Shown piece by piece: positions 1 through 39,703 of a DNA stretch of 39,703 bases. Position 1 is the first letter of the stretch, and each line of letters starts with the position of its first letter. The stretch is from an uncultured Actinomycetes bacterium (lineage in GTDB: Bacteria; Actinomycetota; Actinomycetes; Nanopelagicales; Nanopelagicaceae). The notes under the pieces were generated by a model, which was not told where the DNA came from, searched no databases, and saw only the letters and a program-made list of their open reading frames with translations. The stretch lies in contig CAINRG010000024.1 in the NCBI GenBank assembly GCA_903852585.1, positions 1-39,703 of the forward strand. Direction: 5' to 3'. A program made the position numbers and the translations under genes.

Positions 1-300
1 AACTTTTCCATGTTCGGCCGTGATGAGCTCGGCAATCTTTGCTTTATTTGCATTCATCAACTCTCTAAAAGCAAAGAGGACTTGAGTGCGTTTCGTCAGT
101 GATGCGTGTCGCCAGGCTGTGAAAGCTTCGGTAGCGACCTTCACTGCCTGATCAACTGTTTGCGCAGATGCGAAATCAACGCGTGCTGTAACTTCACCGG
201 TGGCTGGGTTAAAAACTTCACCTGAACGATCAGATTCTTCCGCATAGAACGAACCATTAATCCAATGATTGATTTCTTTAATCTCGATATTGTGACTCAT
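1..300 (-). CDS. mmsA: Methylmalonate-semialdehyde dehydrogenase, N-terminal part
   Basis: This is the first 100 residues of a CoA-acylating aldehyde dehydrogenase, cut by the window edge. The translation opens MSHNIEIKEINHWINGSF, continues with FNPATGEVTARV, and reaches ITAEHGKV, which is typical of the MmsA N-terminus. The family converts methylmalonate or malonate semialdehyde plus CoA and NAD+ to propionyl-CoA or acetyl-CoA, in valine, inositol or beta-alanine breakdown. The catalytic cysteine lies outside the window, so the substrate call rests on the N-terminus and on the divergent omega-aminotransferase, which would supply a semialdehyde. A TACCGT -10 box sits six bases before the ATG, pointing to a leaderless message. 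Confidence 0.88.
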   Translation of the reverse strand, partial: MSHNIEIKEINHWINGSFYAEESDRSGEVFNPATGEVTARVDFASAQTVDQAVKVATEAFTAWRHASLTKRTQVLFAFRELMNANKAKIAELITAEHGKV

Positions 301-306
301 GGCGCC

Positions 307-312
307 ACGGTA
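307..312 (-). promoter_or_regulatory. -10 box of leaderless mmsA promoter
   Basis: TACCGT on the minus strand is followed by exactly six bases (GGCGCC) and then the mmsA ATG at 300. This fits transcription starting at the A of the start codon. No Shine-Dalgarno sequence could fit in this space. Inferred from position and motif. Confidence 0.55.
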
Positions 313-389
313 CTTGATTGAGCGCCTCACTTCTATCTTTCTTGAGCGTGGCTATGTTAGATTCGCCGAAGAAACGAAGGGATTTTAGG

Positions 390-1727
390 ATGTCATCGGA
401 AAAAGGCACTCAGGTATTTGCAGACGATCGAAAGTATGTCTTTCATTCATGGTCTGCCCAGGCTCAAATTTCTCCGCTGCCCGTCGAAGGCGGCTCTGGC
501 TCCTATTTTTGGGATTTTGACGGCAAAAAATATCTCGACTTTTCGTGCCAGTTGGTCTTCACAAATATTGGCCACCAGCACCCAAAAGTTATTCAAGCCA
601 TAAAGGATCAGGCCGATAAGCTCACAACTGTCGCTCCTCAACATGCAAACGAAGCGAGAAATGGCGCGGCGAAGAGAATTGTTGAATTAGCAGGTGGAGA
701 TTTCGAGAAGGTTTTCTTTACAAATGCTGGAGCAGATGGAATTGAAAATGCCGTTCGTATGGCACGGCTCCACACAGGAAAATCCAAAATCTTTTCAACA
801 TACCGCTCGTACCATGGCAACACTGGATCTGCGATTAACGCAACTGGCGATCCGCGCCGTTTCCCCAATGAATTTTCTTTAGGACACGTCCACTTCTGGG
901 GTCCATATCTTTATCGCTCATCGTTCTGGGCAACAACGGAAGAGCAGGAGTGCGAGCGAGCACTTTCACACCTTGAGCAGACAATCATCTTTGAAGGCCC
1001 ACAGACAATTGCAGCAATCTTGATTGAGTCTGTTCCTGGAACTGCAGGTGTTCTCGTTCCACCAAAGGGATATCTCGAAGGCGTCCGCGCGCTCTGTGAT
1101 AAATATGGGATTCTATGGATTGCCGATGAAGTTATGGCAGGTTTTGGCCGCACAGGAAAATGGTTCGCCTACCAACATACAAACGTTCAACCAGATCTCA
1201 TTGTCTTTGCCAAGGGTGTTACATCTGGTTACGTCCCACTCGGAGGCGTTGTTGTAACGAAGAAAATTGTTGAGACTTTTAATGATCGGGTATTCCCAGG
1301 TGGTCTTACTTATTCGGGGCATCCTCTAGCTTGTGCAACTGCAAATGCAACCATTGATGCCATGAAGGAAGAGAAGATGGTTGAAAATGCGGCAATGATT
1401 GGTGAGACAGTTATTGCACCTGCACTTGCCCAACTTTCACAGAAACATCCCATGATTGGTGATGTTAGAGGTCAAGGAGTTTTTTGGAGTTTAGATCTTG
1501 TCTCTGACCGCGCGACTCGTGAGCCTCTAGCGCCATATGGCGCATCTAGCCCTGCCATGAATGAAATTGTGGCTGAATGCAAAAAGAATGGGTTGATGCC
1601 ATTTAACAACTTCAATCGCATTCACCTCAATCCCCCATGCAATATTTCTGTAGAGGATGCCAAACTCGGCCTCCAGATGCTCGATCGCGCACTCACGGCC
1701 ATGGCGCATCACTACAAGGGCAAATAG
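390..1727 (+). CDS. Class III (omega) aminotransferase, probably beta-alanine/taurine--pyruvate type
   Basis: A PLP-dependent fold type I aminotransferase of 445 residues. Visible landmarks are the TNAGADGIENAVRMAR stretch, the YRSYHGNTGSA substrate loop, the IADEVMAGFGRTG segment with the PLP-binding Asp, and FAKGVTSGYVPLGG carrying the Schiff-base lysine near residue 275. The family moves an amino group from beta-alanine, taurine or another omega-amine to pyruvate and leaves a semialdehyde. Its divergent partner MmsA would consume malonate or methylmalonate semialdehyde, which favours a beta-alanine-type substrate (inference). I start it at ATG 390, with AAGGGA seven bases upstream. An in-frame TTG at 318 would add 24 residues that do not look like the family. 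marC follows after seven bases. Confidence 0.85.
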   Translation: MSSEKGTQVFADDRKYVFHSWSAQAQISPLPVEGGSGSYFWDFDGKKYLDFSCQLVFTNIGHQHPKVIQAIKDQADKLTTVAPQHANEARNGAAKRIVELAGGDFEKVFFTNAGADGIENAVRMARLHTGKSKIFSTYRSYHGNTGSAINATGDPRRFPNEFSLGHVHFWGPYLYRSSFWATTEEQECERALSHLEQTIIFEGPQTIAAILIESVPGTAGVLVPPKGYLEGVRALCDKYGILWIADEVMAGFGRTGKWFAYQHTNVQPDLIVFAKGVTSGYVPLGGVVVTKKIVETFNDRVFPGGLTYSGHPLACATANATIDAMKEEKMVENAAMIGETVIAPALAQLSQKHPMIGDVRGQGVFWSLDLVSDRATREPLAPYGASSPAMNEIVAECKKNGLMPFNNFNRIHLNPPCNISVEDAKLGLQMLDRALTAMAHHYKGK

Positions 1728-1733
1728 GAATTT

Positions 1734-2357
1734 ATGAATAGCCTCGTCACAGTCTCAGCGTTTACCTTCGGGATTCAAGCATTTGTCACCCTCTTTGTCA
1801 TCCTTGATCCACCAGGTGCGATCCCTATCTTTCTCTCCCTCGTTTCTGGAAAGAAACATAAAGAACGCGTTCATTTAGCCTGGCAAGGAGCTGCTTCATC
1901 ACTTGTCATCATCGTTGTATTTGCACTCTTTGGTCAGGTAATTCTGAATTACTTGCACATCTCATTAAACGCTCTTCAAGGTGCGGGCGGACTTCTACTC
2001 TTCCTCATTTCGATGGAACTTCTTACGGGAAAAGGTTCGGAAGAGTCAGCCACAAAGAATGTGAATGTGGCGATGGTTCCACTTGGTACACCTATTTTGG
2101 CTGGACCTGGAGCAATCGTAACTACGATGCTTTATGTTCAATATGCACATTCATCCCAAGCCAAACTTTCCTTGGCCGCAGCAATCATCGCCGTGCACAT
2201 TGTGATCGGGCTGACGCTGATGTTTTCGACAAAGATTCTTGGAATTATTAAAGATTCAGGCGTTACTCTTGTTGCTCGTGTGGCCGGTCTTCTTGTTGCA
2301 GCTATAGCAGTCGAGATGATGGTTCAATCCATCAAAGGATTCTTTAACCTCGGATAG
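1734..2357 (+). CDS. MarC family integral membrane protein
   Basis: A 207-residue polytopic membrane protein with about six hydrophobic segments. Family signatures are LFVILDPPGAIPIFLSLV near residues 20-37 and GTPILAGPGAIVTTML near 120. MarC (UPF0056) proteins were once linked to antibiotic resistance in E. coli, but their transport activity is not established. It starts six bases after the aminotransferase stop with AGGAA as ribosome binding site, so the two genes are probably one transcript. Its 3' end overlaps the convergent DMT transporter gene by 14 bases. Confidence 0.85.
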   Translation: MNSLVTVSAFTFGIQAFVTLFVILDPPGAIPIFLSLVSGKKHKERVHLAWQGAASSLVIIVVFALFGQVILNYLHISLNALQGAGGLLLFLISMELLTGKGSEESATKNVNVAMVPLGTPILAGPGAIVTTMLYVQYAHSSQAKLSLAAAIIAVHIVIGLTLMFSTKILGIIKDSGVTLVARVAGLLVAAIAVEMMVQSIKGFFNLG

Positions 2358-3213
2358 CTAAAAAGAGCAATCCTGCAATCACAACCGCAATCCCAAGCCA
2401 ACTATTTGCTGAAAGAGTATCTCCGAGGACGACTACGGCTAAGAGTGTTGCCGTTGCAGGTTCTGCAAGAACCAAAGTTGATGCGGTACTTGAATGCACT
2501 CGCTTGAGGCCGTAGGCATACAAGGTGTATCCCAGCCCTGTTGTAAAGATCCCCAGCCAAAGAATCAGACCAGCTCCCTTCGCCGTAACCATCCAATGCG
2601 TACCAGCGACAAAACAAAATGGAAAGACGAGAATAGCTGCGAGAGTAAAAACTCCAGCCGCAAGCCGTGTTGGTTCAATTCCGGCATTCAGTGCTCGCCT
2701 GCTTGCCACATTAAAGAAGGCAAATCCAAGTCCGGCGACGAGCGCAAGAAATACTCCAAAGAAGTTAAACCCCTTTTCGCTGTGATGCGCGTTTAAAAGG
2801 GCAATTCCAATTGTCGTAAGAATAGTTGCGAAAAACCAGACTCGTGTTGGTTTCTCGCGAACAAGGGCATATGCGACCAGGCCAGTAAATATCGGCGCGC
2901 TTCCCAGTGCTGTGAGTGTTGCAATGGGGACGCCTGTGAGTTTTACTGAAGAAAAAAATGAGAGTTGATAAATTGCAATCCCTACACCTGAAATCCAAAG
3001 ATCCCTACGCGGAAATCTTATTGATCGTAATTTCGTCGTGAATCTAGAGATGAGTAAAAGGGTCAGAGCTCCGATAAAAAGTCTGGTGCTAGCGACTGCT
3101 AATGGTGAAATTCCCTTTGCCAAAAGTGTTTGTGAGGTCCCAGTGGTGCCAAAACAGATTCCAGCAGCCAATATTCCGAGAGCACCTAATCGGTGATGGT
3201 TATTCTCACTCAC
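2344..3213 (-). CDS. EamA/DMT family exporter
   Basis: A 289-residue protein with about ten hydrophobic helices in two EamA repeats, beginning GILAAGICFGTTGTSQTLLA and, in the second half, FGVFLALVAGLGFAFFNVAS. Drug/metabolite transporters of this type usually export amino acids or other small metabolites. The substrate cannot be read from the sequence. The start codon is GTG, only 22 bases from the divergent ABC-F start, and the two -10 boxes overlap. The 3' end runs 14 bases into marC. Confidence 0.85.
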   Translation of the reverse strand: MSENNHHRLGALGILAAGICFGTTGTSQTLLAKGISPLAVASTRLFIGALTLLLISRFTTKLRSIRFPRRDLWISGVGIAIYQLSFFSSVKLTGVPIATLTALGSAPIFTGLVAYALVREKPTRVWFFATILTTIGIALLNAHHSEKGFNFFGVFLALVAGLGFAFFNVASRRALNAGIEPTRLAAGVFTLAAILVFPFCFVAGTHWMVTAKGAGLILWLGIFTTGLGYTLYAYGLKRVHSSTASTLVLAEPATATLLAVVVLGDTLSANSWLGIAVVIAGLLFLAIRG

Positions 3214-3219
3214 GAGTCA

Positions 3220-3225
3220 AAGGTA
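3220..3225 (-). promoter_or_regulatory. -10 box of leaderless DMT transporter promoter
   Basis: TACCTT on the minus strand, then six bases, then the GTG start at 3213. It shares its TA (3224-3225) with the -10 box of the divergent ABC-F gene, so polymerase could not occupy both at once. Confidence 0.55.
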
Positions 3226-3229
3226 CCCT
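3224..3229 (+). promoter_or_regulatory. -10 box of leaderless ABC-F promoter
   Basis: TACCCT, then AGGGCA, then the GTG start at 3236. It overlaps the divergent -10 box by two bases. Confidence 0.55.
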
Positions 3230-3235
3230 AGGGCA

Positions 3236-4834
3236 GTGATTGCAACCCAGAGCCTCGAACTTCGCGCAGCGGCGAGACTTCTCGTTAGCGATGTAACGGT
3301 TCGCATCAATCATGGTGATCGAGTTGGATTCGTTGGACGAAACGGCGCTGGTAAATCCACTCTATGCAAAGTCCTCGCCGGGGAGACGATGCCTGCAGGT
3401 GGACAAGTAAATCGCACGGGAACGATTGGATATCTTCCTCAAGATCCACGAACTGGCGATCAAGAAGATACTGTCATAAATAGAATTCTCTCAGCCCGCG
3501 GCCTTGATCAAATTGTTGCCCGTATGCGAAAAGCTGAAGATGCGATGGCGACCGCGACGCCCGATGAGCTCGAAAAAGCAATGGATCGTTATTCCGTTGT
3601 CGATGCTGAATTTCAAAGTGCCGGTGGTTACGCAGCTTCATCTGAAGCTGAATCCATTCTTACAAATCTTGGAATTCCAGAGCGACTCTTTGAAGAGTCC
3701 CTTGAAGCTTTGAGCGGTGGCCAACGTCGACGAGTGGAACTTGCCCGTATTCTCTTTAGTGGAGCAGACACGCTCCTTCTCGATGAACCCACAAACCACT
3801 TGGATGCAGAATCGATTATTTGGCTTCGTGAATACCTCATGAAATATAGCGGCGGGCTTGTCATCATCTCTCACGATGTCAATCTGATTGAAACAGTCGT
3901 CAACAAAGTCTTCTATATCGATGCAAACCGAAATGTTATCGACGTCTATAACATGGGCTGGAAGAAATATCTCGTCCAGCGCGAACAAGATGAACACCGT
4001 CGCAAAAAGGAACGCGCAAACGCAGAGAAAAAGGCTGCCATCCTTGCAAAGCAGGGTGAAAAAATGCGCGCCAAGGCTTCGAAGGCAAAAGCTGCACAAG
4101 GAATGCTCCGTCGAGCAGATCAATTACTTTCTGGTCTTGAAGATGTGCGCGTCAAAGATAAAGTTGCAAAACTTCGCTTCCCTACTCCTGCCCCATGTGG
4201 CAAGACTCCTCTTACAGCAGAGGGTTTATCCAAATCGTACGGATCCCTTGAAGTTTTCACCGATGTCGATCTTGCTATCGATCGTGGATCGCGCGTTGTG
4301 ATTCTTGGCCTCAATGGCGCTGGTAAGACAACGCTTCTCAAAATTCTGGCTGGCGTCAGCGAGTCAGATACTGGTGCAGTAAATCCCGGACATGGTCTCA
4401 AAATTGGTTACTACGCGCAGGAGCATGAGTCGCTTGATTTCGAACGTACAGTGCTTCAGAACATGATGTCATCTGGTGCTGATATTAAAGAGCAACAAGC
4501 ACGTCAAGTGCTCGGTTCATTCCTGTTTGTTGGCGATGATGTTGATAAATTTGTAAAAGTATTGAGCGGTGGAGAGCGAACTCGTCTTGCTTTAGCAACT
4601 CTTGTTGTTGGCGAGGCCAACGTACTGATGCTTGATGAGCCAACAAATAACTTGGATCCGGCATCCCGTGATGAAATTCTCGGAGCCCTGACTGAATATC
4701 AAGGCGCTGTTATTCTCGTATCTCACGATGAAGGCGCAGTTCGCGCCCTCAAACCAGAACGCGTTTTACTTTTGCCAGATGGAGATGAAGATTTGTGGAA
4801 TGACGAGTACCTCGACCTAATCTCCCTCGAATAA
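3236..4834 (+). CDS. ABC-F family ATPase (ribosome-associated type)
   Basis: A 532-residue protein with two ABC ATPase domains and no membrane segments. Domain 1 has Walker A GRNGAGKST near residue 35, signature LSGGQRRR near 158 and LLLDEPTNHLD near 180. Domain 2 has GLNGAGKTT near 357, LSGGERTR near 442 and LMLDEPTNNLD near 464. A Lys/Arg/Ala-rich linker at about 250-300 corresponds to the P-site tRNA interaction motif of ABC-F proteins. These soluble ATPases act on the ribosome (Uup, EttA or antibiotic-protection types); which subtype is not decidable here. The start is GTG, chosen because the N-terminus then opens directly into the first ABC strand. Confidence 0.9.
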   Translation: MIATQSLELRAAARLLVSDVTVRINHGDRVGFVGRNGAGKSTLCKVLAGETMPAGGQVNRTGTIGYLPQDPRTGDQEDTVINRILSARGLDQIVARMRKAEDAMATATPDELEKAMDRYSVVDAEFQSAGGYAASSEAESILTNLGIPERLFEESLEALSGGQRRRVELARILFSGADTLLLDEPTNHLDAESIIWLREYLMKYSGGLVIISHDVNLIETVVNKVFYIDANRNVIDVYNMGWKKYLVQREQDEHRRKKERANAEKKAAILAKQGEKMRAKASKAKAAQGMLRRADQLLSGLEDVRVKDKVAKLRFPTPAPCGKTPLTAEGLSKSYGSLEVFTDVDLAIDRGSRVVILGLNGAGKTTLLKILAGVSESDTGAVNPGHGLKIGYYAQEHESLDFERTVLQNMMSSGADIKEQQARQVLGSFLFVGDDVDKFVKVLSGGERTRLALATLVVGEANVLMLDEPTNNLDPASRDEILGALTEYQGAVILVSHDEGAVRALKPERVLLLPDGDEDLWNDEYLDLISLE

Positions 4835-4838
4835 GCTC

Positions 4839-6242
4839 TTAAGCGCGTAGAGCCTGAGCCAACTCTCGGAAATCTTCAACAAGAATATCAATTTCGCGCT
4901 GGCCATGAGCCAGTGAAATCAACCATTGCTCATCTAATCCCGGAGGCGTGATGATTCCGCGATTAAGTGACCATAGCCATGAAAGTTCAGCTACTTTGAA
5001 GTCAGTTGCTTTGTAATCACGGTAATTGCGCACTGGATCAACCGACCAAGTGATGCAACCCTTGATACCAAATCCAACGGTGTGTGCTGGTAATTGATAC
5101 TCATCAATAATCTCAGATATGCGTTGAAGGGCTTGCATATTGAGAGCTTCCGCCTTGGCGAGTGCCTCCGGAGTACAAATTTTATCGATCGCTCGAACCC
5201 CTGCCATGGCAAGTGGATTTCCGTTAAATGTTCCGAAATGAGCCATGCGGTTATCAACTACAACCTGCATAATCTCTCGCTTTCCACCAAATGCCGCAAG
5301 TGGAAGACCGCCACCAATAGATTTAGCAAGCGCGATGAGATCTGGCTTTACACCAATTCGTTGAGCCGCTCCATGTGGGCCAGCTGTTAATCCGGTTTTG
5401 ACTTCATCGAAAATCAGAATAATTCCATACGTATCGCAGAGATCGCGAACGGATTGGAGATATCCCTCATCTGGAAGAACGATTGCAAGATTTTCAAGAA
5501 CTGGTTCAACAATAAAGCAAGCAATTTCTGATGCATGCGCTTTGAATGTACGTTCGAGCGCTTCAAGATCATTGTATGGAACAACAAAAACTGTTCCAAC
5601 AGTCGCACCATCTGGAATAACTGCATTTGGGTTATCTGCTGGGCCTGCTTTATCCAGAGATGGTTTCGCAGAAACAGTAAGCGGATCGTATGAACCGTGA
5701 TAACCGCCTTCTACCTTGACGATTGCATCTTTTCCAGAATAAGCCTTTGCGGTACGAACGGCATACATGGTTGCTTCGGTGCCAGAGTTTGCAAACCGTA
5801 CTAAATCTATAGAGAACCGCTTGCAAATTCGTTCGGCTGCATCCCTAGAAATCGGGGACGGAGTAACAAAGAGCATGCCAACTTCTAGCGCCGCTTTTGT
5901 CTCTTCTACAACAACCGGGTTGAGGTGACCTGCAAGCATTGCTCCAAATCCCATGGAGAGATCGAGGAGTTCGCGCCCATCAACATCGGTCATCCACGCG
6001 CCCTTTGCCGACTTTATGGAGATTGGGTATGGATCCCAATGTTGGAAACTTGAAACAACGCCCAAAGGCAGTGTGTTCTTGGCGATTTCGAATTCCATCT
6101 CAGAACCCAGAGTTGAGCTTTTGAAACGTTCCCATTCATTTGCGAGAAGTTCATCAATTCGCGAATCTGAAAGTGGGGTTGGATTTTGACTTAATTTTCT
6201 AAATGCTTGAGTTTCAAGTTGGTGAAACATTTTGTCTAACAC
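4839..6242 (-). CDS. Class III aminotransferase, glutamate-1-semialdehyde aminomutase-like
   Basis: A 467-residue PLP enzyme. It shows NSGTEATMYAVRTAKAYSGK, the EGGYHGSYD loop, LIFDEVKTGL with the PLP Asp, and LALAKSIGGGLPLAAFGG with the Schiff-base lysine near residue 305. The pattern is closest to the GSA-aminomutase subgroup. The 60-residue N-terminal extension (MFHQLETQAF... to ANEWERF) and the absence of any heme gene nearby argue that this is a relative rather than HemL itself. The substrate is unknown. The start is GTG 6242 or ATG 6230; both lack a clear ribosome binding site. Only four bases separate its stop from the convergent ABC-F stop. Confidence 0.75.
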   Translation of the reverse strand: MLDKMFHQLETQAFRKLSQNPTPLSDSRIDELLANEWERFKSSTLGSEMEFEIAKNTLPLGVVSSFQHWDPYPISIKSAKGAWMTDVDGRELLDLSMGFGAMLAGHLNPVVVEETKAALEVGMLFVTPSPISRDAAERICKRFSIDLVRFANSGTEATMYAVRTAKAYSGKDAIVKVEGGYHGSYDPLTVSAKPSLDKAGPADNPNAVIPDGATVGTVFVVPYNDLEALERTFKAHASEIACFIVEPVLENLAIVLPDEGYLQSVRDLCDTYGIILIFDEVKTGLTAGPHGAAQRIGVKPDLIALAKSIGGGLPLAAFGGKREIMQVVVDNRMAHFGTFNGNPLAMAGVRAIDKICTPEALAKAEALNMQALQRISEIIDEYQLPAHTVGFGIKGCITWSVDPVRNYRDYKATDFKVAELSWLWSLNRGIITPPGLDEQWLISLAHGQREIDILVEDFRELAQALRA

Positions 6243-6323
6243 CGAGAACTTTCAGCCTTTGCTGAAATACGATGCGATCTCCCTTATAAGTTTGGCGTTT
6301 AAGCTCATTACTGCAAAAACGTT

Positions 6324-6397
6324 AAGGTGAAGGTAGCAGAGGCTTCTACGAAAAGCACCTTCCCCGCATACAGCTGGTGTGGTTTTAGACTTTTTTT
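6324..6397 (+). ncRNA. Possible structured leader with terminator-like hairpin
   Basis: This 200-base divergent gap holds nested pairing on the plus strand. AAGGTG (6324-6329) pairs with CACCTT (6356-6361) around an inner GTAG...CTAC stem (6333-6349). Then CATAC (6367-6371) pairs with GTGTG around AGCTG, followed by GTTTTAGAC and a run of seven T. The order resembles an aptamer followed by an intrinsic terminator upstream of the amidotransferase gene. I do not recognise the class, and the pairing was found by eye only. Confidence 0.3.
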
Positions 6398-6440
6398 GAA
6401 AAAAGTTCAATTTCACTATCTTTAATGGAAGAATACTTTC

Positions 6441-7160
6441 ATGTGCAGATTGATGGGCTTCGCCTCAAAAGTTGATACCTCCATTAATGAAATTGCCGGT
6501 GCGCATTTTCCGCAATTCGCACTCTTGGCGGATCGACATAAGGATGGTTGGGGATTTTCATCAGATTCTGAGTTGGTGAAAGAAATTGCTCCAGCACGCA
6601 CAAGTCCACGATTTGATGAAGTTATCGCAGAGAATGAAAAAGCGGCGCTTCTTCACTTTCGTTTTGCTTCTACGGGAATTAACGTACAAGAAAGTAATAG
6701 CCATCCATTTATGAGAGATGGAATCTCTTTTATACACAACGGCACAATTAAGCCAGCAGATACCTTGAATCAATTTGTTGATGCAGACTTGCTCGCAAAA
6801 ACCACTGGGACAACTGATAGCGAGCGATATTTTTTTGCGGTACTCACACAACTTCGAAGCAAGCCAATTGCTGAAGCCTTTTTGCAAACGGTTCGCAATA
6901 TTAAAGAAACAGGAAATTTCTCCAGCCTCAACGCAATGGTTCTCACTCCTCAGTTTTACATCGTAGTGAGCGAACATGACAACAGTCGTATTCCCAAAGA
7001 GGAGCCAGCTGATTATTACCGGCTCTCCTACAAGGCAGATAGCGATGGGGTTATTGTCGCCTCATCGGGGTGGGACCAAACTGACTGGGATGAGATTCCC
7101 AACCACACCATGATGGTTGTGGACCGCACCACCCTTTCACGCGATTTCATCGCTATTTGA
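6441..7160 (+). CDS. Class II glutamine amidotransferase (YafJ/EgtC-like)
   Basis: A 239-residue N-terminal nucleophile amidotransferase. Cys2 (MCRLMGF) becomes the catalytic nucleophile after removal of Met1. RHKDGWGF, LLHFRFAST and FIHNGTI are the conserved glutaminase loops. No synthase domain is attached, so it is a stand-alone glutaminase such as YafJ or the EgtC gamma-glutamyl hydrolase. The rest of an ergothioneine cluster is absent, so EgtC is not supported. The start has GGAAG nine bases upstream. The possible structured leader lies immediately before it. Confidence 0.85.
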   Translation: MCRLMGFASKVDTSINEIAGAHFPQFALLADRHKDGWGFSSDSELVKEIAPARTSPRFDEVIAENEKAALLHFRFASTGINVQESNSHPFMRDGISFIHNGTIKPADTLNQFVDADLLAKTTGTTDSERYFFAVLTQLRSKPIAEAFLQTVRNIKETGNFSSLNAMVLTPQFYIVVSEHDNSRIPKEEPADYYRLSYKADSDGVIVASSGWDQTDWDEIPNHTMMVVDRTTLSRDFIAI

Positions 7161-7168
7161 TTTTTCGA

Positions 7169-7174
7169 TAGAGT
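7169..7174 (+). promoter_or_regulatory. -10 box feeding the SAM riboswitch
   Basis: TAGAGT with six bases before position 7181. The predicted transcript would therefore begin right at the first strand of riboswitch helix P1 (GGTC from 7182). Confidence 0.45.
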
Positions 7175-7181
7175 TCCACCA

Positions 7182-7297
7182 GGTCACGAGTATCGATATC
7201 AAGCCCCGGCTTATCGATCGGCAACCCTCCTCTTGGAGCTCACACTCCAAGTACGCGGTGGGGTGCTCCGGGTGAAGACCAGGCCAGAAAATCTGGC
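7182..7297 (+). ncRNA. SAM riboswitch, SAM-IV (or SAM-I/IV variant) type
   Basis: The SAM core is visible: GGTCACGAG at 7182 (P1 5' strand), AAGCCCCGGCTT at 7201-7212, CGGCAACCCTCC at 7219-7230, CGCGGTGGGGTGCTCCGGG at 7254-7272, and GGTGAAGACC at 7271-7280 closing P1. A 3' hairpin GCCAGA-AAA-TCTGGC (7283-7297) fits the extra helix downstream of P1 in SAM-IV RNAs. P3 carries a TTGGAG/CTCCAA arm at 7233-7250. Such RNAs bind S-adenosylmethionine and lower expression of sulfur amino acid genes when SAM is plentiful. It sits in the leader of a three-gene ABC importer. Confidence 0.88.
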
Positions 7298-7328
7298 AAG
7301 CGCGTTCGACATCAATGTTGTAAATGCG

Positions 7329-7347
7329 TCCTTGATTACACAGGAGG
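7329..7347 (+). promoter_or_regulatory. Candidate expression platform: hairpin masking the ribosome binding site
   Basis: The ribosome binding site AGGAGG (7342-7347) lies eight bases before the ATG at 7355. TCCTTG (7329-7334) can pair with CA-C-AGGA (7339-7345) around an ATTA loop, hiding most of it. No U-rich terminator lies between aptamer and gene, so translational control is the more likely mode (inference). Confidence 0.4.
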
Positions 7348-7354
7348 ATAAAGA

Positions 7355-8164
7355 ATGAAAAAAATATCAATCGTCTCAGCTCTTGCGGCTGCAACAATTT
7401 CAATTGCAACCCTGTCGCCTGCACATGCAGCGCTCACAACCATCACACCAGGAGTTCTCACTATCGGAACTGATGACCCAGCTTATGGTCCTTGGTTTGA
7501 TAGCAACACACCATCAAATGGCAAGGGTTATGAATCTGCAGTTGCCTACGCAGTTGCAAAGCAACTGGGCTATCCAGCTACAAAGGTCAAGTGGGTCAAA
7601 GCTTCATTTAATAGCGTGATTCAGCCTGGTAAGAAATCTTTTGATTTTGATATCAATCAAATCTCAATCACACCTGAGCGTGCAAAGGTCGTAGATTTCT
7701 CAACTGGTTATTATGATGTTGCCCAAGCAGTTGTCACCGTTAAGGGATCAGGAATCGAAAAGGCTACAAAGATTTCAGATCTTTCAAAGGTCGCACTTGG
7801 CGCACAAGTTGGAACAACTTCACTTTCAACTATCAATACAATAGTCAAGCCTTCCAAGAAGGCTTCAGTCTATGACTCCAATGATTTAGCAACTGCTGCT
7901 CTTACTGCAGGGCAAATCAAGGGGCTCGTTGTAGACCTTCCAACTGCTTTTTATATCGCAGCTACAGCAAAGAATGCGGTCCTTGTTGGACAATTCCCAG
8001 CACAAGCAAAGTCCGAGCAGTTCGGACTTGTTCTCAGCAAGGGATCTTCACTTACTTCAAAGGTAAGCGCTGCAGTTGACGCTCTTCGAGCAAATGGAAC
8101 TCTCAAATCAATTGCTGATAAGTGGTTGGCAAATGTTGGCGGAGCTCCAGTTTTCAAGAAGTAA
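7355..8164 (+). CDS. Amino-acid ABC transporter, substrate-binding protein (family 3), SAM-riboswitch controlled
   Basis: A 269-residue periplasmic-binding-protein-fold protein. A Sec signal (MKKISIVSALAAA...LSPAHA) is predicted to be cut before ALTT. The body shows ITPGVLTIGTDDPAYGPWF at the start and RAKVVDFSTGYYDVAQAV, both typical of family 3 (polar amino acid) binding proteins. There is no lipobox cysteine, which is unusual for a Gram-positive binding protein. The SAM riboswitch upstream makes methionine or another sulfur compound the likeliest ligand (inference). It heads an operon with the permease and ATPase; the ribosome binding site is AGGAGG. Confidence 0.88.
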   Translation: MKKISIVSALAAATISIATLSPAHAALTTITPGVLTIGTDDPAYGPWFDSNTPSNGKGYESAVAYAVAKQLGYPATKVKWVKASFNSVIQPGKKSFDFDINQISITPERAKVVDFSTGYYDVAQAVVTVKGSGIEKATKISDLSKVALGAQVGTTSLSTINTIVKPSKKASVYDSNDLATAALTAGQIKGLVVDLPTAFYIAATAKNAVLVGQFPAQAKSEQFGLVLSKGSSLTSKVSAAVDALRANGTLKSIADKWLANVGGAPVFKK

Positions 8165-8210
8165 CCGCTCCAACTAATCCTCGAAAAGAACTCGATAAAA
8201 AAGGGGTCTG

Positions 8211-9059
8211 ATGACATACCAGCCATCGCAGTTGCGTCTGCAACGCGAAGCCGCACGTCGTCAGGCCTCTCGTCGTTCTTCAACCATCGCGCTTTTGAGC
8301 ACTTTGCTCTTTGGAATCGCGGTTGTGCTTGTCATAACTGGCGCAAAAGGATTCCAACTAGTTCGTCAATCATTTTTTAGTTGGCATTACGCAGTTCATT
8401 CATTCCCATCAGTTCTTTCGGGAATTTGGCTCAATCTGCGAGTCATGATTATTGCCGAAATATTTGTCTTAATTTTCGGCTTGCTTCTTGCTCTTGCTCG
8501 AACTTCGAAAAGCCCGGTTCTCTATCCAGTGAAACTCTTTGCAACTTTCTATACCGATATCTTTCGTGGGCTTCCGCTTCTACTTGTTTTATTGCTCGTT
8601 GGATTTGGAATTCCCGGTCTTCAAATAAGTTGGATTCCAAACTCTGCAGTTATCCTTGGAACGGTTTCTCTCATTTTGACCTATTCCGCATATGTTGCAG
8701 AGGTTATTCGCGCAGGAATCGAGGCCGTAAATCCGGCACAAAGAATGGCTGCACGTGCGCTCGGACTGACTCAAACTCAGACTCAGCGACGTGTTGTTCT
8801 GCCACAAGCCCTTCGTAAGGTGACTCCCCCTCTCCTCAACGATCTTGTTTCGCTTCAAAAAGATTCAGGCTTAATCTCTGTTCTTGGTGCAATCGATGCT
8901 ATTCGAGCTGCGGGAATCGAAACTGCGCAATCATTTAATTTCACCCCATACTTAGTGGCCGGCGCAATATTTGTAGCACTCACAATCCCGCTGACGCGTT
9001 TTACCGATTGGTTAACACGAAAACAAGACCGTGCCCGCCAACAACAGGGACGGTGGTAG
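8211..9059 (+). CDS. Amino-acid ABC transporter permease (HisM/GlnP type)
   Basis: A 282-residue inner membrane protein. A basic cytoplasmic start (RLQREAARRQASRR) is followed by about six hydrophobic helices. The permease signature is YVAEVIRAGIEAVNPAQRMAARALG near residues 165-190, the EAA loop that contacts the ATPase. IFRGLPLLLVL near 120 is the usual family motif. It lies 46 bases after the binding protein with AAGGGG as ribosome binding site, and the ATPase follows after two bases. It imports the ligand delivered by the riboswitch-controlled binding protein. Confidence 0.9.
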   Translation: MTYQPSQLRLQREAARRQASRRSSTIALLSTLLFGIAVVLVITGAKGFQLVRQSFFSWHYAVHSFPSVLSGIWLNLRVMIIAEIFVLIFGLLLALARTSKSPVLYPVKLFATFYTDIFRGLPLLLVLLLVGFGIPGLQISWIPNSAVILGTVSLILTYSAYVAEVIRAGIEAVNPAQRMAARALGLTQTQTQRRVVLPQALRKVTPPLLNDLVSLQKDSGLISVLGAIDAIRAAGIETAQSFNFTPYLVAGAIFVALTIPLTRFTDWLTRKQDRARQQQGRW

Positions 9060-9061
9060 AA

Positions 9062-9805
9062 ATGAGCACCCTAGATCTTAAGAATATTCGCAAGTCTTAC
9101 GGAAGCGACCTTGTAATCTCCGATTTGAATTTATCTCTGGAGAAGCATCAGGTAAAGGTTCTCATTGGTGCAAGCGGTTCTGGTAAGAGCACCCTTCTGA
9201 GGTGTATCAACTTATTGGAAGAGATTGATGATGGGCAGATATTTCTTGACGGAAAAGATATATCTGAGATTGGAGTAGATGCCGATGATGTTCGCGCTTC
9301 GATTGGGTCAGTTTTTCAGGCTTTCAACCTCTTTCCCCATCTGACGGTGCTGGAAAATATCACCTTAGCGCCTCGCCTTGTTCATGGAATTTCACGAGCA
9401 GAAGCAGAACAGGATGCGACCGAACTTCTTGCGCGCTTTGGCCTATCCGAGAAAGCAAACCAATATCCCGACCTTCTCAGTGGAGGTCAGCAACAACGCG
9501 TTGCGATTCTTCGAGCCATCATTTGTAAGCCAAAACTTTTGCTTCTCGATGAAGTGACAAGTGCTCTTGATCCAGTTCTTATTGCAGAAGTTCTCTCCCT
9601 TATTGCCGAACTCAAGCGCGAAGGCATGACGATGCTCATTGCAACCCATGAAATGGGCTTTGCTCGTAAGGTGGCAGATGAGGTTCTCTTTTTGAAGGGC
9701 GGGCAGATCATCGAGTCGGGGGCGCCGTCGCAGATACTTGAAAAACCCCAAAGCCTAGAATTGAAATCTTTTCTCTCCGCCCTTGAAGAGGCTGGCCGCC
9801 TATAG
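9062..9805 (+). CDS. Amino-acid ABC transporter ATP-binding protein (GlnQ type)
   Basis: A 247-residue ATPase with Walker A GASGSGKST near residue 37, Q-loop VFQAFNLFPHLTVLENI near 85, signature LSGGQQQR near 140, Walker B LLLLDEVTSALDP near 160 and the switch His in IATHEMGF. It energises the permease encoded just upstream. I start it at ATG 9062, two bases after the permease stop, because the protein then begins MSTLDLKNIRKSYG as the family does. An in-frame ATG at 9008 would lie inside the permease gene. The DEVTSALD form (Val for Pro) is a minor variant. Confidence 0.9.
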   Translation: MSTLDLKNIRKSYGSDLVISDLNLSLEKHQVKVLIGASGSGKSTLLRCINLLEEIDDGQIFLDGKDISEIGVDADDVRASIGSVFQAFNLFPHLTVLENITLAPRLVHGISRAEAEQDATELLARFGLSEKANQYPDLLSGGQQQRVAILRAIICKPKLLLLDEVTSALDPVLIAEVLSLIAELKREGMTMLIATHEMGFARKVADEVLFLKGGQIIESGAPSQILEKPQSLELKSFLSALEEAGRL

Positions 9806-9817
9806 TCCGCAATAGTT

Positions 9818-9823
9818 TTGCAG
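9818..9823 (+). promoter_or_regulatory. -35-like element of the NiCoT promoter
   Basis: TTGCAG, separated from the TAACCT -10 box by exactly 17 bases. That spacer is filled by the Nur-type box. Confidence 0.4.
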
Positions 9824-9840
9824 ATGCAAATCATTTGCAA
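9824..9840 (+). promoter_or_regulatory. Nur-type nickel operator
   Basis: ATGCAA-ATCAT-TTGCAA contains the perfect palindrome TGCAAAT-C-ATTTGCA (9825-9839). It matches the published Streptomyces Nur box pattern tTGCaa-N5-ttGCAA at all but the first base. It fills the spacer between the -35-like and -10 elements of a nickel/cobalt transporter gene, where a bound Fur-family repressor would block polymerase. The match and location are seen; that Nur binds here is inferred. Confidence 0.7.
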
Positions 9841-9846
9841 TAACCT
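9841..9846 (+). promoter_or_regulatory. -10 box of leaderless NiCoT promoter
   Basis: TAACCT, then TTAGCT, then ATG at 9853. No Shine-Dalgarno sequence is present, which fits a leaderless transcript. Confidence 0.6.
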
Positions 9847-9852
9847 TTAGCT

Positions 9853-10998
9853 ATGACAACTCCCCCCAAGCCTCGCCTCCGTGAACATCTGCGCTTTGAG
9901 CGCGATGAACTTCCAGGCCTCTTCGGGGTCATCGGGACCGTGCTCGCCCTCCATGTCATCGGATGGGGCCTTTTTATTCATTACAACTCCATGCCTCAAT
10001 TTCATGCCATTGCCGATGCAAATCACACGCTGATCTATGCAGGCGCAGGGGCCTTGGCATATTCATTTGGATTACGACATGCATTCGATGCCGACCATAT
10101 TTCTGCGATTGATGACACGACCCGTTTAATGCTGGCAAAAGGAAAGAAACCAATGGGAGTCGGTCTCTTTTTTTCACTCGGTCACTCCACAATTGTATTA
10201 GCGCTATCTATCGGCATTGCATTCGCTGCAAAGCAAGCAGTGAAATTCCAACATAACTTTGCGCAAACTGGCGGAATCATCGGCGCAAGCGTTTCAGCTT
10301 TCTTTCTCTATCTTGTTGGAATTCTCAATCTCATCATCCTCGTGGGAATCATCAAAGTCTGGCGCCAGGCAAAGTCGGGAAAGTTTTCGCACGAACACCT
10401 CAACCAGCTTCTTAACGAACGTGGACTTTTCAATCGAATTTTTCGTGGCTTTTTCAAAAAGGGCTTTGATCATTCTTGGCAGCTCTACCCCATCGGAGTT
10501 CTCTTCGGACTTGGATTTGATACGGCAACAGAAGTTGGCCTTCTTGGACTTTCAGCAACCGCCGCCATTGGAACGGTAGGCGGAACTCTGCCTCCCCTTG
10601 CAATTATCGCTCTGCCATTTATCTTTGCCGCGGGAATGTCGATGATGGATTCTTTGGATGGAATCTTTATGACAAAGGCTTACGCATGGGCCTTTACATC
10701 CCCACTTCGCAAAATCTATTACAACCTCACAACAACCGGAATTTCAATTTTCGTAGCACTTGTCATTGGAACTGTTGAACTCGTTGGAGTTCTGGCAGAT
10801 AAAACGAGTATTGCAAAATATCAACCATTCACATGGATCGCGAGCATAAAGCTCAATCAAGTGGGCTATTGGATTATCGCTAGCTTTATCGCAACCTGGA
10901 TTGGTTCTGTTTTGATCTGGAAATTTGGACGTTACGAGGAGCGTTTTAGCTCAGGTATTACAGAAACTGAACACAGCCACACTGAACTTGAGATTTAA
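9853..10998 (+). CDS. NiCoT family nickel/cobalt transporter (HoxN/NixA type)
   Basis: A 381-residue membrane permease with about eight hydrophobic helices. The diagnostic NiCoT motif LRHAFDADHISAIDD is at about residues 73-88. LFFSLGHSTIV near 111 and LGFDTATEVGLLG near 220 are the other conserved blocks. These carriers take up Ni2+ or Co2+ with high affinity using the proton gradient. The Nur-type box in the promoter argues for nickel (inference). No nickel enzyme is encoded in this window. The stop overlaps the convergent SDR stop within the shared TTAA at 10995-10998. Confidence 0.92.
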   Translation: MTTPPKPRLREHLRFERDELPGLFGVIGTVLALHVIGWGLFIHYNSMPQFHAIADANHTLIYAGAGALAYSFGLRHAFDADHISAIDDTTRLMLAKGKKPMGVGLFFSLGHSTIVLALSIGIAFAAKQAVKFQHNFAQTGGIIGASVSAFFLYLVGILNLIILVGIIKVWRQAKSGKFSHEHLNQLLNERGLFNRIFRGFFKKGFDHSWQLYPIGVLFGLGFDTATEVGLLGLSATAAIGTVGGTLPPLAIIALPFIFAAGMSMMDSLDGIFMTKAYAWAFTSPLRKIYYNLTTTGISIFVALVIGTVELVGVLADKTSIAKYQPFTWIASIKLNQVGYWIIASFIATWIGSVLIWKFGRYEERFSSGITETEHSHTELEI

Positions 10999-11813
10999 TC
11001 TAAATATAAATCAGGCAAAAACTCAGTGGTACCAGGAACGACCGAATACTGATCCAGGTCTGTAATTCCTTCTTCTGCAAGAACTTCATCGTCAATGAAG
11101 AAGTTTCCTGTGCACAATTTGGAATCACGATTGAGGATTGCGTACGCGGCATCGCCCATAATCTCCGGCTTTCGACAAAAATCAGTATCCATGCCCGGAA
11201 TCATTTGAAGGGCTGCTGTATCGATCACGGTACGGGGCCAAAGTGCGTTGACGGCAATCCCCTCGCGTTTGAATTCCTCAGCAAGACCCATCACCGTCAT
11301 GCTCATTCCATATTTGGACATTGTGTATGCAACATGACGCTTAAACCATTTTCCCTGCAAATTAATCGGCGGTGAAAGTGTCAAGATATGTGGATTTGAG
11401 CTCTCTTTGAGGTGCGGGATAGCGGCTTGAGAAGTTAAATATGTTCCGCGAACATTGATATCAAACATAAGGTCGAATCGTTTTGCGGGCGTTTGAAGAG
11501 TGGGGGTCAAATTAATTGCGCTCGCATTATTAATCAGAATATCCAGACCGCCAAATTGTGCCACCGCCTTATCAATGGATGACTGGATCTGCTCTTCATC
11601 ACGGATGTCACATTGAATTGGAAGGGCTACACCACCGGCTTCTTCAATCTCTTTTGCCGCTGTAAAAATTGTTCCGGGTAGTGCGGGATGAGGATCTGCA
11701 GTCTTTGCAGCAATCGCAATCATGGCGCCATCGCGCGCAGCTCGCTTTGCTATTTCAAGCCCAATTCCACGTGAACCACCTGTAATGAAAATTCTCTTTC
11801 CGGCAAGTGACAT
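10995..11813 (-). CDS. SDR family oxidoreductase (HSDL2-like)
   Basis: A 272-residue short-chain dehydrogenase/reductase. It has ITGGSRGIG for the NAD(P) dinucleotide at residues 9-17, LINNAS near 93, a serine in LTLSPP and the catalytic YTMSK near 165. The loop INLQGKWFKRHVAY and the overall pattern resemble the HSDL2 group. Substrate unknown; the translationally coupled enoyl-CoA hydratase upstream suggests acyl-CoA or fatty acid work (inference). Its ATG overlaps the hydratase stop as TAATG. Confidence 0.85.
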   Translation of the reverse strand: MSLAGKRIFITGGSRGIGLEIAKRAARDGAMIAIAAKTADPHPALPGTIFTAAKEIEEAGGVALPIQCDIRDEEQIQSSIDKAVAQFGGLDILINNASAINLTPTLQTPAKRFDLMFDINVRGTYLTSQAAIPHLKESSNPHILTLSPPINLQGKWFKRHVAYTMSKYGMSMTVMGLAEEFKREGIAVNALWPRTVIDTAALQMIPGMDTDFCRKPEIMGDAAYAILNRDSKLCTGNFFIDDEVLAEEGITDLDQYSVVPGTTEFLPDLYLD

Positions 11814-12556
11814 TATTTGGCCTTTCCTGAGAGGAAGTTCATAAATGCCGCCTGGGCTTCATCTGATTGCAGGGCAATGCGGAAGAGTTCTCCTTCAGCG
11901 TTCATTACTGCTTCAACTGCTGCATGGTGCCCACTTTTCAGAAGAGCTTTTGTATTCATGACGGCAGTCGGTGGTTGGCTTGCGATTGCGTGGGCAACCT
12001 TCATCGCTTCGGCGAGGGGATCGCCTTCGATTCTATTAATCAATCCAATTTCCAGCGCCTCATCTGATGTGAATGTTCGCCCAGTGAGAAGAATTTCCGC
12101 GGCTCGCACATGGCCAACCAGCTTTGGAAATAAATAACTTGAGCCGGCTTCAGGAACAAGTCCCAAGGTGACAAAGGGCATGCTGAATTTTGTATCAGGC
12201 GCGGCGAATACCGCATCGCAATGCAGGAGTGCGGTTGTTCCAATTCCAACAGCCCGCCCTTGCACTGCTGCAATCAGCGGCTTTGGAAAGTTATGGAGGT
12301 TATGAATAAATTGAAAGCCTGGCGCACTCTCGTCCGCTGGAATGTCATTGGCAAAATCGAAGATGTCATTTCCTGCGGTAAAGCAATCTCCGGCTCCAGA
12401 AAGAACAACGACGCGAATATCGAATTCTTGCGTTGCTCTTACAAGAGCTGCATTCAGCGATGCATACATTCCCTTGTTGATCGCATTTTTCTTCTCGGGG
12501 CGGTTAAACTGGATGGAGAGAACGGCCCCGTCCTGGGTCACTTCGATTTCATTCAC
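11813..12556 (-). CDS. Enoyl-CoA hydratase/isomerase family protein
   Basis: A 247-residue crotonase-fold protein. FTAGNDIFDFAND near residue 62 and GRAVGIGTTALLHCDAVFA near 100 form the oxyanion-hole loops. PEAGSSYLFPKLVG near 135 carries the Glu expected at one catalytic position. The family hydrates enoyl-CoAs in beta-oxidation, though some members are isomerases. It starts with GTG, has GAGGA six bases upstream, and overlaps the downstream SDR start (TAATG), so the two are co-translated. Confidence 0.85.
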   Translation of the reverse strand: MNEIEVTQDGAVLSIQFNRPEKKNAINKGMYASLNAALVRATQEFDIRVVVLSGAGDCFTAGNDIFDFANDIPADESAPGFQFIHNLHNFPKPLIAAVQGRAVGIGTTALLHCDAVFAAPDTKFSMPFVTLGLVPEAGSSYLFPKLVGHVRAAEILLTGRTFTSDEALEIGLINRIEGDPLAEAMKVAHAIASQPPTAVMNTKALLKSGHHAAVEAVMNAEGELFRIALQSDEAQAAFMNFLSGKAK

Positions 12557-12644
12557 ACTCTATCCTCGCACTTTTTTTCAGATTTGAAAGAGTTCCTCTC
12601 GAAAATTCAAGTAATTTTTTGGCTAAGCGACCCCTTCCAAGCTT

Positions 12645-12650
12645 TATACT
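12645..12650 (+). promoter_or_regulatory. -10 box of leaderless lysE promoter
   Basis: TATACT, then TGCCGA, then ATG at 12657. No ribosome binding site is present. Confidence 0.6.
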
Positions 12651-12656
12651 TGCCGA

Positions 12657-13301
12657 ATGACAGTGATCATTCCTAGCCATCTATGGGAATACATCATTGC
12701 AACAACTCTCATTATTTTGGTCCCCGGGCCAAGTGTCCTTTTTACGATTGCCCGGGCAATCGCATGGGGGCGGTTGATAGCAGTTGCCACCGTCGTCGGA
12801 AATGGTCTCGGCGTATATCTGATCTCTATCGCCGTCGCTCTCGGATTAGGCCCTCTCCTTCAACACTCTTCATTTGCATACCATGCAGTCCAGTGGTTTG
12901 GTGGCTGTTACCTTGCCTATCTTGGTTACCAAGCAATTCGACAGAGCACTGCGCATGCCGAGGATATGCGTACAGTCAGTGAAGCAAAACCTTCTATCCC
13001 TCAGACCATTAAGCAAGGCTTCATCGTTGGAGTTCTCAACCCAAAGACAGTTGTCTTCTTTGCCGCGATACTTCCTCAATTTACTGATCGGGAAAAAGGG
13101 CACATCACAGCTCAACTGATTCTTCTTGGAACAATTTTTGCTGTCATAGCTTTCATCTCTGACAGTGGCTGGGGACTTCTTGCTGGGACCTTTCGGGAAT
13201 GGTTGGCTCACGACGTGAAGCGCTTGATTCGCTTACGAGTAACGGGTGGATTCATCATGATTGGGCTGGGCGTCTTCACCATTCTCAACTCTTTCCGCTA
13301 A
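12657..13301 (+). CDS. LysE/RhtB family amino acid exporter
   Basis: A 214-residue membrane protein with about six hydrophobic helices. LVPGPSVLFTIARAIAWG at residues 21-38 is the LysE/RhtB signature, followed by GNGLGVYLISIAVALGLG. The conserved GFIVGVLNPKTVVFFAAILPQF block is near residue 120. Members expel amino acids such as homoserine, threonine, lysine or leucine; the substrate cannot be told from sequence. It is divergent from the enoyl-CoA hydratase gene across 100 bases. Confidence 0.88.
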   Translation: MTVIIPSHLWEYIIATTLIILVPGPSVLFTIARAIAWGRLIAVATVVGNGLGVYLISIAVALGLGPLLQHSSFAYHAVQWFGGCYLAYLGYQAIRQSTAHAEDMRTVSEAKPSIPQTIKQGFIVGVLNPKTVVFFAAILPQFTDREKGHITAQLILLGTIFAVIAFISDSGWGLLAGTFREWLAHDVKRLIRLRVTGGFIMIGLGVFTILNSFR

Positions 13302-13316
13302 ATCTGCCTGCCTCTC

Positions 13317-13350
13317 CCACTTTGTCAGTGGAAAGGTGCAGAATTCACCT
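13317..13350 (+). terminator. Two consecutive hairpins after lysE, possible terminator
   Basis: CCACT-TTGTC-AGTGG (13317-13331) is followed three bases later by AGGTG-CAGAATT-CACCT (13334-13350). There is no T tract directly after, so factor-independent termination is uncertain. The downstream gene has its own TAAATT -10-like element at 13360. Confidence 0.35.
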
Positions 13351-13380
13351 CACGATAAATAAATTTATGGGGGCCATTAA

Positions 13381-14055
13381 ATGGGTGAACGTCGTTCCAA
13401 TATCAGTCCAAGTGATCTCACATTTTCGTGGGATGGATGCCATCGATGTCTCTGGTTGTACTACAACCACCAGGTAAAGGCTCCAATGTTTATGCCTACT
13501 GTTGCTGAACTAGCTGATCTTCAGGAGAAATATTTTATTGGGGCGAGCACCGCAGACATGCACCCGGGGATGCCAGCTGGAAAGGTTGTCGATCACGGTG
13601 GGTGGGTTCAATCAACACCTATCCAAGTTGATGGAAAAGATTCACATCTTGCGATACGTGGTAAGTACGATTTGCTTCTTGAGTTCCCAGATGGAACATA
13701 TGGAATCATCGATTGCAAAATGCAAGCACGAACATCAGATAAATCAAGTTTCTATTCACCTCAACTTGAAGCATATGCATTCGCTCTCGAAAATCCTGCT
13801 AAGGGTGAAGCGAAGAAGATCTCAGTACTTGGAATTTATTCCTGGTCATTGGACCGAGCATCCGGAAACCTCAGCGTAGGTTTTGGATATCGAGTCAACA
13901 CAAATTGGTACCCTGTTGATAGAGATCCCATTGCACTTCAAAAGCGTCTCGTAGATTTTGTTAATGTGGTCAATGGAGATATGCCTCAATCAAAACAGAG
14001 CTGTGATCAATGCAAATACATTTCTGAGCGCCAAGCAATCGTCAAAGGGAATTAA
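13381..14055 (+). CDS. Cas4/RecB-like PD-(D/E)XK nuclease family protein
   Basis: A 224-residue protein with the RecB-type nuclease landmarks: RGKYDLLLE near residue 98 (catalytic Asp), IIDCKMQ near 114 (DxK) and QLEAYA near 132 (motif III QxxxY). Paired cysteines C20/C23 and C208/C211 could hold an iron-sulfur cluster, as in Cas4 and AddB, though those usually have one N-terminal and three C-terminal cysteines. No CRISPR array, cas1/cas2 or helicase is nearby. A run of five G at 13369-13373 serves as ribosome binding site. Stop codons overlap with plsC in a shared TTAA. Confidence 0.7.
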   Translation: MGERRSNISPSDLTFSWDGCHRCLWLYYNHQVKAPMFMPTVAELADLQEKYFIGASTADMHPGMPAGKVVDHGGWVQSTPIQVDGKDSHLAIRGKYDLLLEFPDGTYGIIDCKMQARTSDKSSFYSPQLEAYAFALENPAKGEAKKISVLGIYSWSLDRASGNLSVGFGYRVNTNWYPVDRDPIALQKRLVDFVNVVNGDMPQSKQSCDQCKYISERQAIVKGN

Positions 14056-14732
14056 AAACTCTCTCCGCGCGCTATCCGATTTTTTGCCTCCGAGGCATAC
14101 ATGTCCACAGTCTCTTGACCAGAAAGTTGTTGGATTGCAGTCATGATGCGATCGGTTGCCTCTCGCAAAACCTGAACATTGCTTGAATCGCCCTCAAAAT
14201 ACATTGGCTCTCCAAAGACCATCTCTACACGCTGGACCTTGGGAACAACTTTTCCTGTTGGTTGTATCTCTGCAGTATTGAACATCGCAACAGGAACAAC
14301 AGGTGCACCTGACTCAATCGCCATGCGTGCAATTCCTGTGCGACCTTTGTACAGTCGACCATCAGGTGAACGTGTGCCTTCTGGGTAGATGCCGATACAG
14401 GCACCTTCTTTAAGAAGTTCAAGCCCTGTCAATAAAGCCGCTTCACTACGACGACCGCCTGCGCGATCAACGGGTACTTGCCCAAGAGCAATAAAAGTAA
14501 CTTTTTTGAGCAACCCTTTAATTCCAGGGGATGTGAAGTATTCACTCTTCGCCAAGAATGTGACCTTACGCGGTACAACGAGTGGCATAAATATCGAGTC
14601 ACTGAAGGAGAGGTGGTTTGAGGCGATGATGCATGGCCCAACCGTCGGGACCTGACGTAGGCCGCTCACCTTGGGACGGAAGAGCAACATTAAGACTGGG
14701 CTGAGGAAGGATTTCAAAGTCGTATAAACCAC
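14052..14732 (-). CDS. plsC: Lysophospholipid acyltransferase (1-acylglycerol-3-phosphate O-acyltransferase)
   Basis: A 226-residue PlsC-type acyltransferase. The catalytic NHLSFSD (HX4D) is near residue 39, and YPEGTRSPDG near 120 binds the phosphate of the acceptor. A hydrophobic N-terminus anchors it to the membrane. It adds the second acyl chain to lysophosphatidic acid, or acts on a related lysolipid. Position beside the acyl-CoA ligase, SRPBCC and mannosyltransferase genes matches the mycobacterial Rv2182c neighbourhood. It starts with GTG behind a leaderless-type -10 box. Confidence 0.88.
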   Translation of the reverse strand: MVYTTLKSFLSPVLMLLFRPKVSGLRQVPTVGPCIIASNHLSFSDSIFMPLVVPRKVTFLAKSEYFTSPGIKGLLKKVTFIALGQVPVDRAGGRRSEAALLTGLELLKEGACIGIYPEGTRSPDGRLYKGRTGIARMAIESGAPVVPVAMFNTAEIQPTGKVVPKVQRVEMVFGEPMYFEGDSSNVQVLREATDRIMTAIQQLSGQETVDMYASEAKNRIARGESF

Positions 14733-14738
14733 GGGCTT

Positions 14739-14744
14739 AATTTA
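14739..14744 (-). promoter_or_regulatory. -10 box of leaderless plsC promoter
   Basis: TAAATT on the minus strand, then AAGCCC, then GTG at 14732. Confidence 0.55.
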
Positions 14745-14800
14745 CGGCTAATCGCGCCAGAGAGCACCTTGAAGGGTGCGGAGTGTGACACCATCTGAGC

Positions 14801-15928
14801 GTGGCAAGCCTCCCTCCTCCCCTTTCTGCAGGAGATATCTGCCTTCAGGGAGGAAAAATCGGAGTTCTGCTGATTCATGGCTTTACTGGCACTCCTGAAA
14901 GCGTTGCGCCATGGGCTCAGGGTTTTCATGAAGCAGGGCTCACAGTTCACGCACCCTTACTCCCTGGGCATGGAACTCGAGTTGAGGATCTCAATGCAAC
15001 TTCATGGAGTGATTGGTACGTCTGTGTTGAAGAATCATTTATTGCAATGCGTAAAGAGTGTGAACGAGTTTTTGTAGCCGGATTTAGTGTTGGCGGAGCT
15101 CTTGCACTTCGATTAGCGCAAATTCGAGGAAGTGAAATCGAAGGCGTCATGCTGTGTAACGCGGCAATCTTTGATGATAGAAAGATTCTCAATTTCCTAC
15201 CCATCGTCAAGCACTTTCTTCCCACAACTAAAACTGGCGAGATGGATGTTAAGAAGAATGTTCCACGGCGCATGAGTTACGACAGAATGCCAATGCGTGC
15301 TCTTGATTCACTTCGCAAATTGTGGAAGATCGTTGAGGAAAATCTCTATATGGTCGATACGCCTCTGATGGTGAGTTACTCCGTTAATGACCATGTAATA
15401 CATCCAATTAATAGCGAGACTATTATCGATAATGTCTATTCAGCCGATATTCGTGAAGTTATTTTTGAAGATTCATATCACAATGTTTCCTGGGATAACG
15501 ATGCTCACGTTCTCATTGAAGAAAGTGTTCGATTTATTCATGATGTCTTAAGTGGGGATATTGAGAGTGGCGCAGATTATGACGAACGAGATTTGATAAA
15601 TGCTGAATTTGAATCAATTGTTTCAGGCTTGAGTCTAGATACTTCATCTGGGTCTACATATTTAGATGAGCTAGATAAATTTGATGAGATAGACACATTT
15701 AAAGCTCCTCGGCCATCACGCTTACATTTGTCGCAGAATTCAAAATATTCACTTGCCGCAATAGTTGCAAGCGGGCTTTACATTCTGTTCGAGGGATTCA
15801 ATGGTGGCGATCCCCTCAATATGGGTGGATGGCCAGCTGTCATTCTTTTTTGTGGCGGCGTAGGTTCCTTTATATGGCATACCGCTAAAAACAATCGCGA
15901 TGACGGCGATGATGGAGCAGTTATTTAG
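14801..15928 (+). CDS. Alpha/beta-hydrolase (carboxylesterase/monoacylglycerol lipase-like) with C-terminal membrane anchor
   Basis: A 375-residue protein. Residues 1-250 are an alpha/beta hydrolase: LLIHGFTGTPES near 24 (oxyanion hole), nucleophile elbow GFSVGG near 95, acid Asp in VNDHVI and His in SYHNVSWD near 225, as in Est30-type carboxylesterases. Residues 250-310 are acidic and low in conserved motifs. Two hydrophobic segments near 316-333 and 342-362 follow, ending in an Asp-rich tail. The extension would tether the esterase to the membrane (inference). It starts with GTG; a weak CACCAT sits six bases before it. Stop overlaps the ROK gene stop (TTAG). Confidence 0.8.
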   Translation: MASLPPPLSAGDICLQGGKIGVLLIHGFTGTPESVAPWAQGFHEAGLTVHAPLLPGHGTRVEDLNATSWSDWYVCVEESFIAMRKECERVFVAGFSVGGALALRLAQIRGSEIEGVMLCNAAIFDDRKILNFLPIVKHFLPTTKTGEMDVKKNVPRRMSYDRMPMRALDSLRKLWKIVEENLYMVDTPLMVSYSVNDHVIHPINSETIIDNVYSADIREVIFEDSYHNVSWDNDAHVLIEESVRFIHDVLSGDIESGADYDERDLINAEFESIVSGLSLDTSSGSTYLDELDKFDEIDTFKAPRPSRLHLSQNSKYSLAAIVASGLYILFEGFNGGDPLNMGGWPAVILFCGGVGSFIWHTAKNNRDDGDDGAVI

Positions 15929-16887
15929 ATACGCGCAAGATCGGCTGCGCCAACAACGCCGGCGTCATTGCCGAGTTCTGCTGCAACAATTCGAGGATTG
16001 GGATGCTTTCCCTGGAATGGCATATACCGATCTACAGCCGCTCGCGTTGGGGCGAGGAGAATCTCCCCTGCATCCACAACTCCGCCACCTATGACAACAC
16101 AAGCCGGGTCAAGCAAAACTGCAAGTGATGCGATACCAGCACCCAGCCACTGGGCAGTTGTGTTGAAGGCGGCAAGTGCCACCATATCTCCCTCACGCGC
16201 AGCTTCGGTGATATGCAAGCCTGTGAGTCCTTCAATCGTTCCGTTCCCGCGTGCAAGCAGATTGTGAGAGGCATCCGGTGCCGCTGCAATCGCTTCACGA
16301 GCGTGGCGCATCAGGGCGTTACCGGATGCATATTGTTCAAAGCAACCACGAGCTCCACATCCACACAAATGTCCCTCTGGCACGACGCGAAGATGTCCAA
16401 ATTCAGCTGCGATGCCAAATGCTCCACGGTGAAGTGAACCGTTTACAACAATTCCCCCGCCAATTCCCGTTCCTACAGTTAACATCATCATTTGCGCTTC
16501 GCCACGACCGGCTCCATAACGAGCTTCGCCCCATGCAGCCGCATTAGCATCATTTTCAATAACAACAGGAAGATTCACTCTTGAAGAGATTTCCTTCTCC
16601 AGATTAATCCCATCCCACCCCGAAATATTTGGTGTGGCAAGCATTGTTTTTCGATCAGAGGAGACAAAACCGGCAGCAGAAATTCCAACCGATTCGGCGG
16701 TTGTATATTCCTTTTTCAATTCAATAATGACGTCAGCGATTGTTTGGGTAAGCGCCTCGCCGCCTTGCTTGGGCGTATCTTTTCTGTGCGTGGAAAGAAT
16801 TTTTCCAGAAGCGTCGACAACTCCGCCCAGAACCTTTGTTCCTCCGATATCTACGCCAATACTTAATGAAGAGTTATTTGCAGGCAT
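15925..16887 (-). CDS. ROK family sugar kinase, probable glucokinase
   Basis: A 320-residue ROK protein. The ATP phosphate-binding loop is VDIGGTKVLGG at residues 12-22. TVGTGIGGGIVVNG near 137 and the zinc-binding CGCGARGCFEQYASG near 175 complete the ROK signature. There is no N-terminal HTH, so it is a kinase rather than a repressor. Actinobacterial homologues phosphorylate glucose with ATP. It lies six bases downstream of the SRPBCC gene and is presumably co-transcribed with it. Confidence 0.87.
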   Translation of the reverse strand: MPANNSSLSIGVDIGGTKVLGGVVDASGKILSTHRKDTPKQGGEALTQTIADVIIELKKEYTTAESVGISAAGFVSSDRKTMLATPNISGWDGINLEKEISSRVNLPVVIENDANAAAWGEARYGAGRGEAQMMMLTVGTGIGGGIVVNGSLHRGAFGIAAEFGHLRVVPEGHLCGCGARGCFEQYASGNALMRHAREAIAAAPDASHNLLARGNGTIEGLTGLHITEAAREGDMVALAAFNTTAQWLGAGIASLAVLLDPACVVIGGGVVDAGEILLAPTRAAVDRYMPFQGKHPNPRIVAAELGNDAGVVGAADLARI

Positions 16888-16893
16888 AGATCG

Positions 16894-17331
16894 TTAATTT
16901 TCCAACTTGCTCTTGAGCTCAGCGAGGGCTTTATCGATTGTTTCGCGCTCAGCCTTAGTGCGCATCATTGCTGGAACTGGCATAGAAAGACCAACGGTCA
17001 GCTCGTATGTCACAGTGACAGTGTCGTCACCATTATCTTTAATTTCATATGAACCAGTCATCTGCGTCAACATATCGGCTTCATCGAGAGAAAAATGAAG
17101 AGCGCCAGGCGCATCGCTCCAATCGTAGTCCAGGGTCACGTGGTCTTTTACGGGACCTGCCTTGATATCCATCTCAACCTTTGTTGCTCGTGATTGGTTA
17201 TCACTTGCAAGTACCTTCGCTGAAGGAATCGCCGAAGACCAGGTGGGATAATTTGCAGGGTCAAAGAGCAGCGCCGAAACATCGTCGATAGACGCTTCAA
17301 TAACAATGGAATTTTTCGATATCTCGCTCAT
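16894..17331 (-). CDS. SRPBCC/START-fold protein (polyketide cyclase/dehydrase family)
   Basis: A 145-residue helix-grip protein. It opens with IVIEASIDDVSALLFDPANYPTW, the usual START-like beginning, and ends with a long amphipathic helix (AERETIDKALAELKSKL). Such proteins hold a hydrophobic ligand; no function is assigned. Its place between a ROK kinase and an acyl-CoA ligase resembles mycobacterial Rv2185c next to fadD15. ATG start behind a leaderless-type -10 box. Confidence 0.8.
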   Translation of the reverse strand: MSEISKNSIVIEASIDDVSALLFDPANYPTWSSAIPSAKVLASDNQSRATKVEMDIKAGPVKDHVTLDYDWSDAPGALHFSLDEADMLTQMTGSYEIKDNGDDTVTVTYELTVGLSMPVPAMMRTKAERETIDKALAELKSKLEN

Positions 17332-17337
17332 GGGATG

Positions 17338-17343
17338 AGGTTA
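17338..17343 (-). promoter_or_regulatory. -10 box of leaderless SRPBCC promoter
   Basis: TAACCT on the minus strand, then CATCCC, then ATG at 17331. Confidence 0.6.
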
Positions 17344-17382
17344 CAGCGTCTCTAAACACTAGAAAACAACCCTGCTCGGCGA

Positions 17383-17388
17383 TACCGT
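17383..17388 (+). promoter_or_regulatory. -10 box of leaderless fadD promoter
   Basis: TACCGT, then TCCCCC, then ATG at 17395. Confidence 0.6.
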
Positions 17389-17394
17389 TCCCCC

Positions 17395-19179
17395 ATGGAC
17401 TTGTACACAACTCCCGCAATAGTGCCCGCAGCGACCGCCGGCAATCTCACAAACCTCATCGCCGAGCGTGCGTGGTTTGAAGCAGATCGCGTGATGGTCT
17501 CTCGACCTTTGGGGGATGGTTGGCAAGCTGTTACCGCTCGCGAATTTGATGATGAAATCAGAGCGACTGCAAAAGGTCTGATCGCATCGGGCCTGAAGAT
17601 TGGCGATCGAGTGGCCATCATGGCAAAGACTCGATATGAGTGGACTGTTCTGGATTTTGCTATTTGGTATGCCGGTGGATGTGTTGTCCCCATTTACGAA
17701 ACATCAAGTGCTGAACAAATTGATTGGATTCTTACCGACTCTCAAGCCGTAGCAATCATTGTTGAAACTCCAGCGCTTGCAGACCTTGCTCGACCTGTTC
17801 TTCCTTCCCATTGCACAAACATGTGGGTTATTACCGACAATGCACTCGCAACTCTTGCGCACAGTGGTGCTCACATCTCCGATGAAGAAGTAGCGAATCG
17901 ACGGGCTGCTCTCACGCCGGAAACCCTTGCCACTCTCATTTACACATCAGGTACAACGGGAAAGCCAAAGGGCGTACAACTTACGCACGGAAACTTTCTC
18001 TCCGAATGCGGAAATGTTGTGCAAGGTGCGAACGATCTATTCCTAAAACCAGGTGGGTCAACACTTCTTTTTCTTCCTGTCGCGCACGTCTTTGGTCGTA
18101 TGGTTCAAATCGGTGCAATAAATGCAGGACTTCATCTTGCCCATTGCAGTGATATCACCCGACTCCAACAAGACCTGGCATCATTTAAGCCAACATTTGT
18201 ACTTGCTGTCCCAAGAATTTTTGAAAAAGTGTATAACGGAGCAGAAGCAAAAGCTGATGCCGCTGGAAAGGGAAATATCTTTCGCAAGGCTGCGTCTATT
18301 GCAATTTCTTATTCAGAAGCGTCAGATAACGGAAAGATTCCACTACTTCTTCGCGCACAACATACCCTCTTCGATCGATTGGTGTACTCCAAGATTCGCC
18401 ATGCGCTAGGTGGCAGAGTTGATGCAGCAATCTCCGGTGGAGCACCGCTGGGAAAACGCCTTGGACATTTTTATCGAGGTGCAGGTGTTCGTATTCTTGA
18501 AGGTTACGGATTAACGGAAACAACTGCAGGAGCAACACTGAATTTGACCTTGCACCAAAAAGTTGGATCTGTTGGTCGTCCTGTACCTGGAACCACAATT
18601 GCCATCGCAGAAGATGGTGAAGTTTTGATCAAGGGCCCTATCGTGATGCGCGGATATTGGCAGAACGATGAAGCAAATCGCGAAGTTTTCACCGAGGATG
18701 GATTTTTCCGAAGTGGTGATCTTGGAACGCTCGATAGCGAGGGCTTCCTGAGCATTGTTGGTCGAAAGAAAGAATTGATTGTTACATCTGGAGGCAAGAA
18801 TGTTGCCCCAGCAGTTTTGGAGGATCGCGTTCGCGCACATCCGCTCGTAAGTCAGTGCGTTGTACTTGGCGATAACCAGCCATTTATCGCCGCACTTGTC
18901 ACACTCGATCCAGAAGCTGTAAAAGGCTGGGCGAGCGCCTCGAAGAAGGCGAGCACCTCAGTTGCAGACCTCTGTCACGACCCCGATCTCTTGGCGGTCG
19001 TTCAAACGGCCATTGATGACGCAAATAAAGCAGTGAGCCGCGCTGAATCCATACGTAAATTCACCATTCTTCCTTTCGACTTCACTATTGCCGATGGTCA
19101 ACTCACCGCGAAATTATCGGTGAAGCGTCACGTTGTTGCCCAGCAATATGCCAAGGAGATTGAAGAACTTTTCAGCTAA
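17395..19179 (+). CDS. Long-chain acyl-CoA synthetase (FadD15-like)
   Basis: A 594-residue AMP-forming acyl ligase. LIYTSGTTGKPKGV near residue 182 is the ATP P-loop, GYGLTET near 368 the adenine/acyl motif, FRSGDLG near 440 the hinge Asp region, and a C-terminal Lys lies in QLTAKLSVKR near 580. It activates fatty acids to acyl-CoA for lipid synthesis or for the beta-oxidation genes elsewhere in the window. Position beside the PimB'-like gene matches mycobacterial fadD15 (Rv2187). Divergent from the SRPBCC gene with 63 bases between start codons. Confidence 0.9.
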   Translation: MDLYTTPAIVPAATAGNLTNLIAERAWFEADRVMVSRPLGDGWQAVTAREFDDEIRATAKGLIASGLKIGDRVAIMAKTRYEWTVLDFAIWYAGGCVVPIYETSSAEQIDWILTDSQAVAIIVETPALADLARPVLPSHCTNMWVITDNALATLAHSGAHISDEEVANRRAALTPETLATLIYTSGTTGKPKGVQLTHGNFLSECGNVVQGANDLFLKPGGSTLLFLPVAHVFGRMVQIGAINAGLHLAHCSDITRLQQDLASFKPTFVLAVPRIFEKVYNGAEAKADAAGKGNIFRKAASIAISYSEASDNGKIPLLLRAQHTLFDRLVYSKIRHALGGRVDAAISGGAPLGKRLGHFYRGAGVRILEGYGLTETTAGATLNLTLHQKVGSVGRPVPGTTIAIAEDGEVLIKGPIVMRGYWQNDEANREVFTEDGFFRSGDLGTLDSEGFLSIVGRKKELIVTSGGKNVAPAVLEDRVRAHPLVSQCVVLGDNQPFIAALVTLDPEAVKGWASASKKASTSVADLCHDPDLLAVVQTAIDDANKAVSRAESIRKFTILPFDFTIADGQLTAKLSVKRHVVAQQYAKEIEELFS

Positions 19180-19195
19180 AAAATTAGCAGAATGG

Positions 19196-19606
19196 ATGGG
19201 GCTCATGAAGAAGAGCTCGTATCAAGAACGAAACACGATTGCTCGAGAGCTCTATCAAACATTTGCCCAAGAGCTATCAGAAGTTAATTTTCGGATTGAT
19301 GAAACAATAGGACTCAACTCAACAAACCCGGTGACCCGAGCTTCCTTGCGTGAAATAAGATCCCAACTCTCTCAGACAATTGAGAAGTCACGCCATATTC
19401 GCCAGGAAAAATTTGAGCTCACACCCCGTGAAATGGATGTCTTAATTCACCTCTCATCAGGTGCTTCGGTGAAAGAAATCTGTGAAAGGCTATTTCTTGC
19501 GCAACCAACGGTAAAAAGTCACCTTGCAGGTTGCTACCGCAAACTGGGTGTTACAAATCGAGTGGAAGCAATTACCGCAGCGCAGAAACTTGGATTACTC
19601 CCCTAA
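19196..19606 (+). CDS. LuxR-type HTH protein with degenerate histidine-kinase dimerisation helix
   Basis: A 136-residue protein from ATG 19196 (ATG 19205 or upstream in-frame ATGs at 19133 and 19148 are possible). Residues 75-130 are a LuxR/GerE helix-turn-helix (LTPREMDVLIHLSSG...TVKSHLAGCYRKLGV). Residues 11-70 look like a HisKA_3 dimerisation domain: ERNTIARELYQTFAQEL follows the NarL-family kinase pattern ERxxIARELHDxxAQ, but the phosphoacceptor His is Tyr20. RASLREIRSQL resembles the second helix. No receiver domain is present. It follows fadD by 16 bases, probably in the same transcript, and its 3' end overlaps the mannosyltransferase gene by 12 bases. Likely a dimeric DNA-binding regulator; target unknown. 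Confidence 0.7.
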   Translation: MGLMKKSSYQERNTIARELYQTFAQELSEVNFRIDETIGLNSTNPVTRASLREIRSQLSQTIEKSRHIRQEKFELTPREMDVLIHLSSGASVKEICERLFLAQPTVKSHLAGCYRKLGVTNRVEAITAAQKLGLLP

Positions 19607-20749
19607 AAGCATCTGTGAAAAACGCTCGCCCCAAATTTTCCAGCTCCACTCCTGCACAGCCCACTCTCGGCCACGACGACCCATTGAGTCGCGCAATTGA
19701 GGATTGTGAAGTAAGCCCGCGATGGCATCTGCAATGTCATGTGTAGAAGTGCCATCAGCAACAAGGCCTGTCTCACCAGCAAGAACTGCATCGGGCGCTC
19801 CCCCGGAACTACCTGCAACTACAGGAACACCGCAAGCGCTTGCCTCTAAGTAGACAATGCCAAGACCCTCAACTTCAAGACCGAAAAATCGTGATCGAGA
19901 TGGCATGGCAAATACATCTCCAAGTTGGATGTGCGCGGGAAGTTGGTCGTACTTCAAACGCCCCAAGAATTTGACGTAATTTTCAAGTGAGTTTTTTCTT
20001 ACAAGAGCATCAAGGTGGCTTTTTCGAGGACCCTCTCCTACCAACAAAAGCAGTGCGTTGGGAACACGAGAAATAATTTCAGGCATTGCTTCTATGAGTC
20101 GGTCTTGACCTTTTCGATGAACCAATCTGCCAACAGAAACAATTATCAACTTTCCTTCAAGGCCATACTCTCGAAGAAGGTTTTTAGATTTTGCCCCCGG
20201 AACAAAGTGTTCAATGGAGATACCAGGTGCAATTCGCACCATTTCAACGCCATCGCCAACTGCTCTTCTCATCGCACTCTTTGTGAAATTTCCTAAATAC
20301 CCAATGGCATCCATCTGCTTTGCCATCGCTTTCATCACAAGAGAAAATGGCCATACTTTCGACCACCATACTTCGTGACCATGTGTGAGTGTGACGATGC
20401 GCTTGGCACCATGTCGCCGAAGAAAACCTGACATCCACCCTAAAGGAGCCGCTGCACCGAACCAGATGAATTCAGATTGATAGCGTTTCATAACAGCAGC
20501 AACCGCACGATTAACCCGGGGTGTTGGCAGGAGAACTTTTGCTCGATCTCGAATTACTTTAACACCATATTTTTCAGCAAGTTCCTGATCAAAATCCTTA
20601 TCGCCCGCTTGCGAGGATGTGAAGATGACGATCTGGCTTCCATCCATTTCGCCAATAAGGCCAAGGATGAAAGATTCAATTCCGCCAGCATGCGGACCAA
20701 GATCATTGGTAACGAGAAGGATCTTTCGCGCGTTAGATACGGCGTGCAC
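19595..20749 (-). CDS. GT4 glycosyltransferase, PimB'-like mannosyltransferase
   Basis: About 384 residues with a GT-B fold. NDLGPHAGGIESF at the start is the acceptor-side loop, LTHGHEVWW near 125 is characteristic of the PimB' group, SVGRLVHRKGQDRLIEAMP near 215 begins the donor domain, and the E-x7-E pattern appears as EVEGLGIVYLEASACGVPVV near 300. PimB' adds the second mannose to phosphatidylinositol mannoside in mycobacteria and corynebacteria; a similar mannolipid role is inferred. The longest frame starts at TTG 20755; GTG 20749 is shown. Both lie inside the 3' end of the NlpC/P60 gene, so translation is likely coupled. Confidence 0.8.
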   Translation of the reverse strand: MHAVSNARKILLVTNDLGPHAGGIESFILGLIGEMDGSQIVIFTSSQAGDKDFDQELAEKYGVKVIRDRAKVLLPTPRVNRAVAAVMKRYQSEFIWFGAAAPLGWMSGFLRRHGAKRIVTLTHGHEVWWSKVWPFSLVMKAMAKQMDAIGYLGNFTKSAMRRAVGDGVEMVRIAPGISIEHFVPGAKSKNLLREYGLEGKLIIVSVGRLVHRKGQDRLIEAMPEIISRVPNALLLLVGEGPRKSHLDALVRKNSLENYVKFLGRLKYDQLPAHIQLGDVFAMPSRSRFFGLEVEGLGIVYLEASACGVPVVAGSSGGAPDAVLAGETGLVADGTSTHDIADAIAGLLHNPQLRDSMGRRGREWAVQEWSWKIWGERFSQMLLGE

Positions 20750-21788
20750 CGGCAAATCTCAAACTTCCAAAAGATGTTCCAAATTCAGTGACCTTAACGC
20801 GCGCACCTGGCCTTGGTGCATGCACCATGCGTCCTCCTCCAAGATAGATACCCACATGCGAAACATAACTTCGGCCGCCGTGGTTAAAGAAGACAAGGTC
20901 TCCTGGCTTGAGGCTGGCAAAACTTACTTTCTTTCCATAGCCCATTTGAGCAGCCGCAGAGTGTGGAAGAGAGACGCCAGCTGCACCAAAGGCGCGCATT
21001 GTTAAACCTGAACAATCCCACCACGTAGGCCCTGCAGCTCCAAAGACATATCGATCACCGATTTGCTTGATCGAAAATCGAAGCGCTGTTGCACCACGTC
21101 CTGAACCGAGATTTGCTTTTGCTGCGAGTGCAGCAGAAGCCTTCTGGTCGGCATCTTCTTGTCCATTAACAAGGGCGGCAAGGCGCTCTCGTTCTGCTTT
21201 TGAAAGTTTATCCAAGATCGCCTGCGCCTGAACAAGTTTGGCATTTGCAGAAGCAAGTTGTTTAACATAGCGAGCTTTTGCTGCAGCAGCGAGAGAGATC
21301 TTGTCATTAACTGTGAGCGATGTTGCAGTGAGGCGCTGCTTTGCAAGTGTGTATTTGCGAAGTTGCAAACTCTTTTTCTTTGTAATCGTTTCAAGTGAGC
21401 CAGCCGCAGAAAGATACAAAGTGGGGTCTGAAGAGAAGAGCAACTCCATACTTTGACTCATTCCACCAGACTTGTATTGATCGGCAGCAATAGCTCCGAG
21501 GGTCTTTTTGAGTGAGGTGAGATTATCTGTCTGCTGGGCAGCTTGTTGTTGGACCGAAGCCAACTGTTTATTCAATTTATTAAATTCCACTTGAGCTTGT
21601 TGTGCTTGCTCGGCCGCAGCTGCTGCATCTTCCTGGAGGCTACGTACTTGAGCTTGAACTTGAGCCAAGGTCGGGGCAGCGTCTGCTGGAAGTGGCGCCA
21701 AGCAGGCCCATACAAGGGCGAGGGTAAAAACGAGCGCAGCGGTGAGACCAGCCGAGGGGCGTGGAGTAGCACCGTTGCGTAACTTCAT
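20733..21788 (-). CDS. Secreted coiled-coil NlpC/P60 peptidoglycan endopeptidase (RipC-like)
   Basis: A 351-residue exported wall hydrolase. The signal peptide has a basic start and a hydrophobic core and ends ADA before APTL. Residues 40-210 are rich in Gln/Ala/Lys heptads and form a long coiled coil. The C-terminal 130 residues are an NlpC/P60 domain with catalytic Cys in WWDCSGLT near 259 and His in YVSHVGIYLGG near 310. It would cut D-Glu-mDAP peptide bonds in peptidoglycan during division. The start at 21788 is chosen because the signal peptide begins there and a -10 box stands six bases upstream. Confidence 0.9.
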   Translation of the reverse strand: MKLRNGATPRPSAGLTAALVFTLALVWACLAPLPADAAPTLAQVQAQVRSLQEDAAAAAEQAQQAQVEFNKLNKQLASVQQQAAQQTDNLTSLKKTLGAIAADQYKSGGMSQSMELLFSSDPTLYLSAAGSLETITKKKSLQLRKYTLAKQRLTATSLTVNDKISLAAAAKARYVKQLASANAKLVQAQAILDKLSKAERERLAALVNGQEDADQKASAALAAKANLGSGRGATALRFSIKQIGDRYVFGAAGPTWWDCSGLTMRAFGAAGVSLPHSAAAQMGYGKKVSFASLKPGDLVFFNHGGRSYVSHVGIYLGGGRMVHAPRPGARVKVTEFGTSFGSLRFAGARRI

Positions 21789-21794
21789 TCGGAA

Positions 21795-21800
21795 AGGGTA
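21795..21800 (-). promoter_or_regulatory. -10 box of leaderless NlpC/P60 promoter
   Basis: TACCCT on the minus strand, then TTCCGA, then ATG at 21788. Confidence 0.55.
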
Positions 21801-21853
21801 ACCGCGGCGGCAATCGCAGGCCAAACTCACGCGTGAATTGGGCTGTTAATTAG

Positions 21854-21873
21854 CCGTGAATCACGGTGAATCA
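21854..21873 (-). repeat. Two-unit 10-bp repeat starting at a stop codon
   Basis: On the minus strand TGATTCACCG is followed directly by TGATTCACGG (nine of ten bases alike). The first TGA is the stop codon of the 55-residue gene; the second TGA is ten bases on, in the next reading frame. The repeat also lies upstream of the NlpC/P60 promoter, so an operator role is possible. Confidence 0.6.
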
Positions 21874-22038
21874 GCTGGTAAAGCGAAGGGGTGGAACAAG
21901 CCCCTTCTCGGCAAGGAGTGCGATTGCACCGATCGCTGGCGCCTGAAGTTCTGAAGGTGGCGTATCGAGGATAAATGAGACAACGCAATCGCCACAGGCG
22001 AGGGCGCGCATCTTGCAGGAGTTACAGTCAATGATCAT
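21871..22038 (-). CDS. Small CxxC-CxxC protein, conserved in actinobacteria
   Basis: An open frame of 55 residues: MIIDCNSCKM, then RALACGDCVV, and ending GLVPPLRFTS. Cys5/Cys8 and Cys15/Cys18 form two CxxC pairs that could bind zinc or another metal. I recognise the ACGDCVV core and the LAExGLVPPLR tail as a small actinobacterial protein family of unknown function that is often found next to NlpC/P60 genes (from memory, not searched). A TATTCT -10 box sits six bases before the ATG, and the stop begins a 10-bp repeat. It lies between the NlpC/P60 and RibD-C genes. Confidence 0.75.
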   Translation of the reverse strand: MIIDCNSCKMRALACGDCVVSFILDTPPSELQAPAIGAIALLAEKGLVPPLRFTS

Positions 22039-22044
22039 AGAAAG

Positions 22045-22050
22045 AGAATA
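22045..22050 (-). promoter_or_regulatory. -10 box of leaderless promoter for the 55-residue gene
   Basis: TATTCT on the minus strand, then CTTTCT, then ATG at 22038. A 10-base palindrome, ACAACGTTGT (22064-22073), separates it from the divergent -10 box at 22077. Confidence 0.5.
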
Positions 22051-22076
22051 AGGGTGGGTACTGACAACGTTGTGGG

Positions 22077-22082
22077 TACCGT
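22077..22082 (+). promoter_or_regulatory. -10 box of leaderless RibD-C gene promoter
   Basis: TACCGT, then TGGGCT, then GTG at 22089. Confidence 0.55.
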
Positions 22083-22088
22083 TGGGCT

Positions 22089-22580
22089 GTGAAAAAGCGC
22101 GTGATTGCCAATCTTCTCATCGCAAAAGATGGCTCCACGACCTTTGCCGGGCGCTCTTCAGGTTTAAGTAGCCCTGAAGATCGAAGACGTTTTCACATCC
22201 TTCGAAGTAACGCTGACCTTATTCTCGTCGGCGGAAATACCGCACGAAATGAACCCTATGCCACAACTCCTTGCGAGCTTGTTGTGCTTACCCATGGGCA
22301 GTTGCCACGACAAATCGCCACTAATCCGCAAGCACGGGCCATTGCAACCTCTGTTGAAGAGTTTCTTCGTGGAGCCTCTGGTGAAATTCTCATTGAAGCT
22401 GGGCCATCACTGCTGCGAGAGGCGCTCGCCAAAAAGCTCGTGGACGAACTCTTCATCACCGTGACAGAAAGAGGCGGCGGAGAAAATATTGTTGATCTCG
22501 CCGATTTAACAAAAGGATATATCGAGTCTTCTCGTGAAGTAGTTGGAAATGAGATCTTCTTGCAATTTACTCCAATGTAG
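22089..22580 (+). CDS. RibD C-terminal-domain (DHFR-like) reductase
   Basis: A 163-residue protein, short for the family. VIANLLIAKDGSTTFAGRS at the start, LRSNADLILVGGNTARNEPY near 38-57, and ILIEAGPSLLREALAKKLVDELFITV near 100-125 match the RibD-C/dihydrofolate-reductase-like fold that binds NADPH. The deaminase half of RibD is absent. It may reduce a pterin- or riboflavin-type substrate; the actual substrate is unknown. GTG start, leaderless-type promoter. Its stop codon is the first unit of a 10-bp repeat array. Confidence 0.8.
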   Translation: MKKRVIANLLIAKDGSTTFAGRSSGLSSPEDRRRFHILRSNADLILVGGNTARNEPYATTPCELVVLTHGQLPRQIATNPQARAIATSVEEFLRGASGEILIEAGPSLLREALAKKLVDELFITVTERGGGENIVDLADLTKGYIESSREVVGNEIFLQFTPM

Positions 22581-22643
22581 TCGCAAGTAGTCGCAAGTAG
22601 TCGCAAGTAGTCCCAAGTAATCCCAAGTAATCCCAAGTACTCC
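22578..22643 (+). repeat. 10-bp tandem array, each unit beginning with a stop codon
   Basis: Units of ten bases start exactly at the RibD-C gene stop: TAGTCGCAAG three times, TAGTCCCAAG once, TAATCCCAAG twice, then a partial TACTCC. Stops fall at 22578, 22588, 22598, 22608, 22618 and 22628, cycling through all three reading frames twice. The array occupies most of the gap before the convergent DMT transporter gene. Confidence 0.9.
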
Positions 22644-22658
22644 AGCTAAGTAAAGAAG

Positions 22659-23498
22659 CTAGCTCAACGAAATCAGTGAAACCCCCGCAATAGCCATTGC
22701 AATTCCAAGATATTGAAGCTTGTGAAGTCGCTCATGTGCATACTTAAAAGCGAGCAACGTTGTCACAACGGGATAGAGCGAGGAGAGAACAACAGCGGAT
22801 GAAACGAGCCCCATGGTGGAAGCTTCGCCCAACGCAACATTTGCCAGAAAATCAGATGCGCCTCCGTACAAAAGAATTCCAGCGCTTGATTTTTCAAAAC
22901 CGCCCAGCGTCTTAAACCGCAAGGCAAGAACCACCATTACCAATACTGTCGAAAATCTCATTGTCACAGCTGTCATCAAAACATTTGATTGAGATCCGTG
23001 TGTCAGCAAAAGAACTGCGATTCCAAAACAGATGGCTGCAATAACAGCAAGAAGAATAGGTTTAGGACTCAAGCCGCCATTTATTTCGGGGCCAGATCCG
23101 AAGAATGCACCCAGTATGGCAATTGCCATACCCGTGAGTGCCATCGATGTTGGTCGCTCGCCGTGCACGATGGAATAGAGAACGGGAATTAAGACAGAAA
23201 GAGAGGTAATCGGAGAAACAACTCCCATGCGACCTGTCGCAAGCCCAGCAAAAAATGCATTTAAGCCAACAAATCCCACTAATCCCGCGCAGACACCTGG
23301 CAAGAAATATCCACTCCAGGAGAGAGAGGGTGCAATCCATGTTCGCGTTGCGAGCAGAAGAGAGATCCCAACAAAGAAACCAATGACCTGGCCGGCACCT
23401 GCCACAGCCACGACGTTGTGTTTCTTTGTGAGGTGCCCACCGATGTAATCACCACTTCCAAAGAGGAGACTGGAAAGAAGGGCTAAGAGTGAGCTCAT
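22659..23498 (-). CDS. EamA/DMT family transporter
   Basis: A 279-residue membrane protein with ten hydrophobic helices in two EamA halves; LLFGSGDYIGGHLTKKH near residue 10 marks the first helix and loop. It is probably a small-metabolite exporter; substrate not readable. The frame is open to 23588, but those 30 extra residues are hydrophilic and run past the divergent promoter. I start at ATG 23498, where a leaderless-type -10 box is correctly placed. It is not closely similar by eye to the DMT protein at 2344-3213. Confidence 0.83.
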   Translation of the reverse strand: MSSLLALLSSLLFGSGDYIGGHLTKKHNVVAVAGAGQVIGFFVGISLLLATRTWIAPSLSWSGYFLPGVCAGLVGFVGLNAFFAGLATGRMGVVSPITSLSVLIPVLYSIVHGERPTSMALTGMAIAILGAFFGSGPEINGGLSPKPILLAVIAAICFGIAVLLLTHGSQSNVLMTAVTMRFSTVLVMVVLALRFKTLGGFEKSSAGILLYGGASDFLANVALGEASTMGLVSSAVVLSSLYPVVTTLLAFKYAHERLHKLQYLGIAMAIAGVSLISLS

Positions 23499-23504
23499 AA
23501 GAAA

Positions 23505-23510
23505 AGGGTA
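23505..23510 (-). promoter_or_regulatory. -10 box of leaderless DMT transporter promoter
   Basis: TACCCT on the minus strand, then TTTCTT, then ATG at 23498. This supports the shorter start. Confidence 0.55.
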
Positions 23511-23554
23511 CCTTTCCTTGCTCGCGCCTAAGTCATTTATAGGTGTGCGCAATT

Positions 23555-23560
23555 TATTAT
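23555..23560 (+). promoter_or_regulatory. -10 box of leaderless DUF3000 promoter
   Basis: TATTAT, then TCATCA, then GTG at 23567. It decides the start against the longer frame from GTG 23543. Confidence 0.5.
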
Positions 23561-23566
23561 TCATCA

Positions 23567-24118
23567 GTGGCTGCGCAGCAAATCTCATTCGACCAAATCA
23601 TTGCAGAAATCCGCGCTATTACTCCACGGGCTGAAATAATTATTGACGAAGTTCCCGCCCCTCAAAAATTAGCCCCTTTTGCGATTGCACTCACCGCAGA
23701 TGTACTCGAAGATGCTGCCACAGGTAGATTTGTTCTTCTTCACGATCCCAAGGGACAAGAGGGATGGTCGGGTCAATATCGATGTGTAACTTTTGTTCGT
23801 GCTGCGATTGATCAATCGATGGCTGCCGATCCCATGCTGTCTGATGTTGGTTGGAGTTGGCTCGTTGAAGCCCTAAAAAAATATGATTGCCAATACGAAG
23901 CTCCAAGTGGCACCGTCACTCGTGTAGCTTCAGTCTCTTACGGCATGCTTGAAGGTCGCGATGAAGATTCTGAAATGGAGATTCGCGCTTCGTGGACACC
24001 TACATCTGGTTCTGGCATCGCACATCATGTTCGAGCATGGCTCGACCTTCTCGGTCTCTCTGCTGCTCTTGAGCCCATTCCAGATGGAGTTACTCAACTC
24101 ACTCCAAACCGACGTTAA
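23567..24118 (+). CDS. DUF3000 domain protein
   Basis: A 183-residue soluble protein of the actinobacterial DUF3000 family, recognised from FDQIIAEIRA at the start, the HDPKGQEGWSGQYRCVTFVRA core near residue 60, and VGWSWLVEALK near 95. The function is unknown. It sits 16 bases upstream of RNase D, the same pairing as mycobacterial Rv2680-Rv2681, so a link to RNA processing is plausible (inference). GTG 23567 is preferred over GTG 23543 because the -10 box fits it. Confidence 0.82.
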   Translation: MAAQQISFDQIIAEIRAITPRAEIIIDEVPAPQKLAPFAIALTADVLEDAATGRFVLLHDPKGQEGWSGQYRCVTFVRAAIDQSMAADPMLSDVGWSWLVEALKKYDCQYEAPSGTVTRVASVSYGMLEGRDEDSEMEIRASWTPTSGSGIAHHVRAWLDLLGLSAALEPIPDGVTQLTPNRR

Positions 24119-24134
24119 ATCCAGAGATTCGCTT

Positions 24135-25463
24135 ATGTCCACCATGAACGAGGAAGAACTTGCACCCGAGAGTGAGAATTTAGCCCAACCGCTCCTCTCC
24201 CCTCGTCATCCAATGCCAGAACTTGTTTCAACAAACGAGGGGCTTAAGGAAGTTATTCAGACTTTACGCAGTGGAACTGGACCCATCGCAATCGATGCAG
24301 AGCGAGCATCCGGCTACAAATACAGTCAACGGGCATATTTAATTCAAATTTTTCGACGTGGAGGCGGTCTTCACCTTATCGATCCGATAACAGCAAATGA
24401 TCCTGCGCTCTGGACTGAACTCAGCGATAGCTTCGCTGACCAGGAATGGATAATTCATGCAAGCACTCAAGATCTTCCATGTTTAACAGAACTTGGTCTT
24501 TACCCAAAAATTCTTTTCGATACAGAATTGGGCGCTCGTATTGCAGGAGCTCCTCGCGTTGGACTTGGGCCACTCGCTGAATCCTTACTCAATCTTTCAC
24601 TTGCAAAAGAACACAGCGCCGTCGATTGGTCGAAACGTCCGCTCAATCCTGAATGGTTAATTTACGCAGCCCTGGACGTTGATGTTCTTGTCGACTTGCG
24701 AGATAAGGTTTATGACTTACTTTCTCAATCGCAAAAATTGGAATGGGCTCAGCAGGATTTTGCTCAAATTCTCCAAAGCTACCAGCCTGGTGTGGAGAAG
24801 AGCCCAAGAAAAGACCCGTGGAGAAGAACATCGGGAATGCATAAGGTTCGAGATCGTCGTACATTGGCGCTGATCAAAGCGCTCTGGATTGCCCGCGATC
24901 ACTACGCTTCTTCCATCGACGTTGCGCCGGGGCGAGTCTTTAATGACGAAGCACTTGTTGCAACTGCTGTTTCTAAACCAAAATCGATTGAGGAGATGCG
25001 TCGAATTTTGACGAAAAGATCTCGTCTTCAGAATCTTCCATTGACTGATTGGTTTGAGGCACTTCGTACTGCATCTGCTTTACCTCTTGAAGAACTTCCT
25101 GAATTACGCACTCCATCAACATCACTTCCACCTCCAAAACTCTGGAAAGATAGAAATCCATTGGGATATGCCCGCTTAACGCATGCCCGAGCCGCAGTCA
25201 TCCAGCGAGCGCAGGAGCTGTCGATGCCCGTTGAGAACTTGATCTCCCCCGATGCCCTTAGAAAATTGGTCTGGCACAACCCTCCCGTCGATGGAGACCT
25301 TGCTGACTACATCAGAAGTGCTCTGACAGAAGGCGGCGCCCGTCCATGGCAGGTCAATCAGCTCGCAGAACTGCTTATGGAGCCCCTTCTCCAGCGCGAA
25401 CCCCTTGTAAGCCCAGAGCCTGAGGTAGATGAGGCACCGGCAACGCCTGCAGATCAGGCGTAA
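24135..25463 (+). CDS. Ribonuclease D-like 3'-5' exonuclease with HRDC domain
   Basis: A 442-residue protein. The DEDD exonuclease core shows IAIDAERASGYKYSQRAYLIQ near residue 46 (DxE, motif I), IIHASTQDLPCL near 105 (motif II Asp) and YAALDVDVLVDL near 175 (motif III). An HRDC domain follows at about 225-300 (VRDRRTLALIKALWIARDHYA). RNase D trims 3' ends of tRNA and other stable RNAs. The open frame reaches back to 23949 but overlaps DUF3000 there; ATG 24135 is the natural start, directly after DUF3000. Confidence 0.87.
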   Translation: MSTMNEEELAPESENLAQPLLSPRHPMPELVSTNEGLKEVIQTLRSGTGPIAIDAERASGYKYSQRAYLIQIFRRGGGLHLIDPITANDPALWTELSDSFADQEWIIHASTQDLPCLTELGLYPKILFDTELGARIAGAPRVGLGPLAESLLNLSLAKEHSAVDWSKRPLNPEWLIYAALDVDVLVDLRDKVYDLLSQSQKLEWAQQDFAQILQSYQPGVEKSPRKDPWRRTSGMHKVRDRRTLALIKALWIARDHYASSIDVAPGRVFNDEALVATAVSKPKSIEEMRRILTKRSRLQNLPLTDWFEALRTASALPLEELPELRTPSTSLPPPKLWKDRNPLGYARLTHARAAVIQRAQELSMPVENLISPDALRKLVWHNPPVDGDLADYIRSALTEGGARPWQVNQLAELLMEPLLQREPLVSPEPEVDEAPATPADQA

Positions 25464-25482
25464 AGCCTCATCGGGTGTGACG

Positions 25483-25510
25483 AATTACGCAACATAAGAG
25501 TTGCGTAATT
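25483..25510. terminator. Perfect 11-bp inverted repeat: terminator or operator
   Basis: AATTACGCAAC (25483-25493), loop ATAAGA, GTTGCGTAATT (25500-25510), with no mismatch. It begins 19 bases after the RNase D stop, which suits a terminator, but no T run follows. It also ends 15 bases before the FTR1 -10 box, where a repressor could act. The sequence does not decide between the two. Confidence 0.6.
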
Positions 25511-25524
25511 ACCAAAGCTAGCCA

Positions 25525-25530
25525 TAGGCT
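25525..25530 (+). promoter_or_regulatory. -10 box of leaderless FTR1 promoter
   Basis: TAGGCT, then CATCCT, then GTG at 25537. Confidence 0.55.
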
Positions 25531-25536
25531 CATCCT

Positions 25537-26283
25537 GTGTTGAACACCTTCCTGATTGCCATTCGAGAGGGCCTTGAGGCCTCACTCATTGTTGGAATCT
25601 TGCTTGCCTATGTGGCAAAGACGGGACGCCGAAATGCGCTTCCATCCATTTGGGCAGGTGTCACCCTTGCAATCGCACTCAGCCTCGGCTTTGGAGCATT
25701 TCTCTCCTTTACCTCCCATGAGCTCTCCCCATCGGGAGAAGAATTCTTTGCAGGCGTTACTTCCATTGGAGCAGTAACACTGGTGACGTGGATGGTTTTT
25801 TGGATGAAGAAGACTGCTCGAAACATCAGCAAAGAGTTGCATTCGAAAATGGATCAAGCTGTTGCACTCGGTACTTTTGGCTTGATTTCCACTGCTTTTC
25901 TCAGCGTTGCTCGCGAGGGACTTGAAACATCACTCTTTTTATATGCAAGTTTTAAGACAGTTGGATCAAATGCAGCACCAACAATCGGATTAATCGCAGG
26001 ACTCATCACCTCGATTACGCTGGGAATCCTTGTATACAAGCGTTCTGTAAAATTAAACCTCAGTAAGTTCTTTACCTACAGCGGAATTGCCCTCATCATT
26101 GTTGCAAGCAGCGTCCTTCATAAGGGGATTCTGGATCTTCAATCCTTTGGACTTGTACCGCGCGGCTTGTGGCTCAATTGGACCTTCGTTGCGACATACC
26201 TTTTCTTCACCTTGAAGCCATTTACCGCTTCTTTGCGTGGCCCACAGGGCGCTGCTCCCGTCAAAACTCCCGTCACGAAGTAA
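25537..26283 (+). CDS. FTR1/EfeU family high-affinity iron permease
   Basis: A 248-residue membrane protein with about seven helices. The iron-passage motif REGLE occurs twice, in IAIREGLEASL near residue 10 and VAREGLETSLF near 125, the hallmark of FTR1/EfeU. It would import iron. The usual bacterial partners efeO and efeB do not follow; the next gene is a thiolase. GTG start, no ribosome binding site. The perfect inverted repeat at 25483-25510 lies in its promoter region. Confidence 0.88.
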   Translation: MLNTFLIAIREGLEASLIVGILLAYVAKTGRRNALPSIWAGVTLAIALSLGFGAFLSFTSHELSPSGEEFFAGVTSIGAVTLVTWMVFWMKKTARNISKELHSKMDQAVALGTFGLISTAFLSVAREGLETSLFLYASFKTVGSNAAPTIGLIAGLITSITLGILVYKRSVKLNLSKFFTYSGIALIIVASSVLHKGILDLQSFGLVPRGLWLNWTFVATYLFFTLKPFTASLRGPQGAAPVKTPVTK

Positions 26284-26306
26284 TTCCCTTTTTCATTACT
26301 GACGAG

Positions 26307-26312
26307 TAACCT
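26307..26312 (+). promoter_or_regulatory. -10 box of the fadA-fadB operon
   Basis: TAACCT, placing the transcript start near 26318 and giving a leader of about 23 bases that contains AAGGGAAGG. This is a leadered promoter, in contrast to most in the window. Confidence 0.4.
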
Positions 26313-26341
26313 TCCAGTACGTAGCAAGGGAAGGTCGTTTC

Positions 26342-27565
26342 ATGTCGCGCTCACATATGCAATCTCTGGGAGATAGCCAGCCGGTCTTGGTGGATGCAGT
26401 CCGCTCTCCCTTTGGAAAATCCGGAAGTCTCTACGTCAACACTCGCGCCGATGACATTATGGTCCGCGTCTTGCGGGGGCTTCTTGAGCGCAATCCCCAA
26501 CTCTCACCATCAGCTATCGATGATGTTGCTATTGCAGCAGCAACTCAGACTGGTGATCAGGGAATGAATATCGGCCGAAGCGCATCCTTGCTCGCTGGAA
26601 TTCCAAACACCGTTCCGGGCTACTCTGTCGATAGATGGTGTGCTGGTGCGATGACATCTGTGACAACTCTTGCGGGAGCAATCGCATCGGGTGCATATGA
26701 GATTGCTATCGCAGGCGGAGTTGAACACATGGGAAACCATCCGATTGGTGATGGCATGGATCCAAACCCTCGTTATCTTGCAGAAAAACTTGTTGACCAA
26801 GATGCGCTCGCTATGGGATCCACTGCTGAACGGCTCCACGATAAATTTCCACACCTGACAAAAGAGCGTGCAGATCGTTATGCATTGAGGTCTCAAGAGA
26901 AAACTGCTGCTGCATACGCTTCTGGGGTAATTCAAAAAGATTTAGTTCCTGTTGCTGTTCGAAGCGCTGAACTTGGTTTTGGAATCGCGACAGTCGATGA
27001 GCCACCACGGCCTACAACAACAATGGAAGGTTTGGCTGGGCTAAAGACTCCATTTAGAGCTGCAGGAAATGTCACGGCTGGAAATTCATCCGGTATTAAT
27101 GACGGTGCAACTGCTGCAATCATTGCGAGTGCAGGAAAGGCAAAAGAACTTGGACTTCCTGTAAAGGCAAAAATGGTCTCCTTTGCATTTGCCGGCGTGG
27201 AGCCAGAAATCATGGGTTACGGCCCTGTCCCAAGCACCATAAAGGCTTTAGAAAAAGCGGGACTTTCAATTGCCGATATTGGTTTATTCGAAGTCAATGA
27301 AGCATTTGCTGTTCAAGTTCTCTCCTTTCTCGATTACTTCGGCCTCTCCGATGATGATTCTCGCGTCAATATTCATGGAGGCGCCATCGCAGTTGGTCAT
27401 CCACTTGCCTCATCCGGAATTCGGTTGATGCTCAACCTTGCCCGTGGATTTGAGATGCATCCTGAAGTTCAATATGGAATCACAACGATGTGTATTGGAC
27501 TTGGAATGGGTGGAACCGTTATTTGGGAGAATCCACATTTCACCGGAAAGGGCGGATCAAAGTAA
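26342..27565 (+). CDS. fadA: Thiolase, acetyl-CoA C-acyltransferase
   Basis: A 407-residue thiolase. The acyl-accepting Cys100 is in SVDRWCAGAM, the catalytic His in GGAIAVGHPLASSG near residue 355, and the second Cys in TTMCIGLGMGG near 387. With the multifunctional FadB encoded next, it performs the last step of fatty acid beta-oxidation, releasing acetyl-CoA. AAGGGAAGG upstream of the ATG is the ribosome binding site. The stop overlaps the fadB start as TAATG, so the two subunits are translationally coupled. Confidence 0.92.
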   Translation: MSRSHMQSLGDSQPVLVDAVRSPFGKSGSLYVNTRADDIMVRVLRGLLERNPQLSPSAIDDVAIAAATQTGDQGMNIGRSASLLAGIPNTVPGYSVDRWCAGAMTSVTTLAGAIASGAYEIAIAGGVEHMGNHPIGDGMDPNPRYLAEKLVDQDALAMGSTAERLHDKFPHLTKERADRYALRSQEKTAAAYASGVIQKDLVPVAVRSAELGFGIATVDEPPRPTTTMEGLAGLKTPFRAAGNVTAGNSSGINDGATAAIIASAGKAKELGLPVKAKMVSFAFAGVEPEIMGYGPVPSTIKALEKAGLSIADIGLFEVNEAFAVQVLSFLDYFGLSDDDSRVNIHGGAIAVGHPLASSGIRLMLNLARGFEMHPEVQYGITTMCIGLGMGGTVIWENPHFTGKGGSK

Positions 27566-29667
27566 TGGTCAACATCACCAATCCCGACGAAGTTATTACA
27601 CAAGCACTACTTCGTGAAGTCGATCTCACTCCTTTTGGATTCAAGGGAAGTCTTGCTCTCATCACTCTTGATAACGGTATGGACCATACCCGCCCCAATA
27701 CATTTGGACCTTCCTCACTTGAAAAACTCAATGAGGCAATATCAGCTGCGCAGGCAAGTTCCGCTTCGGCTATCGCAATAACGGGAAAACCATTCATCTT
27801 TGCAGCAGGTGCTGATCTCTCCGCTCTTGCTATGTTGACTGAGCGGGAGCAAGCACTTGCAGTTGGAAAACTCGGACATGATGTTTTCCGTAGATTAGGT
27901 GAAAGTAAAAAACCTACATTTGCATTTATCAATGGGCTAGCCCTCGGTGGAGGTCTTGAAGTCGGGTTGCATTGCCACTTCCGAACTCTGGCAACAACGG
28001 CTTTCACTGGACTTCCCGAAGTATTTCTTGGACTTGTTCCTGGTTGGGGCGGTGCAACTATTTTGCCAAAGCTCATTGGTCCAAAAAATGCGGTACAAGT
28101 CATCATGATGAATGCGCTCAATAACAACACCATGATGAAATCCAAGGATGCCCTTTCCCTCGGTGTCGTGGATGCAGTCTTTGAGCCAGCTGATTTTCTT
28201 GAAAAATCCGTGGCTTTTGCCGCTCAGATTCTTTCTGGATCAAAGAAGATAGAGCGAACCGATCACACAAGCGATGATCAAGGGTGGAGCACGGCTCTTG
28301 CCACAGGAAAAGCTGCGATGGCAAAGAAATATGGCGGTGCAGAATTAGCTTCGCCCATGAAGGCGCTGGAGCTCATCTCCGCTTCACGCACAAATTCGCT
28401 CAGCGAAGGATTTGATGCTGAAGATCAGGCTCTTGCAGATCTCACCATGAGCGATTCGCTTCGAGCATCTCTCTACTCATTTAATCTCATTCAAAAAAAG
28501 CGCAAGAAAGTTGAAGGTGCTCCAAAACCTGCACTCGCGCGAAAAGTAACAAAAGTTGGAGTTGTCGGTGCCGGACTTATGGCTTCACAACTTGCTCTGA
28601 TTATTCTGCGAAATCTCAAAGTTCCTGTTGTAATCACAGATTTAGATCAAGAACGAGTTGATAAGGGGCTTTCCTACATTAATTCAGAGATCGCAAAACT
28701 CGTCGAGAAGCGACGCCTCACTCCAGAAGCAGCAGGTCGACTTTCATCTCTGATCAGCGGGTCCACTTCAAAAAGTGTGTACGCAGATTGCAATTTCGTC
28801 ATTGAAGCAATCTTTGAAGAACTTTCCTTAAAGCAAAAGCTTTTCGCCGAGCTTGAGGGGATTGTCTCTGAAGAATGCGTCTTGGCAACAAATACATCAT
28901 CTCTCTCTGTTGAGAAAATGTCGGAGGGACTCAAGCACCCTGAGCGCGTCATTGGTTTTCACTTCTTTAATCCAGTTGCCGTGATGCCTCTTCTTGAAGT
29001 TGCTCGCACGACAAAGAGTGATGATGCAACAACAGCGACAGCAATTTCCGTTGGTAAAGAACTCAAAAAAACTATGGTGATAGTCAAAGACGCTCCTGCA
29101 TTTGTTGTGAACCGCCTTTTGACGCGCTTTATGGGCGAGATTACTGATGCAATCGATGAAGGGACTCCGTGGGATGTGGCCGATGTGGCAATGAAGCCTC
29201 TCGGACTTCCCATGACATCCCTTGAGCTACTAGGGCTTGTAGGCCCAGGCGTTGCTCTCCATGTAGCTCAAACTCTTCACCACAATCTGGGTGATCGATA
29301 CCGAATTTCCCCAACGATGCAACGCTTTGTCGAGAAGGGTGTTCGCACTTTCTACATCAAGAGTGAAGATGGCAAAGTGGTTCCTAATCCTGAGGCACTC
29401 GCACTTCTTGAAAAGGGCACTACTCCATCCACAGCCGAGCAAGTTCGCCTTCGTGCACTCAAAGCTCTGGCAAGTGAGGCGCGTATGATGCTCGATGAGG
29501 GTGTTGTTTCAACCCCAGCAGAAATCGACATCTGCATGCTTCTTGGATCTGGATGGCCAATGCACCTCGGTGGAATTCTTCCCTACCTCGATCGCGAAGG
29601 AATTAGCGTTGAAGTAACCGGCAAGAATTTTCATCCCGCCGGTGTTGCTTCTCTTCCTGCTTCTTAA
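27565..29667 (+). CDS. fadB: FadB-type multifunctional enoyl-CoA hydratase/3-hydroxyacyl-CoA dehydrogenase
   Basis: A 700-residue protein from ATG 27565. Residues 1-230 are a crotonase domain with FAAGADLSAL near 85 and GGGLEVGLHCHFRT near 130. Residues 325-510 are the NAD-binding dehydrogenase domain with KVGVVGAGLMASQLAL near 330 and the catalytic His in GFHFFNPVAVMPLLEV near 468. Two C-terminal dehydrogenase repeats follow. It hydrates and oxidises acyl-CoAs for the thiolase. The frame is open to 27490 but that part lies inside fadA. Its TAA opens the 10-bp stop array shared with aconitase. Confidence 0.92.
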   Translation: MVNITNPDEVITQALLREVDLTPFGFKGSLALITLDNGMDHTRPNTFGPSSLEKLNEAISAAQASSASAIAITGKPFIFAAGADLSALAMLTEREQALAVGKLGHDVFRRLGESKKPTFAFINGLALGGGLEVGLHCHFRTLATTAFTGLPEVFLGLVPGWGGATILPKLIGPKNAVQVIMMNALNNNTMMKSKDALSLGVVDAVFEPADFLEKSVAFAAQILSGSKKIERTDHTSDDQGWSTALATGKAAMAKKYGGAELASPMKALELISASRTNSLSEGFDAEDQALADLTMSDSLRASLYSFNLIQKKRKKVEGAPKPALARKVTKVGVVGAGLMASQLALIILRNLKVPVVITDLDQERVDKGLSYINSEIAKLVEKRRLTPEAAGRLSSLISGSTSKSVYADCNFVIEAIFEELSLKQKLFAELEGIVSEECVLATNTSSLSVEKMSEGLKHPERVIGFHFFNPVAVMPLLEVARTTKSDDATTATAISVGKELKKTMVIVKDAPAFVVNRLLTRFMGEITDAIDEGTPWDVADVAMKPLGLPMTSLELLGLVGPGVALHVAQTLHHNLGDRYRISPTMQRFVEKGVRTFYIKSEDGKVVPNPEALALLEKGTTPSTAEQVRLRALKALASEARMMLDEGVVSTPAEIDICMLLGSGWPMHLGGILPYLDREGISVEVTGKNFHPAGVASLPAS

Positions 29668-29697
29668 AGTTCTTTAAATTTCCTTAAAGTTTCTTAA
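29664..29697. repeat. Bidirectional 10-bp TTAA array between two convergent stops
   Basis: TTAA occurs at 29664, 29674, 29684 and 29694, exactly ten bases apart, in units such as TAAAGTTCTT, TAAATTTCCT and TAAAGTTTCT. The first TTAA supplies the fadB stop (29665-29667) and the last the aconitase stop (complement of 29694-29696). As TTAA is its own complement, each unit gives TAA on both strands, covering all three frames in both directions. Confidence 0.85.
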
Positions 29698-32348
29698 AGC
29701 AGGTTTCGCAAGACATACTGCATGATTCCGCCGTGGCGATAGTAATCGGCTTCGCCCGGTGTATCGATTCGAACCCCTGCCATGAAGACCTTCTCACCTG
29801 CTGTGACGGTGACAACTTTTGGCGTCGAGCCGTTGTTAAGTTCTGTAATTCCAGAAATGGAAAATGTCTCTTCACCCGTCAATCCAAGTGAAGCAGCGTT
29901 TTGACCCTCGAGGAATTGCAATGGAAGAACGCCCATTCCAATCAAATTGGAGCGGTGGATACGTTCAAAGGATTCTGCAATAACAGCGCGAACCCCAAGA
30001 AGGGCTGTGCCCTTTGCGGCCCAGTCGCGAGATGAACCCGATCCATATTCCTTGCCTGCAAGAATTACGAGCGGAACGCCTTGTGCTTGGTAATTCATGG
30101 AAGCATCATAAATAGTTGCTTGCTCACCATTATTGAGAAAGTCTCGTGTAAATCCACCGGAAACTTCGTTGAGAAGAAGATTCTTCAATCGAATATTTGC
30201 AAATGTTCCGCGAATCATGACTTCGTGGTTTCCACGGCGGGAACCATAGGAATTGAAATCAATTCGCTCGATACCATGATCTGCAAGATACTTTCCTGCA
30301 GGTGAATCCGCCTTTATATTTCCGGCTGGGGAAATATGGTCAGTTGTAATTGAATCTCCGAGAACTGCAAGAACTCGTGCTCCCGAAATATCAACGACTG
30401 CCTTTGGCTGGCGAGGCATGCCATCAAAATATGGCGGCTTTCGGACATATGTCGATTGTGGATCCCACTCAAAAGTTTTACCTGTAGGTGTATCCAAAGA
30501 TTTCCAACGAAGATCGCCATCAAAGACAGTTGCGTAATCCTTTTTGAACATCTCAGATGAGATGGATGAAGCAATGACCGCTTCAATCTCTTCACTTGAT
30601 GGCCAGATATCCTTTAAAAAGACTTCGTTTCCGTTTTGATCCTGCCCGAGAGGATCACTCTCGAAATCATGATCCATCGAGCCCGCAATTGCATAGGCAA
30701 CAACGAGTGGTGGTGAAGCAAGATAATTCATCTTTACATCAGGGCTGATGCGGCCTTCAAAGTTTCTATTTCCAGAGAGAACGGCAGTGACAGCCAAATC
30801 ATTCTCATTAATGGCTTTGGAGACTTCAGCAGGAAGAGGTCCTGAGTTACCAATACAGGTGACGCAACCGTATCCAACAAGGTTGAAACCAAGCTGCTCC
30901 ATATATGTTGTAAGCCCTGCCTTGTCGTAATAATCGGTGACAACCTTTGAGCCAGGAGCAAGCGTTGTCTTTACCCAAGGTTGTGCCTTGAGCCCCTTTT
31001 CAACGGCTTTCTTTGCAAGAAGGGCCGCTCCAAGCATCACGGAAGGATTTGATGTATTTGTACACGAAGTAATGGATGCAATAACGACGGCACCATTCTT
31101 TACAGATGTAGGAGCACCTTTCACAGTAACTGTGACTGGGCTCTTATTTGTTTTTTCAGTGAAATACGTTGGAACGATTGCTTCATAAGAGGTCTTTGCT
31201 TTATCTAGGGAAATTCGATCTTGAGGGCGCTTAGGTCCTGAGATAGATGGAACAACTGTTGCAAGATCCAATTCGATATGTTCTGAGAAGCGTGGTTCAA
31301 TCGATGGGTCGTGCCACAATCCGTTGCGCTTTGCATACTTCTCGACAAGATCAATCTGCTCTTGTGAGCGGCCTGTAAGTTCGAGATAGCGAAGAGTTTC
31401 ATCATCAACCGGGAAGATGGCGCATGTTGATCCATATTCTGGAGACATGTTGCCAATTGCCGATCGGTTTGCCATCGGAAGTGCACCGACGCCAGCACCA
31501 TAAAATTCAACAAACTTTCCAACAACCCCATGCTTTCGGAGCATTTCGGTGATTGTGAGAACTAGGTCGGTAGCAGTCGTACCTGCAGGAAGTGAACCCT
31601 TTAATTTAAAACCCACAACGCGAGGAATGAGCATAGATACTGGCTGACCAAGTAGCGCAGCTTCAGCTTCGATTCCACCGACGCCCCATCCGAGTACACC
31701 AAGTCCATTGACCATGGTGGTGTGCGAATCAGTACCGACAACAGTGTCAGGGTATGCGCGGAGAACTCCATCAACAGTACGAGTCATGACAACGCGTGCG
31801 AGATATTCAATATTTACTTGGTGAACAATTCCAGTTCCTGGTGGGACAACTTTGAATTCATCAAAGGCTGTTTGACCCCAACGTAGGAAGCGGTAGCGCT
31901 CACGATTTCGCTGATATTCAATATCTGTATTTTCTTCAAAAGAACTCTTTGTTCCAAAGACATCGGCAATGACTGAGTGATCAATCACGAGCTCTGCTGG
32001 GGCAAGAGGATTTACTTTTGTTGGGTCTCCCCCAAGATCGGCGATTGCCTCACGCATTGTTGCAAGATCTACAACACATGGAACGCCGGTGAAATCCTGC
32101 ATAATCACTCGAGCAGGAGTGAATTGAATTTCTGTATCGGGCTCAACAGAAGGATCCCATTGGGCAATTGCCTTAATGGAAGCGGCGGTGATATTCGCTC
32201 CATCCTCAGTACGGAGAAGATTTTCGAGCAAGACTTTCAGGCTAAACGGGAGATCTTTAGAGCCCTCAATTCCGGTGATATCGAAGATTTCATACTTTTT
32301 TCCATGAACTTCGATGGAGGTCTTTGCGTTAAAAGAATTCTTGCTCAT
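29694..32348 (-). CDS. acnA: Aconitate hydratase A
   Basis: An 884-residue aconitase of the AcnA/IRP1 size class, isomerising citrate to isocitrate in the TCA cycle. The three 4Fe-4S cluster cysteines are in [10 protein letters not shown] near residue 429 and [12 protein letters not shown] near 495-498. [20 protein letters not shown] near 200 and the C-terminal swivel-domain segment [13 protein letters not shown] near 770 are further signatures. ATG start behind a leaderless-type -10 box. It faces fadB across the bidirectional stop array, so beta-oxidation and TCA genes are neighbours here. Confidence 0.95.
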
Positions 32349-32354
32349 GCCTCA

Positions 32355-32360
32355 ATCTTA
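32355..32360 (-). promoter_or_regulatory. -10 box of leaderless acnA promoter
   Basis: TAAGAT on the minus strand, then TGAGGC, then ATG at 32348. Confidence 0.5.
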
Positions 32361-32370
32361 GTCTTACCTT

Positions 32371-33570
32371 TTAAAGACGGGTAAATTGCACAACACATTC
32401 GACATGGGCAGTCATAGGAAATAGGTCATATCCCACAAGATGAGAAATGGAGTAGCCACCTTCTGTGAGGTATTTCGCATCCCGAGCCAGGGTCCCTGGG
32501 TCACAGGAGACATAGACAATCGTGCGAGGCGCGATGCGAAGCATGTGATCAACGACCTCCTTTCCGGCCCCAGTCCGAGGCGGATCAAGAAGAAGAACAT
32601 CAGCTTTGCTGACTTTTCCAAGTTCGCTCTCCACACGCCCGATGTGAACTTCCACATTGGATGAAAGAGCGAAACCTTTCTTTGCATCCGCTGTTGCATG
32701 GCGATCTGATTCAATAAGATGAATTTTTCCGGTGGCACCTACCCTTTTAGACATTGCCGCGGCAAAGAGCCCCACTCCGCCATAAAGATCGCAGGCAACA
32801 TCACCATTTTGTAGTCCAAGCAAGAGCATTGCCTCATTCAATAATGTAGCCGGTGCCTTCACATGGCTCTGCCAGAAAGATTGAGCTGACACTTTATATT
32901 CAAATCCGTTAACTATTTCCAATAGCTCCGTTGGGCCAGAAATGCTACGACCTGCTCGAGAAAGATTTACTTGTCCCTTGCTGGATAGGGCAATCTCAAC
33001 TCGTTCCTTTCCATTCCACTTTCGTGATGCAACGTCAGAAACCTTCATCGCGTCGGCAGCAATGAGGCAATCTTTTATCTCAACTACCTCGTTGCTTCGA
33101 TTTCCAAAAAGTCCCAAGTGGCCACTTTCAGAAACCGCAAAGTCCATACGTGTGCGCCAGTGAAGTCCATCCAGGGGTTCAACGCCCTTTACATCAAGGT
33201 CAATATCAATGCCACCTAAACGTGAAAATTGTTCGACAACAACTCGTCTCTTGAGTTCGCGTTGGAATGAGAGATCTATATGTTGAAAATCGCACCCCCC
33301 GCAACCATCTGGGCGAGCGTATTCACACGGTGGATTGACGCGAGCAGGAGATGCTTCGATAACTTCAATCACATCGGCGCGGATTACCTTCGAGGAAGTT
33401 GCAGTGATTTCAATAATCGCCTTTTCGCCAGTAATTCCATGTCGCACGAAAATAACTTGGCCATTATGGCGGGCGATAAAATGTCCCCCGTGGGCAATAT
33501 TTCCGATTTCAACGGTGACTCGATCCCCCACCGCCAACTTTTGCGCCTTTGACTCTGCTTGCGTATCCAC
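32371..33570 (-). CDS. TRAM-domain class I SAM-dependent RNA methyltransferase (TrmA/RlmD family)
   Basis: A 399-residue methyltransferase that makes 5-methyluridine in tRNA or rRNA. The TRAM domain (LAVGDRVTVEIGNIAHGG) is at residues 10-65. An iron-sulfur Cys cluster CEYARPDGCGGC is near 80-92. The SAM-binding YGGVGLFAAAM is near 270, LLDPPRTG near 335, and the catalytic Cys in VYVSCDPGTLARD near 362. Actinobacterial homologues (Rv2689c type) are usually unassigned as to site. The longest frame begins at 33675 but would cross into the divergent ceoB; GTG 33570 matches the -10 box and the TRAM boundary. Confidence 0.87.
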   Translation of the reverse strand: MDTQAESKAQKLAVGDRVTVEIGNIAHGGHFIARHNGQVIFVRHGITGEKAIIEITATSSKVIRADVIEVIEASPARVNPPCEYARPDGCGGCDFQHIDLSFQRELKRRVVVEQFSRLGGIDIDLDVKGVEPLDGLHWRTRMDFAVSESGHLGLFGNRSNEVVEIKDCLIAADAMKVSDVASRKWNGKERVEIALSSKGQVNLSRAGRSISGPTELLEIVNGFEYKVSAQSFWQSHVKAPATLLNEAMLLLGLQNGDVACDLYGGVGLFAAAMSKRVGATGKIHLIESDRHATADAKKGFALSSNVEVHIGRVESELGKVSKADVLLLDPPRTGAGKEVVDHMLRIAPRTIVYVSCDPGTLARDAKYLTEGGYSISHLVGYDLFPMTAHVECVVQFTRL

Positions 33571-33577
33571 GGAGCTG

Positions 33578-33583
33578 AGCCTA
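33578..33583 (-). promoter_or_regulatory. -10 box of near-leaderless methyltransferase promoter
   Basis: TAGGCT on the minus strand, then seven bases, then GTG at 33570. It supports the shorter start. Confidence 0.45.
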
Positions 33584-33590
33584 AAGGGTA

Positions 33591-33596
33591 TAAGGT
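33591..33596 (+). promoter_or_regulatory. -10 box of near-leaderless ceoB promoter
   Basis: TAAGGT, then CTGCTCT, then GTG at 33604. Only seven bases separate it from the divergent -10 box. Confidence 0.45.
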
Positions 33597-33603
33597 CTGC
33601 TCT

Positions 33604-34269
33604 GTGCATGTAGTCATCATGGGTTGTGGTCGCGTCGGATCTGCTCTCGCAATTGAACTTGAAGGCCTTGGCCATTCAGTCTCAGTAATTGACCAAAATC
33701 GTGAAGCATTTCGCCGACTTGGTCCCGATTTCAAGGGGCGCACAATCGCAGGAGTGGGGTTTGATCGCGACACTCTTCTTGAAGCAGGAATCGAAACTGC
33801 TGAAGCATTTGCCGCCGTTTCCAATGGCGATAACTCAAATATTCTTGCTGCACGCGTCGCTCGCGAAAGTTATGGCGTAAAAAACGTTGTTGCCCGTATC
33901 TACGACCCAGGTCGCGCTGAAATTTATCAACGCTTGGGAATTCCAACTGTTGCAACAGTTCTGTGGGCCACAGACCAAATCTTGCGAAAGCTTGCACCTG
34001 AAGGTTCGCGCTCTGAATGGCGCGACCAAACAGCAACTGTTGAACTTTGTGAAGTTGTTTTGCATCAGGATTGGTATGGCCAACCATCTAAACTTATTGA
34101 AAAACGCACTCCAGCGCGCGTGGCATTTATTACTCGCATCGGTGAGGGGCTTATTCCTACCGAGCACACCGTGATTCAAGAGGGCGATCTGGTTCATGTG
34201 ATGGTTGCTGAAAAAGACCGCGCATCGACCGATGCAATCTTGGCCAAGTCGCCAGATCAGGAAGGTTAA
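33604..34269 (+). CDS. ceoB: TrkA-family potassium uptake regulatory protein, first of pair
   Basis: A 221-residue RCK protein. The Rossmann loop GCGRVGSALA at residues 7-16 binds NAD(H) or nucleotide, with the acidic strand end in VSVIDQN near 32. A TrkA-C domain occupies about residues 140-221. It regulates a membrane K+ channel subunit (TrkH/KtrB type) that is not in this window. GTG 33604 is chosen because the chain then begins MHVVIMGCGRVG, as the family does; ATG 33559 would add 15 unrelated residues. It corresponds to mycobacterial Rv2691. Confidence 0.87.
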   Translation: MHVVIMGCGRVGSALAIELEGLGHSVSVIDQNREAFRRLGPDFKGRTIAGVGFDRDTLLEAGIETAEAFAAVSNGDNSNILAARVARESYGVKNVVARIYDPGRAEIYQRLGIPTVATVLWATDQILRKLAPEGSRSEWRDQTATVELCEVVLHQDWYGQPSKLIEKRTPARVAFITRIGEGLIPTEHTVIQEGDLVHVMVAEKDRASTDAILAKSPDQEG

Positions 34270-34271
34270 TT

Positions 34272-34931
34272 GTGAGAGTTGCAATTGCTGGAGCAGGAAA
34301 TGTCGGTCGATCTATCGCCCGAGAACTCCTTGAAAACGGACACCATGTTTTGCTGATTGACCGTGATCCAAAGGCTCTCAAAATGGAGAGCGTACCCGCT
34401 GCCGAATGGCTTCTTGCCGACGCCTGCGAAATTGCCTCCCTCGATAAAGCACAACTTTCCAATTGTCACGTTCTTGTTGCCGCGACAGGAGATGACAAGG
34501 TCAACCTTGTTGCATCTCTTCTTGCAAAGACTGAATATGGCGTCCCTCGCGTTGTTGCCCGAATAAATCATCCAAAAAATGAATGGCTCTTTGATTCCTC
34601 ATGGGGTGTCGATGTTTCTGTGTCGACTCCAAGAATCATCAGTGCGCTCGTCGAGGAAGCAGTAAGCGTTGGGGATGTTGTTCGTCTCTTCTCACTTCGC
34701 CGTGGCGAAGCAAATCTTGTAGAACTTACCCTTCCAGATAATGCAATCTGCGTTGGAAAGACAGTTGGTGAAGTTACTCTTCCAGAGGATGTTTCACTTG
34801 CTTCCATCATCCGTGACGGTCATGTCATTACACCTCAATCACATATGACCCTGATTGCCGGAGATGAGTTGCTTTTTGTCGCCACATCAGAAGCTGAAAA
34901 TACGCTTCGCGAATGCCTATTAGGCAATTAG
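34272..34931 (+). CDS. ceoC: TrkA-family potassium uptake regulatory protein, second of pair
   Basis: A 219-residue RCK protein starting MRVAIAGAGNVGRSIARELL, with the nucleotide-binding GAGNVG, the acidic VLLIDRDP near residue 30, and a TrkA-C domain after about 135. It lies two bases after ceoB, starts with GTG and is certainly in the same transcript; the pair probably forms a heteromeric ring on a K+ transporter. Same order as Rv2691-Rv2692. Its stop overlaps the convergent DUF3159 stop in TTAG. Confidence 0.87.
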   Translation: MRVAIAGAGNVGRSIARELLENGHHVLLIDRDPKALKMESVPAAEWLLADACEIASLDKAQLSNCHVLVAATGDDKVNLVASLLAKTEYGVPRVVARINHPKNEWLFDSSWGVDVSVSTPRIISALVEEAVSVGDVVRLFSLRRGEANLVELTLPDNAICVGKTVGEVTLPEDVSLASIIRDGHVITPQSHMTLIAGDELLFVATSEAENTLRECLLGN

Positions 34932-35563
34932 CTCTCTTCTTGTAAATCAATCTTTACGCTGGGAACTTTTTTTAATACCTGCCACGTCAGCCATCCAGTG
35001 AGAATAAAGAGTGGGTATCCCATGACCAATCGCGCAGTTCCTAGAGCAGTCAGATTATCTGCCTTATACAGAGGGTACTGAACAATCAAACGCGAAACAA
35101 AAAGGGCAACCCAAATCCAACCTGCCCGAATATAGGCGCGTTTTCTTTCAGGAACTCTTCGCCATGCGAGATTCTCTCCGAGGATGGGTCCAAGCATTAC
35201 TCCAAGAAGTGGCCATCCTGAGATATTTGCAACTGTGTAGGCAATTGCGTAACCGACATTTGTCCAGAGACCAGGAAGATAGAAATCCTGTGCCTTTCCG
35301 GTATGACGAGCCAGAAGTGCGCAGATGCCGATACCAATAAATCCCGAGATTGCATGTTGCAAGGTATCTCGAGTGACGAGTCTTACGATTGCGAGAATTC
35401 CAGAGAGAATTAATGAAATTATGAGAGAAAAATTGAGGTCATGCGTAACATTAAAAGATATTAAAAAAAGAATTGAAGGAACGCCGCTATCAATGAGGCC
35501 ACGTGTGCCACCAAAAGCGTTCATCACCTTTGCGCGGTCTTCGTGTGGATTATGTTCGCTCAT
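34928..35563 (-). CDS. DUF3159 family membrane protein
   Basis: A 211-residue membrane protein with about five to six hydrophobic helices. FGGTRGLIDSGVPSILFLI near residue 13 and the middle segment GYAIAYTVANISGWPLLG are characteristic of actinobacterial DUF3159. No activity is known for the family. Its ATG overlaps the dut stop as ATGA, making it the last gene of a thioesterase-dut-DUF3159 operon with coupled translation. Confidence 0.82.
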   Translation of the reverse strand: MSEHNPHEDRAKVMNAFGGTRGLIDSGVPSILFLISFNVTHDLNFSLIISLILSGILAIVRLVTRDTLQHAISGFIGIGICALLARHTGKAQDFYLPGLWTNVGYAIAYTVANISGWPLLGVMLGPILGENLAWRRVPERKRAYIRAGWIWVALFVSRLIVQYPLYKADNLTALGTARLVMGYPLFILTGWLTWQVLKKVPSVKIDLQEES

Positions 35564-35997
35564 TGCCCTGTCGATCCAAATCCACCTGTGCTTCGATGAG
35601 TCCCTGGCAGAGAATCCACTTCAATAAAGTCGGCGCGTTCTACCTTTTGGATCACCAGTTGGGCAATGCGGTCACCTTTCTTTATGGTGAATGCTTCGCG
35701 AAGGTCATGATTGATGAGGATGATTTGAAGCTCACCGCGAAAAGCGGCATCGACAGTTCCGGGTGTATTCACCATGGAAATTCCGTTTTTAATGGCCAGA
35801 CCAGAACGTGGATGTACGAGAGCAACATATCCTTGTGGAAGTGCAACGCTAATGCCGGTTGGAATGAGGGCGCGCTCCCCCGGTTCTAACACATAATCAA
35901 TTCGCGAACATAAATCCGCTCCCGCATCCCCCGGTTTTGCATATGAAGGAAGAGGGACTGAACCATCTAGGCGGGTGATGAGAATTTCTACTGTCAT
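35560..35997 (-). CDS. dut: Deoxyuridine 5'-triphosphate nucleotidohydrolase
   Basis: A 145-residue trimeric-type dUTPase, hydrolysing dUTP to dUMP and pyrophosphate. All five motifs are visible: PGDAGADLCS (1), PRSGLAIKNG (2), VDAAFRGELQIILIN (3, with the catalytic Asp in its first residues), GDRIAQLVI (4) and the C-terminal STGGFGSTG (5), which closes over the substrate. The order dut-DUF3093-DUF4193 is as in mycobacteria (Rv2697c-Rv2699c). Both ends overlap neighbours in ATGA. Confidence 0.94.
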   Translation of the reverse strand: MTVEILITRLDGSVPLPSYAKPGDAGADLCSRIDYVLEPGERALIPTGISVALPQGYVALVHPRSGLAIKNGISMVNTPGTVDAAFRGELQIILINHDLREAFTIKKGDRIAQLVIQKVERADFIEVDSLPGTHRSTGGFGSTGQ

Positions 35998-36563
35998 GGA
36001 TTTATCTCGAATGTAGGGTCAACAAAAGCTGCAAGTTCGGGGCTTTTTGCGATGGCGTCAAGAAATTCTTTAGGAGCATTATCCAGAAAGTGCTTCATCG
36101 GAACGATGACAAAAAGTGAGGTTGATTTCACCGCTATCGGACCATCAAATGAATTGAGGTGCCCTTCTGCATATGTGTAAACCTTTCGCCCGACTTGGCC
36201 AGTGATATGTGCTCGTATATGGAGAACACTTCCAACCGGTACAGGGAGAAGAAAATCTGTCTCCAGATGTGCAGTGACAGCGGGTGAGCGAAGAAGCCAC
36301 ATCAACTTTCCATGAGCTTCATCAAAGGCCAGACTGAGCAATCCACCGTGCGCAAGCCCTGGCGCTCCTTGATGATTTTCAGTAACTGTAAATTCAGCAG
36401 TGAGATCTAAGCCCTCGCCTGCATGAGCAACAAGGTGAAGACCGGTTGGGTGAAGCGCTCCACAACCAAAGCAATGGCCAAAATGTGATGGAATTTTTGC
36501 GCCGGGCTTGGGAGACTCAGGATGGCGCTGCGGAAGTGTCGCGCCTTCGGGTGCCTTGCTCAC
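35994..36563 (-). CDS. PaaI-type hotdog thioesterase
   Basis: A 189-residue hotdog-fold protein. HFGHCFGCGALHPTGLHL near residue 27 and NHQGAPGLAHGGLLSLAFDEAHG near 63 (HGG plus acidic helix residue) are typical of the PaaI/4HBT group that cleaves acyl-CoA thioesters. The physiological acyl-CoA is unknown. It heads the operon with dut and DUF3159; the stop and the dut ATG overlap as ATGA. GTG start seven bases after a -10 box. Confidence 0.83.
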   Translation of the reverse strand: MSKAPEGATLPQRHPESPKPGAKIPSHFGHCFGCGALHPTGLHLVAHAGEGLDLTAEFTVTENHQGAPGLAHGGLLSLAFDEAHGKLMWLLRSPAVTAHLETDFLLPVPVGSVLHIRAHITGQVGRKVYTYAEGHLNSFDGPIAVKSTSLFVIVPMKHFLDNAPKEFLDAIAKSPELAAFVDPTFEINP

Positions 36564-36570
36564 AGTCGAA

Positions 36571-36576
36571 AGTCTA
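36571..36576 (-). promoter_or_regulatory. -10 box of near-leaderless thioesterase-dut promoter
   Basis: TAGACT on the minus strand, then seven bases, then GTG at 36563. Confidence 0.45.
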
Positions 36577-36605
36577 ACTCATTTATGTATTGAGACCTTC
36601 TTGGA

Positions 36606-36611
36606 TAAGGT
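36606..36611 (+). promoter_or_regulatory. -10 box of leaderless DUF3093 promoter
   Basis: TAAGGT, then TCTGAG, then GTG at 36618. Confidence 0.5.
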
Positions 36612-36617
36612 TCTGAG

Positions 36618-37067
36618 GTGTCCACGAAAACCTCCTCGAATACGCAGTGGAGAGACCACTGGTCTCTATCTCTCTGGCTTTTCCTGACAGCTATGAACTT
36701 CTCATTTGCTTTGGCTTTGTGGGCGGCTTTTGACACAAAAACGGCAACATTGGATTTTTTGATTTCCAACGCGCTACTTTTCTGGGCATCTCGCAGAACT
36801 CCGCTATCGATTTCAATCAACGGTGAGTGGCTCCACATTGGTAAGGCTAAAATTGAGAAGAAATATATCTCCGGAATTGAAATTCTTACTCGAGATCAAA
36901 TTTCAGTGCTTCGCACGCGCGATGCAAACCCGGATGCATATTTGGATTTACGATTTTGGGTCCCTGTCGGAGTAAGAATCACTATCCAGGACGAACGCGA
37001 TTACACGCCTTATTGGTTAATAAGTACAAAATCAGGCGCAGCCATTAAAGCTGCGCTCGAGAAGTAA
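36618..37067 (+). CDS. DUF3093 family membrane protein
   Basis: A 149-residue protein with two hydrophobic segments near residues 14-33 and 42-55, then a soluble part containing WVPVGVRITIQDERDYTPYWLISTK, characteristic of DUF3093. Function unknown; conserved between dut and DUF4193 in actinobacteria (Rv2698). GTG start. Three bases separate its stop from the convergent DUF4193 stop. Confidence 0.8.
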   Translation: MSTKTSSNTQWRDHWSLSLWLFLTAMNFSFALALWAAFDTKTATLDFLISNALLFWASRRTPLSISINGEWLHIGKAKIEKKYISGIEILTRDQISVLRTRDANPDAYLDLRFWVPVGVRITIQDERDYTPYWLISTKSGAAIKAALEK

Positions 37068-37070
37068 AAG

Positions 37071-37367
37071 TTATTCGCAATCCTTACAAACTGCCTTTGC
37101 GCCTTCGCCCTTAGCAAGCTGGGTAATATGATGAACCAAAAAGCAACGTGAACATGTGAATTCATCTTCCTGCTTTGGAACAACGCGCACTGTGAGTTCT
37201 TCACCTGAAAGATCTGCACCAGGAAGTTCAAGATTTTCCGCTGCTTCTTCCTCGTCTACGTCGACCTGACCTGATTGAGCATCAGCTCGACGAGCTTTGA
37301 GTTCCTCTAATGACTCCTCATGTAGCTCTTCATCCGTTTTTCTCGGTGTGTCGTAATCGGTAGCCAT
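37071..37367 (-). CDS. DUF4193 family zinc-ribbon protein
   Basis: A 98-residue acidic protein. An N-terminal half rich in Asp/Glu (DEELHEESLEELKARRAD) is followed by a C-terminal zinc ribbon, CSRC...CKDC, near residues 76-97. DUF4193 is a small actinobacterial family (Rv2699c). The function is unknown; regulation of, or association with, transcription or translation is only a guess. It has one of the strongest ribosome binding sites in the window (AAAGGGGGG), suggesting high expression. Confidence 0.88.
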   Translation of the reverse strand: MATDYDTPRKTDEELHEESLEELKARRADAQSGQVDVDEEEAAENLELPGADLSGEELTVRVVPKQEDEFTCSRCFLVHHITQLAKGEGAKAVCKDCE

Positions 37368-37392
37368 AGCACCCCCCTTTATGAAATCTTTG

Positions 37393-37410
37393 GCCGTAAC
37401 GGTTTACGGC
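37393..37410. promoter_or_regulatory. Inverted repeat in the DUF4193 promoter region
   Basis: GCCGTAA-CGGT-TTACGGC, a perfect 7-bp inverted repeat with a four-base spacer, about 26 bases upstream of the DUF4193 start codon. On the minus strand it covers a possible -35 (TTGCCG). Candidate operator; the regulator is unknown. Confidence 0.45.
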
Positions 37411-37471
37411 AACAGGCGGATAGTGCCCTGTATTTTCCCTAATGCCTAATGAACGCCCGGCGTGTCGGTTC

Positions 37472-38164
37472 TTATTCCCGATTTACGGTTCTTTTGACCG
37501 CTTCCTGAGTACGAAATGCTTTTATCGCTGCATGATTACCCGAAAGAAGGATTTCTGGGACTTCAAGCCCGCGCCACTCTGGTGGTTTTGTGAAATTCGG
37601 ATATTCGACAATGGCTTCACCTTCAGAAGTCAACGTATGTGACTCCTCGGCGAGAGAGAGCGGATTTCCAAGAACTCCTGGAATCAATCGAATGATTGCT
37701 TCTAGCATCACTAGTGTTGCAACTTCTCCGCCATTGAGAACGTAATCTCCAATAGAGACTTCGTGAACACGAAATTCTGGTTGGGATGAATAGAACTCGG
37801 TGACTCGGTGATCAATTCCTTCATAACGACCACACGCAAAAATGAGGTGCTCCCTGTGTGAAAATTCTTCAGCCATCGCTTGGGTAAATTTCTTACCTGC
37901 AGGTGTCAAGATGATGAGATCGTGGGGGCCACTCCCCTGCGAAACCAGATCGATTGCCTTCCCCCAAGGTTCTGGCGACATCACCATTCCTGCGCCGCCA
38001 CCATAAGGTGTGTCATCAACGCTCTTATGAACTCCTTCGGCATGATCGCGCAGATCGTGGACAGCAATATCTACTAATCCTTGTGTGCGGGCTTTGCCAA
38101 TTAATGAAAGTTCAAGAGCTTCAAAATAATCTGGAAATATCGTGATGAGATCAAATCGAGCCAT
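37472..38164 (-). CDS. trmD: tRNA (guanine37-N1)-methyltransferase
   Basis: A 230-residue SPOUT methyltransferase that methylates G37 next to the anticodon of certain tRNAs. RFDLITIFPDYF at the start, the trefoil-knot segments FACGRYEGIDHRV near residue 110 and SIGDYVLNGGE near 137, and the C-terminal LSGNHAAI are all present. It overlaps rimM by 14 bases and belongs to the rpsP-khpA-rimM-trmD operon. Confidence 0.95.
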   Translation of the reverse strand: MARFDLITIFPDYFEALELSLIGKARTQGLVDIAVHDLRDHAEGVHKSVDDTPYGGGAGMVMSPEPWGKAIDLVSQGSGPHDLIILTPAGKKFTQAMAEEFSHREHLIFACGRYEGIDHRVTEFYSSQPEFRVHEVSIGDYVLNGGEVATLVMLEAIIRLIPGVLGNPLSLAEESHTLTSEGEAIVEYPNFTKPPEWRGLEVPEILLSGNHAAIKAFRTQEAVKRTVNRE

Positions 38165-38678
38165 CGCTACCCCCCAAATTTAATAGCCCTTCAGGTGGAT
38201 CTATTGTGATAATTTTATTTGCAATATCAACGCCGGGAACAATCTCAAGGACAAATGGGATGAGAACTTCACCGTGTTGACCTTGGACTGCAAGCAAATC
38301 CTGGCCTGGCAGATTTATGACATCGGTCAGGGTTCCGACACGTTCGCCATTGACAGTGATTACTTGTGCTCCGAGCAATTGTTGGACGTGAAATTCATCG
38401 TCATTATCGAATTCTTCTTCGACATCTACATCTGACATTAAAAGGACGTCGCGAAGTTTTTCAATTGCTGTGCGATCTTTGATTTCTTTAAATTTGAGAA
38501 GCAGCACGCCATTATGACCGCGTGCTGATTCAACAGTTAATGGACCAAAGTGGGTTGGGTCAGTTGTTAAGACTGCTCCTTCATAGAAGCGTTCATCAGG
38601 AAGATCCGTACGAACTTCAACTGTTGCCTCGCCAAGAACTCCGTGTGCGCGGCCAATTCGACCAACGACGAGGAGCAC
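38151..38678 (-). CDS. rimM: Ribosome maturation factor RimM
   Basis: A 175-residue 16S processing factor that binds ribosomal protein S19 during 30S assembly. The N-terminal VVGRIGRAHGVLGEATVEVRTD block and the PRC-barrel segment VNGERVGTLTDVINLPGQDLLAVQ near residue 105 are diagnostic. GTG start two bases after the khpA stop; 14-base overlap into trmD. Confidence 0.94.
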   Translation of the reverse strand: MLLVVGRIGRAHGVLGEATVEVRTDLPDERFYEGAVLTTDPTHFGPLTVESARGHNGVLLLKFKEIKDRTAIEKLRDVLLMSDVDVEEEFDNDDEFHVQQLLGAQVITVNGERVGTLTDVINLPGQDLLAVQGQHGEVLIPFVLEIVPGVDIANKIITIDPPEGLLNLGGSDGSI

Positions 38679-38680
38679 GC

Positions 38681-38920
38681 TTAACGGGCCTCGTCAGCCT
38701 CGATGAGATCAACACGTACAGAACGACCAGCAATAGCGCTGATAACTGTACGAAGTGCGCGCGCAGTGCGACCGTTACGTCCGATCACCTTGCCAATATC
38801 TTCAGGATTTACACGCACTTCTAAAGTTGTTCCACGACGGTGAGTCTTTTCAGTGATCAGAACATCTTCAGGGTTATCTACGATTCCCTTTACGAGATGC
38901 TCAAGAGCCTCATCAATCAT
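38681..38920 (-). CDS. khpA: KH-domain RNA-binding protein KhpA
   Basis: A 79-residue single KH domain with the RNA-contacting GxxG loop in VIGRNGRTARALR near residue 44. KhpA proteins bind RNA and affect cell division and wall synthesis in other Gram-positives. It lies between rpsP and rimM with gaps of two bases on each side, the standard actinobacterial arrangement. Confidence 0.93.
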   Translation of the reverse strand: MIDEALEHLVKGIVDNPEDVLITEKTHRRGTTLEVRVNPEDIGKVIGRNGRTARALRTVISAIAGRSVRVDLIEADEAR

Positions 38921-38922
38921 TC

Positions 38923-39450
38923 TTATTCAGCAGCCTCTTCAGAAGTTTCAGCTGGAGCCTCTGCTGGTGCTTCAGCAGCTGGTGCTTCTTCAGCAACCTC
39001 GGCTACAGGAGCAACAGGAGCAGCCTCTTCAACGATTGGCGCTGACTTTGCAGCAAGCTTTTCGGCGGCCTTCTTCTTCATGGTTGTTGCACCATCAGCA
39101 GGTTCGGCCATCGCTTCTTTCACAGCAGCTTCGTATGCAATGCGCTTGTGTGGCTTCTCAGCAGCAACCTTCAACGTTCCTTCTGTTCCGGGTAGGCCCT
39201 TTGCCTTCTGCCAATCTCCGGTAATCTTCAAAATTGCCTCTACAGCTTCGGTTGGCTGTGCACCAACACTGAGCCAGTACTGAACACGATCAGATTTCAC
39301 AGAGATAAATGATGGCTCTGCAACTGGTGAATAGCGACCAATCTCTTCAATCTGCTTTGAGTTACGAGCAGAGCGAGCATCAGCAACAACAATTCGGTAA
39401 TGAGGTGTGCGAATCTTTCCAAGACGCATCAACTTAATCTTTACAGCCAC
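38923..39450 (-). CDS. rpsP: 30S ribosomal protein S16
   Basis: A 175-residue S16. The first 80 residues are the conserved core ([21 protein letters not shown], then [12 protein letters not shown]). A tail of about 90 residues follows, basic at first and then almost only Ala, Glu, Pro and Val ([16 protein letters not shown] and similar). A long tail is also known in actinobacterial S16. GTG start with AGGAG six bases upstream. First gene of the trmD operon. Confidence 0.95.
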
Positions 39451-39535
39451 GTTACTCCTATTAAAAAATTCGGATTCTCATGTTTCGACAGTGGGAGCGT
39501 CGATTCACTCGGTATCCATATTGGTTGAATATCGG

Positions 39536-39541
39536 ATCATA
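39536..39541 (-). promoter_or_regulatory. Candidate -10 of the rpsP operon
   Basis: TATGAT on the minus strand, 86 bases before the rpsP GTG, giving a leader of about 80 bases. No convincing -35 is seen. Confidence 0.35.
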
Positions 39542-39582
39542 TGCTCGGGGGTAGAGGGCCCCGGTGCAGATGGGTAATTCTG

Positions 39583-39595
39583 CCAGCAAGGCTGG
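39583..39595 (-). terminator. Hairpin after ffh, possible terminator
   Basis: CCAGC-AAG-GCTGG, a perfect 5-bp stem 18 bases after the ffh stop on the minus strand. There is no T run, so it may be weak or may not terminate. Confidence 0.3.
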
Positions 39596-39613
39596 TAAAC
39601 CCCAAAACGAGGT

Positions 39614-39703
39614 TTATGCCTCTTCGGCCGCCCGCTTTGCAGGGTTTCCTGAGCGTGATTTCTTCTTCGGCGGAGTCTGGGATGGCTTCTTCATGCCTGG
39701 CAT
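39614..39703 (-). CDS. ffh: Signal recognition particle protein Ffh, C-terminal end
   Basis: The last 29 residues and stop of a gene running off the window. The reading MPGMKKPSQT...RSGNPAKRAAEEA is the Met/Lys-rich tail with the GNPAKRA box typical of actinobacterial Ffh. Location upstream of rpsP is the standard order. Only the tail is visible. Confidence 0.85.
   Translation of the reverse strand: MPGMKKPSQTPPKKKSRSGNPAKRAAEEA

Follow-up and report, generated by a model that had tools for sequence, protein, structure and literature searches.

A ten-base tandem array at the stop codon of a RibD_C gene is very probably a neutral expansion tolerated at a gene 3' end

The window analyzed here, a stretch of 39,703 nucleotides from an uncultured member of the Nanopelagicaceae, contains a ten-base tandem array that runs across the stop codon of a RibD_C-domain gene and repeats that stop in all three reading frames. 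Based on the current evidence, this array is very probably a neutral, lineage-specific tandem expansion of the slippage type, which favors lengths of about one helical turn, tolerated at the 3' end of the gene. It does not represent a dedicated element for stopping translation. The features at this locus are as follows.

22089..22580, + strand: RibD_C-domain gene (pyrimidine reductase family; Pfam PF01872, E=4.1e-13), with a TAG stop at 22578-22580.
22568..22577, + strand: degenerate zeroth copy of the unit, TACTCCAATG, formed by the last ten coding bases of RibD_C and equal to TAGTCCCAAG at 7/10 positions, in register.
22578..22637, + strand: six decamers, TAGTCGCAAG three times, TAGTCCCAAG once and TAATCCCAAG twice, read from the sequence and with Tandem Repeats Finder.
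22638..22643, + strand: closing partial copy, TACTCC, in which the stop is lost, read in the same way.
22659..23588, - strand: EamA-family transporter gene, convergent to RibD_C (Pfam PF00892, E=1.2e-21), with a TAG stop at 22659-22661.

The array lies in the 78-base gap between RibD_C and the convergent EamA gene. Its unit is TARTCSCAAG, and Tandem Repeats Finder delimits it to 22572-22643, with a period of 10, 7.1 copies and a 91% match. The decamers start at 22578, 22588 and 22598 (TAGTCGCAAG), at 22608 (TAGTCCCAAG) and at 22618 and 22628 (TAATCCCAAG), and their first triplet is TAG in four and TAA in two. The resulting stops, at +0, +10, +20, +30, +40 and +50, fall in frames 0, 1, 2, 0, 1 and 2, as an earlier note on this DNA had described when it reported six stop-initial units that pass twice through the frames. 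This cycling is automatic because 10 = 3x3+1. The same note placed the start of the array exactly at the RibD_C stop. The decamers do run from this TAG, but the degenerate copy TACTCCAATG already lies inside the coding sequence. In addition, the closing TACTCC is found exactly 70 bp 3' of an identical hexamer in the coding sequence. The array therefore reaches beyond the stop on either side, and its anchoring there is not strict. The array is real and not a product of chance, because 0.98 Mb of sequence simulated under a dinucleotide model contained none as strong when all periods from 4 through 30 were considered.

Further arrays were found in the genome to which the window belongs (G000). 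The scan covered 1.29 of its 1.35 Mb, with gene calls from a home-made caller and an array search without gaps, and it yielded 40 arrays, either outside coding sequence or out of frame, whose units measure 8-14 bp. Their unit length peaks at 10 bp (18 arrays), followed by 11 bp (8 arrays). Among non-coding arrays alone, there were 2 with units of 8 bp, 5 of 9 bp, 16 of 10 bp, 8 of 11 bp, 4 of 12 bp and 3 of 14 bp, and none with units of 5-7 bp rose above the threshold. The coding arrays included 26 of 9 bp and 17 of 12 bp vs 2 of 10 bp and none of 11 bp; the in-frame 9- and 12-bp arrays inside genes thus number 43 in about 1.18 Mb of coding sequence. Frame-breaking arrays have been purged from genes, and the coding spectrum is the non-coding spectrum filtered by frame. 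No array appeared in 0.98 Mb simulated under the dinucleotide model, at thresholds slightly stricter than those of the genome scan. The units themselves are unrelated, each locus having its own sequence. A core, TCGCAAGT, common to the window array and to L049:15207-15239 was considered; a rough estimate that allows for how many pairs of arrays there are attributes it to chance. Near-perfect long 9-bp arrays were also seen beside predicted gene 3' ends in this genome, at L049:9363-9454 (about 10 copies) and L101:10818-10896 (about 9 copies).

The arrays are over-represented at gene stops, an enrichment for which the earlier note had proposed a check. Thirteen of 38 overlap a stop vs 3.29 expected from random placement in allowed positions (P=4e-5), and 19 lie between -13 and +8 bases from a stop vs 5.0 expected; the distance windows were picked after the array list had been viewed, which makes the P values somewhat optimistic, but the excess is large enough for its direction to be trusted. 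Gene starts, if anything, are avoided, with 1 overlapping array vs 4.7 expected. Convergent junctions carry 11 arrays vs 3.8 expected. Among the 165 convergent junctions in the genome, the two genes overlap or abut in 90, and the gap exceeds 20 bp in 43; an array is present in 10 of these 43, so that arrays contribute notably to new spacer DNA between convergent genes. In the alignments available for a few array-bearing genes, the stop of each close homologue is no more than a few residues from the stop that carries the array. For example, the C-terminus of the RibD_C protein, FTPM*, aligns with FTPLK* of a relative (L017). These stops are therefore older than the arrays, and the enrichment is unlikely to be an artefact in which repeat-borne stops truncate open reading frames.

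The array is not conserved between species. While a single-sequence scan of genome contigs found no relatives, a profile scan found 80 related loci, labelled as uncultured actinobacteria, Nanopelagicales or Planktophila, in keeping with the lineage presumed in the earlier note. At 23 RibD_C loci taken from other genomes of the genus, the RibD_C stop is in no case followed by an array, and in the four nearest relatives with the convergent pair, RibD_C and EamA overlap or abut, without an array. The window holds a second array of the same period.

29664..29699, + strand: second 10-bp array, TTAAAGTTCT-like, 3.7 copies (Tandem Repeats Finder; flanking genes identified).

This array spans the interval from the TAA of a FadJ-like gene (29665-29667) to the TAA of a convergent aconitase gene (29694-29696). 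In most relatives with such a neighbourhood, dxs lies between these two genes, and it is absent here (29668-29693). No convincing dxs was found anywhere in this 99%-complete genome, where the best match covers part of the protein at 30% identity, and the junction is therefore itself new. The same junction also forms a hairpin, CCTGCTT...AAGCAGG (fold z=-3.2). Both window arrays are therefore lineage-specific at the level sampled.

Within the genus, a scan for the pattern TARN7 x4 recovered genuine 10-bp arrays in about a dozen of 32 genomes and none in others. Scans of the same type gave fewer genuine arrays at periods 11, 8 and 7 than at 10, as judged by eye from the matched strings. In four genomes of the sister genus, the pattern scan returned only chance-like matches; class-wide counts of this kind have low power in GC-rich genomes. 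Unbiased scans for non-coding arrays of 10-11 bp found 24 per 108 kb of non-coding sequence in G000, 3 per 36 kb in G011 and 2 per 27 kb in G015. The 80 related-genome loci, drawn only from around RibD_C, gave 2 per 80 kb. As a separate observation, no NucS (PF01939) match was obtained in G000, and the only matches in the genus, in 7 of the 32 genomes, are weak and partial; these profile results suggest that this actinobacterial mismatch-repair enzyme was lost in the genus. Its loss explains little as a cause of the arrays, given that most genomes of the genus are without a NucS match, array-bearing or not. Nor is NucS expected to act on ten-base loops.

We infer that the preference for ten bases reflects slippage near one helical turn. 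A misalignment of about one turn during DNA synthesis would duplicate roughly ten bases, and repeated slippage would then add copies. Within genes, only in-frame units would be expected to survive. Where a unit covers the stop, the first copy would keep the protein intact and 5' regulatory sequence would be left undisturbed; for these reasons, expansions could persist at 3' ends and especially at convergent junctions. Later copies would inherit their stop by descent. The earlier note had offered helical-turn slippage tolerated after the stop as a neutral alternative, and this reading is favored by the length spectrum, the excess at 3' ends and the lack of stop enrichment in the units.

The main live alternative to slippage with tolerance is mutagenesis targeted to transcript ends, and the 3'-end excess could also be attributed to a mechanism tied to the ends of transcription, beyond tolerance alone. 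In its broader form, a genus-specific process would start tandem duplications of 10-11 bp preferentially at gene 3' ends, for example at sites of termination or of convergent polymerases, and would steadily make intergenic DNA in a streamlined genome. We regard such a process as unlikely. Somewhat less likely still is the narrower proposal that duplication starts at sites of termination or head-on collision of RNA polymerases, which would make the bias toward 3' ends and convergent junctions mutational and not selective. The excess at both kinds of site agrees with this proposal, but selective tolerance predicts an identical bias, and the 43 in-frame arrays inside genes argue that the process is not confined to gene ends.

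The earlier note had pointed out that a ribosome which slipped or read through would be caught in any frame, and the corresponding hypothesis is an all-frame translational stop cassette selected at the RibD_C stop. If true, this would be a new translational safety device. The array stops do cycle through all frames, arrays are enriched at gene stops, and 31/36 later copies are still a stop. However, the tests do not support such selection. Stop-bearing units appeared enriched relative to random non-coding words (35/38 vs 24.9), an excess that was gone after each unit's own bases were shuffled (35/40 vs 32.4 expected, P=0.14). In arrays covering the primary stop, a small sample, later stop triplets are identical in 0.78 of cases vs 0.71 for other triplets. 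Overall, the arrays show neither the excess over composition nor the conservation above neighbouring triplets that would mark selected additional stop codons. Moreover, units of 9 and 12 bp, which cannot cycle frames, are not depleted near 3' ends (6/19 vs 3/19 elsewhere), and one 12-bp array at a 3' end, L237:3835-3888, never changes frame. Only 11 of the 165 convergent junctions have an array, and the array is absent in relatives. A systematic test in eubacteria likewise found no sign that additional stop codons are selected for (Ho and Hurst, 2019; PMC6764699). These tests argue against the device, and we consider it very improbable. Protein-binding sites in helical phase (iterons) and a transcription terminator can both practically be dismissed, for although a period near 10.5 bp sets units on one face of the helix, units of different loci have no sequence in common, arrays of 9 and 12 bp exist too, and the RibD_C array has no Rfam match, no terminator-like site at 22572-22660, as a GC-rich hairpin followed by a T run would mark, and an RNA fold barely better than that of shuffles (z=-0.78 for the + strand, and -1.20).

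With slippage-type expansion as the preferred reading, this genome offers a clean natural record of short tandem duplication, in which a non-coding peak at 10-11 bp stands beside its frame-filtered coding version. About half of its convergent gene pairs overlap or touch, and the arrays show how spacers can arise in so streamlined a genome. They also advise caution in reading an adaptation into repeated stops at gene ends. The principle of tandem stop-bearing units is not new, and the genus-level bias toward 10-11 bp is the modestly interesting remainder.

Three known systems resemble the array in part. The literature on additional or tandem stop codons treats in-frame stops as a fail-safe (Ho and Hurst, 2019). 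As there, extra stops follow the primary stop, but here they are by-products of a repeat. A closer parallel is the TAACTGA heptamer, whose direct repeats in Beggiatoaceae, Cyanobacteria and Bacteroidetes provide stops in all three frames, with 13 sets overlapping the stop codon of the upstream gene (PMC4679880). The earlier note knew of no described element of this kind, which these heptamer arrays show to be incorrect. Both have a 3n+1 unit that places stops in all frames, and both overlap upstream stops. In contrast, the TAACTGA repeats have the same sequence at each of their many loci, most of which lie a short way 5' of start codons, while the arrays described here have locus-specific units and a bias toward 3' ends; the unit and period of the RibD_C array differ from TAACTGA and 7. 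Finally, long simple sequence repeats with units of 5-11 nt (LSSR5-11) are, as summarized in PMC4679880 from Mrazek, Guo and Shah (2007), taxonomically scattered among prokaryotes, favor 3n units in coding sequence and are explained by slippage with a preferred length, heptamers being the most abundant class in most genomes. With its 7.1 copies of a 10-bp unit, longer than chance, the RibD_C array fits the definition of this class as given in that summary, and coding units in the genome are likewise mostly multiples of three. Compared with the class as summarized there, the arrays share the short tandem units and the 3n bias in coding sequence, and differ in that their mode is 10 and then 11 bp, not 7.
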